64,000 nucleotides of DNA. Origin: Gammaproteobacteria bacterium (GTDB lineage Bacteria; Pseudomonadota; Gammaproteobacteria; SZUA-140). The stretch covers positions 1-64,000 of the forward strand of contig JAKISP010000006.1 of the NCBI GenBank assembly GCA_021648525.1, in the 5' to 3' direction. Position 1 is the first letter of the stretch. Every line of letters begins with the position of its first letter. The translations under genes were made by a program, and so were the position numbers. Below, piece after piece: positions 1 to 64,000 of the stretch. A model generated the notes under the pieces. That model worked only from the letters and a program-made list of their open reading frames with translations, searched no databases and was not told where the DNA came from.

Positions 1-94
1 TGTTTTTAAAGCGCTTCCTCAAGCGGCTAGTGTTGAGGATATCGAAGCGCTACTGCCCTGGAACATGAGTCTGGAATCAGCTGCCGTTAAATGA
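1..94 (+). mobile_element. IS66-type transposase, C-terminal tail (partial)
   Basis: The first 31 codons read into the window and stop with TGA at 92-94. The tail contains the segment IEALLPWN, which resembles the conserved C-terminal end of IS66-family transposases (the short IS66 C-terminal element). Only this end is visible, so the rest of the element must lie left of the window. No terminal inverted repeat is obvious between this stop and the next gene remnant, which begins 8 bases later, so the insertion sequence itself may be decayed. The family call rests on a short motif only. Confidence 0.6.
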
Positions 95-101
95 GCTTCT
101 G

Positions 102-410
102 CTAGATGGGGTTTGTTGAGCGCTTACCGTTGATCAGCCCCATTGCCTGTATAAAAGCATAAGCGGTGGTGGGGCCTACGAATTTCCAGCCCATCTTTTT
201 CAATGCCCTGGAAAGCGCCACCGATTCGTCCGAAGTTGATGCTGATTGAGGTGTCACAGGCTCATCGGCTTTAGCTTCATAGCCCCAGAAAAAGGCTGCC
301 AAAGAACCTTCTTGCTTCACTAGCGCTTGAGCGCATCTGGCATTATTAATGATGGCTTCGATTTTTCCACGATGCCTTTTTCCTTAAGCAGGCGGTAGTT
401 ATCGTCTACT
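102..410 (-). pseudogene. tag: DNA-3-methyladenine glycosylase I (Tag), C-terminal remnant with frameshift
   Basis: The last 72 codons match the Tag C-terminus: SLAAFFWGYE, PVTPQSASTSDESVALS, then KKMGWKFVGPTTAYAFIQAMGL. Just upstream, KIEAIINNAR is in the same frame. The preceding segment LLKEKGIV is in another frame. Intact Tag proteins have about four residues (as in GIVRNRxKIEA) between these parts; here only two bases remain, so about ten bases have been lost. The N-terminal half with the catalytic and base-recognition residues is absent. In intact form Tag excises 3-methyladenine from DNA. This copy is non-functional and sits between a transposase tail and a truncated ORF, consistent with deletion by a mobile element. 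Confidence 0.8.
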
Positions 411-713
411 AACAACACGGTGTTCGACGGTGATCTTCCTATCCAAACAAGAGAGATAAACGAGATATACAAGAAGCTGCAGAAGAAAGCTATAGATACT
501 AAAAACATTGCTAAGTTGATTAAAAAGGAAGCATCTATTGATATCAAGTGGAATGTTGCATCACTGCTTGTATTGTCATCAACAGCTTTTGAAAATTGGC
601 GATATGCATTCGATACAGGCAGGGAAAAATCATACTTTATAGGGTATGGAGAAATATATGAAGCTTTAACGCAGGTTAAGGTACGTTTAAGTGCTAACAA
701 GGTGAGGCTGTAA
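399..713 (+). CDS. Truncated hypothetical ORF next to tag remnant
   Basis: An open frame runs from about 399, directly at the edge of the tag remnant, to TAA at 711-713. The usable start is GTG at 420, giving 97 residues. Composition is protein-like: lysine-rich helical stretches followed by TAFENWRYAF and YGEIYEAL. The WRY segment faintly recalls HEPN-type helical domains, but this is a weak impression. No ribosome binding site is visible and the frame opens at the junction, so this is probably the 3' part of a broken gene. A 190-codon frame on the opposite strand (320-892) is less protein-like. Confidence 0.3.
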   Translation, partial: LSSTNNTVFDGDLPIQTREINEIYKKLQKKAIDTKNIAKLIKKEASIDIKWNVASLLVLSSTAFENWRYAFDTGREKSYFIGYGEIYEALTQVKVRLSANKVRL

Positions 714-958
714 ATTAAATTGTGTAACTGCTCATTATTGATTAACGTCTGTATGGAGATTAATGATGAGTATGACAATGAAGCAAACAAAAATAAATGC
801 GTTAGCTGCTGGCTAAAGGTGACAGCCATAATATAAAAATATCCAGCGCGCAAAAAAGAAAAGGCAGATTCAACCCCGAAGTGCATAACCACCTAAGCTG
901 TGATTGCAGTCATGTGTTCCGCTATTAATCTGGTGGTTGTTAGTTATAGGGTTCCTTG

Positions 959-2134
959 TCATGCGATTTCCTGAGAGGTTTTGATAACATGCGCCGCCTG
1001 AGCCGGTAGAAAATATTGGTAGTACGGTGCCGAGTGTAGTGGATTGCCAGGATGATACTGGATATCGTAAAGGGCAAAATAGGCCTCAGCTAGTTCGGGT
1101 GGCATCTCCAGACGAGAGACGATCTCCAGCAACTTGGCATTTTCGATCGTTTTGCCGAGTTGCTTACCGTAGGTGCTAATCTGCTCCTTAAGCTCAACAG
1201 GGATCGAGCTATTTTTTTCTGGTTGAGTAAAGACCTGCATCAATAGCCCGTTGGTGTAATGGCCGGTGGGGCTCATGATGTTAACACCTGCCCGTTCAAG
1301 TGCCGACATCACCGTTTGTAACGGCACCGCAAGACGCTCGCCATCCTGTAGTGTGGTGGCACGGATCGCGAGGTGGTGCGCGGTATAGCCATAAACATGG
1401 TTCCAGTGCTGAATAATTTGAGTGGGTGCATGTGCATCCGACTGGTCAACAAAAATTCGCAGTGTCTGGCCATTCTCAAGCATTTTATAAACGGGATATG
1501 CGTTCCAGCCATCGGGAAATTGATAGTAACCTTCGCCGCTAAATTGGGTGGTGCGATAGCCGTGTTCATCTTTGAGCAGGCTGGCAATGCGTTCGGCATC
1601 CAGGTTTGCCTGATTGCCGCAGCGAATGGCGAGGTGGTCGAAGACAACATCCCAGCCATATTTCGGTGCGATTTCAAGCAGGGTGAGGTCGGCTTTACTA
1701 TAAAAGAACGATTCAATACTTTTTACCGCGCAGTAGATGTCCAGGTTTTTAACCCAGTCGGCGATCAGTTTCGCATGATGGTGGTTGAGGGTGGCATTCG
1801 CCTTTGCCAGTGCCATATTGATAAAGTCATCCGCGTAGGCGGAGACATGTGCTGCTGCATCGGACAGATCCATTTCGAAACGTAGGCTGTGCTTTGCTGT
1901 TTGATATGCCGCTAAAAGATGGGAGACGTCATCAATATCATTAAAAAGTGGATAGGCCGAAACGGGTTGTGGTTGTATGACAAACGGGGTGAGATCAAGC
2001 GTAAAGCGTTCAGCGGTATCGCCGATGGTCTGGATGGCCTGTTTGTTGTTGGCATGGCTCTGAAACGTCGGGTTTTTATCAACCAGAAAGCTGGCAATGT
2101 TGGCGGCAAAGGTATTGATACGGTGGGTGGGCAT
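959..2134 (-). CDS. DUF1338 protein, 2-oxoadipate dioxygenase/decarboxylase-like (HglS/YdcJ family)
   Basis: The 391-residue protein belongs to the DUF1338 family. Its characterised member HglS is an Fe(II) enzyme converting 2-oxoadipate to D-2-hydroxyglutarate in lysine breakdown. Candidate metal ligands are the His in VVFDHLAIR, the His pair in GYTAHHLAIR and a downstream acidic residue. The ATG at 2134 is chosen because GGAG lies 7 bases upstream; a GTG four codons earlier would place that motif inside the gene. It is divergent from a saccharopine/lysine dehydrogenase gene and an ALDH7 gene, which produce upstream intermediates of the same pathway. This supports the HglS role over other DUF1338 activities. 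Substrate is inferred from context. Confidence 0.8.
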   Translation of the reverse strand: MPTHRINTFAANIASFLVDKNPTFQSHANNKQAIQTIGDTAERFTLDLTPFVIQPQPVSAYPLFNDIDDVSHLLAAYQTAKHSLRFEMDLSDAAAHVSAYADDFINMALAKANATLNHHHAKLIADWVKNLDIYCAVKSIESFFYSKADLTLLEIAPKYGWDVVFDHLAIRCGNQANLDAERIASLLKDEHGYRTTQFSGEGYYQFPDGWNAYPVYKMLENGQTLRIFVDQSDAHAPTQIIQHWNHVYGYTAHHLAIRATTLQDGERLAVPLQTVMSALERAGVNIMSPTGHYTNGLLMQVFTQPEKNSSIPVELKEQISTYGKQLGKTIENAKLLEIVSRLEMPPELAEAYFALYDIQYHPGNPLHSAPYYQYFLPAQAAHVIKTSQEIA

Positions 2135-2283
2135 AACAGTCTCCACAACGATTTTGGGTGATGATCTATTTTGAGTGGGTTTAGCAGGTCAGGTAATTGG
2201 TTGGTACCTGGTGAAACAGGGGAGACGACGGGATCATCAAGGCCAGCGTCTATCTCTCTAATATCGGCAAAAAGGGGCGAAAT

Positions 2284-3390
2284 ATGATGATGCGAAAGGT
2301 GTTGTTACTGGGCGCAGGCAAGATCGGTTCGCTGATTGCCACCATGCTGTCGGACTCGGGTGGTTATGAGGTGTATATCGGTAGCCTGGAGACCGACGAG
2401 GCGAAAAACCTGGTGAAAGAGCTGGGGCTGGCACGTGTGACGGTATTTCCACTGGACGCTCAGGATGATCAGGCTTTGGATAAGGTCATGTCGGGTAAAA
2501 ATGGTGCGGGTAAATTTGATTCGGTGATTTCAGGGCTGCCTTACTATTGCAATGCATTGGTGGCGGATCTGGCGGCGAAATATGGCCTGAACTACTTTGA
2601 TCTTACCGAAGATGTTGGTGTGACGCGCCATGTGCAAAATGTCAGTAAAGGGGCGAAGAGTATTTTTATGCCGCAATGCGGCCTTGCGCCTGGTTTTATC
2701 AGTATCGTCGCGAATGATTTGATGAAAAAATTTGAAGTGGTCGACATGGTGAAGATGCGTGTCGGCGCGTTGCCGGTCAATCCCAATAACGCACTTAAAT
2801 ACTCACTCACCTGGTCGACCGATGGTTTGATCAATGAATATGGCAACACCTGTTATGGCATTGAGAATGGCGAATTTGTCGCGCTTCAACCACTGGAAGG
2901 GTATGAGACGATCACCCTTGATGGCGTGTTGTATGAAGCCTTTAACACCTCGGGTGGACTGGGTACCCTGTGCGAAACCTACGATGGGATGATTCGTACC
3001 ATGGACTATAAAACGATGCGCTACCCTGGGCACTGTAGAGATATCAAGTTGCTGATGAATGAGTTGCGTTTGAATGAAGATCGCGCCACATTAAAACGTA
3101 TTCTTGAACGTGCGATTCCGAAGACATTGCAGGATGTGGTGTTGGTCTATGTTGCCGTGACCGGTAAGCGCAAAGGGCAGTTTCTGGAAGAGAACTATGT
3201 GAAGAAGGTCTATCCGCAGGAGATCGCGGGTAAGCTATGGTCATCAATCCAGGTCACTACGGCGGCGGGTATCTGTAGTGCGATGGACATTGTGCTGGAT
3301 GATCCAGGGCGATTTCAGGGGTTCGTGACGCAGGAGTCGGTTACGCTGGATGAGGTGACGAATAACCGTTTTGGTCAATATTATGCATGA
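2284..3390 (+). CDS. Saccharopine dehydrogenase / lysine 6-dehydrogenase family protein
   Basis: The 368-residue protein starts with a Rossmann dinucleotide fold (VLLLGAGKIGS) and continues as a typical saccharopine-dehydrogenase-like protein, with GGLGTLCETY and YKTMRYPGH in the second half. Members of this size either oxidise saccharopine or deaminate lysine directly (lysine 6-dehydrogenase). Both lead to 2-aminoadipate 6-semialdehyde, the substrate of the aldehyde dehydrogenase encoded 30 bases downstream. No separate lysine-ketoglutarate reductase is present, which favours the one-step lysine 6-dehydrogenase reading. An AAGGGGCG ribosome site precedes the ATG; a second ATG follows immediately. 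Cytoplasmic. Confidence 0.8.
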   Translation: MMMRKVLLLGAGKIGSLIATMLSDSGGYEVYIGSLETDEAKNLVKELGLARVTVFPLDAQDDQALDKVMSGKNGAGKFDSVISGLPYYCNALVADLAAKYGLNYFDLTEDVGVTRHVQNVSKGAKSIFMPQCGLAPGFISIVANDLMKKFEVVDMVKMRVGALPVNPNNALKYSLTWSTDGLINEYGNTCYGIENGEFVALQPLEGYETITLDGVLYEAFNTSGGLGTLCETYDGMIRTMDYKTMRYPGHCRDIKLLMNELRLNEDRATLKRILERAIPKTLQDVVLVYVAVTGKRKGQFLEENYVKKVYPQEIAGKLWSSIQVTTAAGICSAMDIVLDDPGRFQGFVTQESVTLDEVTNNRFGQYYA

Positions 3391-3420
3391 CTGTTGTCTG
3401 TCTATAAAGGAGCAAACGCG

Positions 3421-4938
3421 ATGGATCTGCTAAAGGCCCTCAAGCTTAAAAAAAATAATGCCGCGACCTATAGCAATGGCGCGTGGTTAAAGACGCGTGA
3501 TGCCGGGGTGGTTGAATCTTTTAACCCGGCAACGGGTGAGTTGATCGCTAAGGTTTATGGTTGCAGCGAGAAAGATTATGAGCAGGTGATGCAAGCGAGT
3601 GTTGTGGCACAGCGTGAATGGGCAAAAGTGCCTGCACCACAGCGTGGTGAGGTGATTCGCCAGATTGGTAATGCGTTACGTGAAAATAAAGATGCGCTCG
3701 GCTCTTTAGTCGCGATGGAGATGGGTAAGATCAAGCAGGAAGGCGATGGAGAGGTGCAGGAGATGATCGACATCGCTGACCTGGCAGTGGGGCAGTCGCG
3801 CATGCTGTATGGCAATACCATGCACTCTGAGCGCCCCGAGCATCGCATGTATGAGCAGTGGCATCCAATGGGAGTGGTGGGTGTGATTAGCGCATTTAAT
3901 TTTCCGGTAGCCGTGTGGGCGTGGAATGCCTTTATTGCCGCAATCTGTGGCAACACGGTGGTATGGAAACCGTCATCAAAGACGCCACTGTGTGCGATCG
4001 CGGTGCAGCAAATCTGTAACGGTGTATTGGAAAAGATGGGGTATCCGGGAATTTTCTCGTTATTTCTACCCGTTGATAATCATCTGGCACAGCGTTTTGT
4101 GGATGACCGGCGTATTGCATTGATGTCGTTTACCGGTTCAAGTCGCGTGGGGCATGAAGTGGCGGAACGGGTGTCGCGACGTTTGGGTCGTTACCTGCTG
4201 GAGTGCAGTGGTAACAATGCGATTATCGTGGACCAGTCAGCGGATCTTGATATCGCGGTGCCAGCGATTGTCTTTGGTGCAGTCGGTACGGCAGGGCAGC
4301 GCTGTACCTCAACCCGCCGCCTGATTGTGCATCATAAAATTTATAAAAAATTAATGTCTGCACTGGTCAATGGTTATGGTCAGGTGCGTATTGGCAATCC
4401 GTTGCGGAAAAATACATTAATGGGGCCATTGATTGATGATGGTGCGGTGCTGGGGTTCAGGGCCGCGATCGAGCAAGCGCAGTTACAGGGCGGAAAATTA
4501 TTGTCTGGTGGTAAGTCGCGACGTGGCAAAGGCAATTTTGTTGAGCCAACATTGATTGAAGTGAAGCATCAGAGCGCAGTGGTTAAAGATGAGACTTTTG
4601 CACCGATTCTTTATGTGATGAAATACAAAACACTGGATGAGGCAATCGCACTGCAAAATGATGTACCACAGGGGCTATCGTCCGCCATCTTCACCAATAC
4701 CTTGCAACACGCGGAGCAGTTTCTGTCGGCGCGAGGCAGTGACTGTGGTATTGCCAACGTCAATATCGGTACTTCGGGGGCTGAGATCGGCGGTGCCTTT
4801 GGTGGCGAAAAAGAGACGGGTGGCGGCCGCGAGGCGGGTTCCGATTGCTGGAAGGCCTATATGCGACGTCAGACCAATACCATTAACTGGGGGGCTGAGC
4901 TACCACTTGCACAGGGGATTAAATTTGACCTGGTCTGA
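3421..4938 (+). CDS. 2-aminoadipate 6-semialdehyde dehydrogenase (ALDH7 family)
   Basis: The 505-residue aldehyde dehydrogenase is close to antiquitin (ALDH7A1/AmaB). It oxidises aminoadipate semialdehyde to 2-aminoadipate with NAD. Visible are the [11 protein letters not shown] cofactor-site segment, SFTGSSRVG, the catalytic Cys in [13 protein letters not shown], and [20 protein letters not shown]-type C-terminal residues (here preceded by IAN). The general-base segment reads LLECSGNN where the family normally has LLELGGNN; the Glu is retained but the next two residues differ. The start at 3421 is preferred over an in-frame start at 3394 because AAAGGAG lies just upstream. It forms an operon with the dehydrogenase gene before it. 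Confidence 0.88.
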
Positions 4939-5320
4939 ACGTCTGGTCATGCGAACCTGAACGGTGCTTAAATACCCATCTAAGTTAGTCAATAATAACC
5001 ATGCAAAAAGTAGTTGATTTAATTTTTTTCATCGCCTACACTCTTTAACGCACTACAGACATCCCTGAGCATCTCCTCCTCTCTTTAGAATTGGAGATTC
5101 CAGTTCAGAGTGGTGCGAAGGGATGGCGATTCACCGGCACTCCCGGCTGCGATGAAGTTCAAGTGGATAATGGACTATTGTTACTTGAGCTTCTCCCCCC
5201 CCTGCGCAGTCGGGGTTTGCCGGATTACAAGGGCAGGCACTAAAAATAGCTTTCGATCTAATATTTAATCTATCACCTTGGTAGATCAAGTTTTTTTGTT
5301 CAATTATCATGTGCTTAGGC
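4939..5320. other. Gene-free stretch with potential structured RNA
   Basis: No convincing gene is present. On the plus strand several hairpins can be drawn: ATCTCC with GGAGAT around 5080-5099, a 9-bp stem AGTTCAAGT/ACTTGAGCT (one G-U) at about 5156-5191, and CCCC/GGGG at about 5200-5215. A 68-codon minus-strand frame at 5131-5337 runs through these stems and into the terminator and looks spurious. The region could hold a small RNA or only decayed sequence; no known family was recognised. Confidence 0.3.
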
Positions 5321-5321
5321 G

Positions 5322-5350
5322 AAAAAACGCCACCCATTTATTGGGTGGCG
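5322..5350 (-). terminator. Rho-independent terminator of phosphoribulokinase gene
   Basis: On the minus strand an 8-9 bp GC-rich stem (GCCACCCA/TGGGTGGC type, arms 5343-5350 and 5328-5336) with a 5-base loop is followed by six T residues (5327-5322). It lies 35 bases past the stop codon of the phosphoribulokinase gene and fits as its transcription end. Confidence 0.85.
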
Positions 5351-5385
5351 CTTTCAGTTCTAGCTAAAACTGGCCTGTTGGCCAT

Positions 5386-6255
5386 TTAAGCTGAGCGCTT
5401 TTTTTCCATCATGTCATGAACGACTGGGTTGAGGATGATTTCCATCGCCAGCCCCATTTTTCCACCAGGCAGTACAATGGTGTTTGGACGAGACATCCAT
5501 GAATCCTTTAGCATTGAAAGATAGTATGGCAGGTCATGTTTTTCTGGATGTCTGAAACGAATCACAATCAGGCTTTCGTCAGGTGTGGGAATATCGCGCG
5601 AGATAAAAGGGTTTGATGTATCGACCACGGGTACGCGCTGGAAGTTGATGTCCGTGCGAGAGAACTGAGGGGTAATGGTATTGACGTAATCAGGCATGCG
5701 ACGCAAGATGGTGTCGGTTACCGCTTCTGCAGAGTAACCGCGCTGTGCGGTGTCACGGTGAATCTTCTGAATCCACTCCAGGTTTACGATCGGCACTACG
5801 CCTACCAGTAGATCAACATATTTGGCCAGATCAATCTCTTCGGTGACAACACCACCGTGCAGACCTTCGTAGAAAAGAATGTCGCTACCTTCTGGTACCG
5901 CTTCCCACGGGGTGAAGGTGCCTGGGTCCTGTTTGTAAGGGGCTGCTTCGACTTCGTCGTGCAGATATTTACGCATCTGACCGGTGCCAGACTCGCCGTA
6001 GGTTTTGAACAGTAGTTCAAGTTTGTCGAGAATGTTGGCTTCTGGACCAAAATGGCTCAGGTCCTTGCCACCTTTCGCTGCTTCCGCAACTTTTGCTTTC
6101 ATTGCCATGCGGTCGTAGCGATGAAATGCATCACCTTCGATCACTGCTGCGTTGATGCCTTCACGATGAAACATATGCTGGAATGCGTTTTTAACGGTAG
6201 TGGTGCCAGCACCTGATGAGCCGGTCACGACAACGACTGGATGTTTAGCGGACAT
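5386..6255 (-). CDS. prk: Phosphoribulokinase
   Basis: The 289-residue protein has the length of the proteobacterial (class I, octameric) enzyme. It phosphorylates ribulose 5-phosphate to ribulose 1,5-bisphosphate, the substrate of RuBisCO, in the cytoplasm. The P-loop GSSGAGTTT lies at residues 12-20, the substrate-binding EGDAFHRYDR near 40, HFGPEAN near 69 and YEGLHGG near 128. A good AAGGGAG site precedes the ATG at 6255. It stands alone with its own terminator; no RuBisCO gene is in the window, but a cbbY-like phosphatase lies at 60796. It implies an autotrophic or mixotrophic lifestyle. Confidence 0.96.
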   Translation of the reverse strand: MSAKHPVVVVTGSSGAGTTTVKNAFQHMFHREGINAAVIEGDAFHRYDRMAMKAKVAEAAKGGKDLSHFGPEANILDKLELLFKTYGESGTGQMRKYLHDEVEAAPYKQDPGTFTPWEAVPEGSDILFYEGLHGGVVTEEIDLAKYVDLLVGVVPIVNLEWIQKIHRDTAQRGYSAEAVTDTILRRMPDYVNTITPQFSRTDINFQRVPVVDTSNPFISRDIPTPDESLIVIRFRHPEKHDLPYYLSMLKDSWMSRPNTIVLPGGKMGLAMEIILNPVVHDMMEKKRSA

Positions 6256-6609
6256 GTAATTCTCCCTTAAAGGTTATAAAGTCTTTGTAAATCTGTAACT
6301 TAAGTTGTGGGTGCGTGTTTGTTCTGTGGAACGGCTGGGCACCCAAAATCGAAATTTCTTGTTTTTTGCGTCTGCTGTTCGTACGTTTTCTGTACGGGCG
6401 GCGGTCTATTTGCCGTTACAGTGCGCAGGTAAACCGTGTATTGAAGCAAACGTGAGCGGATGTGGCAAGTTTTGGCGCCAAACTGGATGGTAGAAAGCGC
6501 TGATAAATCACTAATAGTGCGGCTTCAAGCGCTTGTTTTGATACAAAATGAATGAGATGATCAGGCATTAAATGTCACTGGGTTAATTCTGTTGGGAGTC
6601 TCTCCAGAA
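6256..6609. other. Divergent intergenic region upstream of prk
   Basis: This 354-base region separates prk from the plus-strand lipoprotein gene and should contain both promoters. A perfect 12-base palindrome (TTTGGCGCCAAA, 6471-6482) is the only clear symmetrical element and might be a regulator site. No TNA-N7-TNA CbbR-like pair was convincingly identified. A 62-codon frame at 6305-6493 has no ribosome site and Cys/Arg/Trp-rich composition and is not credited. Confidence 0.35.
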
Positions 6610-7191
6610 ATGAAAGCGGGAAAGGGAGTTGCTGGTTTATTGCTTGTCGTTGCATTTTCCCTGGCAGGATGTGCGGGCTCACCTGTTCAACTGTCATTCG
6701 GCAATTCAACCATGGGAACCTATGTTGAAGCGGATCACTCTCTGGTACAGAAAGGGTCGGGCAACTACGCCGCGGTCTATTTTCTTCGCCCTCAAACTGA
6801 GCGCTACATGGGAGCTACGGATAATCGCCTGACCATTGATGTGGATAAAGAACCGCTGTTAAAACTGGTTAAGTCTGAATATACGCTCGTTCATCTTAAA
6901 CCAGGCGAAATGGATGTGACGATTAAATCGTTGGCGATTGCCGGCCCATTTCGTGAATTTAAAAAGATGAAACGCACCCGGCGTTTTGAATTTGAGGCGG
7001 GTGAAACCTACTATATTTCAGTTGAGCCAGTGGATGGTGAGTTCCGTGGTACCTATTTTTTGCCTCATCTGGTTGATTTGACGGTCGCAAAAGAGAAGAG
7101 TCGTCTTATGCGTGCTAGAGGGCTGGCGAAAAAGGCCCCTCTTCATGGCCCGAATGACAATCCCCTACTCCCTTTTTGGCCCTTTATATAG
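6610..7191 (+). CDS. DUF2846-like outer-membrane/periplasmic lipoprotein
   Basis: The 193-residue product has a lipoprotein signal peptide with lipobox LAGC about 20 residues from the ATG at 6610. The TTG-started longer frame (6592) is less likely, because GGGAG lies 11 bases before the ATG. The mature part, with YAAVYFLRPQ, an acidic DVDKEPLLKL segment, LKPGEMDVTI and FEAGETYYISVE, matches the DUF2846 type of beta-rich lipoproteins of unknown function. The next gene, a membrane metallopeptidase, follows after 42 bases in the same direction. Confidence 0.7.
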   Translation: MKAGKGVAGLLLVVAFSLAGCAGSPVQLSFGNSTMGTYVEADHSLVQKGSGNYAAVYFLRPQTERYMGATDNRLTIDVDKEPLLKLVKSEYTLVHLKPGEMDVTIKSLAIAGPFREFKKMKRTRRFEFEAGETYYISVEPVDGEFRGTYFLPHLVDLTVAKEKSRLMRARGLAKKAPLHGPNDNPLLPFWPFI

Positions 7192-7233
7192 CGCTTTCGT
7201 GAAACCACCCACTTTTTATCTAGATGTATTCAA

Positions 7234-7923
7234 ATGCATCTAGTAATCCTGTTACTGTTGATTCTGGCATTGGTGTTTGGCCCGCAACTATGGGCCAGAT
7301 CGGTGCTTAAGCGCTATAGTAAACAGCAGGAGCACTTCCCCGGGACGGGTGCCGAGTTTGCGCAGCACTTGTTAAGCAAGGCAGGCCTGGTGACCGTTAA
7401 GGTCGAAAAGACAGCGGTTGGTGACCACTACGATCCCGCTGATCGCTGTGTGCGACTGAGTGAGGCGAATTTTGATGGCAAGTCACTCACCGCTGTGACC
7501 GTTGCGGCGCATGAGGTGGGGCATGCGATTCAGCATGGTGACAATGATCCCAAACTGATGATGCGCGCGAGATTGGTGAAGATCGCTCAGATCACAGAGA
7601 AAATGGGATCACTAGCGATGTTTGCGGTGCCAGTGTTAATGGGGATTACCCGCGCACCTTCAGTGGGTGTGCTGATGTTTTTCATTGGGTTATTGAGTCT
7701 TGGCATCTCAGCACTGGTGCACCTGGTGACCTTGCCGGTCGAATGGGATGCCAGTTTTGGTAAGGGTAAGGCGATGTCGTTGATTCATGCGGGTGAATAC
7801 CTCTCACGTGAAGAAGAGCGTGGGGCGAAAAAGATTTTGCGTGCCTGTGCATTCACCTATTTTGCCGCTTCACTGTCGAGTTTGTTGAATATCTGGCGTT
7901 GGGTGCGCTTTTTACGACGCTGA
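7234..7923 (+). CDS. Membrane zinc metallopeptidase, YugP family
   Basis: The 229-residue protein has an N-terminal membrane segment (residues 2-18), the family hallmark GDHYDPADRCVRLS near 63, and the zinc site HEVGHAIQH at 93-101. Two further hydrophobic spans lie between about 125 and 170. YugP-type proteins are predicted membrane-bound zinc proteases of poorly known function. The final segment is basic (RWVRFLRR). No strong ribosome site is seen before ATG 7234. It precedes the motor-like gene pair by about 130 bases and may or may not be functionally tied to it. Confidence 0.85.
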   Translation: MHLVILLLLILALVFGPQLWARSVLKRYSKQQEHFPGTGAEFAQHLLSKAGLVTVKVEKTAVGDHYDPADRCVRLSEANFDGKSLTAVTVAAHEVGHAIQHGDNDPKLMMRARLVKIAQITEKMGSLAMFAVPVLMGITRAPSVGVLMFFIGLLSLGISALVHLVTLPVEWDASFGKGKAMSLIHAGEYLSREEERGAKKILRACAFTYFAASLSSLLNIWRWVRFLRR

Positions 7924-8018
7924 TTTCACGCTGTTTTATAACTCTTGAAGACAAAAAGGTTTTTCTGATTTATATTTCCATTTAATACGAATAATAATAT
8001 CGGTTCACGATAAGGTTT

Positions 8019-8028
8019 GGGGGGGGGG
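8019..8028 (+). repeat. G10 homopolymer upstream of ExbB-like gene
   Basis: Ten consecutive G residues lie just before AGATGGGG and 28 bases upstream of the proposed GTG start of the motor-channel gene. Long G tracts are prone to slipped-strand length change. Here it could alter the spacing of a promoter or ribosome site. The frame of the downstream gene is open through the tract but has no start codon before it. Confidence 0.8.
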
Positions 8029-8056
8029 AGATGGGGAGCAATCCGGCTGGGATGCG

Positions 8057-9100
8057 GTGCGTGATTTTACGCTGGACAGTGCAGATATGAGGCATCGCCC
8101 TTATCGCACGTTACTGCTGTGGATCATCTGGATGCTGGCTGCCACCGGGGTCTACTTTGGTTTTTATCAGGATGCTGGCCTGTGGAATTTCCTCGCTCAC
8201 GATAAAACCCGTATTACCTGGATCATCCTCGCCTTCTTTGTCTTTGGACTTGCCTCTAGTCTGGCGTTGAGTATTGCGCTGACAAAAGAGTCGTTAGCCG
8301 CGCGGCAAATAGAAGAGGACGTTAGAGATAAAGGGCTAATCGGTTTTGAGACCACCTCAGAGAGCCGTGCCGTGGCGCGTTATTTTCAATCGTTAAAGCT
8401 GGCGATGGACAGTAACAGCAAGCCAGATGCCGAGGCATTACTCAATGTCGAGCTGGCAGTATTCCAGCGCATGAGCCGCTCGATTGAGGTAGCGGGCAAT
8501 CTGCTGATTACACTTGGCCTGATTGGTACTGTCATGGGGCTCACCCTGACACTAACAGGCTTGACCTCTTCGCTTGAAGCCCTCGGTCATGATCAGGAGC
8601 AGTTACTGGAAGGACTGCGCAAGGCAATGGCTGGCATGGGCACTGCGTTTTATACGACGTTGCTTGGCGCGATCCTCGGTGGTGTTTTACTACGCGTCTT
8701 TGCCCAGATCACCGAGCAGGGTGTAGAGGGGTTGTTTGACCGCACCATGCGCATCTGCCTGGTTTACTGTTCGGCTGATTTCAAACCATCGCTGGAACGT
8801 GATATCCGCTTTCTGGATGCGGAGATGGCATCGCTGGGTGAGCGGGTTAAATTCCTGCAGTCGGCCTTTAGTGCTTCGCGTAGATCAATGGAAGAGTTTC
8901 GTGAAGAGGTGGTTAATCTGCGCGGCCTTTCTCAGGAGGAGCGCACTTCTCTGCTTGAAACAATTGAGATGAATCGGCAGGCCTACATGTTGATGCGCCA
9001 GGAGACGCGTTTGATGAAAAACCTCAATCGCACCTTCTGGCAGCGATGCAAAGATGTGTTGCGCTTTAAGCCGCCTCGAACACGCCCTCCTGAAGAATAA
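8057..9100 (+). CDS. MotA/TolQ/ExbB-type proton channel protein with coiled-coil tail
   Basis: The 347-residue protein has four predicted membrane spans at about 18-37, 53-75, 145-170 and 192-216. The last two carry the family motifs LGLIGTVMGL and GMGTAFYTTLLGAILGG, which in ExbB, TolQ, MotA and ZorA form the ion path. The C-terminal 130 residues are charged and helical, a cytoplasmic tail longer than in ExbB. The start is uncertain: GTG 8057 (weak GGGA upstream) or ATG 8087, which overlaps in ATGA the end of a 19-codon ORF beginning with ATG 8031. The following gene supplies a TolR-like partner, so the two should form a 5:2 ion-driven motor of unknown task. Confidence 0.85.
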   Translation: MRDFTLDSADMRHRPYRTLLLWIIWMLAATGVYFGFYQDAGLWNFLAHDKTRITWIILAFFVFGLASSLALSIALTKESLAARQIEEDVRDKGLIGFETTSESRAVARYFQSLKLAMDSNSKPDAEALLNVELAVFQRMSRSIEVAGNLLITLGLIGTVMGLTLTLTGLTSSLEALGHDQEQLLEGLRKAMAGMGTAFYTTLLGAILGGVLLRVFAQITEQGVEGLFDRTMRICLVYCSADFKPSLERDIRFLDAEMASLGERVKFLQSAFSASRRSMEEFREEVVNLRGLSQEERTSLLETIEMNRQAYMLMRQETRLMKNLNRTFWQRCKDVLRFKPPRTRPPEE

Positions 9101-9118
9101 TCGCTAACGACTCCTACC

Positions 9119-9901
9119 GTGAAAGATAGACGTAAGTTTACCTACAGCAATGTCCATGAAAGTTTTTCGGATGTTGCGTTGCTGATGCTTGCCACCTTTA
9201 TTTTTCTCCTGGTAACGATTTTGATCACCTCAAAGGTAGCCGAAGAAGATCAGTTACCGAGGTTAAAAGAGCAGGTCGCCAAACTGGAACAACAGCTCGA
9301 ACTGTCGGGGGCAGACAAAGAGCGCCTGATTGGTGAACTGGACGAGATGGCGATCATGGATTCCGAAAGCCAGATGGATAAAGTTCTTCAACCTGCCGGA
9401 CTGGCTGAAGGGGAAGGGCGTAAAGATTTTGAGATTTTTATTGAAGGGCTGAAAAAAATCCCTGGCAAAGAGATTCATCTGGTGATCGACGCCACGGGCT
9501 CGATGCACGGTGCATCGCATTTTTTGATACCGGTACTACGCGTGATCGTAACACGCTCAGGCAAGAATCTCGATGCGGTCACCTGGTTTTCAGACGGCAT
9601 CGCCAAAACCTATACCGGTTCCATGGGTGAAATGTTTGATATGTTGATGCAGGGTGCTCCTTTTATTGGTAATAACGAAACCATCGGTGATGCCTTTCGC
9701 CGTGCAGGCAAAAACACCCGCGCACCAGGAGCTTATCTATTGATTGGTGATGAGCCGTCGGATGATCGGATACTCTATTCTAGAATCAAAAGTCCAGTGT
9801 TTACCCTGCCACTGGGACGCTCAAATCCACCGACCCTGGCGGAGTATAAAACGTTGGCTGAAAAGACTGGTGGGTTGATGTTGCAGATGAGGTTTGAGTA
9901 A
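9119..9901 (+). CDS. TolR/MotB-like membrane protein with periplasmic VWA domain
   Basis: The 260-residue protein has a short cytoplasmic N-terminus, one membrane helix (residues 18-38) beginning with Asp18 in SFSDVALLML, matching the proton-carrying Asp of ExbD/TolR/MotB/ZorB helices. A coiled coil follows (44-80), then a von Willebrand A domain (about 118-260). The MIDAS metal site is complete: D124-x-T126-x-S128, Thr188 in NNETIGDAF and Asp211 in GDEPSDD. Usual partners carry ExbD or OmpA-like domains here instead. The start is GTG 9119, 18 bases after the channel gene stop; the pair is surely co-transcribed. Function is unknown. Confidence 0.85.
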   Translation: MKDRRKFTYSNVHESFSDVALLMLATFIFLLVTILITSKVAEEDQLPRLKEQVAKLEQQLELSGADKERLIGELDEMAIMDSESQMDKVLQPAGLAEGEGRKDFEIFIEGLKKIPGKEIHLVIDATGSMHGASHFLIPVLRVIVTRSGKNLDAVTWFSDGIAKTYTGSMGEMFDMLMQGAPFIGNNETIGDAFRRAGKNTRAPGAYLLIGDEPSDDRILYSRIKSPVFTLPLGRSNPPTLAEYKTLAEKTGGLMLQMRFE

Positions 9902-9905
9902 TTTA

Positions 9906-9959
9906 GGCATTGGTAATGCCCGACTGCGCGATTGAGAAACCCTGGAGGGAGTTCTCAAT
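9906..9959. terminator. Tandem hairpins between convergent genes
   Basis: Two inverted repeats sit between the convergent VWA gene and the fructosamine-kinase-like gene: GGCATT/AATGCC (9906-9920) and ATTGAGAA/TTCTCAAT (9931-9959, 13-base loop). The T run is short on either strand, so termination is plausible but not certain. Confidence 0.5.
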
Positions 9960-9966
9960 ATTTCCC

Positions 9967-10845
9967 CTATTGCCCCAGTTCATTTAATAGCTGTTGAGTC
10001 ATCTGCTCTGCCTGCGATAGATAGCCAGCGCCAAATAGATTGAGGTGGTTGAGGATATGGTAGAGGTTATAGAGTGTTTTACGGGTTTGATAGCCGCTCT
10101 CTAGTGGGTAGGCACTTTGATACGCGCGATAAAATTCACTGTTGAAACCGCCAAAGAGCTCGGTCATGGCGATGTCGGCTTCCCGGTCGCCATAATAACA
10201 GGCGGGGTCAAAGATAGTGGGAGCGCCATTCTGGTCGAAGCAGTAGTTACCTGACCATAGGTCACCATGTAGTAAGGATGGTTGAGGAGTGTAACCATCA
10301 AACAATCCTCCGAGGCAGCCCAGCAGTCTTTCCCCATCTGTTTGTAGCGTTCCTCCAAAGCCGTTTTGAGCGGCGAGTTCGAGTTGAAAGCCGAGGCGTT
10401 GTGTTCGCCAGAAATCGATCCAGTTTGATGTGTGTGGGTTTAGCTGAATGGTTGAGCCGATGGTATTGTCCAGATGCCAGCCAAAATAGTCAAAGCGCTT
10501 ACGATGCATCGCGGCCAACTGTTCGCCCAATTGGGTATGGTTGTGAGGGTTGTTGGTGGTGTCGATATAACGCATCACCAGAAAGGTGTGGTTGGCTGCG
10601 ATGCCAGTGCAGAGAGGCTGCGGGGCGGATATCGTCTCTGTTGCGAGGATTGCCTGTAACCCCGCATATTCAGCATCAAACATGACCAGACCGTTATCAT
10701 CATTAAGCTTGATGAAGTAGCGTTGTTTATCCCCTGCCAATAAAAAGGTCTGATTAATGCAGCCACCACTAACGGTTGTACGCCGCTTGATTTTGAAGGG
10801 CTGACCGCTGCTTTCGCTGATCGATTTTTCGATAATATTCCACAT
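9967..10845 (-). CDS. Fructosamine kinase family protein
   Basis: The 292-residue protein matches the fructosamine-3-kinase/YniA family, which phosphorylates ketosamine adducts on glycated proteins or free ribulosamines so that they break down. Seen are the nucleotide-binding SGGCINQTF, the ATP-binding Lys in YFIKLN, the catalytic loop HGDLWSGN near 200 and the DFG-equivalent FDPACYYGDREADIAM near 218. The length is typical. It is a single gene with its promoter in the 10846-11015 gap. Confidence 0.9.
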   Translation of the reverse strand: MWNIIEKSISESSGQPFKIKRRTTVSGGCINQTFLLAGDKQRYFIKLNDDNGLVMFDAEYAGLQAILATETISAPQPLCTGIAANHTFLVMRYIDTTNNPHNHTQLGEQLAAMHRKRFDYFGWHLDNTIGSTIQLNPHTSNWIDFWRTQRLGFQLELAAQNGFGGTLQTDGERLLGCLGGLFDGYTPQPSLLHGDLWSGNYCFDQNGAPTIFDPACYYGDREADIAMTELFGGFNSEFYRAYQSAYPLESGYQTRKTLYNLYHILNHLNLFGAGYLSQAEQMTQQLLNELGQ

Positions 10846-11015
10846 CAGATCAATATACGCGCAGTGGTGGCTGAGTGGTATAGTGGCGCAAGGGGATGTG
10901 CTATTTCATTGCATTTATAGCGGGATTTGCAGGTGTTTTGTTTCGCAGATGAGCGCGTTATGATGCAGTGCAACGGTGCGATTTCTTTCAGTCGAAATGA
11001 CAAGCGGGGAGTAAC

Positions 11016-11561
11016 GTGGACAAGATTTTTCTACGGTTTATTGATATCTGTCGTTTAAAAGCGGCCCCGCAGGATCTGCCCTCTTCCAGATTATTAATGG
11101 GGGTTACGCTGTTTGCATATGGCACAATCGCACTGTTTCTGACGGTGGAAAAAATGGGCTTAGGTATCGCAATACAGATTGGTGTTGTCGATGCGCTGTT
11201 GTTAGCCGGTCTTGCTTATATCATGTTGTGGGTGCGGGATTTCACCGAACGTTATGTACAGATGGTGACCGCGATGGCCGGTAGTTGTGCATTGCTTGAG
11301 CTGTTGTTGTGGCCACTGTTGATGTTGCAGCAGTATGGTGTGAACGACGGCGGGATGTTTTTTGTTGTGATCGCAACCATTTTGTTATGGGCATGGCTCA
11401 TTTGGGAGGTCGCGATTATTGCTAATATCATTAAACATGGTCTGGATGCCTCGATCTGGATGGCGTTGATTATCTCATTTTTCTATATCTTCATGTCGTA
11501 CGGTGCGATGCGTACGCTGTTTTTCTCGCAGGAAGTAGCAACAGCGGTACCAGTGACCTGA
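11016..11561 (+). CDS. Four-helix membrane protein of unknown function
   Basis: The 181-residue protein begins at GTG 11016 behind GGGGAG. It has a short soluble N-terminus and four or five hydrophobic segments (about 26-45, 52-73, 85-110, 115-138, 145-168). No catalytic motif is visible. Topology recalls Yip1-like small membrane proteins but without recognisable signatures. It lies 37 bases upstream of mpl, in the same direction, and may be co-transcribed with the peptidoglycan recycling gene. Confidence 0.7.
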   Translation: MDKIFLRFIDICRLKAAPQDLPSSRLLMGVTLFAYGTIALFLTVEKMGLGIAIQIGVVDALLLAGLAYIMLWVRDFTERYVQMVTAMAGSCALLELLLWPLLMLQQYGVNDGGMFFVVIATILLWAWLIWEVAIIANIIKHGLDASIWMALIISFFYIFMSYGAMRTLFFSQEVATAVPVT

Positions 11562-11598
11562 TTTATTCGACATTTATTGTGTAAGGCTTAATCTAAAG

Positions 11599-12954
11599 AT
11601 GCATATCCATATTTTAGGAATCTGTGGCACCTTCATGGGCGGCATCGCGCTATTGGCGCGCCAGCTTGGTTATGAGGTGAGTGGCTCGGATGCCAATGTC
11701 TATCCGCCGATGAGCACGCAACTGGCGTCGCAAGGGATTGTGTTGTCTGATGGTTATGACACTGCCGCGCTTGATCCTGCGCCCGACCTAGTGGTGATTG
11801 GTAACGCAATGTCACGCGGCAACCCGATGGTTGAATATGTGCTGGATCGCAATCTGCCCTATCTCTCTGGCCCTGCCTTTCTGGCGCAATATATTCTGCG
11901 TGATCGCTGGGTGCTGGGTGTTGCCGGCACTCACGGCAAGACCACTACCGCCAGCATGGTGGCGTGGATTCTGGAATATGCCAAATTAAAACCGGGGTTT
12001 CTGATTGGCGGCATCCCTAAAAACTTCGGCATCTCAGCGCGCCTTGGTGACGCCCCATTTTTTGTAGTCGAAGCGGATGAATATGACTCTGCCTTTTTCG
12101 ATAAGCGCTCCAAGTTTATTCACTACCAGTCGCGCACGTTGATTTTGAACAATCTTGAATTTGATCATGCCGATATCTTTGATGACCTCGATGCGATTAA
12201 ACGCCAGTTTCATCATCTGGTGCGCACCGTGCCGCAGAACGGTTTGATTGTTGCCCCGAGCGATGATGACAATATCAAAGATGTGCTGGATCAAGGGTGC
12301 TGGACACCGATTGAGGAATGCTCTGCACCATCTGGCTGGGAGGCTCGAAATCTCTCTGAGGACGGCGCTAGTTTTGATGTCCATTTTAAAGGTAAAAAAC
12401 AGGGGCGAGTCGAATGGGAGTTGATGGGGCAGCACAACATTAATAATGCCCTGGCGGCGATTGCGGCAGGCCGCCATGCAGGGGTGATGGTGCAGCATGC
12501 GATCGATGCACTGGGCGAGTTTCAGAATGTAAAACGGCGCATGGAAAAACGGGGCGAGGTGAGTGGCGTTCATATCTATGACGATTTTGCCCACCACCCC
12601 ACCGCGATCACGATGACGCTTGAAGGCCTGCGCAGACAGGTTGGCAGTGAACGTATTATTGCGATTCTAGAACCGCGCTCGAACACGATGCAAATGGGGG
12701 TGCACAAAGAGACCCTCGCGGCAGCGTTTGCGGCAGCCGATGAGGTGGTGCTGTTTCAGCCCGGCAATAGTCAATGCTCCATGCAGACGATTGCCGCACA
12801 GATTGGCAGCCATGCACAGGTGTTTGATGATGTTGGTGCCATTGTTACGCAGGTAACGCATGAGGCCACAGCAGGAACGCATCTATTAGTGATGAGCAAT
12901 GGTGCCTTTGGTGGTATTCATCAAAAATTGATTGATGCGCTGGAGGAAAAATGA
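11599..12954 (+). CDS. mpl: UDP-N-acetylmuramate:L-Ala-D-Glu-meso-DAP ligase
   Basis: The 451-residue Mur ligase family enzyme reattaches recycled murein tripeptide to UDP-MurNAc. It starts with [15 protein letters not shown], the Mpl variant of the MurC N-terminus. The ATP loop GTHGKTTTA lies near 115, [16 protein letters not shown] near 155, the Mur segment [12 protein letters not shown] near 278 and [11 protein letters not shown] near 328. The length is typical for Mpl. Its stop overlaps the ubiX start (ATGA, 12951-12954), an arrangement seen in several gammaproteobacteria. Cytoplasmic. Confidence 0.95.
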
Positions 12955-13559
12955 GCCGCGATTCTATTACCCTGGCGATGACCGGTGCCTCGGGTGCGCA
13001 GTATGGCCTACGCCTGTTGCAGTGCCTGCTGGAGGCGGGTGAACAGGTATATCTGATGGTTTCAGCACCTGCGCAGGTGGTGTTGGCAATGGAAACAGAT
13101 CTAAAGGTACCCGCTAGCCCGAAAGCGATGCAGGCTTTTTTTACCTTGCTTTATAACGCCAGGCCAGACCAACTGAAGGTTTATGGTAAAGAGCAGTGGT
13201 CTTCACCCGTGGCGAGTGGTTCTGGGGCATCGCGTGCAATGGTGGTCTGCCCCTGTACCAGCGCAATGTTATCGGCTGTTGCGACAGGTGCCAGTCGTTC
13301 ACTGATGGAGCGCGCTGCTGATGTAGCGATCAAAGAGCAGCGTAAATTAATTCTGGTTCATCGTGAGACGCCGCTATCGGCGATTCATCTTGAGAATATG
13401 CTAAAGCTGGCGCGACTGGGTGTAACGATACTGCCTGCGAATCCAGGATTTTATCAGGAGCCTGCAACGATTGATGACCTGGTGGATTTTATTGTCGCCC
13501 GTATTCTTGATCATCTGGCGATTGAACACAGCCTGTTGCCGCGTTGGGGTGATGATTAG
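12951..13559 (+). CDS. ubiX: Flavin prenyltransferase UbiX
   Basis: The 202-residue enzyme attaches dimethylallyl to FMN, making prenylated FMN for the decarboxylase UbiD in ubiquinone synthesis. The N-terminal flavin site [14 protein letters not shown], the [15 protein letters not shown] segment near 85, [17 protein letters not shown] near 110 and [16 protein letters not shown] near 130 are all present. It is translationally coupled to mpl by a 4-base overlap. A strong hairpin follows the gene. Confidence 0.95.
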
Positions 13560-13578
13560 ACTTTTATTTGCTTTAAAG

Positions 13579-13603
13579 CGCCAGCCCTGTTGCAGGGCTG
13601 GCG
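13579..13603. terminator. Hairpin terminator between convergent ubiX and pseudoazurin genes
   Basis: A perfect 11-bp GC-rich stem with a TTG loop lies between the two convergent stop codons. On neither strand is the following T run long, but the stem stability and position argue for a bidirectional terminator. Confidence 0.7.
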
Positions 13604-13615
13604 TTAATGATCGAA

Positions 13616-14062
13616 TTACTTAATTCTCGAAAGATACTCATCCATACGACCAGCACCCATCGCCATGCCTGCAGTGAGTTTTTCTGCCGCTGCTTTGGCT
13701 TCCGTCAGGTTTTTCGCCTCCCCCACCTGAATCACACCGACCATACCAAGGAATTTGTGCAGGTCACATTCGTAAAGATACACGCCTTCTTTATCAACAG
13801 TCACGGTGATGTCATGGCTTACTTCACCTTTCCAGCTTTTCGCGCCTTCAGGGAGGTGACGTGAGATGTTGTTATGGCCAATATCGACTGAGACAAACTT
13901 GATGGTGTCACCTTTATTGACCTTAACAAAGGCGGGTTCAAAGACCATGATGTTGCCATCTTCACCAGTGTCGAGCATTTTAATAACATGTTCTGCTGCA
14001 TTGGCAGAAACAGTGAGCATCATCGCACTGGAAAGTACGAGGCCTGAAATGATTTTACGCAT
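13616..14062 (-). CDS. Pseudoazurin (type 1 blue copper protein)
   Basis: The 148-residue precursor has a signal peptide (cleavage after SANA, about residue 22) and a cupredoxin fold. Copper ligands are the His in DIGHNN, and Cys, His and Met in YECDLHKFLGM, with the C-x2-H-x4-M spacing of pseudoazurin. It acts in the periplasm as a mobile electron carrier, in many bacteria to nitrite or nitrous-oxide reductase or cytochrome oxidases. No denitrification gene is nearby, so the partner is unknown. The C-terminal helical extension (NLTEAKAAAEKL) is typical. Confidence 0.92.
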   Translation of the reverse strand: MRKIISGLVLSSAMMLTVSANAAEHVIKMLDTGEDGNIMVFEPAFVKVNKGDTIKFVSVDIGHNNISRHLPEGAKSWKGEVSHDITVTVDKEGVYLYECDLHKFLGMVGVIQVGEAKNLTEAKAAAEKLTAGMAMGAGRMDEYLSRIK

Positions 14063-14164
14063 GAAACTTCTCCGAGGGGGTTTGAAAATTATAGGGGTGA
14101 TTTTATCGTTTATTACCCTCTGACGGCAATGTAGTCGATGATGAATATGGGTTAAAATGGTAAA

Positions 14165-14668
14165 TCAGAGCAGGTCGATCAGTTTTCCGCTGGTCTGACG
14201 CAGTCGCAGGCTCAATAATTGTGAAAATTTCCACAGAATTTTAACGCCCAGACGAGGATGGTCTTCAGTAATTTTGGCAAAATTCTCTTTAGTAATCAGG
14301 ATCAATTTTGAGTCAGCGCTTGCTTTGACAGTGGCGGAATAGGGCAGGCCATCAATCACTGACATTTCACCAATGGTTTTACCGGGACGCACATCAACCA
14401 GTTTTTTACTTTTTTCACCATCAGAGTCTTTAAGGACACTGAGTTTTCCTTCAACCAGTAGGCAGAGGTAGCTCGATTGCTCACCCTCATTAAAAACAGT
14501 GGTGCCTACTGGAGCGAGGTAGGCCTGGCAATAGTCGGCCAGAGTGCGTAGCTCCTGGCGCTCAAAATCGGTGAACATATTATTGTTCTCAAGCATTGAG
14601 ACCACTTCACCTTTGAAATTCCCGCCATATCCAATCTGTTCGAGTTTTGGTGCTGAGCCTGTTGCCAT
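14165..14668 (-). CDS. Cyclic nucleotide-binding domain protein without DNA-binding domain
   Basis: The 167-residue protein is a single cNMP-binding (Crp N-terminal type) beta-roll: GTTVFNEGEQSSYLCLLVEG near 55, then PGKTIGEMSVIDGLPYSATV near 92, the phosphate-binding cassette equivalent, and a C-terminal helix. No helix-turn-helix follows, so it is a stand-alone sensor domain. The ATG at 14668 is preferred over GTG 14677 because AAGGTGG precedes it. It follows the transglutaminase gene in the same direction, 25 bases apart, and may be transcribed with the MoxR/DUF58/TgpA genes. Ligand is unknown. Confidence 0.82.
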   Translation of the reverse strand: MATGSAPKLEQIGYGGNFKGEVVSMLENNNMFTDFERQELRTLADYCQAYLAPVGTTVFNEGEQSSYLCLLVEGKLSVLKDSDGEKSKKLVDVRPGKTIGEMSVIDGLPYSATVKASADSKLILITKENFAKITEDHPRLGVKILWKFSQLLSLRLRQTSGKLIDLL

Positions 14669-14693
14669 TGTGACCACCTTGTTATCGAAGTTA

Positions 14694-16664
14694 TTAAAGT
14701 TTTAGTCGCCGTACCTGTTGCTGTAGATGTTTGATCTGCTGCTGAGTATGACGCGGACGATATTTAAGTGCAATATAGAGATCGTTGATCTGCAGTATCT
14801 GAGGCTCAAGGTCTGGGCGTAATGTAATGATACGCTGCGCAAAATCGAGTGGCCCTTCATGTGGTTGACGCTGGATACCGATGGTTGAGAGCTTTTGACA
14901 GAAGCGCTGATAGATCAACGAGACGGCGTCCTGCTTTTGTCTGTTGCGACGCACTGAGAGTAGCAACAGGGCGCTTAGCGCGGTGACCACCGCAACCCCC
15001 ATTGCTATTGCCATCTGTTTAATCGATTCAATGCCGACAAGTGAGAGTAATTCAGATTGCTTGAGTGAGTCATAGCCGATGACCCACTGGTTCCAGCTAT
15101 TGTTCAGGCTGTCCCAGCCGTAACGCAATTTTAGCCAGTTGGAGGTTAAGAAACGGTTGTTAAACTGTAATGTTGACTGGCGATCAAACAGTTCAGAGAA
15201 GGCGCTTTCGGCACCATCTTCGATACGCTCAGGTGCGACAGATGCGGTGGGGTCGACTCGCACCCATCCCCTGTTTTCAAGCCAGACCTCTGTCCATGCA
15301 TGGGCGTCACGTTGGCGCACAATCAGGTAGTTGCCAATGGGGTTGAAGTCACCGCCCTGATAACCGGTGATGATCCGAGTTGGAATGCCAGCGGCACGCA
15401 TTAAGATGGTAAAGCTGGCTGCGTAATGTTCACAGAAGCCTCGTTGTGTCTTAAACAAAAATTCGTCGACAGGATTGTTGCCTAATAATGGTGGTTTTAA
15501 CGTATAGCTGAATGGTTGTTGGTTAAAATATTGTAACGCGTGATTAACGATTGCCTGTGGCGATTGAATTTGCTGTTGCCACTGTTGGCCGAGCGCGACG
15601 GCACGACTGTTGCGATTGGCTGGTAACTGTAGTGCTCGCTGCATTTCGTTGCGGCTTAATGGCCCTGTTTGATATTTGCTAAAAGAGGTCATTTCGTAAC
15701 GGATGAGTTCTTTTACTGCTTCTTTTGTTACCAGCTGAAAATCACGGTTGATAACTGCAGTTGATGGCGTTGTTGCAGGCAGATCCAGTCCATATAGCCA
15801 TTTCTGATTGTGTGGCTCAAGGGTGACGGTGTAGTTGATGGGTTTTCCCATTGAACGATAGTTGATCTCACGGCTGATATGAGTGCTATCGCCACTGCTC
15901 CAGTTTTTTCCATCGGTTTGCCATAGCACTGGGCCACGCCAGTAACTGAGGTTGTTATCGATCACCTCTTCCTCGAAGGCGACACGAAAGGCGATCTTGT
16001 TTGACTGGCTTAGATTACTAATGCTGCCCATCGACATCTCATCGCTGATGCCGGTGGTGCCGCTATGTGCGTCATCAGGTAGTGACCAGAGTGGACCGGG
16101 GATACGTGGAAAAAGAAAAAATAGAATCAACATGACGGGTAGCGCCTGAGTGAATAGTTTGGCGGTTAGTTTTAAATTAATGCTGATGGCCCTGTTTTTT
16201 TGCGCTAGGTTGAGGTCTATTAAGGTTGCGGTGAGCATGAAGGCGACCACGAACATGTAGGCTGCCATTGGAAGCGTCTGATTGTCGAGAACAAGCGTGA
16301 TCGCAAGGAAATAACCCAGCAGTATCGCAATAATATAATCACGGACTGAGCGCATCTCCAGTAACTTCAGGGCAAGCATGCAGGCGAGTAACGCGATACC
16401 TGCTTCACGTCCAAATAATGTACCGTAATACAGGTAGACAATAACAAGTATGGTACAGAGTAGCAGCGTGCGAAAAATACGATGAGGTAGTATTATGGTT
16501 GAGCGTCGTTCAATCGAAAATCGCCAGATGCCAAACATCAGGCAGAGTACTGAGAGCGTGATTGGCAGGTGTAATATATGTGGCGCAAAGGCAAGCAGCA
16601 GTGATGCGAGTAACCACCGTGTGGTGTTGCGTGAAATAATGATATGGGCGAGGTGCTTTTTCAT
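14694..16664 (-). CDS. TgpA-like membrane transglutaminase (DUF3488/DUF4129)
   Basis: The 656-residue protein has six or so N-terminal membrane spans (residues 15-190), a periplasmic transglutaminase core, a C-terminal span near 550 and a cytoplasmic DUF4129 tail. The catalytic triad is visible: Cys in RGFCEHYA, His in RDAHAWTEVW and Asp in VDPTASV. TgpA of Pseudomonas is an essential periplasmic enzyme of unclear substrate. The start codon lies 10 bases after the DUF58 gene stop, and MoxR lies before that: the classic three-gene MoxR-DUF58-TgpA cluster. Confidence 0.92.
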   Translation of the reverse strand: MKKHLAHIIISRNTTRWLLASLLLAFAPHILHLPITLSVLCLMFGIWRFSIERRSTIILPHRIFRTLLLCTILVIVYLYYGTLFGREAGIALLACMLALKLLEMRSVRDYIIAILLGYFLAITLVLDNQTLPMAAYMFVVAFMLTATLIDLNLAQKNRAISINLKLTAKLFTQALPVMLILFFLFPRIPGPLWSLPDDAHSGTTGISDEMSMGSISNLSQSNKIAFRVAFEEEVIDNNLSYWRGPVLWQTDGKNWSSGDSTHISREINYRSMGKPINYTVTLEPHNQKWLYGLDLPATTPSTAVINRDFQLVTKEAVKELIRYEMTSFSKYQTGPLSRNEMQRALQLPANRNSRAVALGQQWQQQIQSPQAIVNHALQYFNQQPFSYTLKPPLLGNNPVDEFLFKTQRGFCEHYAASFTILMRAAGIPTRIITGYQGGDFNPIGNYLIVRQRDAHAWTEVWLENRGWVRVDPTASVAPERIEDGAESAFSELFDRQSTLQFNNRFLTSNWLKLRYGWDSLNNSWNQWVIGYDSLKQSELLSLVGIESIKQMAIAMGVAVVTALSALLLLSVRRNRQKQDAVSLIYQRFCQKLSTIGIQRQPHEGPLDFAQRIITLRPDLEPQILQINDLYIALKYRPRHTQQQIKHLQQQVRRLKL

Positions 16665-16674
16665 TCAGGCAGCG

Positions 16675-17640
16675 CTACTCTGACGGATACAGTGCCAGTC
16701 GTTCAAGGCAGCGGTGTTGGTGGTCGTCACCCTGGCCCGGATGGATGGTGGTATCAGGCATGCGTAGGCCATAATCAACACCATTTTGTTCCGCATCAAT
16801 AATCCAGCGACATAACTGGCTGAGGCGTGATTCGGTGTCGAGTGTCTGTAGTGAGTCCCACTCAAACCACAGTTCACTTGATTCATTATCACCAAAGCGT
16901 TTGGTGTGCAATTTGTCGCTGTGGGCGGCGGCTTTCCAGTTAACATGCCGAGGGGAATCGCCAGGTTGATAGTCGCGGTAGCCGATGAAATCATCGCCGC
17001 CGTTTTGTGAGTTCTCTTTTCCACTGCCATCACCTTTGCTAATGGGCGATAGTGGCTCTGTTGCCGGGAGAGGATAGACTAAACATGATTTAGGTAGAGA
17101 AATATCACTCCAGGCGCGGAAGAACCCGAGTGGAAAGACACTGTCGATGGTGACTTTTTCCATCGTTTGCCAGCCGCGCTGAGTGGTGCCGCATGTGAGT
17201 TTTATCGCTACCATCTCATTATTAATATTGATGATGGCAGGTGAATCCCCTTTGAAGCGGGCGCAGATATTGTAGCGCGGGCGTTGGTCTGGGTTTTCAA
17301 TTTGTAGATGGAATGTTGCGATTGAGCCACAAAAGACGGCACTTGCTTTACCGGCCGATATTTTAAGCTGTAATAGATTGCGATAGGTGTGAATGATCGA
17401 TACCAGGCCGATACTGGCCAGGAGAAAGGTTAAAACAAAGCCAAGGCTGTTGTTGTAATTGGTTGCGCCGACCAGGAGTAGCATCAATAGCATCGCAAAG
17501 AGGATGCCGTAGTAAGTTGGCAAAATGTAGATACGCCGTCGAACTAAAATGATGGAGTTATTGCGTGCATTGCCGCTGCGGCGCTCTACGTTGAAAAGGC
17601 GTGCCGCAATGTTTTCAATCAGGGCTGGCAGGTATTTCAT
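16675..17640 (-). CDS. DUF58 domain membrane protein
   Basis: The 321-residue protein has two close membrane helices (about 38-56 and 63-83) followed by a beta-rich part and the DUF58 signature, FIGYRDYQPGDSPRHVNWKA near 215. DUF58 proteins are VWA-related partners of MoxR ATPases; the client is unknown. The gene sits between moxR (25 bases upstream) and tgpA (10 bases downstream) on the same strand, so the three are one operon. Confidence 0.92.
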   Translation of the reverse strand: MKYLPALIENIAARLFNVERRSGNARNNSIILVRRRIYILPTYYGILFAMLLMLLLVGATNYNNSLGFVLTFLLASIGLVSIIHTYRNLLQLKISAGKASAVFCGSIATFHLQIENPDQRPRYNICARFKGDSPAIININNEMVAIKLTCGTTQRGWQTMEKVTIDSVFPLGFFRAWSDISLPKSCLVYPLPATEPLSPISKGDGSGKENSQNGGDDFIGYRDYQPGDSPRHVNWKAAAHSDKLHTKRFGDNESSELWFEWDSLQTLDTESRLSQLCRWIIDAEQNGVDYGLRMPDTTIHPGQGDDHQHRCLERLALYPSE

Positions 17641-17664
17641 CAGGTGTTGCTTTAATTAGATGGT

Positions 17665-18630
17665 TTAATCGAGCGGTACTGTCAGCAGGTGTGATACGGC
17701 CTCAGCAGGCGCTAATGTTGAAAATTCAGCAGAAGGTTGCAGGCGGTGATTGGTTGTAGCGGGCAAGATCGCCTGAATGTCTTCCGGTAGTAGATGATCT
17801 CGCTGATCGAGCAGCGCCCATGCCTGCGCGCAGCGTAGTATCGCAATGCCTGCTCGCGGTGAGAGACCGTTGCGATAAAAAGGGCTGTGGCGAGTGAAGT
17901 GGAGAACTTTTTGTAGATAGTCGATCAGCGAGTCTGAGACATGCACCTGCGAAACCGCTTGTTGAAGGGCAAGCAGCTGTGTTGGCGATAGTGTGGTATT
18001 GAGTTCTTTCAGTATTTCGCGGCGATCTTCTCCTCTCAGCAGCTCTTTTTCATGGGCTTCATCGGGATATCCCATCTCCAGGCGCATCAGGAAACGATCA
18101 AGTTGGGATTCTGGTAGTTGAAAGGTACCAATTTGATTGCTGGGGTTCTGAGTTGCGATGACAAAAAATGGCGATGGTAGTGGATGGGTTTCGCCTTCGG
18201 TGGTGACCTGGTGCTCCTCCATTGCCTCTAGTAGTGCGCTCTGTGCCTTAGGGGTGGCGCGGTTAACCTCATCAGCCAGTACCAGTTGAGAAAAAACAGG
18301 GCCGGGATGAAATTTAAAGCTGGCACTATTCTGATCGTAGACGGATACGCCGAGAATATCGGCGGGTAACATGTCGCTAGTGAACTGGATGCGCTGAAAA
18401 TCGAGGCCGAGAACACGTGCCAACAGGTGAGCAAGGGTCGTTTTTCCGACGCCGGGCTGGTCTTCGATCAACAAATGGCCGCGTGCGATTAAGCAGGTTA
18501 GTGCCAGACGTAGCGTCTGCTCTTTGCCTAGAATGACCTTGTTCATCACTGCGAGAGTCTGCTGTAACCTGTCGATGTTTTTGTCTCTATTTTCAGCGGT
18601 GGTCAACATACTAGAAGCGATTGGACTCAT
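17665..18630 (-). CDS. MoxR-family AAA+ ATPase
   Basis: The 321-residue AAA+ protein shows Walker A (EDQPGVGKTTLAH near 57), FTSDMLPADILG near 83, Walker B (LVLADEVNRA near 117), sensor 1 (VIATQNP near 156) and the arginine-finger/lid region SQLDRFLMR and SPRAGIAIL. MoxR ATPases act as chaperones with VWA or DUF58 partners, here the DUF58 gene next to it. The ATG 18630 follows GAGAAAAAG. Confidence 0.94.
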   Translation of the reverse strand: MSPIASSMLTTAENRDKNIDRLQQTLAVMNKVILGKEQTLRLALTCLIARGHLLIEDQPGVGKTTLAHLLARVLGLDFQRIQFTSDMLPADILGVSVYDQNSASFKFHPGPVFSQLVLADEVNRATPKAQSALLEAMEEHQVTTEGETHPLPSPFFVIATQNPSNQIGTFQLPESQLDRFLMRLEMGYPDEAHEKELLRGEDRREILKELNTTLSPTQLLALQQAVSQVHVSDSLIDYLQKVLHFTRHSPFYRNGLSPRAGIAILRCAQAWALLDQRDHLLPEDIQAILPATTNHRLQPSAEFSTLAPAEAVSHLLTVPLD

Positions 18631-18771
18631 CTTTTTCTCGTTGAAATCATTGGCTTAATTAGCCATTAAGGTGGATGTTTTTTAGCTGTCTGTAGATAAA
18701 GATTAGCGGCAGGGAAAAAGGATGATTTAATCGGTTATCTCAGCAAAACAGTTGGGATGGTGTTGCTAATT

Positions 18772-19590
18772 TTAATTTCGTTGTAGTGTGATTGCTGCTG
18801 GGATCTGGATTTCAACTGCCAGTGGGAGGTGATCGGAGAGGGTTTCATTGATTACTTCAACGCTGCGAATTCTGACTGACTGAGTGGTCAGGATATGGTC
18901 AATGTTGCGCACTGGTTTCCAGCTGGGGTAGGTGTTGTTGATGGCGGCTGGACGAGAGAGGTTGGTATCACGCAGTAGCATCGCCATCTCTTCGCTGTTG
19001 GGCTGGCAGTTCAAATCACCCATGACGACAACATGCTCAAATCGATTGACTAGACCACTGATAAAGTTGAACTGGTAGGTGCGGGCACTTTTACTGAGCG
19101 CAAGGTGAGCCATCAAGATGATTAATGGATTTTCAGGTGTACCATAGCGGGCTTCCATTACCCCGCGACCGGGTAGCAGCCCTGGCAGCTTATGCGTGGT
19201 GACCTGGTAGGGTTTGTATTTACTCAGCAGGCCGTTGCTATGCTGAGCAAACTTGCCCAGATTGCGGTTTGTCTGTTTATGCCAGTGTGGGAAATTCGCC
19301 TTTTTAGCAAGATATTCTATCTGGTTGATGAAAAAACTGCGCATGCTACCGCCATCGGCCTCTTGCAGGGCGACGAGGTCAAACTGGCTGATGACATCGG
19401 CGATGCGGTCGAGATTATCGAATGAGCGTGAGTGGGGCAGCAGATGTTTCCAGCATTGTGTCACGTAATGATGCATGTGAGTGGACGCCATACCGACCTG
19501 AATGTTGAAACTGAGCAGCTTAATGCGGTGGTCATCCACGCTTGTTATGGATGCCATTTGAGGGTTTTTAAGTGTGGATATTGGCTTCAT
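18772..19590 (-). CDS. Endonuclease/exonuclease/phosphatase family protein
   Basis: The 272-residue protein has the EEP fold: KLLSFNIQVG near 28, metal-binding Glu in DLVALQEADGG near 74, MAHLALS near 160, VVMGDLNCQP near 188, and the closing SDHLPLAVEI near 250. The family includes DNA repair exonucleases, sphingomyelinases and lipid phosphatases. There is no signal peptide, so it is probably cytoplasmic. The substrate cannot be told from sequence. It is monocistronic. Confidence 0.85.
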   Translation of the reverse strand: MKPISTLKNPQMASITSVDDHRIKLLSFNIQVGMASTHMHHYVTQCWKHLLPHSRSFDNLDRIADVISQFDLVALQEADGGSMRSFFINQIEYLAKKANFPHWHKQTNRNLGKFAQHSNGLLSKYKPYQVTTHKLPGLLPGRGVMEARYGTPENPLIILMAHLALSKSARTYQFNFISGLVNRFEHVVVMGDLNCQPNSEEMAMLLRDTNLSRPAAINNTYPSWKPVRNIDHILTTQSVRIRSVEVINETLSDHLPLAVEIQIPAAITLQRN

Positions 19591-19874
19591 TTCTTTAATA
19601 TTAAGATGGCTATTAAATTCATTTTATCTCCAGGTGATGGAGCGCAACGTGCCGCGCCATTAACTATTGATAGTAGCGGCACGTTGCCAATTCAATAGAG
19701 CACAAAATTAATAAAAGGCCCAGGCACGATTGTTCGTTTGCGCCCCCTGAGGTGTTAATAGCGTATTCAGCCGGATCAGAGAACAAAACCTCTGTTTGTG
19801 CAAAGGTCTCAATAAGGAAATGGTAGTGGGATATTTCCGGCTTAATGGCTGACAAATAAGGTCGCAATGAATAA
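19591..19874. other. Intergenic region with inverted repeat and possible IS-end remnant
   Basis: An 11-bp perfect inverted repeat (CAACGTGCCGC at 19645-19655, GCGGCACGTTG at 19676-19686, 20-base spacer) lies upstream of the nuclease gene. At 19799-19810 the sequence GTGCAAAGGTCTC-like end matches, with one change, the termini of the MITE-like element at 20680-20840. This suggests a single degraded end of the same family. A 67-codon minus-strand frame (19664-19867) runs through it and has no recognisable product. Confidence 0.45.
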
Positions 19875-20510
19875 TTAAGAGCTGCCTTCGAGTTTGATCA
19901 AATGATTGATCGCTTTGATCACCCCCGGAAAGCCCTGTTTACCCATGCCGGTGTCGATGCGGTATTTACCGTTGACAATCACGGTTGGGGTGCCTTGAAT
20001 GCCATATTTTCGGGCGAACAGCTGGACACGGCGGACCTTGCTGTTAACACTAAAAGAGTTAAAGGTTTTGCGAAAGTCATCATTGCTAATGCCGTGTTCA
20101 GCAAAGAAGTCCATCAGCTTTTTTTCGCTATTCAGGCGACGTTTTTCATTGTGGATGGCTTCAAAAAAAGGCATGTGAATCTCTTCCAGCTTGCCAAGGG
20201 CCTGGGCGGTAAAGAAGGCGCGGGCATGGATTGCCCAATTTGGATTCAGGATAACCGGGATGCGAATAAACTCAACATTGTCTGGTTGGGTTTTCAACCA
20301 ACGATCAAGGTGTACCTGAAAGCGATGGCAGTGTGGGCAGCCGTACCAGAACATCTCAATGACTTCGATCTTGCCGCTGCTTTTCATCGGCGGTTGCGCC
20401 GGTTGTACTAGTTGGTAGTTGACCCCCTCTGTCACTGGGCCTGCAGCATGTGTCGTGGGGATAAAGGCAATAAACAGGAGTGGGATCAGGCTTGCTAACA
20501 CGCTTTTCAT
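19875..20510 (-). CDS. dsbA: Thiol:disulfide interchange protein DsbA
   Basis: The 211-residue periplasmic oxidoreductase introduces disulfide bonds into exported proteins, which suits a type II secreting organism. It has a signal peptide (cleaved near THAA), the thioredoxin-fold active site CPHC in FWYGCPHCHRF near 60, the inserted helical domain, and the cis-proline loop GIQGTPTVIVNG near 170. The ATG at 20510 is chosen because GAGGTG lies just upstream; the longer TTG start at 20528 is unlikely. It is monocistronic, divergent from the MITE and the second cNMP gene. Confidence 0.94.
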   Translation of the reverse strand: MKSVLASLIPLLFIAFIPTTHAAGPVTEGVNYQLVQPAQPPMKSSGKIEVIEMFWYGCPHCHRFQVHLDRWLKTQPDNVEFIRIPVILNPNWAIHARAFFTAQALGKLEEIHMPFFEAIHNEKRRLNSEKKLMDFFAEHGISNDDFRKTFNSFSVNSKVRRVQLFARKYGIQGTPTVIVNGKYRIDTGMGKQGFPGVIKAINHLIKLEGSS

Positions 20511-20679
20511 CGGTGGCACCTCAGTCAATATCGGGAAATTTGTATTTGAAATTGTATGGTTATTATTTAGAGAGATTAGCTCTCAGTGATACCTAAGACT
20601 ATTCAAGTTTCGATTTATACGCAATAACCAGAGTGAATTTATCGGTGTTTAATGATGAATGAGGTATCATGCATCATAC

Positions 20680-20840
20680 TGAGGCCTTTGCACGATACAA
20701 TTCACGAATAAAAAGGGCTAATATTCCCCTGCTTTTCGTTAGAAAACTTGTCAATAGCTCGCTATTAACTGCGCTTTCTGCCTCAATCAGGAAAATATTA
20801 GCTCATTTTTCTTTCGCGCCTGTATCGTGCAAAGGCCTCA
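20680..20840. mobile_element. MITE-like element with 20-bp terminal inverted repeats
   Basis: The ends TGAGGCCTTTGCACGATACA (20680-20699) and its exact complement (20821-20840) flank 121 bases with no coding capacity. Similarity continues inward: both sides carry GCTAATATT about 35 bases from the end, and a looser match further in. The whole unit could fold into one long hairpin. No clear target-site duplication was found. It lies in the divergent region between dsbA and the cNMP gene, so it may supply or disrupt promoter elements; the downstream start is 39 bases away. A related single end may exist at 19799. Confidence 0.85.
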
Positions 20841-20878
20841 TAATTTCAATAGAATTAAGATTTTGCAGGAGATAGTTG

Positions 20879-21370
20879 ATGACAACAAAACCTTTTGATT
20901 TGGCTCAGTTCCTCAATCAGCAGCATCTGTGTGAGTCGTTAACGATCAAGGAAGTTCAGACGTTACTCGATTACACCGAGCTAGTGGAATATAAAAAGGG
21001 TGATGTCATCACTGATATCGGTGAGGTGGGTGATGCGATCTATTTTGTGGTCTCGGGTGAAACCGCGCTGGTTTATGAAGAACGCGGCAGTGAGATGGAG
21101 ATTGGCCGCATGTCTGAAGGTGAACTGGTCGGTGAGATGTCCTTTTTTGATCGTCAGCCACGCCTGTTACGGATGCGTGTTGCGACCGATAACACGCAGC
21201 TGATGAAATTGTCGCGCGTGATGTATGACCGTCTGCGTATTGAACACCCTTATCTAGCGGTGGTCTTTCTGGAACATGCAATCATCAGTCTTGATCATCT
21301 GGTGCGTCGTGTGAGCAGTAATGAGATGAGCCTGAGCCGTTATGTGTATGGGCGTGGTGGTAAGCGTTAA
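20879..21370 (+). CDS. Cyclic nucleotide-binding domain protein (second copy type)
   Basis: The 163-residue protein is another stand-alone cNMP-binding beta-roll: GDVITDIGEVGDAIYFVVSG near 42, EGELVGEMSFFDRQPRLLRMR near 82 and a C-terminal helix. It has no helix-turn-helix. AGGAG lies 8 bases before ATG 20879. It differs clearly from the protein at 14165-14668 in sequence. The MITE ends 39 bases upstream. EngB follows after 36 bases and may be co-transcribed. Ligand and partner are unknown. Confidence 0.82.
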   Translation: MTTKPFDLAQFLNQQHLCESLTIKEVQTLLDYTELVEYKKGDVITDIGEVGDAIYFVVSGETALVYEERGSEMEIGRMSEGELVGEMSFFDRQPRLLRMRVATDNTQLMKLSRVMYDRLRIEHPYLAVVFLEHAIISLDHLVRRVSSNEMSLSRYVYGRGGKR

Positions 21371-21406
21371 CCCTGTCCTGTTATGACGCAAATATGTGTG
21401 AGTTGA

Positions 21407-22033
21407 ATGATGCCTGAGCCGAACCACCCCTATCGCCGTGCCACCTTTATGTTGAGTGTGGCATCGCTTTCTCAGTTGCCAGATGACGAGGGGGCTGAGG
21501 TGGCGATTGTGGGACGCTCCAATGCGGGCAAATCGAGTGCGATCAATACCATTACCGGGATTAACGCGCTGGCACGTACCAGCAAAACACCAGGGCGCAC
21601 TCAGCAGATCAATTATTTTGAGATTGCTGATGAGCGTCGCCTGGCAGATCTGCCAGGGTATGGCTATGCCAAAGTGCCACTCAGCACCAAACAAAAATGG
21701 ATGAAGTTGATCGAAGATTACTTTCAGACCCGTCAGTCCTTGAAGGGGTTGATTATTGTAATGGATTGTCGTCGTCCGCTGCAGGAACTCGATTGTCAGT
21801 TGCTGGCCTGGTGCCGTGAGGCGAAGATGCCGGTTCATCTACTGCTGACCAAAGCGGATAAGTTGAGCCGTGGCGCCGCAGGCAATATGTTGCAAGCGGT
21901 GCGCCGAGATGTTGCTAAGGATTTTAATGCCGAGGGCGATCAGGAGATCTCGATGCAGCTTTTTTCATCATTGAAAAAGGTGGGGATTGATGAGGCGCAT
22001 GCCTGTCTGGATGGTTGGTTGAAGCCTGGGTAG
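21407..22033 (+). CDS. engB: Ribosome biogenesis GTPase EngB (YihA/YsxC)
   Basis: The 208-residue GTPase is needed for 50S subunit assembly. G1 is GRSNAGKSS near 37, G3 is DLPGYGYAKV near 81 and G4 is LLTKADKLS near 147; the segment SKTPGRTQQINYF is the family-specific switch I. It is convergent with polA, the arrangement found across gammaproteobacteria where a small RNA gene lies between them. Confidence 0.95.
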   Translation: MMPEPNHPYRRATFMLSVASLSQLPDDEGAEVAIVGRSNAGKSSAINTITGINALARTSKTPGRTQQINYFEIADERRLADLPGYGYAKVPLSTKQKWMKLIEDYFQTRQSLKGLIIVMDCRRPLQELDCQLLAWCREAKMPVHLLLTKADKLSRGAAGNMLQAVRRDVAKDFNAEGDQEISMQLFSSLKKVGIDEAHACLDGWLKPG

Positions 22034-22042
22034 AAAATTGAG

Positions 22043-22172
22043 GATAAAAAAATCCCCGGTTATTTTAGAGAGAGGGAGGGAATAACCGGGGTTAAAATTC
22101 ATACTCAGCCTGGGGTGGCTGAGTAAGAAGGGGCCACTCAGGGAGGCTGAGTGGTTGTGTCCAAAGACACAC
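22043..22172 (-). ncRNA. Candidate small regulatory RNA between polA and engB (Spot 42/ErsA locus)
   Basis: On the minus strand four hairpins follow each other: stem TGTGTC/GACACA (22171-22156); CCACTCAG/CTGAGTGG with loop CCTCC (22154-22134); ACTCAGCC/GGCTGAGT with loop ACCCCA (22124-22103); then an 11-bp stem CCCCGGTTATT/AATAACCGGGG with a pyrimidine loop (CCCTCCCTCTCTCTAA) at 22091-22054, closed by seven T residues (a strong Rho-independent terminator, to 22043). All loops are C-rich and the second equals an anti-Shine-Dalgarno core. Spot 42 in enterobacteria and ErsA in Pseudomonas occupy the same place, on the polA strand. The 5' end near 22172 and the promoter are guesses; part could be the polA 3' UTR. 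Confidence 0.7.
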
Positions 22173-22279
22173 TTGTAAAGTAAGACGGCCAATGTTTGAA
22201 AAAGTTCAGCTTTTTTTAATCTTTTTTCGAAAAAAACTTAAAAAAGGTCATTTTTCTTCCAAATTACGCTAATTTCACC

Positions 22280-25003
22280 TTAATGTGCCTCATCCCAGTT
22301 GATTCCATCACCGATATCGACCACTAACGGGACTGCAAGCCTGGCGGCATCTGTCATGCAGCTGCGGATGCCATCTCTGGCGGCCGCTAGTTGATTTTCC
22401 GCAACCTCAAAAACGAGCTCATCGTGTACCTGCATCACCATTGTCACATCGATCGAATCATTTTCAAGCCATGCCGCAGTTTTTAGCATCGCTAGTTTGA
22501 TAATGTCCGCGGCGCTGCCCTGCATCGGTGCGTTGATCGCAGCGCGTTCGGCGTACTGACGGCGTTGTGCATTGCGTGCGCTGATCTCAGGCAGATAGAG
22601 GCGGCGACCGAAGAGGGTCTCGACATAACCGTCGGCCCTGGCTGTTTCACGCATGCGGTCCATGTAGGAGAGCACGCCGGGGTAACGGCTGAAATAGAGG
22701 TCGATATACTCCTGCGCCTCTTTGCGGCCCACGCCGAGCTGTTTGGCGAGGCCAAAGGCGGACATGCCGTAGATCAGGCCGAAGTTGATCGCCTTGGCGC
22801 GGCGGCGCTGCTCCGAGGTAACACTAATCGGCATTGTGTTGAAGATCTCGGCGGCGGTGGCGCTGTGGATATCATCACCGCGCTGGAAGGCGTCGAGCAG
22901 GCCAGCATCCCCTGAAAGGTGCGCCATAATGCGTAGCTCGATCTGTGAATAATCGGCCGCGACGATGATTTTACCCTTAGGGGCGATAAAGGCCTGGCGA
23001 ATGCGTCGTCCCTCTTTGTTGCGGATTGGGATGTTTTGCAGATTGGGGTTGCTGGATGAGAGTCGCCCGGTGGCGGTTACCGCCTGGTGGTATGAGGTGT
23101 GAACACGGCCAGTTTTGGGGTGGATCTGTTTGGGCAGTTTGTCGGTATAGGTCGATTTGAGTTTACTCATGCCGCGATGTTCGAGAATCAACTTTGGCAG
23201 CGGGTAGTCGAGCGCTAGCTCTTGCAAGACCTCTTCAGCCGTCGATGGCTGTCCTTTCGGGGTCTTCTTTATAATAGGTAGCTGCTGTTTCTCAAACAGA
23301 ATCTCCTGAATCTGTTTGGGTGAACTGAGGTTGAATTCCTGTTCAGCGACAATAAAGGCCTCTTGTTCGATCTGCTGCATCCGCTCGCTTAGCTCGCCAC
23401 TCTGAATGTTGAGCATCTCGGCGTCGACTAACACGCCGTGGTATTCCATGCTGGCGAGGATCGGCAGTAGTGGTAACTCAATGTCATTAAATAGCTTGTG
23501 CAGTGCCTTGTCACCTTCGACCTGCGGCCATAGTTTTTGATGCAATTGCAGGGTGATGTCGGCATCTTCGGCGGCGTAGGGCGATGCAGTCTCAAGCGGC
23601 ACCTGATTAAAGGTGATCTGTTTCGCCCCCTTTCCGGCAACATCCTCGTAGTGGATGGTCTCCACACCAAGGTGGTTTTTCGCTAGTGAACCCATATCGT
23701 GGCGCGAGGCGGTGCTGTTGAGTACGTATGATTCGAGCATCGTGTCAAACGCAATACCACGTAGCTGGATGCCATAATTGAGCAATACATTGGTGTCGTA
23801 TTTGAGATTCTGCCCGACTTTTTTGCGCGCTTCATCTTCAAGTAGCGGGCGTAGCTGTTCGAGAACAGTGGTGCGATCGAGTTGCGCTGGGGCATCTTCG
23901 TAGTCATGGGCGAGCGGTACGTAGGCGGCAGCACCCGCTTCGGTGGCAAACGAGACGCCGACAATTTCAGCTTCAATATAATCGAGACTGGTGGTCTCAG
24001 TATCAAACGAAAACAGTTCGGCGCTGTTTAGCTGAGTGATCCATTTATCCAGCGAGGCCTGGTCGAGAATGGTGTCGTAGTGGCATTCAATTGGGGTAGG
24101 TGTTTCTGTTTCGCTTGCTGAGGATTGATCTGAAGACGCGTCATGTTCAAGCTCATCCAGCCAGCGTTTGAATTCCAGTTGCTGAAACAGTTCGCGTAGC
24201 GCATCAATATCGGCTGGTTGTGTCTGCAGTGTCTCGGGTGTTTCGGCGAGCGGTACATCAAGTTTGATGGTGGTGAGCTGGCGCGAGAGTGGTAGCTGTG
24301 CCATGTTGGCGCGGAATTTTTCGCCAATCTTGCCCTTGATGGTCTCGGCCTGGTTGATGATCTCATCGAGCGAGCCATACTGGGTAAACCATTTAACCGC
24401 CGTTTTGGGGCCAACACCAGGGATGCCGGGGATGTTGTCAGAGGTATCGCCAATCAGCGCTAGATAGTCGATGATCTGCTCTGGTGGCAGGCCAAACTTT
24501 TCGATCACACCAGCACGATCGAGTTTCTTGTTGTTCATGGTATTGACCAGCGAGATATGTTCATTGACTAGCTGAGCCATATCTTTATCGCCGGTCGAGA
24601 TCACGCTACGAATTCCACTTGCGGCCGCTTGTTGAGCCAGTGTGCCGATGACATCATCGGCCTCAACCCCTGCTTCGACGATACACGGTAACCCCATGGC
24701 GCGCACCACGGCATGTAGTGGCTCGATCTGCGTGCGCAGTTCGTCCGGCATCGGAGGGCGGTTTGCTTTGTACTGATCAAACATCTCGTCACGAAAGGTC
24801 TTGCCTTTGGCATCAAATACGACCGCAACATAGTCTGGACTATATTCATCGATCAACGTGCGCAGCATATTAATCACGCCGTAGATTGCGCCGGTTGCCT
24901 GCCCCTGCGAGTTGGTCAGCGGTGGCATCGCATGGAAGGCACGATAAAGATAAGAAGAGCCGTCGATCAAGATCAGCAGTTTGCTAGTGGTGTTTTTAGT
25001 CAT
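22280..25003 (-). CDS. polA: DNA polymerase I
   Basis: The 907-residue enzyme removes RNA primers and fills gaps in lagging-strand synthesis and repair. All three domains are intact: the 5'-3' exonuclease (ILIDGSSYLYRAFHAMPPLT, VEADDVIGTLA, IPGVGPKTAVKW), the proofreading 3'-5' exonuclease (FSFDTETTSLD near 345) and the polymerase (motif A AADYSQIELRIMAH, motif B RRRAKAINFGLIYGMSAFG, motif C QVHDELVFEV). The length is as in other gammaproteobacteria. The 3' side holds the candidate small RNA; the 5' side is divergent from a LOG remnant. Confidence 0.97.
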   Translation of the reverse strand: MTKNTTSKLLILIDGSSYLYRAFHAMPPLTNSQGQATGAIYGVINMLRTLIDEYSPDYVAVVFDAKGKTFRDEMFDQYKANRPPMPDELRTQIEPLHAVVRAMGLPCIVEAGVEADDVIGTLAQQAAASGIRSVISTGDKDMAQLVNEHISLVNTMNNKKLDRAGVIEKFGLPPEQIIDYLALIGDTSDNIPGIPGVGPKTAVKWFTQYGSLDEIINQAETIKGKIGEKFRANMAQLPLSRQLTTIKLDVPLAETPETLQTQPADIDALRELFQQLEFKRWLDELEHDASSDQSSASETETPTPIECHYDTILDQASLDKWITQLNSAELFSFDTETTSLDYIEAEIVGVSFATEAGAAAYVPLAHDYEDAPAQLDRTTVLEQLRPLLEDEARKKVGQNLKYDTNVLLNYGIQLRGIAFDTMLESYVLNSTASRHDMGSLAKNHLGVETIHYEDVAGKGAKQITFNQVPLETASPYAAEDADITLQLHQKLWPQVEGDKALHKLFNDIELPLLPILASMEYHGVLVDAEMLNIQSGELSERMQQIEQEAFIVAEQEFNLSSPKQIQEILFEKQQLPIIKKTPKGQPSTAEEVLQELALDYPLPKLILEHRGMSKLKSTYTDKLPKQIHPKTGRVHTSYHQAVTATGRLSSSNPNLQNIPIRNKEGRRIRQAFIAPKGKIIVAADYSQIELRIMAHLSGDAGLLDAFQRGDDIHSATAAEIFNTMPISVTSEQRRRAKAINFGLIYGMSAFGLAKQLGVGRKEAQEYIDLYFSRYPGVLSYMDRMRETARADGYVETLFGRRLYLPEISARNAQRRQYAERAAINAPMQGSAADIIKLAMLKTAAWLENDSIDVTMVMQVHDELVFEVAENQLAAARDGIRSCMTDAARLAVPLVVDIGDGINWDEAH

Positions 25004-25093
25004 GGAGTTAATATAGTTGGTTTATGGTCGGGGTTGATCTGCTAATATTGGGGTTAGTGGGTACCATTATAATGATCTAGCGTTAAAAAGTGT

Positions 25094-25380
25094 TATGGAC
25101 GAACGAACAAAAGCGGGTCATCCCTCTTTAACGGGCCAACCGATGAGGCTAGTCAGACGTAGAAGCCTTGATTATTCTGGTGAGCCGCAAGTTTTGGGCG
25201 GGGCTGTTGAACTGGTTTGAGCAGACGCTGGTGGTTGAGGACACGATCAGTGTCGAAGATTTTGAACTGTTTGAGGTGTTGGATACTCCTCGGGCGGTGG
25301 TCGATGCGATATTTCAGCATTATGAAGAACGCGGATTTGAACCATCCGCCGAAGAGCGTGAGAGATTACTGATGTTATGA
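25094..25380 (+). pseudogene. LOG family (TIGR00730) phosphoribohydrolase, C-terminal remnant
   Basis: The frame from TTG 25168 gives about 70 residues, IILVSRKFWAGLLNWFEQTL then ISVEDFELFEVLDTPRAVVDAI. This matches the C-terminal end of lysine-decarboxylase-like LOG proteins (cytokinin-type nucleotide phosphoribohydrolases), which are normally 200 or more residues with a PGGxGTxxE motif; that motif is missing. Just upstream a short frame from ATG 25094 (MDERTKAGHPSLTG) runs into a different reading frame and stops near 25218, and may be the original N-terminus. The gene has lost its middle. Its stop overlaps the next start (ATGA). Confidence 0.7.
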
Positions 25381-25667
25381 AAAAACTGTTTCAACTATTG
25401 TTATGCTTGGTGCTGTCTGTGGGTGGTGCCCCGTTGGTGCTGGCGGCGGAGCCTGATGACGAGCCTGAGATTACAATTACGCGCAGCAAGACTGAAATTA
25501 TAGAAGAGTACCGCGCCAACGGCAGGCTTTATATGATCAAAATCATACCGAAAAAGGGTTTTGCTTATTTTCTGGTGGATACGGATGGCGATGGTAGCCT
25601 GGATAGTCGCCAGAATGAGTTAGATGAAGGGTTGTTGATTCCTCGTTGGACGCTTTTTAGCTGGTGA
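25377..25667 (+). CDS. DUF2782 family exported protein
   Basis: The 96-residue protein has a signal peptide (cleavage near VLAAE, residue 24) and the small DUF2782 domain: EITITRSKTEIIEEYRANGRLY, IIPKKGFAYFLVDTDGDG and a Trp-rich end, IPRWTLFSW. In Pseudomonas and relatives a DUF2782 gene lies beside polA as well, supporting the call. Function is unknown. Its ATG overlaps the stop of the LOG remnant. Confidence 0.85.
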   Translation: MKKLFQLLLCLVLSVGGAPLVLAAEPDDEPEITITRSKTEIIEEYRANGRLYMIKIIPKKGFAYFLVDTDGDGSLDSRQNELDEGLLIPRWTLFSW

Positions 25668-26155
25668 ATAAGGATGTAATGTTTCACCATGAATGTTCCA
25701 TGATTCATGGTTTATCATAAGAGAACCATCTAACTACTTGTCATAATTGAGGATTGAGGGTTTTCCACAGAAACTGTGGATAACTCTGTGGAAAGTTTGG
25801 GGTAAAAGGCCTGAAATCGTTACAACTCAAGGCCTCGTGTTAGATTGTGTAGTTTTTGACCGATATTGATATTTCATATAAAACAATTGGTTAGGTGTTT
25901 TTTATAGTTTTCCCATGTTGAGCTTGGTGTATTAACGCGTCAGATGAAGCAAACTGTGTATAAGAATTTGTGTTTTAGGAAAAAGCAAGCCAGAAAGCCG
26001 CTTTATTTACCTGAAATATAGATGTCTTTAAAGTGATTACGACACAATGACTTTGCGTGGCATGCGGCGGTTAAAGATGTGAGGGGCTTGGTTAAATCTA
26101 CAGGGTTAAGGTGTTTAGGGGCATGGGTAATGGGTTTGTTCATTAAGAGATTGCG
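25668..26155. other. 488-base non-coding region with DnaA-box-like cluster
   Basis: An ACCATGAAT/ATTCATGGT hairpin (25686-25711) may terminate the DUF2782 transcript. At 25761-25795 lie three DnaA-box-like 9-mers: TTTTCCACA (25761), the perfect box TGTGGATAA (complement TTATCCACA, 25775) and TGTGGAAAG (25787), the last two 12 bases apart. An AT-rich segment follows (about 25850-25920). No gene is convincing; the minus-strand frame 26003-26221 is not credited. The gspC promoter should lie near the right end. Confidence 0.6.
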
Positions 26156-27034
26156 ATGAAATTGTCTGTTGACTGGAAAGGGTTGCCAGGTGTGGTTGCG
26201 AAGGGCGCTAATACGGCGCAATGGGTGACGGCTGTCAATGTGACGTTAGTGGTATTGCTGGCCTATCACACCGCGGTGTTGAGTTGGCGTTTGGTGCCGA
26301 CGGCAGAGAGAGAGGTGCTACCTGCTGTGCAGGTGGCAAGCTCACAGCAGGCCGTCGTTTCGAGTGGTGGCTGGAATATTGCGCGCTGGAGCCTGCTTGG
26401 TAAAGAGAGTCGGAATACCCCCATGCTGGTGGCGCAGAAGGATATCCCTAAAACAACACTTAAACTGACACTTCGTGGTGTTTTTGTTGCAGATGGTGGC
26501 GGTGGTGCAATCATTGCTGAAGCAAATGGTAAGGAGCGTTACTATGCAGTGAACTCCCGAATTTCAGGTGGAGTCGTTCTTTCCGAGGTGCACCCAACCC
26601 GGGTTGTATTGAAGCGTAATAATTCGTTGGAAATACTGGAGCTGCCTAAATCGAGCATAAAGACGGCAAGCTCATCGACCAGAGCGGGTAATAGATCTTC
26701 TCGAACAGGCGCCCGTGCTGCACCGATGAGTCTTAAGCAATATCGTAAAGACTTGCTGAAAGAACCTCAGCGCTTGACGGATGCAATCAAGATGACCCCA
26801 AAAAGTGAAAGGGGTAAATTTATTGGCTATCAGGTTAAACCAGGGCGTGACCGTGCGCTGTTTGATCGCGTTGGCCTGATGTCCGGTGATATTGTGACGG
26901 CAGTGAATGGTATTCAGCTTGATACCCCGGCAAAGGGACTTAATGTTCTGCGTAGCCTGCAAACAGCGAATAGCGTCACACTTGATATAAAAAGAAATGG
27001 GCGCGCTCAGTCATTTGACGTTAGTATTGATTAA
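26156..27034 (+). CDS. gspC: Type II secretion system protein GspC
   Basis: The 292-residue inner-membrane protein links the secretin to the inner-membrane platform. A membrane helix lies at about 22-45, the periplasmic HR domain at about 85-165 (LKLTLRGVFVADGGGGAIIAEANG) and a C-terminal PDZ domain at about 220-290 (FIGYQVKPGRD, VGLMSGDIVTAVNGIQL). HR binds the GspD N0 domain. It is the first gene of the gsp operon and is preceded by AAGAG. Confidence 0.93.
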   Translation: MKLSVDWKGLPGVVAKGANTAQWVTAVNVTLVVLLAYHTAVLSWRLVPTAEREVLPAVQVASSQQAVVSSGGWNIARWSLLGKESRNTPMLVAQKDIPKTTLKLTLRGVFVADGGGGAIIAEANGKERYYAVNSRISGGVVLSEVHPTRVVLKRNNSLEILELPKSSIKTASSSTRAGNRSSRTGARAAPMSLKQYRKDLLKEPQRLTDAIKMTPKSERGKFIGYQVKPGRDRALFDRVGLMSGDIVTAVNGIQLDTPAKGLNVLRSLQTANSVTLDIKRNGRAQSFDVSID

Positions 27035-27166
27035 TTAAGTTGCGCTGAATCAAATGGATAGACGTCAATTTTTAACATATAATGCCGTTAGTCTGTGTAT
27101 AGCATTGTATTGAAACCATAAAGAGCAATAATACTCTAAACGATTTTAGAGATAGCGAGAAGAAGT

Positions 27167-29230
27167 TTGCAGTTGATAAAGTATTTTCACAGGGGATACC
27201 GTTATACATGGAATGGGGCGCTTTGCACTGCATTGTTGATTGCATTCGCCTGTTTTTCAACCATTTCTGTGGCGAAAAATATTACCCTTAATCTTAAGGA
27301 TGCAGATATCAGTGCGGTGATCAGCACGGTATCTGAGGCGACCGGCAAAAATTTTATTGTTGATCCTCGGGTAAAGGGCAAAGTGACGATTATTTCCTCT
27401 CACCCAATGGCAAGCGAAGAGCTTTATAGCGTTTTTTTGTCGATCCTGGAAGTTCATGGTTTTTCAGCGGTACCGAGTGGCAATGTGATTAAAATTTTGC
27501 CTGACGCGAGCGCGAAACAAAAAGCGATGCCGCTAGCGGATGATGATTCGCCAGGTGCTGGTGATCAGATCGTCACGCGCGTGATTACCTTGCGGAATGT
27601 CTCCGCCTCTCAGTTGGTGCCCATTCTGCGCCCACTGGTGCCACAGCAAGGACATCTTGCTGCCTACGTGCCAGCAAATATCCTGATCATCTCTGATCGA
27701 GCCGCTAATATTGCGCGCTTGATGAATATCATTGGGCGTATTGATACCCCAAGCAATGATGAAATCGAGATTATCCAGCTAGAACATGCCTCGGCTGCTG
27801 AAGTGGTGCGTATTATGACGTCGCTGGAGCAGAAAGGAAAAGGAAAGGGAAAGGGAATTGGGGCCTCTACGGGTGGCGCGCCTATTTTGATTGCCGATGA
27901 GCGCACCAATAGTATTTTGGTGGGCGGTGGTAAATCTGGACGCTTACGGATTAAAGCCATTATTTCGCATCTCGACACACCACTGGAGAGCGGAGGCAAT
28001 ACGCGTGTGATCTATCTCAAGTACGCGAAGGCTGAGGATATGGTCAAGGTATTGACGGGCGTTAGTAAAAGTGTTGAAAAACAGGGCAAAGGCAAGGGTA
28101 AGGGCAAGGGCGCGGCCAGCAGAGTATCAGTTGATATCCAGGCCGACGAAGCGACTAATGCGCTAGTGATCACCGCGCCGCCAGACCACTTTCGCTCACT
28201 GGAATCAGTCATCAGGCAGCTTGATATACGCCGCGCACAGGTATTGATTGAAACGGTCATTGCCGAAGTTTCCGAAGACCTGAGTGCGGAGCTAGGGGTT
28301 CAGTGGATATTTGATGGTACCCCTGGCCGCGAAGGGCCTGTTGGGATGGTTAATTTTGGCTCGGGTTCTGGTGGCAGTATCGCGGAGATTGGTGCGGCAG
28401 CTGCGGCTGGCATTGCACCAGCGGCGGGCAATGGTGTGCTGGTGGGGTTGGGCAGGTTTAACTCGAATACACTCAACTTTGCCGCGGTATTAAGGACGCT
28501 AAAGGGGGACGCCACGACGAACATTCTATCGACCCCAACCCTGGTAACGATGGATAATGAAGAAGCCGAAATTGTGGTTGGGCAGACCGTCCCGTTTATT
28601 ACCGGTGCATTTACACCCCCTGGCGGCTCTGCTACGCCATCCAATCCTTTCCAGACGATTAAACGAGAAAACGTCGGCATTACCCTTAAAGTAAAACCGC
28701 AGATTAACGAAGGTAATGCAGTGCAGCTAGAGATTGAACAGACGATTGACAGTATCAGTTCAAGTGCGGTGGGTGCGGTGGATCTGATTACCAATACCCG
28801 TTTAATTAAAACCAATGTGATTGTTAACGATGGGCAGATGATTGTGCTTGGCGGGCTGATTAATGATGAGGTGCGTGAGTCGGTACAAAAAGTGCCGTTA
28901 CTGGGTGATATCCCACTGCTGGGTTGGCTTTTCAGCCACAAGAGCTCCAGCAAGGTTAAACAGAACCTGATGATTTTTTTGCATCCGACAATCATTCGAG
29001 ACGCGGCAATGACTTCGCGTCTAACAAACAGTAAATACAACTATCAGCGGGCACAGCAGATGGAAGTACGAGAAAGGGGTTTGTTAATGCTGCCAAAAGA
29101 GGCCTCGCCAGTGATGCCAACGATGCGTGAAGCGCTGGCATTGCCGCCCGAGTTTGATATGCAAACGATGTCGGGTGATGGCAACACCGAGCCAGCGCTG
29201 CCGGGTAGTGGCAGTGTCGCCGTTGAGTAA
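27167..29230 (+). CDS. gspD: Type II secretion system secretin GspD
   Basis: The 687-residue outer-membrane channel has a signal peptide (cleaved near VAKN), N0-N3 domains (LNLKDADISAVISTVSEATG; repeated VIxLRN/IYLKYA units), and the secretin core with VPFITGAF and VPLLGDIPLLGWLF. Two loops carry unusual lysine-glycine repeats (EQKGKGKGKG at about 222 and KQGKGKGKGKG at about 306). The start used is TTG 27167; no better ATG lies upstream of the signal peptide. It is the second gene of the operon. Confidence 0.95.
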   Translation: MQLIKYFHRGYRYTWNGALCTALLIAFACFSTISVAKNITLNLKDADISAVISTVSEATGKNFIVDPRVKGKVTIISSHPMASEELYSVFLSILEVHGFSAVPSGNVIKILPDASAKQKAMPLADDDSPGAGDQIVTRVITLRNVSASQLVPILRPLVPQQGHLAAYVPANILIISDRAANIARLMNIIGRIDTPSNDEIEIIQLEHASAAEVVRIMTSLEQKGKGKGKGIGASTGGAPILIADERTNSILVGGGKSGRLRIKAIISHLDTPLESGGNTRVIYLKYAKAEDMVKVLTGVSKSVEKQGKGKGKGKGAASRVSVDIQADEATNALVITAPPDHFRSLESVIRQLDIRRAQVLIETVIAEVSEDLSAELGVQWIFDGTPGREGPVGMVNFGSGSGGSIAEIGAAAAAGIAPAAGNGVLVGLGRFNSNTLNFAAVLRTLKGDATTNILSTPTLVTMDNEEAEIVVGQTVPFITGAFTPPGGSATPSNPFQTIKRENVGITLKVKPQINEGNAVQLEIEQTIDSISSSAVGAVDLITNTRLIKTNVIVNDGQMIVLGGLINDEVRESVQKVPLLGDIPLLGWLFSHKSSSKVKQNLMIFLHPTIIRDAAMTSRLTNSKYNYQRAQQMEVRERGLLMLPKEASPVMPTMREALALPPEFDMQTMSGDGNTEPALPGSGSVAVE
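27831..27857 (+). repeat. Purine-rich Lys-Gly coding repeat in gspD (first)
   Basis: An AAAGGA/AAGGGA-type repeat encodes a KGKGKG run in an N-domain loop of the secretin. A matching run occurs at 28082-28111. Such simple repeats can change length by slippage in steps of six bases without breaking the frame. Confidence 0.75.
28082..28111 (+). repeat. Purine-rich Lys-Gly coding repeat in gspD (second)
   Basis: GGCAAA/GGCAAG/GGTAAG repeats encode a second KGKGKGKG run, located at the equivalent loop of the next N-domain. Codons differ from the first run, so it is not a simple recent copy. Confidence 0.75.
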
Positions 29231-30803
29231 TCTTAATGAGTCGGTGGCTGAGGTAACCTCATTAGACGTCACCTCTCCATCTCCGGACAAAGCAGCGGAA
29301 GCAGCTATTGATAACAATTCCGAAACAGTCGTTGCACAACGCCCGCCATTCAACTTTGCAAAACGCCATGGTGTGCTGGTGAGTGAAATTGGTCGTGACC
29401 ATTCTCTGTTGTCGTGTCGCGAAAATGTCACCGCACAGGCGCTGGCGGAGACGCGTCGTTTTCTCAGGATGCCACTCAAGATTGAAGCACTGATTGATGC
29501 GGAAGATTTCGACACCCTGATTCAAAAATCCTATGCCAGTGATGGTTCTAATTCGATGCAGTCGATGGGTGACCTGGGTGATGAACTGGATCTCTCCAGT
29601 ATTGCGCAGGCGATGCCAGAACCAGAAGATCTGCTGGAGACGCAAGACGACGCGCCGATCATCCGGCTGATTAATGCGCTGCTGACAGAGGCCATTAAAG
29701 AGAATGCCTCTGATATTCATATCGAACCCTATGAAAGCCGCATGGTGGTGCGTTTTCGTGTTGATGGCGTATTGCGCGAAGTACTTGAGCCTGCGCGCGT
29801 GATTGCACCGCTATTGGTATCACGTGTCAAGGTGATGGCCAAACTCGATATTGCCGAAAAACGGCTGCCACAGGATGGCCGTATCTCATTACGTATCGCT
29901 GGGCGCTCGGTTGATGTGCGTGTTTCGACACTGCCCTCTGGCCACGGTGAGCGGGTGGTGTTACGTCTGCTCGATAAGCAGGCGGGCAGTCTCGATCTCG
30001 ATCATCTCGGCATGGAGCCGGGTGAACGGGAGATTATGGATGGCATCATCCACAAGCCACACGGCATTATTTTGGTAACGGGTCCGACCGGTTCCGGTAA
30101 GACGACGACACTCTATGCGGTGTTGTCGCGGCTCAACAATAAAGACCGCAATATTATGACGGTTGAAGACCCGATTGAATATTACCTCGATGGTGTTAGT
30201 CAGACACAGGTGCAGACGAAGGTCGATATGACGTTTTCGCGTGGGCTGCGGGCGATCCTGCGACAGGACCCGGATGTGGTGATGGTGGGCGAGATTCGGG
30301 ATCTGGAGACCGCTGAAATTGCGGTACAGGCAAGTCTAACGGGCCATTTGGTGTTGTCGACACTGCATACTAATACCGCAATTGGTTCGGTTACGCGGCT
30401 GCGAGACATGGGTGTCGAACCCTTTCTGCTCTCCTCAAGCCTGATTGGGGTACTGGCACAGCGACTGGTGCGCAAGCTCTGTCCTGACTGCAAGCGTCCC
30501 TATTTAGCCGGCAAAAAAGATTGCGAAAGGCTAGGTGTTTCCGATCAGTCCCCGCCCACACTTTACAGCCCGGATGGCTGCAAAAAATGCAATTTCAATG
30601 GTTATAAAGGTCGTGTGGGGATCTTTGAGTTGATTGATGTTGATGAGACCACACGCACTATGATTCATGATGGCTCGGCTGAACATCAGCTCGAACAACA
30701 TGCCCGCACCCGAACGCATAGTATTTTTCAGGATGGCGCGCGTCGTGTGCTCGCTGGTGAAACCTCGTTTGAAGAGGTGCTGCGCGTTACTTATGAAGAG
30801 TAG
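29214..30803 (+). CDS. gspE: Type II secretion system ATPase GspE
   Basis: The cytoplasmic hexameric ATPase drives pseudopilus assembly. An N1E-like domain (FNFAKRHGVLVSEIG) is followed by the catalytic core with Walker A (GPTGSGKTTTLYAV), Asp box, Walker B (DPDVVMVGEIRD), His box (LSTLHTNTAIGS) and a four-cysteine zinc site (CPDCKRPY and CKKCNFNGYKGR). The frame is open from 29127 inside gspD; GTG 29214, overlapping the gspD end by 17 bases, gives a normal 529 residues, but TTG 29223 or GTG 29208 are equally possible. Confidence 0.94.
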   Translation: MSPLSNLNESVAEVTSLDVTSPSPDKAAEAAIDNNSETVVAQRPPFNFAKRHGVLVSEIGRDHSLLSCRENVTAQALAETRRFLRMPLKIEALIDAEDFDTLIQKSYASDGSNSMQSMGDLGDELDLSSIAQAMPEPEDLLETQDDAPIIRLINALLTEAIKENASDIHIEPYESRMVVRFRVDGVLREVLEPARVIAPLLVSRVKVMAKLDIAEKRLPQDGRISLRIAGRSVDVRVSTLPSGHGERVVLRLLDKQAGSLDLDHLGMEPGEREIMDGIIHKPHGIILVTGPTGSGKTTTLYAVLSRLNNKDRNIMTVEDPIEYYLDGVSQTQVQTKVDMTFSRGLRAILRQDPDVVMVGEIRDLETAEIAVQASLTGHLVLSTLHTNTAIGSVTRLRDMGVEPFLLSSSLIGVLAQRLVRKLCPDCKRPYLAGKKDCERLGVSDQSPPTLYSPDGCKKCNFNGYKGRVGIFELIDVDETTRTMIHDGSAEHQLEQHARTRTHSIFQDGARRVLAGETSFEEVLRVTYEE

Positions 30804-30816
30804 GTGCGAATAGCTC

Positions 30817-32034
30817 GTGGGTGCTTTTGAATACAAAGCGCTGGATAGTGGCGGCCGTGAACGCAAAGGGGTGCTCGAAGGCGATACCGCGCGTCAGGTG
30901 CGTCAGCAACTGCGTGATCAGGGGATGGCGCCACTTGATGTGGTCGAAGTGGCACAGCGAGAAAAGCGTTCGGCAGGAAGCTCGGCTTCATTCCAGCGTG
31001 GTATCAACGCCACTGACCTTGCGCTAATTACCCGCCAGCTATCGACACTCGTTCAGTCAGGTCTACCGATCGAAGAGGCACTGCGCGCAGTCTCGCAACA
31101 GTGCGAAAAGCCACGTCTCAAAAGTATGTTGGTTGGAGTGCGTTCTAGGGTGATGGAAGGTCATACGCTGGCGACCGCACTGGGTGATTTCCCGCATGTC
31201 TTTACCGATCTTTACCGCGCCACGGTAGCTGCGGGTGAGCAGTCTGGCCATCTTGACGTGGTGCTAGACCGGCTTGCCGACTACACAGAGACGCGTCAGC
31301 AAATGCGCCAGGAGATAATGCAGGCATTGATTTATCCAGTGGTGCTGGTTGTGGTGTCGATTCTCGTGGTGAGTTTGTTGCTTGCGTTTGTCGTACCAGA
31401 AGTCGTTAAGGTGTTTGATGATATGGGGCAGGAACTGCCAACGTTGACGGTGGTCATGATTGCTGCCAGTGATTTTATTCGTGAATCTGGCCTGTTGTTA
31501 TTGGCTGTGATCGTGGTGCTGTTTGTTATTATGAAGGCAGTTTTGCGCAAGCCGGGGCCAAAGCGCTGGTCTCATCATTTACAACTGAAAATACCGCTGA
31601 TCTCTAAATTGGTTCGCGGTGCCAATGCGGCACGTTTTGCACGCACGCTGAGTATTTTGAGTCAGAGTGGTGTGCCGGTGCTGGAGGCGTTACGCATTGC
31701 GGAGCAGGTCGTTTCCAATATTCCGATGCGTAGCGCGGTGGAGATGGCGGCAAAACATGTGAGTGAAGGTGCTAGTATGCACAAGGCACTAGAAAAGAGT
31801 GGTTATTTTCCGCCGATGACCATACATCTCATTGCAAGTGGCGAAAGCAGCGGTAAACTTGATGAGATGCTGGCGCGAGCGGCCGATAGTCAGGAGCTGG
31901 AACTCAATGCTGTCATGAAGATAGTGATGGGCGTGTTTGGCCCGATAATCATTCTGGTGATGGGCGGTGCTGTCATGTTGATCATTCTCGCAATCCTGCT
32001 GCCAATCTTTAACATGAATGAGTTAATGATTTAA
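30817..32034 (+). CDS. gspF: Type II secretion system inner-membrane protein GspF
   Basis: The 405-residue polytopic platform protein starts at GTG 30817 with MGAFEYKALD. Two GspF repeats (about 75-195 and 275-395) carry the family features FTRQLSTLVQSGLPI-like (here LITRQLSTLVQSGLPIEE) and FARTLSILSQSGVPVLEAL, with membrane helices near 170-195, 220-240 and 375-400. It contacts GspE and GspL. It starts 14 bases after gspE. Confidence 0.95.
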   Translation: MGAFEYKALDSGGRERKGVLEGDTARQVRQQLRDQGMAPLDVVEVAQREKRSAGSSASFQRGINATDLALITRQLSTLVQSGLPIEEALRAVSQQCEKPRLKSMLVGVRSRVMEGHTLATALGDFPHVFTDLYRATVAAGEQSGHLDVVLDRLADYTETRQQMRQEIMQALIYPVVLVVVSILVVSLLLAFVVPEVVKVFDDMGQELPTLTVVMIAASDFIRESGLLLLAVIVVLFVIMKAVLRKPGPKRWSHHLQLKIPLISKLVRGANAARFARTLSILSQSGVPVLEALRIAEQVVSNIPMRSAVEMAAKHVSEGASMHKALEKSGYFPPMTIHLIASGESSGKLDEMLARAADSQELELNAVMKIVMGVFGPIIILVMGGAVMLIILAILLPIFNMNELMI

Positions 32035-32084
32035 TGGCGCGGTGACTTCGAACCCAATAAGTAAAGAGAGACAGGAATATATAG

Positions 32085-32498
32085 ATGAAAATATCAACAT
32101 ACAACAGACGCAGGGCAAACCGTGGTTTTACCCTGATTGAAGTACTGGTGGTGATTGTTATCCTCGGTATTCTCGCATCGTTTGTGGTGCCTAACATAAT
32201 GGATAAGCCGGGGCAGGCGAAGATCACTAAGGCCAAGTCTGACGTGCGTGCGATTGAAAGTGCATTGAATATGTACAAGCTTGCAAACCATGATTATCCT
32301 GGTACCGATGAAGGGTTGGAGGCGCTGGTTGGTAATGAGTTACCACGTCTGCCGACAGATCCTTGGGATAACGCTTATTTCTACCTTAACCCAGGACAAA
32401 ATGGCGTGATTGATATCTATTCACTGGGGCGTGATGGTGCGCAGGGTGGTGAAGGTGAGGATGCTGATATTGGTAACTGGAATCTCAGCGGCGATTAA
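32085..32498 (+). CDS. gspG: Major pseudopilin GspG
   Basis: The 137-residue prepilin has the cleavage site RG|FTLIEVLVVIVILGIL, with Glu at mature position 5. The C-terminal part has the Ca-site loop typical of GspG (LGRDGAQGGEGEDADIGNW). It polymerises into the pseudopilus after cleavage by a GspO/PilD peptidase that is not encoded in this window. A gap of 50 bases with AAAGAGAGACAGGA separates it from gspF. Confidence 0.97.
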   Translation: MKISTYNRRRANRGFTLIEVLVVIVILGILASFVVPNIMDKPGQAKITKAKSDVRAIESALNMYKLANHDYPGTDEGLEALVGNELPRLPTDPWDNAYFYLNPGQNGVIDIYSLGRDGAQGGEGEDADIGNWNLSGD

Positions 32499-32513
32499 GC
32501 CTTACGCCAACTC

Positions 32514-33071
32514 ATGAAGAAATTACCCGCATTCAGCTGCAGTCGCCGACGCACGGCGGGTTTTACCTTGATCGAGCTGATGGTGGTGGCGTTGATCATC
32601 GGCATCACCCTCACCTTTGTGGTGGTGGGGTTTGATCGTGATGTGGATGATGAGGTTCAAACCGAGGCGCAACGCCTCGCTGCGTTAGTCACATTGGCGG
32701 CGCAGGAGTCGGTGCTGCACTCCAGAGAGCATGCGCTGGAGTTTGGCTATGATAGCTATCAATTTCTTATATTAAATAATGGAGGCCAGTGGCAGCTGCC
32801 TGCGGAAGATGCCATGTTACGCAAGCGAAAATTGCCCGAGGGTATTTACCTGGAACTTTACCAGGAAGGGCATGAGTTTGCATTTGAAAAAGAAATTGAG
32901 GCTTCATCAGAGAGTGACGAGGAAGAGGCGCAAACGATTGGACCACGAGTCTATATGTTGTCGAGTGGTGAGATGACCCCTTTCGAAGCAGAACTACGCC
33001 ATGAAGATGGCGAGGTGCGCTTTGTGGTGAAGGCTGGCATTACCGGCAAGGTTAAGATTGAGCAGGAGTGA
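32514..33071 (+). CDS. gspH: Minor pseudopilin GspH
   Basis: The 185-residue prepilin has the site AG|FTLIELMVVALIIGI and the GspH-type beta-rich C-terminal part (VLHSREHALEFGYDSYQFL). An acidic insertion lies near 125-142 (SSESDEEEAQT). It overlaps gspI by 4 bases (ATGA), so the genes are translationally coupled. Confidence 0.92.
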   Translation: MKKLPAFSCSRRRTAGFTLIELMVVALIIGITLTFVVVGFDRDVDDEVQTEAQRLAALVTLAAQESVLHSREHALEFGYDSYQFLILNNGGQWQLPAEDAMLRKRKLPEGIYLELYQEGHEFAFEKEIEASSESDEEEAQTIGPRVYMLSSGEMTPFEAELRHEDGEVRFVVKAGITGKVKIEQE

Positions 33072-33466
33072 TGAAGACACACCGCTATCAATTGCGATTA
33101 AAACGCGCGCGTGGATTCACGCTATTAGAGGTGATGGTGGCGCTGACGGTGATTGCGATTGGCCTCGGTGCGGTGATTACCGAGGCGAGCCGCAACATTA
33201 GTAACGCCACATTGCTGGAAGCTAAGACGTTGGCTCACTGGGTTGCGACCAATAAGGTGGTTGAGATGCAGGTGGCCAATGCGTGGCCGAGTGCTGGTGA
33301 AGAGTCGGACGATGTCGAGATGGCCGGGCGCGACTGGTACTGGACCATGATCGTGATCGATACCCCGGATGAGCGCATCAAACGGATGGATGTGGAAGTG
33401 CGTACCGATTCGGGTAGTGAAAGGCCGGTCGTGAAGGTGATCGCTTATCTGGGTAGGCCAATATAA
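33068..33466 (+). CDS. gspI: Minor pseudopilin GspI
   Basis: The 132-residue prepilin has the site RG|FTLLEVMVALTVIAIG, followed by the GspI body (LAHWVATNKVVEMQV, WYWTMIVIDTPDERIKRMDVEV). GspI nucleates the pseudopilus tip with GspJ and GspK. It overlaps gspH by 4 bases and its stop overlaps the gspJ start by one base. Confidence 0.93.
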   Translation: MMKTHRYQLRLKRARGFTLLEVMVALTVIAIGLGAVITEASRNISNATLLEAKTLAHWVATNKVVEMQVANAWPSAGEESDDVEMAGRDWYWTMIVIDTPDERIKRMDVEVRTDSGSERPVVKVIAYLGRPI

Positions 33467-34080
33467 TGTGGCGGCGCAGCGCAGGCTTTACTCTGATAGA
33501 GCTATTGGTCGCAATGTCGATCTTTGCGATGGTGGCATTGATGGCCTATAGCGGACTGGATATTGTGATGAAGGCAGGCAAACAGGGCGATGCTCATGCC
33601 GTTAAGCTGGCCGCATTACAGACTGCATTTGCGATCCTTGAACGCGATATTGAGCAGGCGGTGAATCGTTCCATACGTAATAGTTTTGGTGATAATCAGC
33701 CAGCGATGGAGGGCGATGAAGAGGTGATAGAGTTTACCCGCACCGGGCGGCGTAATCCAGGTGGTTTTAGTCGTAGTAACCTACAGCGTATCGCCTATGG
33801 TATTGAGGACGAACAGTTGATGCGTGCAAGTTGGCAGGTGCTGGATCGAGCGCAGGATAGTGAATTTGTTTCTGGGCCGCTATTTGAAGAGGTTGAATCA
33901 ATAAAGTTTAGCTACCTTGATGATCAATTAGAGTGGCACAACAGATGGCCAGTGCAAAATCTAACACAGGCAGCAGCCCCGTCGCCGGGTCTACCCAGGG
34001 CAATTGAGTTGATTATTGAAAGTGAGCAGTGGGGCAAGATTCGGCGGGTCTTTCGTGTGGCGGGGGTTCCGCCACCATGA
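33466..34080 (+). CDS. gspJ: Minor pseudopilin GspJ
   Basis: The 204-residue prepilin has the site AG|FTLIELLVAMSIFAMVAL with Glu5, then the GspJ features LQTAFAILERDIEQAVNR, EFTRTGRRNPGGFSRSNLQR and IAYGIEDEQLMRASW. It belongs to the tip complex. GspK follows after 43 bases. Confidence 0.94.
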   Translation: MWRRSAGFTLIELLVAMSIFAMVALMAYSGLDIVMKAGKQGDAHAVKLAALQTAFAILERDIEQAVNRSIRNSFGDNQPAMEGDEEVIEFTRTGRRNPGGFSRSNLQRIAYGIEDEQLMRASWQVLDRAQDSEFVSGPLFEEVESIKFSYLDDQLEWHNRWPVQNLTQAAAPSPGLPRAIELIIESEQWGKIRRVFRVAGVPPP

Positions 34081-34123
34081 TGCCTGTACTGCAAAGCTTT
34101 AGCTGTGTTGAGATCTATTCGTA

Positions 34124-35092
34124 ATGAAGCGAAGACAAAATCAGTCAGGTGCCGCCTTAATCACCGCAATCTTAATCACCGCAATTGCGACGATTGCAGC
34201 AGTGTCGATGGCATCACGTCAGCACCTTGATATTCGGCGTACTACTAACGTGATCGAAGCTTCGCAGGCCTATCTGTTTGCATTGGGTGCCGAAGAGTGG
34301 GGCAAACAGTTATTGGTGCGAGATCGTTTAAATAATCAGATTGATCATCTGGAGGAGGATTGGGCGACGATGCTGCCACCGATTGATGTCGAAGGTGGAC
34401 GTGTTGCAGGGCAAATCGAAGACCTGCAGGGGCGTTTTAATCTGAATAATCTGGTGATAGATCTGCCGCCAAATCCACAAGGAGGCCAGCAGGCAGTCCA
34501 GCAGGTGAGCCAGCTGGACATGGATCGCTTGCAGCGTCTGCTGAGAGGGCTTGGTCTGGATGAAAATCTTCGCTTTGCGATTCTGGACTGGATCGATGAA
34601 GATACCATCCCCAGTATTCCCGGCGGCGCAGAAGACTTTATATACCTGGGGCGTGAACTGCCTTATCGTACCCCCAATGCGAGGATGGTGAGTACCAGCG
34701 AGTTGTTGTTGATTAACGGGATCTCTCGCGAGATATACGATACGTTATCATTGCATGTCACGGTGTTGCCTGAATATACCGATATCAATGTTAACACTGC
34801 TAGTTCCGAAGTATTAACGGCACTATCGAGTGAGTGGATATCAGGTGATGTTGATCAATTGATTGATGCGCGTACACCAAATGGTTTTCAGACAGTGGGT
34901 GATTTTGTTGGTCATTCTGCTGTTGCTGGGAAGCTGAGTGGTAATCAAGGCCTCAGTGTAGAGACAAATTACTTTATAATAAACGCCGAGTCAGAATTTG
35001 GGCGGGGCCGGACAAGTCTGTATAGTTTGGTAGTGAGAGATCAGAATGGGGAAGTGAGAGTAGCAATGCGCGCACAGAGTAAAGGTTACTAA
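34124..35092 (+). CDS. gspK: Minor pseudopilin GspK
   Basis: The 322-residue protein is the pseudopilus tip cap. Its prepilin segment is degenerate at the cleavage site, as usual for GspK: SG|AALITAILITAIATIAAV, lacking Glu5. The globular part contains GRFNLNNLV, LDWIDEDTIPSIPGGAEDFIY and a helix-hairpin-helix-like DINVNTASSEVLTAL. Its last base overlaps the gspL start. Confidence 0.94.
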   Translation: MKRRQNQSGAALITAILITAIATIAAVSMASRQHLDIRRTTNVIEASQAYLFALGAEEWGKQLLVRDRLNNQIDHLEEDWATMLPPIDVEGGRVAGQIEDLQGRFNLNNLVIDLPPNPQGGQQAVQQVSQLDMDRLQRLLRGLGLDENLRFAILDWIDEDTIPSIPGGAEDFIYLGRELPYRTPNARMVSTSELLLINGISREIYDTLSLHVTVLPEYTDINVNTASSEVLTALSSEWISGDVDQLIDARTPNGFQTVGDFVGHSAVAGKLSGNQGLSVETNYFIINAESEFGRGRTSLYSLVVRDQNGEVRVAMRAQSKGY

Positions 35093-36339
35093 TGCAGTCA
35101 AAGCTTTATATCAGGCTGACGAGTGACAGTGCACCTGCGCTGCGTACACTGCTGGTCGCGGAAGATGGCACATATGCAGCGTCACAGGAGACCGCATTAA
35201 GTGAGCTTGCCGCACTGGCGAGTGGTTGTCGGGTGATTGTGATTGTACCCGCAACCGAGTTATCGCTAATGTCGGCTGCGGTACCGAGCCGCAACCGCCA
35301 GCGCATTCTGAGCGCGGTGCCCTATATCCTTGAAGACCAACTGGCGAGCGATGTTGAACAGCTCCATTTTGTGATCGGTTCACCCGATGCTGCCGGGCAG
35401 GTAGCCACCGTGGTGGTCGAGCATCAAAAAATGGTGCAGTGGCTTGAGTTGCTACGCACCAATGGTGTTGAGCCACATATGATTGTTGCCGACCTCTGCT
35501 GTCTGCCTGTTTCTGAGACGCCGCAGTGGACACTGTTGTTAGAGGGTAACACCGCATTACTGAGCACAGGTCATAACCGGGGCTTCGCGCTGGATCGTGA
35601 TAACCTGATGTTGATGCTGCGCAGTGCGCTGCAAGCGTGTGAACAAGCGGCGGATGCACCGGAGCAATTACGCCTGATGAGTAGTGCTGGGTCGGCTGAC
35701 GATTTGGCGCTGGTTGAAGCGTTGAGTGAGTTTGATCTCATCATCAGCCGTGAAGATGAAGCCGTCGATGCGCTGGCCCTGTTTGCGCAGGGGCTAGATG
35801 AAAAGCAGACCTTGAATTTGCTACAGGGACAATATAGCCGCCGAGACCAGATGGGCAAACTGTTACGCCCGTGGCGTGCTGCCGCCGCAATGCTGGTGGC
35901 GTTGATACTTTTTTCGGGTGGCATGACCGTGGCCGACTATTTTGAACTGCGCGGTGAGCAGGCGGCATTGAAAAAACATATTGAGCAGACCTATCTTGCA
36001 TCCTGCCCTGGTGCAAAGCGGATCGTGAACGCAAAAGCCCAGATGACGCAGTGCCTTAAAAAATTACGCGGTGGCGGTGGGTCCAGTGATGATGGGTTAT
36101 TAGTGATGCTGTCATCAGTAGGTGATGCGCTGAAAGCAGCCGGTGGGCTACAGTTGCAACGGATAAGCTATCGTAATGGGCAGCTCGATATGGCACTAGC
36201 GATTGCCGATATTCAGGTACTTGATCAATTGAAGCAGCGGATGATTAAAGACGCCGGACTGCAGGTAGAGATTCTTTCTGCGACTTCGCGCGATAATCGT
36301 GTTGAAGCGCGTCTGCAACTAAAAGGTAAAGGGGCATGA
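35092..36339 (+). CDS. gspL: Type II secretion system protein GspL
   Basis: The 415-residue inner-membrane protein has an actin-like cytoplasmic N-domain that binds GspE (AVPYILEDQLASDVEQLHFVIG near 80-100), a membrane helix near 260-282 and a small periplasmic ferredoxin-like domain. It overlaps gspM by 4 bases (ATGA). Confidence 0.92.
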   Translation: MQSKLYIRLTSDSAPALRTLLVAEDGTYAASQETALSELAALASGCRVIVIVPATELSLMSAAVPSRNRQRILSAVPYILEDQLASDVEQLHFVIGSPDAAGQVATVVVEHQKMVQWLELLRTNGVEPHMIVADLCCLPVSETPQWTLLLEGNTALLSTGHNRGFALDRDNLMLMLRSALQACEQAADAPEQLRLMSSAGSADDLALVEALSEFDLIISREDEAVDALALFAQGLDEKQTLNLLQGQYSRRDQMGKLLRPWRAAAAMLVALILFSGGMTVADYFELRGEQAALKKHIEQTYLASCPGAKRIVNAKAQMTQCLKKLRGGGGSSDDGLLVMLSSVGDALKAAGGLQLQRISYRNGQLDMALAIADIQVLDQLKQRMIKDAGLQVEILSATSRDNRVEARLQLKGKGA

Positions 36340-36821
36340 AGGCGTGGTTCGCAACACTTAGCCCTCGTGATCGCATCATTGTCACGGGTGGTGGCGGCCT
36401 GTTAATCATGGCGTTATTGGTTGGTAGCTGGTTCTCATTTGTGGATGATGTAGAACGCATGCGCGAGGTGGTAAGTGAGCAGCGTGTGGTGAGTCAATGG
36501 ATGGAATCGGCGGCCCAGGAAGCGCTGATACTGCGTAAAGGCGGTAACCAGAAACGTGTTGCGAATAGCGGCTCATCACTCTTGTCACTGGTCGATCAAA
36601 CGGCCAGGCGCAGTGGGCTGGGTAGCGCGATGACAAGGGTAGAACCGGATGGCAGCGACAAGGTGAGGATTCGTCTTGAACGAGTTAACTTCGATAAAAT
36701 GATGCGCTGGCTAGAAGAGCTGCAAACAAAGCATGTGGTATCGATTGATAGCATCACCGTTGACCAGCATCAGGATAGTGGCATGGCCAATGTGCGCCTT
36801 TCATTAAAAGGTGCAGGATGA
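36336..36821 (+). CDS. gspM: Type II secretion system protein GspM
   Basis: The 161-residue bitopic protein has a helix at about 17-35 after the conserved LSPRDRIIV start segment, then a periplasmic ferredoxin-like domain that pairs with GspL (LSLVDQTARRSGLG, RVNFDKMMRWLEEL). It overlaps both neighbours by 4 bases. Confidence 0.92.
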   Translation: MKAWFATLSPRDRIIVTGGGGLLIMALLVGSWFSFVDDVERMREVVSEQRVVSQWMESAAQEALILRKGGNQKRVANSGSSLLSLVDQTARRSGLGSAMTRVEPDGSDKVRIRLERVNFDKMMRWLEELQTKHVVSIDSITVDQHQDSGMANVRLSLKGAG

Positions 36822-37603
36822 AGAAAAAGAAAATTGCATTATACAGTGCGTTAGCACTGGTTAGTTACCTGGTGTTTGTCGCGGTACAAACCCCGGCTGA
36901 TCGCCTCTATGGGCTGATTAAAGATAAACTACCTGACGTAAAGATTTATCAACTTGATGGCACTATCTGGCAGGGGCGTACAGCCCTGGTTACGATTGGG
37001 CCACGTGCAGAGCGGCTGGAATCACTGAAGTGGGAGTTGCAACCCGCTGCTCTATTGCTTGGGCGTGCGCAGGCTGAGATAAACTTTAAATATGATAACC
37101 GCAATGTGACTGCCACCGTGGGCCGAAGTGTTGGTGGTTATTTTTTAAAAGATTTAAACGCCAGCCTCGTCGCGGCTACTGTCGAAAAATTTGCTCCGCA
37201 GCTCGCCATAGGGCTCAAAGGCCTTTTTAAGATTGAATTAGATGCGCTTTCTGTATCGGATGGACAGTTGAGTCATGTAGAAGGAAAATTAACCTGGCGT
37301 GATGCTGGCGTCGACTTGAACAACACCTCTTTCGGTGATTTTGAAGCGATATTGAATACGGTGGATGGCACCATCAACGGTGTGATACGTGATATTGATG
37401 GGCCGATGAAAGTGAATGGCACATTAATTTTACAGCCAACAGGTGAATATGTTTTTGCGGGTACAATAGAACTGCGTGATGACAATCGTAATGACCTGCG
37501 TCAGGGGTTACGCTTTATCGGCACGCCAAACCCAAAAGGGATCTACACCATTAAGTACCAGGGTCAGTTACCGATGAGTCGTCTCGCTGCGATTTCAGGT
37601 TAA
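36818..37603 (+). CDS. gspN: Type II secretion system protein GspN
   Basis: The 261-residue protein has an N-terminal membrane anchor (residues 5-22) and a periplasmic beta-rich domain with the GspN segment LDGTIWQGRTALVTIG and RLESLKWELQPAALLLGRAQAEI. GspN is an accessory, non-universal T2SS component. It is the last gsp gene; the TRAP permease gene starts 8 bases after its stop. Confidence 0.9.
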   Translation: MKKKKIALYSALALVSYLVFVAVQTPADRLYGLIKDKLPDVKIYQLDGTIWQGRTALVTIGPRAERLESLKWELQPAALLLGRAQAEINFKYDNRNVTATVGRSVGGYFLKDLNASLVAATVEKFAPQLAIGLKGLFKIELDALSVSDGQLSHVEGKLTWRDAGVDLNNTSFGDFEAILNTVDGTINGVIRDIDGPMKVNGTLILQPTGEYVFAGTIELRDDNRNDLRQGLRFIGTPNPKGIYTIKYQGQLPMSRLAAISG

Positions 37604-37611
37604 AGTGTTTC

Positions 37612-38190
37612 ATGATAACAGAGAATAAAAATGGGTTAGCACGGCTGGCCAGTGGCATCGAGTGCTTTGGCGAATGGAGTGGTCGTTGTGTCTCCTGGTT
37701 AACATTGGCATTGGTGTTGCTGGTCAGTTATGACGTGACGATGCGCTATCTCTTTCAGGATGGCTCAGTCGCACTGCAGGAGCTAGAGTGGCATATTTTT
37801 GCACTGATCTTTCTATTGGGTGCAGCCTATACCTTAAAGCACGATGAACATGTGAGGGTTGATCTAATCTATCACTCACGCTGGATGAGTGAACGCCGCC
37901 GTGCCTGGGTCGATCTATTCGGCACGCTCTTTTTTCTACTGCCATTTTGTATTTTGATTATTGTGAGTGCATGGCCGTTTGTCGAAAACTCATATGAGTT
38001 GAATGAACATTCACCTGACCCCGGCGGCTTGCCTTATCGTTATCTCATTAAAATGATGATCCCACTCTGCTTTGTATTGTTAGCCCTGCAGGGTATTGCG
38101 ATCATCATTCGTAGCGCACAAAAAATTACCACAGGCAAAGCGGAACCGAATGCCACCACTAATAAAGTTTCGCAAGAGCAAAACATCTGA
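37612..38190 (+). CDS. TRAP transporter small permease (DctQ family)
   Basis: The 192-residue protein has four membrane helices (about 27-48, 60-75, 100-122, 144-165) with the DctQ segment VSYDVTMRYLFQDGSVALQELEWHIFALIFLLGAAYTLKHDEHVRVDLI. It assists the large permease in sodium- or proton-driven import of organic acids or similar solutes. The long loop before helix 4 (NSYELNEHSPDPGGLPYRYL) is typical of the subgroup lacking a clustered DctP. It overlaps the dctM gene by one base. Confidence 0.9.
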   Translation: MITENKNGLARLASGIECFGEWSGRCVSWLTLALVLLVSYDVTMRYLFQDGSVALQELEWHIFALIFLLGAAYTLKHDEHVRVDLIYHSRWMSERRRAWVDLFGTLFFLLPFCILIIVSAWPFVENSYELNEHSPDPGGLPYRYLIKMMIPLCFVLLALQGIAIIIRSAQKITTGKAEPNATTNKVSQEQNI

Positions 38191-39530
38191 TGGAGATGGA
38201 AGTCTGGGCGTTGATTATGTTCGGTGTCGTCATTGCTGCACTGATGATTGGTTTTCCGGTTGCCTTTACCCTCGGTGCGGTATCGATGGTATTTGGTGGC
38301 ATCTTTCTTGGTTTTGGATTTTTCGAGCTACTACCGATGCGCATCTGGGGGGTGATGACCAACTTCACGCTGCTTGCCGTACCGCTATTTATCTTTATGG
38401 GGATCATGCTGGAGAAGTCCGGTATTGCCGAAGAGTTGCTGGAGACAATGGGGATGTTGTTTGGTCGTGTGCGCGGCGGCCTTGCCGTATCGATTGTTAT
38501 TGTCGGTGCGTTACTTGCAGCTACCACCGGGGTGGTCGGTGCAACCGTGGTGGCGATGGGTGTGATCGCACTGCCTGCATTATTAAAACATGGTTACCGT
38601 ACTGAGCTGGCCACCGGTACCATTGCAGCCTCCGGTACTTTAGGACAGATCATTCCGCCTAGCATTGTATTGATCTTGTTGGCTGATGTAATCGGTGTTC
38701 CGGTCGGTCAGCTCTTTGCTGGTGCGGTGGTGCCTGGTTTTTTATTGATCACCCTGTTTATTGTTTTTATTATGATCGTGGCGTGGCGTAAGCCCGAGTA
38801 TGCACCCGCGATAGATGTGAAGAAGTTACAGGCGGAACGTGGTGATAGCAGTCTGTGGGTAGCGGTCGTTACGAGTCTATTGCCACCATTATTGTTAGTG
38901 GTGGCGGTGTTAGGCTCGATTTTTTTTGGGATTGCATCACCCACTGAGTCAGCGGCCGTCGGTGCGTTGGGTGCGATGTTATTAGCCATCCTTCGTCGTC
39001 GTTTGACGATGCCTAACCTGCAGGGCACCATGCGTCAAACCACACGTATGACCAGTATGGTGTTTTTAATTTTGATCGGCGCGACCGCCTTTGGTCTGGT
39101 GTTTCGTGGCATGGGTGGCGACATGTTGGTCGAAGACCTGATGATGGAACTACCCGGTGGGGTGTGGGGCTTCCTGCTGGTTAGTATGCTGGTTGTCTTT
39201 ATCCTGGGCTTCTTTTTAGATTTTATTGAAATCTGTTTTGTGGTGGTGCCGATCATTGCACCGATTGCGATCATGATGGATATCGATCCCGTATGGTTTG
39301 CAATCCTGATCGCGATAAACCTACAAACCTCATTTCTCACCCCACCATTTGGATTTTCGCTCTTTTATCTCAAGGCAGTCGCACCTCCGACGGTGAAGAT
39401 CACGCAAATCTATCGAGGGGTCATTCCGTTTATCATGATTCAATTGTCAGTGTTAGGTTTATTGATCGCCTTCCCGGATGTTGTAACATGGTTACCTCAG
39501 CTAATGGATGAGATGCAAGGGTTCGGTTAA
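38190..39530 (+). CDS. TRAP transporter large permease (DctM family)
   Basis: The 446-residue, 11-13 helix protein is the transport subunit. Family segments seen include VPLFIFMGIMLEKSGIAEELL, GASLAATTGVVGAT-like (here GALLAATTGVVGATVVAMG), ASGTLGQIIPPSIVLILLADV and TSFLTPPFGFSLFYLK. No periplasmic binding protein gene is beside it, so the substrate is unknown. It is co-transcribed with the small permease and probably also with the gsp operon or a promoter in gspN. Confidence 0.93.
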   Translation: MEMEVWALIMFGVVIAALMIGFPVAFTLGAVSMVFGGIFLGFGFFELLPMRIWGVMTNFTLLAVPLFIFMGIMLEKSGIAEELLETMGMLFGRVRGGLAVSIVIVGALLAATTGVVGATVVAMGVIALPALLKHGYRTELATGTIAASGTLGQIIPPSIVLILLADVIGVPVGQLFAGAVVPGFLLITLFIVFIMIVAWRKPEYAPAIDVKKLQAERGDSSLWVAVVTSLLPPLLLVVAVLGSIFFGIASPTESAAVGALGAMLLAILRRRLTMPNLQGTMRQTTRMTSMVFLILIGATAFGLVFRGMGGDMLVEDLMMELPGGVWGFLLVSMLVVFILGFFLDFIEICFVVVPIIAPIAIMMDIDPVWFAILIAINLQTSFLTPPFGFSLFYLKAVAPPTVKITQIYRGVIPFIMIQLSVLGLLIAFPDVVTWLPQLMDEMQGFG

Positions 39531-39572
39531 CTTTGCCTATTTCAAATGGATGATAATCAGGAGTAGCTTTTG

Positions 39573-39845
39573 ATGACGACTGAAGAAAAAAAAGACAAAC
39601 CAGTGACGCAAGCAGATCGCCTTATCTTTGCCGGCTTGAAAGGAGCATTGATTGTAACCGTCTTTCTATTTACACCGCTGTTAACGATGTTGCTCAATGC
39701 GATAGGCATGGACTCCATCGTGCCATTCATGAACGCCTTGATGTTTCCCTTGTTGTTTGTCTGTTTTGGTGCGATGGCTTATGGCATGTGGCAAAAAAAG
39801 ATGAAGGAGATGCAGGATAAACATGACTCAGATGATAGCGACTAA
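39573..39845 (+). CDS. Small two-helix membrane protein
   Basis: The 90-residue protein starts at ATG 39573 behind AGGAG (10 bases). It has an acidic/basic N-terminus, two hydrophobic segments (about 22-44 and 50-70) and a charged tail, KKMKEMQDKHDSDDSD. It follows the TRAP permease by 42 bases on the same strand. No family was recognised; it might be an accessory of the transporter. Confidence 0.65.
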   Translation: MTTEEKKDKPVTQADRLIFAGLKGALIVTVFLFTPLLTMLLNAIGMDSIVPFMNALMFPLLFVCFGAMAYGMWQKKMKEMQDKHDSDDSD

Positions 39846-40024
39846 TGCTGGTCGCCTTGATAGTGTACTAGTAGAGTCGCGGATGGTGATTTTCCTGTGC
39901 TATTCCTGGCTGGTTTTATGAAATGTGATCGAGTGCAAAGAAACTGTTCCATAATAGAACCTATTATCTTCTCGTCCATGACTATTTCAGGTTTGTGTTG
40001 GTTTTTTGCAAAAGGTTATTGTTA

Positions 40025-40531
40025 ATGAAAAATTTTTTAGTAGTGATTTTATTTCTTGGCTTTGCCATGCATGCCAGTGCCGAAACGGAGGAAAGTAAGA
40101 ATCACTTTGATGCGGATAAGCTCTATTTTGGTGGTGGCCTGTCAGAGAATGATTTTAATGGGCCCAATGCGACCGGCATACAGATTTTTGTTGGTTATCC
40201 ACTTACCATAAAGGCTGGAAGTGGCAGATTTGCATTAGAAGGTGGCTACATGAATAGTGGGAGTTTTGATCGCTCGGTCACTGTCCCTGCATTTGGGCCT
40301 GTGGTTTCAAGTTCCACAGCAACGGGTTTGTGGGGTACTATCGTTGGCAGCTGGAATATTGCCGATAGAACGAGTTTTATTGGACGCCTTGGACTGGATA
40401 TGGGTGATGACGATGGCCTGATGTATGGTGCTGGTATTGGTTACGATCTGATTGAACGACTCACGATCCGTGGTGAATATGTGATACGTGACAATATTGA
40501 CTCATTGCAGTTTAACTTTGTGTTTCGTTAA
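40025..40531 (+). CDS. Outer-membrane beta-barrel protein
   Basis: The 168-residue precursor has a signal peptide (cleaved near HASAE, residue 19) and alternating beta strands with aromatic girdles, ending in QFNFVFR, the terminal Phe-x-Phe-Arg pattern of barrel strands. It resembles small OmpA/OmpW-like eight-strand barrels. ATG 40025 is chosen over the upstream frame at 39995 because the signal peptide begins there. It is monocistronic. Confidence 0.75.
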   Translation: MKNFLVVILFLGFAMHASAETEESKNHFDADKLYFGGGLSENDFNGPNATGIQIFVGYPLTIKAGSGRFALEGGYMNSGSFDRSVTVPAFGPVVSSSTATGLWGTIVGSWNIADRTSFIGRLGLDMGDDDGLMYGAGIGYDLIERLTIRGEYVIRDNIDSLQFNFVFR

Positions 40532-40610
40532 ACCTTAGCATTGTTTTATGCATGGGGTAGTAGTGCATTGAACCAGGGATGGTTCTCTTAATTTGTTGTA
40601 TTCCTTATGA

Positions 40611-41417
40611 TTAGCCCTTATTCATAAATTGAAATATTGGCGTCCAGTACTCCTTCGAGTAGGCATTTTGTAAATCATTGTGGCCTGCCCCATCAATTTT
40701 AATAAATATCTTCTCTGTTTTTGCACGGTTGAATATTGCTTCTCCCATTGAAAAAGGAACAACGCGATCCTGAGTGCCGTGAATCACTAGCAGTGGTGAG
40801 TTAAGGTTGTCTATTTTTGTCAAGTTATCAAATGCATCGCCTGCAAATGCAGAAATCAATCCTAATCCACTTGCTTTGGCCTGCTCCTTTCCGTTAGACA
40901 GTGGCGAAACGAGAATGAGTCCATGTAGTTTTTTATTTTGAGCGAGATCGACCGCCACGGTAGAGCCGATTGAGCGCCCAAGAATAATGATATTTTCTGC
41001 TGAAAAATCAAGCTCTTCAATCGCATACTGATAGACCGCTTTACCATCCAGATAAATTCCCGCTTCGGAAGGGCTACCTTCACTTTTTCCATAACCTCGA
41101 TAACTGGCACCGATAATATTGAAGCCAATTTTTTGAAGATGGAGAAGACCAGGCATTCGATGGTAAATATTACCCGCATTGCCATGAAAATAGATCAGCA
41201 GTTTTTTAGACCCCGTTGAGGGGAGGTAGAGTGAGGTGATCTTTACCTGATCTTCTGTCGTTATTGTGATTTCTTTTACACTGGGTGGCAGGTTTTCTAT
41301 CGCAATGACATTGACCTTGTCTGGGTGAAAGGCGAAATAATTTACGATGGATTTGCATCCAGATGCCACGAATGAAAACAAAATTAAAACTAGCAGTGTG
41401 CTGAATGTTCTTATCAT
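40611..41417 (-). CDS. Alpha/beta-hydrolase lipoprotein
   Basis: The 268-residue protein has a lipobox (FVASGC, Cys21) and a Bem46-like alpha/beta-hydrolase fold: oxyanion segment LIYFHGNAGN near 75, nucleophile elbow LGRSIGST near 148, Asp in HGTQDRVVP near 214 and His in DGAGHNDLQ near 246. It would be membrane-anchored, acting on an unknown ester or peptide. It is monocistronic. Confidence 0.85.
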   Translation of the reverse strand: MIRTFSTLLVLILFSFVASGCKSIVNYFAFHPDKVNVIAIENLPPSVKEITITTEDQVKITSLYLPSTGSKKLLIYFHGNAGNIYHRMPGLLHLQKIGFNIIGASYRGYGKSEGSPSEAGIYLDGKAVYQYAIEELDFSAENIIILGRSIGSTVAVDLAQNKKLHGLILVSPLSNGKEQAKASGLGLISAFAGDAFDNLTKIDNLNSPLLVIHGTQDRVVPFSMGEAIFNRAKTEKIFIKIDGAGHNDLQNAYSKEYWTPIFQFMNKG

Positions 41418-41562
41418 TTTTTTATTATACCGTCGTGATATATGCTAAATATAAGTGATGTCAACAGATTTAATTGAATAGAACATCGACATACCTGATG
41501 CGGTGTAGCAGACTGATGCCTACTCTTTTGATGCGGCCTTTATCAACTCATGTCCAATACCA

Positions 41563-41599
41563 ACAGAGAAGGCGCTCTTTGATCGCCTTCTCTGTTTTT
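41563..41599 (+). terminator. Hairpin with T run
   Basis: A perfect 12-bp stem (ACAGAGAAGGCG/CGCCTTCTCTGT, 9-base loop) is followed by TTTT on the plus strand. It abuts the 3' end of the minus-strand pirin gene, so it may act in both directions; no plus-strand gene precedes it directly. Confidence 0.6.
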
Positions 41600-41601
41600 A
41601 C

Positions 41602-42327
41602 CTAATCGACATACGGCCCATATTGAATAATGGGTTCACCGTGGGGTGAGCCATAAGCCAGCATTACACGCGTCGCTTGTTCTGTACCAATCAGTACCTC
41701 TTTTTCACTCTCAAAAAAAGCACTCTCTCCAGCACGATAAGGTTGCTGATTTATCGTCGCATTACCATCCGCAACATAAATAAAACCACGCATGCCTTGA
41801 GGTATCGGTTCGAGATGTGAACCTCCATCATCAAGTTCAATATCTAAGTAACGTATCGCTGTTTTGATCTTTAGTGGAGAATCACCACCAACCAGTACCT
41901 TTATTTTCACGCCATTCTTTTCATCGACAGGAAAGGCCGCATGATTAACCTGCTGGTATTCAGGCTCAACCTGCTTTAAACGGCCAGGAAGGTTGATCCA
42001 GAGCTGAATGCCACGTGTTGGTGATTCTTCATTTGGCATCTCTGAATGTACAATTCCTTTACCAGCAGTAAAACGTTGTGCGCCTCCACTGGTTACCGTA
42101 GAGCTGTTACCGAGATTATCGGTGTGTTTGATCGAACCACTATAAAGATAGGTGATCGCCTCAAAACCACGATGTGGATGATCAGGAAAACCGTTGCCCG
42201 GTGTAATCGTAAAGTCATCCCATAATACAAATGGATCGTAATTACGAAATCCAGCAATTGGCATTAAGCGTTTCACATTAACACCATCACCCTCTTTCAT
42301 CTCTAGCGCCCTGTGCCGCTTAATCAT
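41602..42327 (-). CDS. Pirin family protein
   Basis: The 241-residue bicupin protein has the metal-binding HPHRGFEAITY near 57-67 and the second site GKGIVHSEMPNEE near 95, i.e. the His-His-His-Glu set of pirins, some of which are quercetin dioxygenases. A second, degenerate cupin follows. A good GGAGGAAACG site precedes the ATG. It is the last gene of a LysR-divergent cluster (DoxX, glutathionyl-hydroquinone reductase, CDGSH protein, pirin), which suggests a role in quinone or electrophile stress. Confidence 0.9.
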   Translation of the reverse strand: MIKRHRALEMKEGDGVNVKRLMPIAGFRNYDPFVLWDDFTITPGNGFPDHPHRGFEAITYLYSGSIKHTDNLGNSSTVTSGGAQRFTAGKGIVHSEMPNEESPTRGIQLWINLPGRLKQVEPEYQQVNHAAFPVDEKNGVKIKVLVGGDSPLKIKTAIRYLDIELDDGGSHLEPIPQGMRGFIYVADGNATINQQPYRAGESAFFESEKEVLIGTEQATRVMLAYGSPHGEPIIQYGPYVD

Positions 42328-42353
42328 CGTTTCCTCCTGTTATTTAAACACTG

Positions 42354-42587
42354 CTATCTGTTATGACTCCCGTCGCACATTGGAACGTTATCTGTCTTAC
42401 CGCAACCACAAACATGCAACGTTTCATTTTTCTGCGCCATATGGTTGAGCGGCTCGCCGGTTGGATACGCGCCATGCGAACCATCGCAATAAGGCGGGTT
42501 TTCACTATGCCCGCACTGGCACAGATGAACAGTTTCACCCGCCTTCACCTTTACCAGATACGGAAAGCCTTTGTCATACATACCCAT
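42354..42587 (-). CDS. Double CDGSH iron-sulfur domain protein
   Basis: The 77-residue protein holds two complete CDGSH [2Fe-2S] motifs: CQCGHSENPPYCDGSH and CGCGKTDNVPMCDGSH, each with the three-Cys-one-His ligand set. ATG 42587 is chosen because AAAGGAG stands just before it; a longer frame reaches into the neighbouring gene. It likely transfers electrons or clusters in the cytoplasm, in the same operon as pirin and the hydroquinone reductase. Confidence 0.92.
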   Translation of the reverse strand: MGMYDKGFPYLVKVKAGETVHLCQCGHSENPPYCDGSHGAYPTGEPLNHMAQKNETLHVCGCGKTDNVPMCDGSHNR

Positions 42588-42609
42588 TACTAAACTCCTT
42601 TTCTGGAAA

Positions 42610-43587
42610 TCAAAAACGGTCACGGTCATGAGGGGCATTAAAATTTTGCTGCGGCCCCACGGGTACAATCCGTGTTGGATTAATCACATCGTGACTATAA
42701 TAATAGTGCTGCTTAATGTGAATCATATTCACCGTTTTTGCAATGCCCGCTTGCTGATAAAGCGCCCTCAAATAATGGCTCAGATTCGGGTAGTCTGCTA
42801 TCCGTTGTCGATTACACTTAAAGTGCCCCACATAAACCGCATCAAAGCGTATTAATGTTGTAAAAAGGCGCCAGTCGGCTTCTGTGATTTGATCCCCCAC
42901 CAGATAACGCTGCTGTGCCAACTTTAGCTCGACTTCATCCAATGCACTAAATAACTGCTCAAATGCCTTTTTATAAGCTGCCTGGGTCGTTGCAAAACCA
43001 CATTGATAGACACCGTTATTGATATTTTCATAAACAAAGGCATTTACCTGATCAATCGCCTCACGCAGCGCTTCAGGATAATAGTCATCCTTAATCCCAG
43101 TATGCGCATTAAAGGCGCTATTAAGCATGCGAATGATCTCTGATGATTCATTGCTCACAATCGTTTGCATCTGCTTGTCCCATAACACCGGAACCGTCAC
43201 CCGACCACTATAATCATCGTTCACCTGCCGATAGAGTTGATAGAGGTAGTCATGCCCATTCACCACATCCAGCGTGCTCTCAAAGTTACCGCTAAAGCGC
43301 CAGCCATGTTCCAGCATATGTGGGTCAACCACTGACACACTAATCACATCCTCCAACCGTTTTAACTGACGAAAGATCAAGGTACGGTGTGCCCAGGGGC
43401 AGGCGAGTGACACATAGAGATGATAACGTCCCGATTCTGCAACAAAGCCACCCTTGCCACCTGGCCCAGCACTCCCATCCACGGTTATCCAATGACGGAA
43501 CTGTGCATCATTGCGAACAAATGTACCGCCGCTCTTAGTGGTGTCATACCACTCATCACGCCACTCACCTTTTACCAATACCCCCAT
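42610..43587 (-). CDS. Glutathionyl-hydroquinone reductase (Xi-class GST, YqjG/PcpF family)
   Basis: The 325-residue enzyme reduces glutathionyl-hydroquinones to hydroquinones. The catalytic Cys is in SLACPWAHR near 60; GWRFSG, VPVLWDKQ and NESSEIIRML follow in the thioredoxin-like half, and the helical half contains GDQITEADWRLFTTLIRFD and YVGHFKCN, all typical. It lies between the DoxX and CDGSH genes on the same strand. Confidence 0.94.
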   Translation of the reverse strand: MGVLVKGEWRDEWYDTTKSGGTFVRNDAQFRHWITVDGSAGPGGKGGFVAESGRYHLYVSLACPWAHRTLIFRQLKRLEDVISVSVVDPHMLEHGWRFSGNFESTLDVVNGHDYLYQLYRQVNDDYSGRVTVPVLWDKQMQTIVSNESSEIIRMLNSAFNAHTGIKDDYYPEALREAIDQVNAFVYENINNGVYQCGFATTQAAYKKAFEQLFSALDEVELKLAQQRYLVGDQITEADWRLFTTLIRFDAVYVGHFKCNRQRIADYPNLSHYLRALYQQAGIAKTVNMIHIKQHYYYSHDVINPTRIVPVGPQQNFNAPHDRDRF

Positions 43588-43614
43588 GAACAGTGCCCTC
43601 TGCTAGTATCGAAA

Positions 43615-44028
43615 CTATGTCGTTGCTGCTTTAACTGTTTTATCACTTCCTTTTTGCTTAATCCAGGCATCAATACTCCATGCGCCGGTACCCAGTGCGG
43701 CCACATAAAGTAAGCCGCCTGCTATCGCAAAGTTTTTCATGAACATAATCGACTGAGTTTGATCGCTAAGATTAGCGTGAAAAATCACTGCTGAGATAAT
43801 ACTAAAACCAGCCAACCCCAATGCTGCCAATCGCGCCTGAAAACCCAGTATCAATGCCAGTCCACCACCAATTTCCAGCACGATCACCACCGGTAGCAGT
43901 CCACCCGACACGCCCATCGCTTCCATCCACCCCTGTGTCGCAGCATAACCACCGATTTTGCTGATGCCCGCCAGCAGGAAAATATGCCCAAGAAGGATTC
44001 GCCCGATTAATGTTGCTGCCTTTTTCAT
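43615..44028 (-). CDS. DoxX family membrane protein
   Basis: The 137-residue four-helix protein has the DoxX features RILLGHIFLLAGISKIGGYAA, the EIGGGLALILGFQAR loop and FMKNFAIAGGLL. In other bacteria DoxX proteins occur with pirins and hydroquinone reductases and affect respiratory quinones or thiosulfate oxidation. It is the first gene of the minus-strand cluster, divergent from its probable regulator. Confidence 0.9.
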   Translation of the reverse strand: MKKAATLIGRILLGHIFLLAGISKIGGYAATQGWMEAMGVSGGLLPVVIVLEIGGGLALILGFQARLAALGLAGFSIISAVIFHANLSDQTQSIMFMKNFAIAGGLLYVAALGTGAWSIDAWIKQKGSDKTVKAATT

Positions 44029-44144
44029 AAAATTGCTCCTGATTTGTTGTAGTAGGATCGAAACATTGATCTGCTTCGTTATTCAACCTGAACTATTATC
44101 GTCATATTAATTCGATTAAAAAGCGTAAATATTTGCTAAAAACT

Positions 44145-44159
44145 ATCGAATTATTTGAT
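44145..44159. promoter_or_regulatory. Candidate LysR operator
   Basis: ATCGAA-TTA-TTTGAT is a near-perfect dyad with the T-N11-A spacing of LysR-type sites. It lies 10 bases before the proposed LysR start codon and about 115 bases upstream of the divergent doxX gene, fitting autoregulation and control of the cluster. Confidence 0.45.
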
Positions 44160-44168
44160 AATAGAGCC

Positions 44169-45083
44169 ATGAATAAACTACGAGTCACCCTTGAGCAGTG
44201 GCGCACGCTACAGGCAGTCATCGATTTTGGTGGCTATGCCCAGGCCGCTGAGAAGCTACATCGCAGCCAGTCATCGCTTAGCTATACCATTGCTAAACTG
44301 CAGCAACAACTGGGCATGCCGCTGTTGCGGATCGAAGGGCGCAAGGCGGTATTGACCCCTGCCGGTGAGGTATTGCTACGCCGTTCGCGTCAACTGGTCG
44401 ATAGTGCCGCTGAGCTGGAAGCGGCCGCACACAATCTCGACCAGGGCTGGGAGCCAGAAATCCGCGTGGTGGTTGATGCAGCCTTTCCGAGCGTATACCT
44501 GATGTCAGCACTTAAAGCATTTATACCACTGAGTCGCGGCACCCAGATCCAGCTCAATGAAGTGGTACTTTCTGGTGCAGATGAAGCGCTGCTGGCAGGC
44601 GATGCCGACCTGGTGATCTGCGGGCATGTGCCACAGGGGTTTCTCGGCGATCAATTGATCGAGGTTGAGTTTATCGCCGTCGCTCATTGTGACCATCACC
44701 TGCATCAACCTGGTCGCGAACTGACTTATGAAGATCTGCGACGTGAAATTCAGATCGTGATTCGTGACTCCGGTGTACAATTGAACCGTGATGTCGGTTG
44801 GCTAGGTTCATCTCATCGCTGGACCGTCACCAGCATTGATAAAGCAACCGATGCACTGGTCGGCGGGCTGGGTTTTGGCTGGGTACCGCATCACCATGCA
44901 AAAAGGTATATCGAATCTGGTGAGCTGCGACCACTGCCGCTACGCGAAGGCCAGCGTAGAAAAGTACACCTGTTTATGGTTTTTGGTCAATCAGAAAGAG
45001 CAGGGCCAGCCACCCATAAACTGGCGGCTATACTGCGTGAGAATTGCAATGAAACAAACATAAAAACGATGAGAGAAGAATGA
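44169..45083 (+). CDS. LysR-family transcriptional regulator
   Basis: The 304-residue regulator has an N-terminal winged helix-turn-helix (LEQWRTLQAVIDFGGYAQAAEKLHRSQSS) and a two-lobed effector domain from about 95 (IRVVVDAAFPSVYLMSAL). ATG 44169 is preferred over the frame start at 44133, which adds a non-family extension. Divergence from DoxX-YqjG-CDGSH-pirin makes this cluster its probable target, as in the widespread LysR-pirin clusters. Confidence 0.92.
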   Translation: MNKLRVTLEQWRTLQAVIDFGGYAQAAEKLHRSQSSLSYTIAKLQQQLGMPLLRIEGRKAVLTPAGEVLLRRSRQLVDSAAELEAAAHNLDQGWEPEIRVVVDAAFPSVYLMSALKAFIPLSRGTQIQLNEVVLSGADEALLAGDADLVICGHVPQGFLGDQLIEVEFIAVAHCDHHLHQPGRELTYEDLRREIQIVIRDSGVQLNRDVGWLGSSHRWTVTSIDKATDALVGGLGFGWVPHHHAKRYIESGELRPLPLREGQRRKVHLFMVFGQSERAGPATHKLAAILRENCNETNIKTMREE

Positions 45084-45259
45084 AACACTTTGAAAATATC
45101 ACTATCGATAAAAAAGTTAACATCTATTTTTATGGTGGTGTCACCAGCCACATCATTCACTTTTCCAGTGGTGAAATCAAAACACTCGGCATGATGCAGT
45201 CTGGTGATTATGAATTTAATACCAAACTATTTAGCGGAACGATCCAGTCGTTCCGCTAA
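45080..45259 (+). pseudogene. ppnP: Pyrimidine/purine nucleoside phosphorylase PpnP, truncated
   Basis: A 59-codon frame overlaps the LysR stop by ATGA and matches the first half of PpnP (DUF1255): MKHFENITIDKKVNIYF, then KTLGMMQSGDYEFNT. Intact PpnP has about 95-105 residues and forms a cupin dimer that phosphorolyses nucleosides. Here the frame runs into a hairpin (45230-45260) that encodes the last nine residues and stops; the second cupin half with the catalytic residues is absent. The gene is probably non-functional. Confidence 0.75.
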
Positions 45260-45260
45260 A
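45230..45260. terminator. 13-bp perfect hairpin between convergent genes
   Basis: TTTAGCGGAACGA and its exact complement are separated by five bases. The stem lies at the convergent ends of the truncated ppnP and the diheme cytochrome gene, and short A/T tails flank it on both sides, so it may terminate in both directions. Confidence 0.65.
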
Positions 45261-45265
45261 ATTCA

Positions 45266-45787
45266 TTAATCCTCCCACTTTCCATAGCCAGGAATATCAA
45301 TTCCTCGCTCCTCAAAATCCCCCTTTTGGGCGGTACGATGACATACATCACAATTACTCAGGCTACGAATTTTTTCATTTTTAAGCACGTCTTTTGGCAC
45401 TTCGCGATGCTCTTTTTTCAGATAAGGTATCATCGTGATCCGTAATGGAGCATCTCCATTACGGATTGAGCGCATCAATTTTTTTGAACGTTTATAGTTA
45501 GAATGATCGCCAGCATAGGTGACCAGATAGTTTTCAAGTTTCAGGCGATCTACCTCATCCAGTTCTGCATTTTCATCAAAATGATCATCTAGCCCTGCCA
45601 TTAATTTTCGCCATGAGCGTTCTGGTAGCAGGCCAGGCTGATAGGCAAAATGGCAAGTACCACATTCTTCTGCATATAGCGTATTATTGACTGGCGCAAC
45701 ACCGCTACCACCACCCGCATTCGCTGAAATCGCCATCATCAACAATGCGCCACTCATTACCATTTTACTTATTAATTTAGTGTTCAT
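45266..45787 (-). CDS. Diheme cytochrome c (DHC family)
   Basis: The 173-residue precursor has a signal peptide (cleaved near SANA) and two heme sites, CGTCH near 42 and CDVCH near 148, with the DHC body (YQPGLLPERSWRKLM, ITMIPYLKKEHRE). DHC proteins pass electrons to SHP in the Rhodobacter system. It is the last gene of a three-gene operon with SHP and a membrane cytochrome b. Periplasmic. Confidence 0.92.
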   Translation of the reverse strand: MNTKLISKMVMSGALLMMAISANAGGGSGVAPVNNTLYAEECGTCHFAYQPGLLPERSWRKLMAGLDDHFDENAELDEVDRLKLENYLVTYAGDHSNYKRSKKLMRSIRNGDAPLRITMIPYLKKEHREVPKDVLKNEKIRSLSNCDVCHRTAQKGDFEERGIDIPGYGKWED

Positions 45788-45808
45788 ACTTCATCTCCAG
45801 GTTTGGGG

Positions 45809-46216
45809 CTATTGCCCTTTTAAATACTCTAAAAAATCACCTTTCTCCTGAGCACTGCATTCTCGTCCGATCGTCCATTTACAGTTTCGCTTCAACCACT
45901 TTTTCATGAATTTTATATCAGTCAAACGCTCACTGTTAACCGAGCGGGCCAGCGGCTCAATCACCTTTCCAGTGCGCGCATGCTTGCCACTTTGAGTCAG
46001 CACCTTTCCGTGGCATGTTTGACAGTTACGCTGCTTGCCACTTTTTTTATCAAGATTATTTTTCACCCACATCTTTTCACCATTGCTAGCACTAAAATTA
46101 CCTGCTCCTGCAGCCTGGTATTCTGACTGTAGCGTCTCGACATTACCTGCTTGAGCTTGCATATTAATCGCTAAACTCAAAACAACTGTGCTTAACATTA
46201 AAACTAGTTTTTTCAT
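45809..46216 (-). CDS. shp: DUF1924/SHP monoheme cytochrome c
   Basis: The 135-residue precursor has a signal peptide (cleaved near AQAG) and one heme site (RNCQTCHGK near 64). The rest, with KHARTGKVIEPLARSVNSERLTD-type residues, RECSAQEKGDFLEYL and a Cys pair (NCKW, REC) for a disulfide, matches the SHP/DUF1924 family. SHP of Rhodobacter is a high-spin cytochrome that binds oxygen or NO through a labile Asn ligand. Its partners lie on either side. Confidence 0.88.
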   Translation of the reverse strand: MKKLVLMLSTVVLSLAINMQAQAGNVETLQSEYQAAGAGNFSASNGEKMWVKNNLDKKSGKQRNCQTCHGKVLTQSGKHARTGKVIEPLARSVNSERLTDIKFMKKWLKRNCKWTIGRECSAQEKGDFLEYLKGQ

Positions 46217-46247
46217 TTAAATCTCCATTCAATCGATAATATTTAAG

Positions 46248-47369
46248 TTAATCAGGGATCTTCATCGCTGAGTCCTGAAATGTGCCTTGTTCAGCATCAA
46301 AATGGCATGCACCACAGTTTGATTTACTCTGTACAGATTTTTTCTGCCATATAGCATCAGAAATTTCACTATGTTTCTCTTTCCAGTAGGTGATTGATGT
46401 AATCTTTAATGGCCTCTCATTTTTCATAACGGAACGATTAATCTTCCATGCTGCTTCTGTTTTATTTTTTTCTGCGGAATTTTCTCGTGCATAGTTCAGC
46501 AATTCACTTAACGTCTCTTCATCTAACATCAGGTCTTCCTCGAAGTGATTTTCCTGTTGTGTAAAAAGGTACTGCCATGAACGAGCGGGTAACAGGCTGG
46601 GGTGGAAGGCAAGATGGCATGCACCACACTCTTCATTCCATAGATCATTCATCGCCAATGATGGCCCTTTAAAGGGCTGGTAGGGTTGATCATCCGAGGA
46701 AATAAGATAGGTATTCAATGACAGGCCACCCCAAATGATGGCAGAAATAAAAATGAGACTTGCAATCAATCGATGTGCGGGCACCATGGCCGACTCACCA
46801 ACTACCCATTTGGTGCCACGAAACATCGCGCCGATCAGATTTTCACGCTGCAACAAACTTTCTATAATCACACCACTAACATGCACAATAACTAATGTAA
46901 GAATTCCCCACGCAATCATTTCGTGCAACATCCTAAATGGTTCGCTCTGATCAAAGGAGATATAACCTGCCAATAACCCTTGTTGCTCCTCGCCACCCAA
47001 CACAATCAGGCCAGTGGTGGATAACAACAGTCCAAGTGTTATTAATATGAAAATTGCCCACGCACCAGCGGGGTTATGACCAATGTAATACTTAGTCCCG
47101 TCACCAAATAAGGAATGAAGATATGACAATACCTCGCCAGGCGTATAATTAAATTCACTAAAGCGTGCGTAGTGGCTACCTACCACACCCCACACCAGGC
47201 GGAAGAGAAGCAGAGCAAAAAAGGTGTAGCCTGAAATGGTATGAATATCGAGATGACGACTATCATCGTATGTTGCCCATGCAAGCGCAAAGGCAAGCAC
47301 CAACAACCAGTGAAATAGTCGCGTTGGTAGATCCCACACTCTCTTTTTTTTCGGCTGCACCATTTTCAC
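46248..47369 (-). CDS. Cytochrome b561-type membrane protein fused to a diheme cytochrome c domain
   Basis: The 373-residue protein starts with a di-haem cytochrome b (RVWDLPTRLFHWLLVLAFALAW, four helices to about 180, WGVVGSHYARF, MLHEMIAWGILTLVIVHV), has a fifth helix near 200-222 and ends with a DHC-like periplasmic domain carrying two CGACH sites (near 247 and 356). It should oxidise quinol and pass electrons to the periplasmic DHC and SHP. Fusion plus a separate DHC gene means two DHC modules in one operon. Confidence 0.92.
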   Translation of the reverse strand: MKMVQPKKKRVWDLPTRLFHWLLVLAFALAWATYDDSRHLDIHTISGYTFFALLLFRLVWGVVGSHYARFSEFNYTPGEVLSYLHSLFGDGTKYYIGHNPAGAWAIFILITLGLLLSTTGLIVLGGEEQQGLLAGYISFDQSEPFRMLHEMIAWGILTLVIVHVSGVIIESLLQRENLIGAMFRGTKWVVGESAMVPAHRLIASLIFISAIIWGGLSLNTYLISSDDQPYQPFKGPSLAMNDLWNEECGACHLAFHPSLLPARSWQYLFTQQENHFEEDLMLDEETLSELLNYARENSAEKNKTEAAWKINRSVMKNERPLKITSITYWKEKHSEISDAIWQKKSVQSKSNCGACHFDAEQGTFQDSAMKIPD

Positions 47370-47604
47370 CCCCGCAGAACAGTTTTCTTATCCTGGGTGC
47401 TAGATTAAATGGGCAAGCTGAAATGGAACTGAAAAAAAATAATTAAGCAATAAGCAACATCGTACCCATTTTTAATTTTAAGTAGTTTTAAAAAGGGATT
47501 AAGGGTTTGATACAGAATGAGCAAGGATGCTGCTAAGTACCAACGACCCTCAATCATAGAGCAACATATTCAATCGAAAAATATGTCCCTCGTAAATATT
47601 GGGG

Positions 47605-48243
47605 CTATCCGGCTGAACGGTGCTCGATATAACGCCCGATAAAATCTCTTGCAAGACTATCTACATCAATAAATTCGACTCCATGATGAAAAATAGAAGA
47701 TTCTCCATTACGTTGGGCTGAGATGTGCCTTACCATGCAGGGCAAAGTGACCGCCTTTTTATTGTCTGGCGATAACGTTGGCATATCAATACTAAAGCGT
47801 TCACCCAATCCACCTAGTTTTACTGATGCAACAAGGCTTGCACCAGTAAAACTGATATTTTTCATTTCCACCGATAATTTGTGCCCATCGTCATCCATTG
47901 CCAGCCTGATCACTGATTCTCGTACTGGCATTCGTACCGCACGACGTGTCATAGTCGCCTCAATACCACCTGGATATTCAAGATGAACATGCAGATAGGG
48001 GGCCGTTGAAATATGTATCACCTGGGTTTTAAAAGCGTACTGGCTCATCCCGCCCAGATAACGTACCGTCACCTCATCCCCCGGCATCAGTGGTAGTCGA
48101 CCATCATGTTCCAATGGTGCTGAAATGATGACCCCTTCACCCACGCGATACCCCAATAACTCGACAAAATAGCGTACACCACTGTCATTTTTCTCTAATT
48201 GAAGCCCCACACCGACCATCAGATTCAAATCACGATTTGTCAT
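47605..48243 (-). CDS. YcgR-like PilZ domain protein
   Basis: The 212-residue protein has a YcgR-N-like beta domain (residues 10-95) and a PilZ domain (about 100-205) with the c-di-GMP motifs RRAVRMP and NISFTGASL. YcgR proteins brake flagellar rotation on c-di-GMP binding. ATG 48243 is preferred over GTG 48285 because GAGG lies 10 bases upstream. It is divergent from the chemoreceptor gene, a natural companion. Confidence 0.87.
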   Translation of the reverse strand: MTNRDLNLMVGVGLQLEKNDSGVRYFVELLGYRVGEGVIISAPLEHDGRLPLMPGDEVTVRYLGGMSQYAFKTQVIHISTAPYLHVHLEYPGGIEATMTRRAVRMPVRESVIRLAMDDDGHKLSVEMKNISFTGASLVASVKLGGLGERFSIDMPTLSPDNKKAVTLPCMVRHISAQRNGESSIFHHGVEFIDVDSLARDFIGRYIEHRSAG

Positions 48244-48643
48244 TTCACATGCCTCATCCGTTGACGTAATCAATCTCAAAAGCACTATATATAGATCTCT
48301 AGTTGATTACAGGATACTACATATTGTTATTTTTAAATTTCGACCGGATTTACTAAATCTTAAATACTATTTAACATTAAATACCCGGTGGATGTGATTA
48401 GATAATATTTTTATTGATATATATAGAGTTCTTTTATTTGTTCGACTCAATCACCACGCTATCTTAAAGACCTGTTGATCAGCGGTGATAGTAGCGTTCA
48501 TAACAGTCGAATAATCATTTAAGTTCGCCACATACAAGCCGACTAATGAAATGATATAAATATCTAAATGCATTACGTGGCTGACATCGGATATCAAGAG
48601 TATCAGTGCAAAAGCCATAAAAAATTGAATAAAGGAAACAATT
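48244..48643. other. Divergent PilZ/chemoreceptor intergenic region
   Basis: This 400-base AT-rich region should hold the promoters for both genes. AAAGGA precedes the chemoreceptor start. A minus-strand frame (48451-48765) lies partly inside the chemoreceptor gene and is not credited. No flagellar sigma-28 promoter was recognised with confidence. Confidence 0.4.
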
Positions 48644-50830
48644 ATGAATCCAGTGAATGCAACTGCTGCAAGCGATGATGAATCCCGAGAACTGATACAA
48701 ATGCGCTCTGCTATTGAAGGTGCAATTACAGCAATCATGATGGTCGATAGGGATTTAGTGGTCACGTATGCTAATCAATCCGCTTTTTCACTGCTAAGAG
48801 AAAACGAAGCCGTTTTGCAGTCACTCTATCCTGGCTTTAAAGTAGATGACATTATCGGTACCTGTATCGACACATTCCACAAAAAACCATCTCACCAGCG
48901 CAACATTCTGGATAACCCAGATAACTTCCCTTATTCAACAGACATCAGCATCGGGCCATTGATCATCAATCTCAATATCTCAGCGCAGATTGATGATAAT
49001 GGCAACTATATTGGCACCACATTAGAGTGGCAAGATGTCACTAAACAGCGAGAGTTAGACAACCTCAATGCCGACTATAAAGGGCAAATTGATGCCATTG
49101 GAAAATCTCAGGCAGTGATTGAATTCAATCTCGACGGCACCATTATCAATGCCAATGAGAATTTTCTACAGACAGTAGGCTATACGCTGGATGAAATCCA
49201 GGGCAAACACCACCGCATGTTTACCGAAGCAGAGTATGCTAACTCGCCGGAATATCGCTTGTTCTGGGAGAAACTTAATCGAGGTGAATACGGCGCAGGT
49301 GAATACAAGCGCATAGGTAAGGGCGGTAAAGAAGTCTGGATACAGGCCTCATACAACCCTATTATGGATCTCAATGGTAAGCCATTTAAGGTTGTTAAAT
49401 ATGCCACTGACGTAACTGCAGACAAACTACTAAATGCTGATGTTAGTGGCCAGGTTAATGCCATCGGAAAATCCCAGGCTGTAATTGAGTTTAATATGGA
49501 TGGTACGATCATCACTGCCAATGATAACTTCTTAAATACACTCGGTTACTCCCTGACAGACATACAGGGCCAGCATCATAATATGTTTGCAGATTCTGAT
49601 TACGCCCAGAGCCACGAGTACAAGCTGTTCTGGGAAAAACTCAACCGCGGAGAGTATGACTCAGGTGAATACAAACGGATAGGCAAGGGGGGTAAAGAAG
49701 TCTGGATACAGGCCTCATACAATCCGATTATCGACCTCAATGGCAAACCATTTAAAGTCGTTAAATATGCCACTGACATCACTGGCCAAAAAAATGCGCT
49801 CACCCAAATTGCAAAATTAATTGATTCAGTCAAGCACGGTGATCTCGGGCAACGTATCGATACCACTCACTATGATGGATTTGTTAAACAGTTGAGCGAC
49901 GACATCAATTCAATGATGGATATCATTTCAGCACCACTACGCGAAACTGCCAGAATTGTAAAAAAACTGGCGGATGGCGACCTGACAGATCGAGCCAGTG
50001 GAGAGTTCGAAGGTGAATTTGCCACGCTCAGTACCTCTGTTAATGCCTGCCTGGATAACCTCTCTAAAATGGCAACGGAAATACTCGATGGTTCAGCATC
50101 ACTCAGTGGCTCTGCCGGAGAAATTGCAAAAGGAAATGAAGACTTAAGCCAGCGCACAGAAGAACAAGCCTCATCGCTTGAAGAGACGGCGTCCTCCATG
50201 GAAGAACTCACCGGCACAGTTAAACAAACCGCTGACAATGCACGCGAAGCTGACCAGCTTGCAAACAAAGCCCATGCTGAAGCAGAAAAAGGAGGCCTCG
50301 TAGTTACCGATGCGATCACTGCTATGAGTGAAATCAATGCCTCTAGCAAAAAAATTGCGGATATCATTGGTGTCATTGATGAAATCGCCTTTCAAACAAA
50401 TTTACTTGCATTGAATGCGGCAGTAGAAGCTGCGCGCGCAGGTGAACAAGGCCGTGGATTTGCAGTGGTTGCCAGTGAAGTACGTAATCTTGCACAACGC
50501 AGTGCAGGTGCCGCTAAAGAGATTAAAGGATTGATTAACGATAGCGTGCAGAAAGTTGAAGAGGGATCTCGTCTGGTTGACAAATCTGGTGAAACCCTGA
50601 CTTCTATCGTTGCCGCTGTACAGAAAGTGAATTCTATTATCGCGGAAATATCCAGTGCCTCTCAGGAACAATCAGCTGGTATCGAACAGGTTAACAAGGC
50701 CATTGTTCAAATGGATGAAGTGACGCAGCAAAATGCAGCGTTAGTTGAGCAAGCATCCGCCGTTAGTGAATCAATGAGTGATGAATCGAATGCGCTCGCT
50801 GAATTAATGACATTTTTTAAGGTTAAATAA
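48644..50830 (+). CDS. Soluble methyl-accepting chemotaxis protein with three PAS domains
   Basis: The 728-residue receptor has no membrane helix. An N-terminal PAS-like domain (about 20-135) is followed by two near-identical PAS domains (about 147-262 and 269-384), each containing MF(T/A)(E/D), [10 protein letters not shown] and [16 protein letters not shown]; then a HAMP-like linker (about 395-470) and the MCP signalling domain with the conserved hairpin tip [21 protein letters not shown] near 582. Cytoplasmic PAS receptors sense redox state or small ligands. A good AAAGGA site precedes ATG 48644. Confidence 0.94.
49085..49416 (+). repeat. PAS-coding tandem repeat, unit 1
   Basis: This segment encodes the second PAS domain and is repeated 366 bases downstream (49451-49782) with high protein identity. 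The conserved core [20 protein letters not shown] is identical in both. It is an internal gene duplication. Confidence 0.85.
49451..49782 (+). repeat. PAS-coding tandem repeat, unit 2
   Basis: This is the second copy of the PAS-coding segment. DNA identity is high in the 3' half ([10 protein letters not shown] to VVKYATD) and lower in the 5' half, as if partly homogenised by gene conversion. Confidence 0.85.
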
Positions 50831-50885
50831 TTGCGAGGATGGATTATCCGTTAAAAACCCATCAAAATTGCAGCGATGGATTAAA

Positions 50886-50927
50886 ATCAAATCTCCCCTG
50901 AAAGTCATCAACAACTCAAAGGGGAGA
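50886..50927 (-). terminator. Terminator of exported-protein gene
   Basis: TCTCCCCT/AGGGGAGA (50892-50899, 50920-50927) with a 20-base loop is followed on the minus strand by TTTGATTTT. It lies 11 bases beyond the stop codon of the 50939 gene. Confidence 0.55.
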
Positions 50928-50938
50928 GGAAATAAATG

Positions 50939-51709
50939 CTATTGCTCTCCCATTATATTAAACTGCAGCTGAAAGTGCATATCAGGACCACCCTGCGATC
51001 TGAGCAATGAGGGAACACCACCATAGACGCGATGATCTGAGTGATAAACCAGCACTAAACTATCAGCAACCTCATTTAGATTAAAAGGGAGCTCACGCTT
51101 CATGGTTGCATTTCCAGATTTATCGGTAGTGAGAATATTGGGAATGCCGCCAAAGGGTCCCGGTGGGCCTGCTGGATTAAACTGCCAGACGCCATACAGG
51201 CTATTGGGAAGCAGTCCTCTTAATTTCATGGTCACTTTACTATGCCCATTTCTTTTAACTTTTATTTTCAACGTAGAATGATGACCTCCAATCCAGTCGC
51301 CAAAGGTAATCGGGCTTGGGTTAGCGGGATAAACGAGACCACGTGTTGTAGGTCTAACATTGACATTTCCATTCATGTCAATAACAGGCGCACCGATAGA
51401 TTCATCAATGACGACAGGCATATCCCTGTCAGTAATATACAGGGTAGGAACTTGTCGTAATGGCACAGGGTCACTACCATCAACCGGTATATTATAAAGC
51501 ACCTCATCATCATGGGTCTCACCTATCACAGGTGCTTCAAAGCCATTATCAGTCTGAATTAGTAAGGATTCAAACACCGCGTTTGAGGGTGTCGTTAAGG
51601 TTCCTGACATTGGTTCACCATAAATAATAGTTTTATGAGCCAATGCCGGGGTTAGCATCGTAAATGCCAGTAAACTAGTTGCTAGTGTTGATACCAGATA
51701 TCTTTTCAT
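50939..51709 (-). CDS. Exported protein of unknown function
   Basis: The 256-residue protein has a signal peptide ending ALAHK (residue 24) and a beta-rich body without known motifs. Seen are a polar loop RPTTRGLVYPANPSP, WIGGHHSTLKIKVKRNGHSKVTMKLRG-type strands (glycine- and lysine-rich), PAGPPGPFGGIP and a His-rich DSLVLVYHSDHRVYGG near 225. The latter part resembles the layout of small extracellular beta-sandwich modules, but I do not recognise a family. It is monocistronic with its own terminator. Confidence 0.7.
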   Translation of the reverse strand: MKRYLVSTLATSLLAFTMLTPALAHKTIIYGEPMSGTLTTPSNAVFESLLIQTDNGFEAPVIGETHDDEVLYNIPVDGSDPVPLRQVPTLYITDRDMPVVIDESIGAPVIDMNGNVNVRPTTRGLVYPANPSPITFGDWIGGHHSTLKIKVKRNGHSKVTMKLRGLLPNSLYGVWQFNPAGPPGPFGGIPNILTTDKSGNATMKRELPFNLNEVADSLVLVYHSDHRVYGGVPSLLRSQGGPDMHFQLQFNIMGEQ

Positions 51710-52170
51710 TACTCTTTTTCTCCTTATAATATCTATTATTGAATTTCTACATTAATTGCTAACAATTACCAGTTGGTGTATGTGCTAATCATAGTGACGA
51801 ACACAACTAGTCTCTTATAGTACTTGTGACCATCTGGTTTTTGAAAATATACTCCCGGCACTGCAAACTGCTTGCGTAGGCCTTACATATTCCTTACGCG
51901 CAGAATTAATTTTTTATACCGTACTCACTGCTGTCCTGTTAACCTTTACAGCAAAGCCAGCTGATTGATATCAGGTTGACTACTATTGGGCGAATCATCT
52001 CTTAGCAGCGCTATCATGCACTATTTTTTAAACAGATTAAGCTGTAATAACTGTAAGATTTGTTGCATGCTTTCATGCAATAAACTGGACAATAAAGATA
52101 TCAATAGCGACATGTTTTTTGCGAGGCCATTTTTTGATGGTGTGACTAAAATTTACCAGCCTCATATTAG
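51710..52170. other. 461-base AT-rich gap
   Basis: Nothing convincing lies here. A plus-strand frame (51986-52300, 104 codons) lacks a ribosome site, is cysteine-rich only locally and runs antisense into the regulator gene. A TTGCATG/CATGCAA hairpin lies at 52063-52080. The promoter of the exported-protein gene should be near 51720-51790. Confidence 0.4.
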
Positions 52171-55100
52171 CTATATTGAAAATGGGGCAATGACTTTTAG
52201 CAAAGATAAGGTATCACTGGATACATCACTGTCGAGATGGCATTTTATCATCGTGCGACATTGCGCTAGCGTTACTTCAGCCATATCTCGATTATCCTGA
52301 GCCAGGTAAATTGAGATTAATTTACGATACAGCGGTTCTGATAAGGGTTCTAATACAAGGGCATTTTGACAGATATTCACCGCTACATCTGATTTTTCAT
52401 GCATATGATCCAGGCATTTAAACAAGGTGGCCAGATACATATTTCGATAGCGTTCACGTTGTGCCATAACGTCTAATGCATCATCGTCGGGCAAATATTC
52501 ACCTTTGTATAATTGTTGTAACCACACTGCAATTTTTAGTGCATTTTCTGTCGATATTTGTTGTTTTGTCAAATATTCAAACTCAAGGATATCGATCCAG
52601 AAATATTTCAAATTAAGTTTTATACTGTCTCCCTGACGCAAAATTGTCTGTTCATTGTCAAAGTGTTTTCTTAATCGGTGTATTTGTGTGTCCAGTAGTT
52701 GTGATACTTTTTCATGCTCTATATCGATGTATAATTTTTCCTTCATGGCGTAACTCGTCAGGCCTCTATCCTGAGCGGTTACCAGTGTTTTCAGCAAAGC
52801 AAACGACTTACCGGCACGTTGTTTCAGGACAGTAGTTCCTTTTTTTGCTTTTACTTCAAAACGGCCAAAGGTATAAATTCGGAAAGGCCATGGCCACTTT
52901 TGCGATTTAGAGCTAGGCGCAGGCAAGTTCTGATAGTGCCTTTCTACAAACTTGTAAACATAAGACGTTTCTATTTCCAATGCCAATGCGCGTTGACAGG
53001 CCCAGGTCATAAGTACTGATGGCCAGTGGCAGCAGGCAATAACTTCGTCACGTCTTGCCGCAGTGAAACCTTCGCGCAAGTAGTGGTTTGACCGATCACG
53101 CTCACCGCTATCGAAAAATACCCTGGCATAAATTAGGTAGAATCGCGATAATTGCCCCTGAAATGCCAGTTTTTTGCTGTAATTAAGTAAATCATCGTGA
53201 AGTGCCAGCGCCGCGACTGTTTTTTGTCGTACACACAGATAGTAGACGTATAGCAGTTTATTATGAATGATAAAAGGGGGTATCTGTGTGCTATCAAGAC
53301 GATTCAAATATTGCTCGATTGTTTGATCAAGGTCTTTATACTCATCCATCATATATGTGCCCGCAATTACTATGCTTGTCATATATAATGATTGACCAAT
53401 CAGATCATTTTCGACGATGTTTTTTTTCAAAATGTTGATATATTTTTTCGCCAGATCGAATTTATTTAAGCCCAATGCAGCGACGACGATTTGTGTATGA
53501 ATGTGACTATTGAAAACGGAAACGCCGCTTTCTTTTGCAACCTCTAACGCTCGATACTGTAATGCCAGCTGCTTATCAAAATCATTAAATGACCATACAC
53601 CTATTGAGAAAAAAATAGATGCGCCAAGATACAGTACCGGGTCATCTTTTAAATCAGCCAGGCTACTTTCAAATTTTTTAAAAATTGCTATATCCTGTTC
53701 TCTAATCCCAGAGGCTGCCGCAACAATGGCATAATTTGACATCAATTGCAGGCGCATAGGTGAATCAGGCAAAGCTTCAATTGCTGCAGCCAGGCGTATG
53801 CGTAACTGCTCCCTTTTTCGCGGGTCCTGACCGGAAAAAAAATAACCGTGCAGTAATATAGCGTCAAAAATTCCTTTCTGCAGCGCCTGGGGTGGCTCTG
53901 AATTACGACAACTTAAAGCATCATAGCGCTTTATCCAGGTAACCAGACGATGCCCCCCTAGTAACGTACTGCAAATAACTGATACGGCAGCATACCATGT
54001 CAGATATGCACCTTTTGTATCAGATTTTTCCATAAAACCAACATAAGCGATTTCATAGCAATCAAGCGCAGCCATCACATCTTGATAACTAGACATCTTA
54101 CCTTTCCAGTAATTGATCCAGGGATCGCGTTTAGTAAATTCCTCTGGTAGGCTACCAATGTACCGCTGTAACGGCTCAATACGGCCACTTTCGAACAGCT
54201 CAGCTGCATGTTTGAGGATCACTGCCATCAACGCCTGCCATGCTTCTAGTTCTAGCAACAGATCGGCGGCGGCTTCATATTCGCCATCGCACAGTAATGC
54301 CTTTGCCGTTGCAAAACGTAAATCATATAATTGCTGTATTGAGAGGGTGCTTTCAGCATGTTGTCTAAGATATTCTTTAACAAGAGGATGTACCGTATAG
54401 CCCTTGATACCCTGTCGTAGCACAAATAAGTTTTTTTGTGCCAGTTCGGCAAGAAGTTTTTTTGACTGCGCAATATGGCTCACTGCGACTGCCGATGCTG
54501 CCGTGATATGAGGCATATAACATACCTTCATTAATAGCTCACTGGTATCCGCATCTAACGAAGACAAAAACTGTTCCGCAATATAGCTATCCAGTATATC
54601 AATCCCTAAACCCGAGCTACTCGTCTGATCAAAACTACCCGCAGTGTCTGGCAAAAGGACTAAGCCAGCTATCCAGCCATCGAGTTTATGATGTAGCGAT
54701 AACAGTGCGTCTTTAGAATGCGTCGTTTTAAATAAATGACTCGCTGCAATCCATTCTTCTTCTGCGAAACGTATCAATTTTTCATCAATGATGCATAGCT
54801 GACGTTTACTAATTAATGAATTCATTGACGAAGGAGGCAAATACCTGCTTACGATAACCAATGAAATGCCATCTGCCATCGAATTGGCAATACAGGGTAA
54901 CAAAGATGGAACCGGATCCGTCTCGGGCAACAATTGAAAGTTATCCAGTATTATAACGCCATCGTCTTTTAATTTTGATGAAAGGTCTGAAAAAAAATGG
55001 CGAGTAAATGCGGGTATTCCCTGCTGATATTCAGGGGTCAATTTAGGAACAGCTTTCTTTCGGCGTGGCGCTGCTAATTTGCCAGCTAAACCCAGATAGT

Positions 55101-55341
55101 GAAAAAATGTTGCCAGATCTCTGTCATCTCCATCTATCTGGTACCAGCAATGTGCAACCTGCTTTTTCTCTAGATAACTAGAAACCAGTGTCGTTTTTCC
55201 AGAACCGCCGGGGGCGGCGATCCAGATTATTTTTGCCTGCCGCCTGGCTTCATCGATAACATCAAAAAGTCGTAATCGATGTATTATTTTTGTCGTGCTG
55301 GGACAGATAACTTTAGATGGATAAATTACTTTACGAGACAC
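52171..55341 (-). CDS. Large MalT/SARP-like transcriptional regulator
   Basis: The 1056-residue protein begins with a STAND-type NTPase (Walker A APGGSGKTTLVSSYL near 43; VIILDNFQLLP near 150, Walker B-like), continues with winged-helix and TPR-like helical repeats (about 340-790), and ends with an OmpR-like DNA-binding domain plus a bacterial transcriptional activator domain (FRIYTFGRFEVKAKKGTTVLKQ near 820; DALDVMAQRERYRNMYLATL near 960). The order differs from MalT, which ends in a LuxR domain. Such proteins integrate signals and activate transcription. No target operon is obvious; candidates are the exported protein and sigma-factor genes nearby. Confidence 0.88.
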   Translation of the reverse strand: MSRKVIYPSKVICPSTTKIIHRLRLFDVIDEARRQAKIIWIAAPGGSGKTTLVSSYLEKKQVAHCWYQIDGDDRDLATFFHYLGLAGKLAAPRRKKAVPKLTPEYQQGIPAFTRHFFSDLSSKLKDDGVIILDNFQLLPETDPVPSLLPCIANSMADGISLVIVSRYLPPSSMNSLISKRQLCIIDEKLIRFAEEEWIAASHLFKTTHSKDALLSLHHKLDGWIAGLVLLPDTAGSFDQTSSSGLGIDILDSYIAEQFLSSLDADTSELLMKVCYMPHITAASAVAVSHIAQSKKLLAELAQKNLFVLRQGIKGYTVHPLVKEYLRQHAESTLSIQQLYDLRFATAKALLCDGEYEAAADLLLELEAWQALMAVILKHAAELFESGRIEPLQRYIGSLPEEFTKRDPWINYWKGKMSSYQDVMAALDCYEIAYVGFMEKSDTKGAYLTWYAAVSVICSTLLGGHRLVTWIKRYDALSCRNSEPPQALQKGIFDAILLHGYFFSGQDPRKREQLRIRLAAAIEALPDSPMRLQLMSNYAIVAAASGIREQDIAIFKKFESSLADLKDDPVLYLGASIFFSIGVWSFNDFDKQLALQYRALEVAKESGVSVFNSHIHTQIVVAALGLNKFDLAKKYINILKKNIVENDLIGQSLYMTSIVIAGTYMMDEYKDLDQTIEQYLNRLDSTQIPPFIIHNKLLYVYYLCVRQKTVAALALHDDLLNYSKKLAFQGQLSRFYLIYARVFFDSGERDRSNHYLREGFTAARRDEVIACCHWPSVLMTWACQRALALEIETSYVYKFVERHYQNLPAPSSKSQKWPWPFRIYTFGRFEVKAKKGTTVLKQRAGKSFALLKTLVTAQDRGLTSYAMKEKLYIDIEHEKVSQLLDTQIHRLRKHFDNEQTILRQGDSIKLNLKYFWIDILEFEYLTKQQISTENALKIAVWLQQLYKGEYLPDDDALDVMAQRERYRNMYLATLFKCLDHMHEKSDVAVNICQNALVLEPLSEPLYRKLISIYLAQDNRDMAEVTLAQCRTMIKCHLDSDVSSDTLSLLKVIAPFSI

Positions 55342-55886
55342 TTTGCAGATTTTCCTGTTTCGTCGTTAAAATGGCTAAGCTAACTATATATTGTAGGTAA
55401 ATATGGGTTTTATTGAGTAGGGTTTCCGCACAAACTAGTCAATTGATACTCATAGTACACGTTATCAAATGTGCGTACGCCACAAATGGTGGATCATGGT
55501 TTAATTCAAAAATTAGTACTATCAAAACGAAGTGTCCTTCAATACGCAAGAACCTCAGCTAAATAAAGTAAACAGTAATGAAATAACAAACACAAAAACC
55601 ATACGAAAAACAAGGCAAAAGAGTTGTCAATTAACAAATTGTTATCTATAACCCGCATTGATAGAATTTCTGTCAGGGTTAGCGCTTTCAGCGCAACGAC
55701 TTAGCCCGTTAGTTCAACAACATTCGATGCGCATGGAGATGCAGGCATTTGTTCGAGGTGAATCTGCCCGCTCGTTTAACTACTTATCAATGTATGCGTT
55801 TGTTTCAGGTTACAGCCCATACAAACTAAAATTATCATCACTGAAACAAAAAATATTAACCAGCAATCCCTGAAAAGAGGCCTCCT
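55342..55886. other. 545-base non-coding region with one doubtful small ORF
   Basis: Strongly AT-rich to 55650, it probably contains the promoter of the large regulator. A TTG-started frame at 55658-55873 (71 codons, MIEFLSGLALSAQRL and MRMEMQAFVRGE) is higher in GC than its surroundings. It has no ribosome site or known relatives that I recognise and could be a fragment of a lost gene. Confidence 0.35.
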
Positions 55887-56066
55887 TCACTCCACATCAA
55901 TCCCTTTAGCCTGTTGAACATGCTCTGTTAGCGCATCAAAGGTTTCATGTGAGCTTGTTTGATATAAAGTGAATATTTTTCCATCACTATTTTTCAATCT
56001 AACTTGTGCGGCAATATGCCCATTTAGCGAGCAATATCGCCCACCCAGTATTTCAAATCCTTTCAT
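55887..56066 (-). CDS. Small protein, third gene of sigma-factor operon
   Basis: The 59-residue product from ATG 56066 (MKGFEILGGRYCSLNGH) ends in a conserved-looking beta segment, IAAQVRLKNSDGKIFTLYQT. The pattern of a small domain reading out on anti-sigma-associated proteins (NGHxAAQLxLK, TLYQ) is suggestive only. The start overlaps the end of the preceding gene; a TTG start at 56087 is an alternative. It may be part of an anti-sigma function. Confidence 0.55.
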   Translation of the reverse strand: MKGFEILGGRYCSLNGHIAAQVRLKNSDGKIFTLYQTSSHETFDALTEHVQQAKGIDVE

Positions 56067-56304
56067 TATTAAGTCTTTTTGGGTCAATTAACCTGAAGCC
56101 CAGTTTTGTCATCACCTGATTTAACGCTGCATAACTCACTTGCAGATTTTTCTGATGATTAATCGCGATTTCCTGTGCAATATTTTCAACAAGCTGCTGC
56201 TGAGTGGGCGCAACATCCATCAACTGCTGTAATTTTTGAGCAGACAATGTCTTTTTCTGGTAATAATTATTAACGGCTTTATCAGTCGCATCATTTTTAC
56301 TCAT
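56053..56304 (-). CDS. Small helical protein, second gene of sigma-factor operon
   Basis: The 83-residue protein starts at ATG 56304, overlapping the sigma-factor stop (ATGAGTAA arrangement). It is predicted helical: KAVNNYYQKKTLSAQKLQQLM and VENIAQEIAINHQKNLQ. It has no membrane segment and no zinc-anti-sigma HxxxCxxC motif. Position and coupling suggest a sigma-factor antagonist or cofactor, but no family was recognised. Confidence 0.6.
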   Translation of the reverse strand: MSKNDATDKAVNNYYQKKTLSAQKLQQLMDVAPTQQQLVENIAQEIAINHQKNLQVSYAALNQVMTKLGFRLIDPKRLNNERI

Positions 56305-56782
56305 GCGATACCACCTTGATTTCATTAGCGCTGAAGTAGCATTGAATTTTCTTTCGAGTACGAGTTAACATACTAAGCACGGTTCCCCGGGCCAGGCCTG
56401 TAATAGTGGTAATTCCCAGCGCAGTGTAACCCTCAGCCACATTCAGATATAACACTTCACGTTCAATTCCACGTAACTGTGCAAGTGCCGCTTCAAGCAG
56501 AGGGTCATGAAAGTCATGTGCATAATCAACATCAATTAATTGATGTACAGGCTCTGCAATAGATTCAAGTGATTCCATTGGAACCAGCCGTTCGCGTTTA
56601 TACAAATTATAATAGCGAGAGCGAATCGCACAGAATAGATAATCTTTTTCATGTGGGCCACCTGCCTGAATCACTGCTACCCACGCGTCCGGCAGAAGGT
56701 CTTCTGCTTTGGCCGTATGATGGGCAAGCGACAGCGCATAGCGATAGTCGCACTGTAGCAATATTGCTAGTGATTCTGGCAA
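56297..56782 (-). CDS. ECF-type RNA polymerase sigma factor
   Basis: The 161-residue protein has a sigma region 2 (YALSLAHHTAKAEDLLPDAWVAVIQ, then DYLFCAIRSRYYNLYKRE) and region 4 (LRGIEREVLYLNVAEGYTALGITTITGLARGTVLSMLTRTRKKIQ). Length and domain order match extracytoplasmic-function sigma factors. It is coupled to two small genes downstream and preceded by a frameshifted exported-protein gene on the same strand. Confidence 0.85.
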   Translation of the reverse strand: MPESLAILLQCDYRYALSLAHHTAKAEDLLPDAWVAVIQAGGPHEKDYLFCAIRSRYYNLYKRERLVPMESLESIAEPVHQLIDVDYAHDFHDPLLEAALAQLRGIEREVLYLNVAEGYTALGITTITGLARGTVLSMLTRTRKKIQCYFSANEIKVVSHE

Positions 56783-56817
56783 ATGATAATTCCTGCTAAC
56801 CTGTCAATTTAACTGCA

Positions 56818-57307
56818 TTATAGTTTTTCAAGATGGTATTTACGCTTTTTCCCATTAATCGAATGCACCAGCGGCTGCGTGGTAATCAAACTATTGTTCG
56901 ACTTACGTACCATAAAATCAATATCAATCATATTGCCATGTTGGTCAAGAAACAGCACAGCTTACGTAAAAATTACCCTTTTTAACAATACCACTGTGCA
57001 GTGCTGGCAGCTTTAACTGTAACAGTTTTCTTTCAATCGCATCATAAACATAAAGGTGCTCATCAATCGTTTGTATTTCTATAAGACTTGCCATCGACTG
57101 CTGTACCTTCTTTCTAAGATCCCCTTTAATTGAAGGGGCACTTGCTGAAGACGCAATTCCAGAGAAAATAAAAGCGACCAGCAGCAATCCAGTGCTGGTT
57201 GATTTGGTAAGTATCGATGATTTGATTAAGGCTCTCCAGTCAATTAATTCATCCCTGCTTATCAGGGCGATACTGTAGTAACAAACGGGAGCACGATTTG
57301 GTTGCAC
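56818..57307 (-). pseudogene. Exported protein gene with frameshift
   Basis: The first frame (to 56945) encodes a hydrophobic export segment (STGLLLVAFIFSGIASSASA), then LRKKVQQSMASLIEIQTI, LYVYDAIERKLLQLKLPALHSG and KKGNFYVSCA before a stop. In another frame the sequence continues without gap as VLFLDQHGNMIDIDFMVRKS and NGKKRKYHLEKL to TAA at 56818-56820. A two-base deletion (or one-base insertion) near 56955 explains this. The start is uncertain, as no good ATG precedes the signal peptide. It lies 36 bases upstream of the sigma factor gene. Whether the shift is real or a sequencing error is open. Confidence 0.7.
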
Positions 57308-57477
57308 GCTGTAGAAATAAATATTTAATGGTAAAAAACAATAACTTCAGGTTTTTTTACGAGGATCAAAGCCTGGTCGTTAACAAACTGTAATACAAGG
57401 ATAATTTTTGTGATACAGATCGCGTCTTTTTTTACTTCCAGCGCTATAATAACCGCCTGGGTTTGAGAGAGTATGCA

Positions 57478-58164
57478 ATGCTTTTTATATATAGTGGGGA
57501 GGTACCCGCGCTTGATCGTCGTTTAAGCTATGAGCTAGGGGCAAAGCACCGATTACTCACAATTCCATACGCTGCTGACGAATATTGGGCTGCGCTTGAA
57601 GCAAGAGACTGCTTCAGAGGCGATGGCCTCAATGCACATGCCCTGAGTAAGCGAGCCTGCAGTGACAAGGCGCAACTACGAAATGAAGTCTTCACCTCCG
57701 ACGCCATTTATCTACCTGGTGGTAATACTTATCAGTTTCTTGCATTTGCCAGAGAAATGGGTCTCTTCTCTCTATTGCAGGCATTTGAATCACTCGGCGG
57801 TATTATTGTTGCGGAATCGGCCGGTTCAATTATTCTTTCATCGGATATTTCTACTGCTGCTATCCCCACTACTTGTCCGGATGAAAACAATATCGGTATT
57901 ACCGATTTTCAGGCGATGGGCCGCCTCTCTTTTCATGTTAGCCCCCACTATGAACCTGATGCGCCGCAGGCGAGCAACGAAATGGAAGAGTTGCAAATGC
58001 TTGCCAACCTGTCTGACACTCCCGTTCTGATTTTACAGGATGGTGCTGGTATTGTGATGCAAGGTGATGAGGTTGTTTTTTCGACGGGTTCCCCTACGTG
58101 GCTCTCAACTATCAATGAACAGCCGCTGGAACAGGTTGCTCAAATGAAGTTGATACAAAACTGA
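57478..58164 (+). CDS. Peptidase S51 family protein (dipeptidase E-like)
   Basis: The 228-residue protein has the S51 fold: LPGGNTYQFLAFAREMGL near 79-97 and the nucleophile elbow IIVAESAGSIILSS near 108 (Ser in ESAGS), then GRLSFHVSPHYEPD with the His, and LQDGAGIVMQGDEV. It would cleave aspartyl dipeptides or related substrates. ATG 57478 is chosen over the TTG frame start at 57463. Cytoplasmic. Monocistronic. Confidence 0.85.
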   Translation: MLFIYSGEVPALDRRLSYELGAKHRLLTIPYAADEYWAALEARDCFRGDGLNAHALSKRACSDKAQLRNEVFTSDAIYLPGGNTYQFLAFAREMGLFSLLQAFESLGGIIVAESAGSIILSSDISTAAIPTTCPDENNIGITDFQAMGRLSFHVSPHYEPDAPQASNEMEELQMLANLSDTPVLILQDGAGIVMQGDEVVFSTGSPTWLSTINEQPLEQVAQMKLIQN

Positions 58165-58174
58165 GACTCACTCT

Positions 58175-58996
58175 TTAGCGAGTTAAACCGCTAGCTAATG
58201 CCTCGAGAGCCTTGAGTTCTTCTATAGAAAAGCCCGCCTGCTGACGTAACTCATAATCAAATGGCCCACGTAGCTCGCCAATAAAGTAATCGTCAATTAA
58301 TTTCCGAAAAGTGTTTTCGGGGTTAAGTGAGCGCTCGTCGCAGAAATATTTAAACCAGCGTGAACCGATTTTGACGTGGCCGATCTCATCGCGCAGGATA
58401 ATTTCTAAAATTGCAACGGTCTCATTGTCGCCTGCTTTTTTCAATCGCGCCATCATGCCAGGTGTAACATCAAGACCGCGCGCCTCTAATACTCTCGGCA
58501 CCAACGCCATCCTCACCATCGGGTCGTCGGCTGTTTTTTGTGCCATTGCCCATAAACCGTTATGGGCAGGGAAATCACCATACTGGTAACCCAGACGCTG
58601 TAAACGTTCCGACAGCAGTTCAAAATGGTACGCCTCTTCATCCGCCACACGTATCCAGTCATCATAATATTGTTCAGGTAGCCCACGAAAACGGTAGACG
58701 GCATCCCACGCAAGGTTGATTGCATTAAACTCAATATGGGTGATCGCGTGAATCAATGCTGCGCGTCCTTCATCACTGCCAGGGCCACGGCGCGGTACAT
58801 CGGCAGGTGATACGAGCGCTGGCTTTTCAGGATGCCCAGCCTCACCAATCGGCAGTGCCTCCTCACTAGATAGCAAGCTATAAGTGCCATTACGCCACGC
58901 CTGCGCCGTCTGCCTGGTAAGTGCCACCTTTTCAGCTACCTGATTGGCCATAAGGCATTGCTGAGCAGCACTGAATATATCGAGGGAAGTCATCAT
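58175..58996 (-). CDS. DUF455 ferritin-like protein
   Basis: The 273-residue all-helical protein has ferritin-type metal ligands: Glu and His in HAITHIEFNAINLAWDA near 88, EEAYHFELLSERL near 120, EARGLDVTPGMM near 170 and EIILRDEIGHVKIGSRW near 198. DUF455 proteins are di-iron ferritin-like enzymes of unknown reaction, conserved in gammaproteobacteria. The stop lies 10 bases from the convergent peptidase stop. Confidence 0.92.
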   Translation of the reverse strand: MMTSLDIFSAAQQCLMANQVAEKVALTRQTAQAWRNGTYSLLSSEEALPIGEAGHPEKPALVSPADVPRRGPGSDEGRAALIHAITHIEFNAINLAWDAVYRFRGLPEQYYDDWIRVADEEAYHFELLSERLQRLGYQYGDFPAHNGLWAMAQKTADDPMVRMALVPRVLEARGLDVTPGMMARLKKAGDNETVAILEIILRDEIGHVKIGSRWFKYFCDERSLNPENTFRKLIDDYFIGELRGPFDYELRQQAGFSIEELKALEALASGLTR

Positions 58997-59114
58997 TGTA
59001 TCGTTGTATCTATAATAGAGAGCTGAGCAACATGGAGTGGATAAAGATTAACATGATGTCGATCATATCGGCATTAAAGTCGGCTTAATCTCAGTAATAC
59101 TATGAATAAGAAAA

Positions 59115-59171
59115 AGGGGCTGATATCCTTCGCTCAACGAAACAATTGAGCGTAAGGATTAACCAGCCCCT
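59115..59171 (+). promoter_or_regulatory. Long hairpin covering the ribosome site of the DUF1820 gene
   Basis: AGGGGCTG pairs with CAGCCCCT (59115-59122, 59164-59171), TCCTT with AAGGA (59126-59130, 59154-59158) and CGCTCAA with TTGAGCG (59131-59137, 59146-59152), 20 base pairs around an 8-base loop. The right arm includes AAGGA, the only Shine-Dalgarno candidate, and ends directly before the ATG at 59172. In RNA this would block translation unless opened, a candidate leader regulator or thermosensor. Confidence 0.7.
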
Positions 59172-59507
59172 ATGGCCAGTAAAAGCATCTATAAAGTGAT
59201 TTTCCATAATCAGGGGAAGCTATATGAACTCTATGCTAAAGAGGTCTACCAGGGCGAGTTGTATGGCTTTGTTGAGATTGAAGAGTTGATCTTTGGTGAA
59301 AACAGCTCGGTAGTGGTTGATCCGGGTGAAGAGCGCCTGAAATCGGAATTTGCCGATGTTAAAAGAAGTTTTATCCCAATGCACTCCATCGTTCGCATTG
59401 ATGAGGTTGAAAAAGAAGGTTCAGGAAAAATCACAGAATTATCGAGTAAAGGTGATAATGTTACCCAATTCCCTGGGCCAATCTACGCCCCCGGAAAAGA
59501 TAGCTAG
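59172..59507 (+). CDS. DUF1820 family protein
   Basis: The 111-residue protein matches DUF1820: YKVIFHNQGKLYELYAKEVYQGELYGFVEIEELIF, then DPGEERLKSEFADVKRSFIPMHSIVRIDEVEKEG. The end, GPIYAPGK, is low in complexity as in relatives. Such proteins are widespread in gammaproteobacteria and of unknown function. Its start is buried in the hairpin described before it. Confidence 0.92.
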   Translation: MASKSIYKVIFHNQGKLYELYAKEVYQGELYGFVEIEELIFGENSSVVVDPGEERLKSEFADVKRSFIPMHSIVRIDEVEKEGSGKITELSSKGDNVTQFPGPIYAPGKDS

Positions 59508-59732
59508 CATCAACTCAAGAGCAGCGGCGTTACAAATATTGCCAATAGGCTCGCTACGGTGTGCTCCTTTGGGTATTACCGACGATTCACAGCCTTGCTG
59601 TGGCAAATCTGGATCTCCAGTCTGCCGCGCTCAGAATTAATAAAGGTGCACTTAATAATGCCGTGCAGCTGTCGATATTCAATAAAATACCGAATGTAAT
59701 CACTTTATTGAATTGATCTGCGAGCCTGCATT

Positions 59733-60683
59733 ATGCGATGCCCCAAATGCGAATATGTAAGAGAAGAAGCGGAAGCGGCGCCGGACTGGCAATGCCCCAG
59801 GTGTGGTATCGCTTATCACAAGTTTAAGCCCGCAGTGGAATCGGTACCAAACAAGGCGGCGTCCGAGTTCACTATTCGTACATCGCCAGAAAAAAAGAAA
59901 GGCATTACTTTTAAAGATTTTCGAATTGCAATTTTATTGCTAATCCTGCTATTTGTGGCACTCGACAGCTTCTTTATGAAGGCTAACACCTCAGATTGGG
60001 ATCAGCCGCTTCGAGTGGTCATTTATCCAGTTAATGGCGATCTGAGCGAAGTCAGTTCGTCATATATTGCCTCACTACAGGAGAGTGGGTTTTCACCCAT
60101 TAATCAGTTCATGCGACGTGAAGCCGTGCGGTATGGCATCGCTATCAGTGATCCACTCGATATCCGCATGGGGCCAGTAATCGAAGAAATACCGCCACTA
60201 CCACCTCATGAAGGCAGCATACTGGACACTGTTCTATGGAGCCTCAATTTCCGCTACTGGTCTTTTACGATGGATACCTATGAAGGGCCAAGGCCTGATA
60301 TCAGGATTTTCACACTCTTCTATGATTTCCACACACACAAACGACTGCCGCATTCGACCGGTATCGAACAGGGCATGCTGAGCATTGTGCACGCCTTTTC
60401 AAATCGCAAAATGGCAAAACAAAATAATTTTGTGATTACACATGAAATGTTGCACACCCTGGGCGCAACCGATAAATATAATCTTGCAAATAACCTGCCC
60501 ATTTTTCCTGATGGCTATGCAGATCCAGATAAAACACCGCGCTATCCTCAGCACTTTGCAGAGATCATGGGAGGCCGTATCCCCCTCAGCCAGACACAGT
60601 CTGAAATACCAGAAGGATTAAATGAAGCCATAATAGGTATGTTAACAGCGAGGGAAATTGGTTGGGTAAAAGGTGAAGAATAG
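59733..60683 (+). CDS. Zinc-ribbon membrane protein with periplasmic HExxH metallopeptidase domain
   Basis: The 316-residue protein begins with a zinc ribbon (CPKC at 3-6, CPRCGIAYHKF at 21-31), then a linker and one membrane helix at 63-82. The C-terminal domain carries the zincin motif HEMLHTLGATDKY (His237, Glu238, His241, Asp247), i.e. HExxH followed by an Asp ligand. The domain faces the periplasm if the ribbon is cytoplasmic. No substrate or family assignment is possible. Monocistronic. Confidence 0.8.
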   Translation: MRCPKCEYVREEAEAAPDWQCPRCGIAYHKFKPAVESVPNKAASEFTIRTSPEKKKGITFKDFRIAILLLILLFVALDSFFMKANTSDWDQPLRVVIYPVNGDLSEVSSSYIASLQESGFSPINQFMRREAVRYGIAISDPLDIRMGPVIEEIPPLPPHEGSILDTVLWSLNFRYWSFTMDTYEGPRPDIRIFTLFYDFHTHKRLPHSTGIEQGMLSIVHAFSNRKMAKQNNFVITHEMLHTLGATDKYNLANNLPIFPDGYADPDKTPRYPQHFAEIMGGRIPLSQTQSEIPEGLNEAIIGMLTAREIGWVKGEE

Positions 60684-60795
60684 CGATAGCAGTAGGCGGT
60701 GGTGTGGGGTGAACATCTGCTAAAACTACGTGTGCTCGTTCTTTGAATATGAGAAAATCAGGCCTTCGATTTTTTAGTAATGATGGGGCTGTGGT

Positions 60796-61557
60796 ATGGC
60801 GAACGAGTTACAGGCACTAATTTTTGATGTGGACGGTACCCTTGCCGATACCGAACGTGATGGGCACCGTGTCGCATTTAATGCGGCCTTTGAAGAAGAG
60901 GGGCTAGATTGGGTGTGGAATGAAGCGCTTTACGGAGAGCTATTAAGCGTCACTGGCGGTAAAGAACGCATCCGTTTTTATCTAGAAAAATTTAATACTG
61001 ACTTTGAAAAGCCTGCGCAATTCGATGAATTTGTGGCCGGCCTACATGCGGCTAAGACACGCCATTTTGTGGCGATGATGCAACGTGGCGAAATCCCACT
61101 ACGCCCAGGTGTTGAACGTCTAATAAAAGAAGCGCGTGCCGCCAACATGCGCCTTGCGATTTCAACCACCACCACGCCTGCCAATGTTGAAGCGTTGGTT
61201 AGCAGCACATTGGGCAGCGATGCGATGCAGTGGTTTGAAGTGATCGCTGCGGGCGACATTGTACCCGCTAAAAAACCTGCGCCGGATATCTATGATTATG
61301 CACTGCAAAAAATGGGACTACAGGCGGATCAGTGTATGGCCTTTGAGGATTCACGCAACGGCATTCTTTCGTCGCAGGCGGCGAAACTTAAAACCATCAT
61401 CACTGTGAATGGTTATACCAGTGAAGATGATTTTAGTGGCGCAGTCATTGTCCTGGATCAAATGGGTGAACCAGGCGTCCCGTGCAAAGTACTACAGGGT
61501 GATATTGATGTGACATGCCTTGATCTGGCTGTCGTGAAGAAACTGTTTCAGGCATAA
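60796..61557 (+). CDS. cbbY: CbbY-type HAD phosphatase
   Basis: The 253-residue HAD-superfamily phosphatase has the nucleophile motif LIFDVDGTLADTERDGHR, motif II ISTTTTPANVEAL, motif III Lys in PAKKPAPDIY and motif IV AFEDSRNGILSS. The N-terminal ERDGHRVAFNAAF segment is the CbbY subgroup. CbbY dephosphorylates xylulose 1,5-bisphosphate, an inhibitor of RuBisCO, and so complements the phosphoribulokinase at 5386. It is monocistronic here, not next to RuBisCO genes. Confidence 0.88.
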   Translation: MANELQALIFDVDGTLADTERDGHRVAFNAAFEEEGLDWVWNEALYGELLSVTGGKERIRFYLEKFNTDFEKPAQFDEFVAGLHAAKTRHFVAMMQRGEIPLRPGVERLIKEARAANMRLAISTTTTPANVEALVSSTLGSDAMQWFEVIAAGDIVPAKKPAPDIYDYALQKMGLQADQCMAFEDSRNGILSSQAAKLKTIITVNGYTSEDDFSGAVIVLDQMGEPGVPCKVLQGDIDVTCLDLAVVKKLFQA

Positions 61558-61568
61558 GTTTAAGATGA

Positions 61569-61590
61569 GTGACGGTCTCGCGACCGTCAC
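61569..61590 (+). terminator. Hairpin terminator after cbbY
   Basis: A perfect 9-bp stem (GTGACGGTC/GACCGTCAC, TCGC loop) is followed at a short distance by nine T residues (61599 on). The T run is the poly-Lys coding end of the convergent gene, so terminator and gene end overlap. Confidence 0.7.
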
Positions 61591-62060
61591 ACGTTAGATT
61601 TTTTTTTACCCTTCTTTTTCTCTTTTTTTCCCGTAACTTTGTCGGGATAACCCTTTTCCGAGCTGATCTTCACATTAATATCATATTGCTGTAATGCACC
61701 GATCACATGATAGATCATCGAGTCACCTGGAATGATTGCGTTATAAGGGTTTTTGATTTGGTACCAGCAAGGGTTGTCCGGTACGGCTGAATGAATCCCG
61801 AGTAGGTCCATCGCGAGCGCGTACCAACCATAGCGCTCCACTTCATTGGCAAAGCCAGTCATCCTGGTGGCAGTTGATGCCAGCACTATCTCAACTGCTT
61901 TATCATGCACGCTATTCTGTTGTGCCATATTCAATTTATTAAAAGTGTATTTAGCAAAGACCAGATTACTAGCCGCTTTATGACGGCGTTTCATCGCAAA
62001 AAGTTTTACCGCAATAATGGTAACAACTAATACACCTACGATAGTTAACAGGATCTCCAC
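61587..62060 (-). CDS. Hypothetical membrane-anchored protein
   Basis: The 157-residue protein has one N-terminal membrane helix (residues 2-22), a soluble part (FANEVERYGWYALAMDLLGIHSAV, CWYQIKNPYNAIIPGDSMIYHVI) and a lysine-rich end (TGKKEKKKGKKK). I recognise no family. It follows a SPOR protein gene by 15 bases on the same strand. Confidence 0.65.
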   Translation of the reverse strand: MEILLTIVGVLVVTIIAVKLFAMKRRHKAASNLVFAKYTFNKLNMAQQNSVHDKAVEIVLASTATRMTGFANEVERYGWYALAMDLLGIHSAVPDNPCWYQIKNPYNAIIPGDSMIYHVIGALQQYDINVKISSEKGYPDKVTGKKEKKKGKKKSNV

Positions 62061-62075
62061 GGGGTCACTCCTTAA

Positions 62076-62687
62076 TTATTTGTCATCCGCTTTTATTTTT
62101 AGCAACATAAATTCGATATCATTTTTTCTAAGTTGTGAACGTGTTTGATTAAGCATTGGCATTTCGGTGATGGGGCCGATACGCACACGATGCCAGGTAC
62201 TGTTATTATCAATGGTGATCGTCTGGATTTTTGATTCAAGCCCCTTCAGGGCAAGCTGTGCTTTAAAGGCATCGGCATCCGAGAAACTCCGAAAGGAGCC
62301 AACCTGCAACAGATAAGTGCCTGGGCGTTTTATTTTGGGCATCCGAAGCTGCGTTTCTTTATCCTGCTCAGGGATAAAAATTTCCATCTCGGGCAATAAG
62401 GTATAAAAATCAAAACGAGATTTTTCTGGTTCCACTTCAGCAGCACTCGGTTTGTGGCTAGTGAGCGGTGGCTTTGTATCTACTGCTGCCTTAGCTGGCG
62501 CCATTACTTCATTGGCTGGCGTGGTCCACTGCACATAGAGATAGGCGGCCAGCGCAATCACCAGCCCGATCAACATGCCTACTGCTAGCGAGCCCCAGCC
62601 GATAGCAGCGCTCTTTTTTGCCTCGGCCTTTTTTTTGCTCGATTTACTCGATTTATATCCAGAGGGCATCTTGTAATCCTTTGCCAC
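62076..62687 (-). CDS. SPOR domain membrane protein
   Basis: The 203-residue bitopic protein has a lysine-rich cytoplasmic start, a helix at about 30-50 and a C-terminal SPOR domain (about 122-200: GTYLLQVGSFRSFSDADAFKAQL, WHRVRIGPITEM) that binds denuded septal peptidoglycan. SPOR proteins beside argS are common in gammaproteobacteria (FtsN-like). It starts two bases after argS. Confidence 0.9.
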   Translation of the reverse strand: MAKDYKMPSGYKSSKSSKKKAEAKKSAAIGWGSLAVGMLIGLVIALAAYLYVQWTTPANEVMAPAKAAVDTKPPLTSHKPSAAEVEPEKSRFDFYTLLPEMEIFIPEQDKETQLRMPKIKRPGTYLLQVGSFRSFSDADAFKAQLALKGLESKIQTITIDNNSTWHRVRIGPITEMPMLNQTRSQLRKNDIEFMLLKIKADDK

Positions 62688-62689
62688 GA

Positions 62690-64000
62690 CTACATCTTTT
62701 CAGGTGCGCTGACACCTAATAGGCCAAGGCCGTTACTGATCACCTGGCGTGTGGCCTTAATCAATGCAACACGGGCATTACGCAGCGTGGCATCATCAAC
62801 GATAAATTGATGTGCGTTGTAGTAGGTGTGAAAGTCATTCGCTAGGTCACGCAGGTAATAGGCAACCTGGTGCGGCTCATGAGATAGCGCAGCAGACTCA
62901 ACCACCTCAGGAAAGCGCGTCAGGCGAGAGATCAATGCTAACTCATGTTCGTTGTTGAGTAGCGACAGCGCGCCTTCATCTGGCTGTTGCCAGGAAAACC
63001 CTTTTTCATCCAGTTGACGTAGCACGCTGCAAACGCGAGCATGTGCATATTGAATATAGTAAACAGGGTTATCATTTGACTGCGATTTGGCCAGATCGAG
63101 ATCAAAGTCCATATGCTGTTCACACTTACGCAGCACATAGAAAAAACGTGCGGCATCATTACCGACCTCTTGACGCAGTTGGCGTAGTGTTACAAATTCG
63201 CCACTGCGGGTCGACATCTGTGCCTTTTCACCGCCACGATAGAGGATTGCAAATTGCACCAGTAGCACATCAAGTTTATCAACGTCATCCCCTAGTGCCT
63301 GCAACGCAGCCTTAACGCGCGGCACATAGCCGTGATGATCGGCACCCCAGACATCGATCACCTGGTCGAAGCCGCGTTCCAGTTTATCCATGTGATAGGC
63401 GATATCAGAGGCAAAATAGGTTGCCTGTCCGTTTTCACGAATGACCACGCGATCTTTTTCATCGCCAAAATCGGTAGAACGAAACCACCATGCTCCCTTC
63501 TCTTCATAGAGATGGCCGCTGGCTTTGAGGCGACCAATCGCGCGATCAATCGCACCGGAGTTAACCAGTGAGTTTTCTGAAAACCACTTTTCATAGATGA
63601 CGCCAAATTCCTGCAGATCCTCGCGGATATCTTTGAGGATGGTATTGAGCGCAGCATTGAAAACAATCTTATAACCTTCGTCACCCAGTAATGTCCTGGT
63701 GCGTTCAATCAATGTATCGATATGTAGCTCTTTATCACCATCCGCCTGACCTTCATCAGGATGCAGCCCATTCGTCACCACATCGGCGGGATGACGTAGC
63801 GTATCACCATGTGCCTGTTGTAACGCGGCGGCAATGTCGTAAATGTATTGTCCCCTGTAGCCGTTAACCGGAAAGGTGATCGCTTCGCCGCAACCTTCGA
63901 GATAACGCAGCCAGGTACTGGCCGCCAGAATATTCATCTGTCGTCCAGCATCGTTCACATAATATTCGCGATGTACTTCGAAACCAGCTGCCGCCAGCAG
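62690..64000 (-). CDS. argS: Arginyl-tRNA synthetase (partial, N-terminus beyond window)
   Basis: The visible 437 codons cover the C-terminal three quarters; the frame continues out of the window at 64000 (residues [21 protein letters not shown], where the HIGH-type site would be further upstream). Recognisable are [39 protein letters not shown], the KMSKS-equivalent QMSTRSGEF and the DALR anticodon domain. Essential for charging tRNA-Arg. It is followed closely by the SPOR gene. Confidence 0.96.

Follow-up and report, generated by a model that had tools for sequence, protein, structure and literature searches.

The DNA analyzed here, a stretch of 64,000 nucleotides (hereafter the window), carries between polA and engB what, judged from its sequence, is a real, free-standing, non-coding small-RNA gene with its own promoter and intrinsic terminator. 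The RNA is ordinary in kind and undescribed so far. Most probably (we put the probability at about 0.78) it is a trans-acting regulatory small RNA of the ErsA, sX13 and anti-hemB type, which is induced by envelope stress and base-pairs through its loops with G-rich Shine-Dalgarno regions.

The RNA gene, its promoter and its neighbours

The RNA gene occupies 22046..22174 on the minus strand (approximately 129 nt), with the 5' end predicted near 22174 and the 3' end formed by the T-run. An earlier note on this DNA had described four consecutive hairpins on the polA strand, the last of them a terminator, and the fold bears this out with coordinates that were exact nearly to the base: the minimum free energy of the minus strand of 22041-22178 is -54.1 kcal/mol versus a mean of -26.1 kcal/mol for shuffled sequences (z = -8.1), and none of 200 shuffles folded to as low an energy. 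The same note had called each loop C-rich, which is correct for three of the four loops but not for hairpin 1 (22156..22171, minus strand), the loop of which is UUUG; the 5' segment of this hairpin is kept within the genus. Hairpin 2 (22134..22154, minus strand) presents the anti-Shine-Dalgarno loop CCUCC at 22146-22142, the family form of which is CCUCCC, and hairpin 3 (22098..22129, minus strand) presents ACCCCA at 22116-22111, with UCCCCAA as the family form. The terminator (22046..22091, minus strand) consists of an 11-bp stem (22091-22054), a C-rich 16-nt loop, CCCUCCCUCUCUCUAA, at 22080-22065, and a T-run at 22052-22046. The plus strand of the same interval also folds strongly; the T-run and the promoter are present on the minus strand only. 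A small protein encoded inside the RNA, comparable to SpfP of Spot 42, is unsupported, since the reading frames shift among members of the genus.

A putative ECF/sigma-E-type promoter, conserved in the genus, precedes the RNA at 22181..22207 on the minus strand, with GAACTT at 22207-22202, a spacer of 15 nt and GTCTTA at 22186-22181. Just upstream of the -35 element, an A/T-tract region (22208..22235, minus strand) might, from its sequence, act as an UP element. A sigma-70-like promoter was sought in 21900-22400, and none was found. When 69 post-polA gaps of other Gammaproteobacteria were scanned, the promoter motif was present in 15 in the sense direction, in 1 in antisense and in about 0.1 in shuffles, and per base it was approximately 40 times more common in post-polA gaps than in the rest of the same loci on the same strand. 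Of 36 held-out family members, 24 are preceded by a looser form of the motif (antisense, 0; shuffles, 0.48; other windows, 10 of 2214). In the genome from which the window comes, there are five further exact matches, of which at least three are within coding sequence, and a reversed control pattern is more frequent; the motif alone is thus unspecific genome-wide, and its conserved position is what counts. The motif and this conservation suggest that an ECF-type promoter would drive the RNA. This genome also encodes RpoE (321.6 bits) and Hfq (102.8 bits), and upstream of rpoE lies GAACCA-N15-GTCGTA, with spacing identical to that of the RNA promoter. It is a lead, taken from these motifs, that one sigma factor, RpoE, may read both promoters.

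The upstream neighbour, polA (DNA polymerase I; 22280..25003, minus strand; Pfam DNA_pol_A), is on the same strand as the RNA. The downstream neighbour is the convergent engB (ysxC/yihA, ribosome-biogenesis GTPase; 21407..22033, plus strand; Pfam MMR_HSR1), which is named from its position and its homology to the gene at the same position in many loci. On the strand opposite to engB, the 3' end of the RNA lies 13 nt past the stop codon of that gene. Read-through of engB (22034-22180, plus strand) would give a 3' UTR perfectly antisense to the whole small RNA, a possible sponge. Close to engB there is also a gene for a DsbA-family thioredoxin (19875-20528, minus strand; Pfam DSBA), so that an envelope protein-folding gene is nearby.

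A family across Gammaproteobacteria

Searched for at the DNA level, the gap was recovered from six further members of the genus and, with a weak match, from one further genus of the same family. The earlier note had expected the stems to recur in relatives; they are kept, together with the loops, in all seven genomes of the genus with a readable interval (the window's own included), and they covary class-wide. Post-polA gaps were read in 80 contigs, and many lineages share a layout of promoter, 5' hairpin, CCUCCC hairpin, CCCC hairpin and terminator with a C-rich loop. Among terminators that follow two hairpins, at least two of the three loops were C-rich in 33 of 46 cases in the sense direction after polA, versus 2 of 56 and 1 of 53 elsewhere on the same contigs.

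We built a covariance model, R2, from 17 sequences from such gaps, none of them from Pseudomonas, with the structure set by hand on the rows that were in register. The covariation in this training set exceeds that of every shuffle on all measures except the number of pair types, which was reached by 42 of 500 shuffles. Within the 64 kb of the window, the sole match to R2 is 22157-22046 (96.3 bits); class-wide, R2 matches 165 of the 276 genomes searched. The RNA lies at most 2 kb downstream of polA in 48 of the 80 matching genomes that were checked, and in 47 it is on the polA strand. In several other genomes the RNA adjoins engB and polA is absent there, and some copies are located elsewhere with the promoter retained. 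The cultured species Thiohalobacter thiocyanaticus (L033) and Pleionea sediminis (L056) are among the carriers of the family. In an alignment of 38 non-training sequences, which was fitted to R2 and is thus biased toward the model, and in which a few rows come from second copies or near relatives of loci used for training, 95.1% of the cells across three helices are paired (32-54% in slid controls); 19 of the 22 pairs are changed on both sides, with 127 double-change cells as against 25 in shuffles. The loops are better conserved than the stems in hairpin 2 (1.35 versus 0.94 bits) and hairpin 3 (1.45 versus 1.02 bits), which is the signature of loops that bind something. The conserved promoter, the covariation, the near-invariant loops and the post-polA position in many genomes bear out the earlier proposal of a small RNA in this orientation.

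Some genomes carry tandem arrays of two to five copies after polA (L012:3633-4172, L063:613-1056, L191:2150-2886, L192:2059-2976 and L190:2079-2802), within which the stems differ and the loops are similar; the genomes with tandem copies include G174 and G267. In two other genera of the family (loci L095, L096, L101 and L008), polA and the main RNA are separated by a second, different unit that resembles a small RNA; it has a GAACTT-type promoter of its own, ends in a terminator like ATCCCGGCAATCATCCCCGTTGCCGGGATTTTT and scores only 18-26 bits with R2. The first unit ends 330 nt after polA in L095 and 247 nt after polA in L096. Furthermore, paired short copies that score above the anti-hemB cutoff were observed away from polA, approximately 1.5 kb from tmRNA (L187:2617-2886 and L188:2512-2783), and these keep a GAAACTT...GTCTTA promoter.

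Possible mode of action

The anti-Shine-Dalgarno idea of the earlier note is backed by the same conserved features that support the small RNA, and the capping of ribosome sites by the loops may be inferred by analogy. For sX13 to repress an mRNA, its C-rich loops are needed and so are G-rich motifs close to the start codon, but not Hfq (PMC3771888). ErsA is sigma-22-dependent, pairs with the ribosome-binding site of algC and uses Hfq (PMC5819304, PMC6321483, PMC8575079); Hfq dependence thus differs between the analogues.

An alternative possibility is that the interval is only a terminator region for polA and, on the other strand, for engB, in which the hairpins stop convergent transcription and have no regulatory role. 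The genes are convergent, the gap is short, the plus strand folds as well, and the stem could act in polA read-through. However, termination does not call for additional hairpins whose stems covary and whose C-rich loops are fixed. A conserved promoter lies between polA and the hairpins, copies away from polA keep both promoter and fold, and tandem copies exist as well. We therefore consider this explanation improbable. Control of the neighbouring genes, either by an RNA antisense to engB that acts in cis or by a product of the polA 3' UTR, seems more improbable still: an engB read-through transcript would be fully complementary, given the 3' end so close to the engB stop codon, but many genomes have the RNA apart from one or both genes, and the neighbours change while the loops do not.

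Another explanation is that the RNA is a sponge, the C-rich loops of which would titrate some other RNA or a protein, perhaps as an Hfq- or ribosome-related decoy, instead of acting on many mRNAs. Titration would be in keeping with the repeated C-rich loops and the tandem copies, and CCUCC is a copy of the motif in the anti-Shine-Dalgarno sequence of 16S rRNA. Nevertheless, our analysis gave no evidence for a protein site, and the best-studied relatives act directly on mRNAs (PMC3771888, PMC6321483), so that we regard a sponge as unlikely, if the least so of these alternatives.

For the preferred reading, a trans-acting regulator of mRNAs, the course of events would be as follows. RpoE would switch the RNA on under envelope stress, and the loops CCUCC(C), CCCC and CCCUCCCUCUCUC would bind by base pairing to G-rich Shine-Dalgarno regions in several mRNAs, possibly with the assistance of Hfq. 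Such pairing would block ribosome binding and lower the synthesis of the respective proteins, and the three loops are probably separate or cooperating binding sites. The pattern AGGGAGG-N3-10-ATG occurs 14 times in the window's own genome and 8 times for a reversed control, a modest excess, and no conserved target set emerged. Matches include genes for a tail-tube protein, a pterin dehydratase, a CopB-like protein and an Fe-S protein; with so small an excess over the control, we do not claim them as targets. The hfq mRNA, a target of sX13, is unsupported as a target here, because its leader has AAGGAG and no G-run.

Relation to known small RNAs of the polA locus

The Rfam search recommended by the earlier note gave no known family at its cutoff in the whole window, but there were matches below cutoff. 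The best is anti-hemB (RF02837; ncS04/Bc7 of Burkholderia), with 34 bits and E = 1.9e-6 against a cutoff of 49.5, and the ErsA model gave 28 bits and E = 0.001-0.003 against a cutoff of 50 bits. The sX13 model (RF02232) gave no match at E <= 0.01 in the window's genome and did not reach its 50-bit cutoff. Thus, the window RNA fails the formal cutoffs of ErsA, sX13 and anti-hemB, yet it shares features with all three.

The earlier note had placed Spot 42 and ErsA in exactly this interval and orientation, with sequences unlike the present one. For Spot 42 (spf of Escherichia coli), the shared locus is correct: it lies between polA and yihA/engB in the same orientation, and its terminator has a GCCCC stem. 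Kinship is unsupported, however, since Spot 42 is without the C-rich loops, and R2 scores it at 16.6 bits, which is noise (an unrelated E. coli site in 156 kb reached 17.5 bits). Even with a threshold as loose as E = 5, the Rfam Spot 42 model does not match the interval.

For ErsA (Pseudomon-1, RF01719, of Pseudomonas), locus and orientation were likewise correct, but the idea of a wholly different sequence needs revision, because the ErsA model detects the window RNA below its cutoff and R2 detects ErsA. The window RNA resembles ErsA in length, in having a C-rich terminator loop and a C-rich hairpin loop and, as far as the motif and its conservation tell, in its ECF-type promoter (sigma-22 for ErsA), and it too lies directly after polA on the same strand, convergent with engB; true ErsA at locus L059 is arranged in the same way. 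Rfam recognizes true ErsA at this position in L088, L059 and G166, and R2 finds all three with 24-32 bits. Sub-threshold matches of the ErsA model fall on R2 sites in 15 of 22 genomes, the window included. In contrast, the ErsA of Pseudomonas oligotrophica (L088) has a fold without the CCUCCC hairpin, and its CUCC stretch is in a differently folded part.

With sX13 of Xanthomonadaceae, which lies after polA and has three C-rich apical loops (CCCC, CCCC and CCCCC; PMC3771888), the window RNA shares the position and the three stem-loops with C-rich apical loops. R2 finds true sX13 in three genomes, each time after polA, with 24.6-27.9 bits, and no further R2 match was found at the ErsA and sX13 loci. 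In these three genomes, however, sX13 has no GAACTT-type promoter directly upstream, and it also differs in that it is reported to be Hfq-independent (PMC3771888).

The CCUCCC loop and the terminator of anti-hemB align with those of the window RNA. Although anti-hemB is named after hemB, the window RNA is not opposite hemB and has polA and engB as neighbours; our literature search found no established function for anti-hemB. Of the Rfam models, that of anti-hemB scores best at 19 of 20 R2 loci; it matches 156 of 276 genomes, the stronger matches being mostly at R2 coordinates; it is above cutoff in 15. It also matches some control genomes below cutoff, including E. coli, and weak matches are thus unspecific. 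The tandem array of G174 (L191), after polA and beside engB, is matched by the ErsA, sX13 and anti-hemB models. A C-rich loop is likewise present in PmaR of Agrobacterium, but this RNA is confined to Agrobacterium and a close relative, and we rejected it as kin of the window RNA.

Together, ErsA, sX13, anti-hemB and the window RNA look like one superfamily. Common descent is the simplest reading, although it leaves some residual room for the C-rich loops and GC-rich terminators having arisen by convergence. On balance, we favour the view that the four RNAs descend from one ancient polA/engB-linked small RNA of Gammaproteobacteria (in the GTDB sense, including Burkholderiales): a class-wide and mostly envelope-stress-controlled RNA with three anti-Shine-Dalgarno loops, present in approximately half of the genomes or more, in tandem arrays in some, and unrecognized outside the three named lineages. 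The 2013 study of sX13 asked whether the polA locus elsewhere encodes such RNAs (PMC3771888), and for much of Gammaproteobacteria the answer is yes. A working covariance model is now at hand, and the fixed parts can be named, i.e., the CCUCCC and UCCCCAA loops and the GAACTT...GTC promoter. We suggest that the three separately named small-RNA families be studied as one, and the knowledge of targets and mechanism from ErsA and sX13 would then be testable in hundreds of lineages as yet unstudied.
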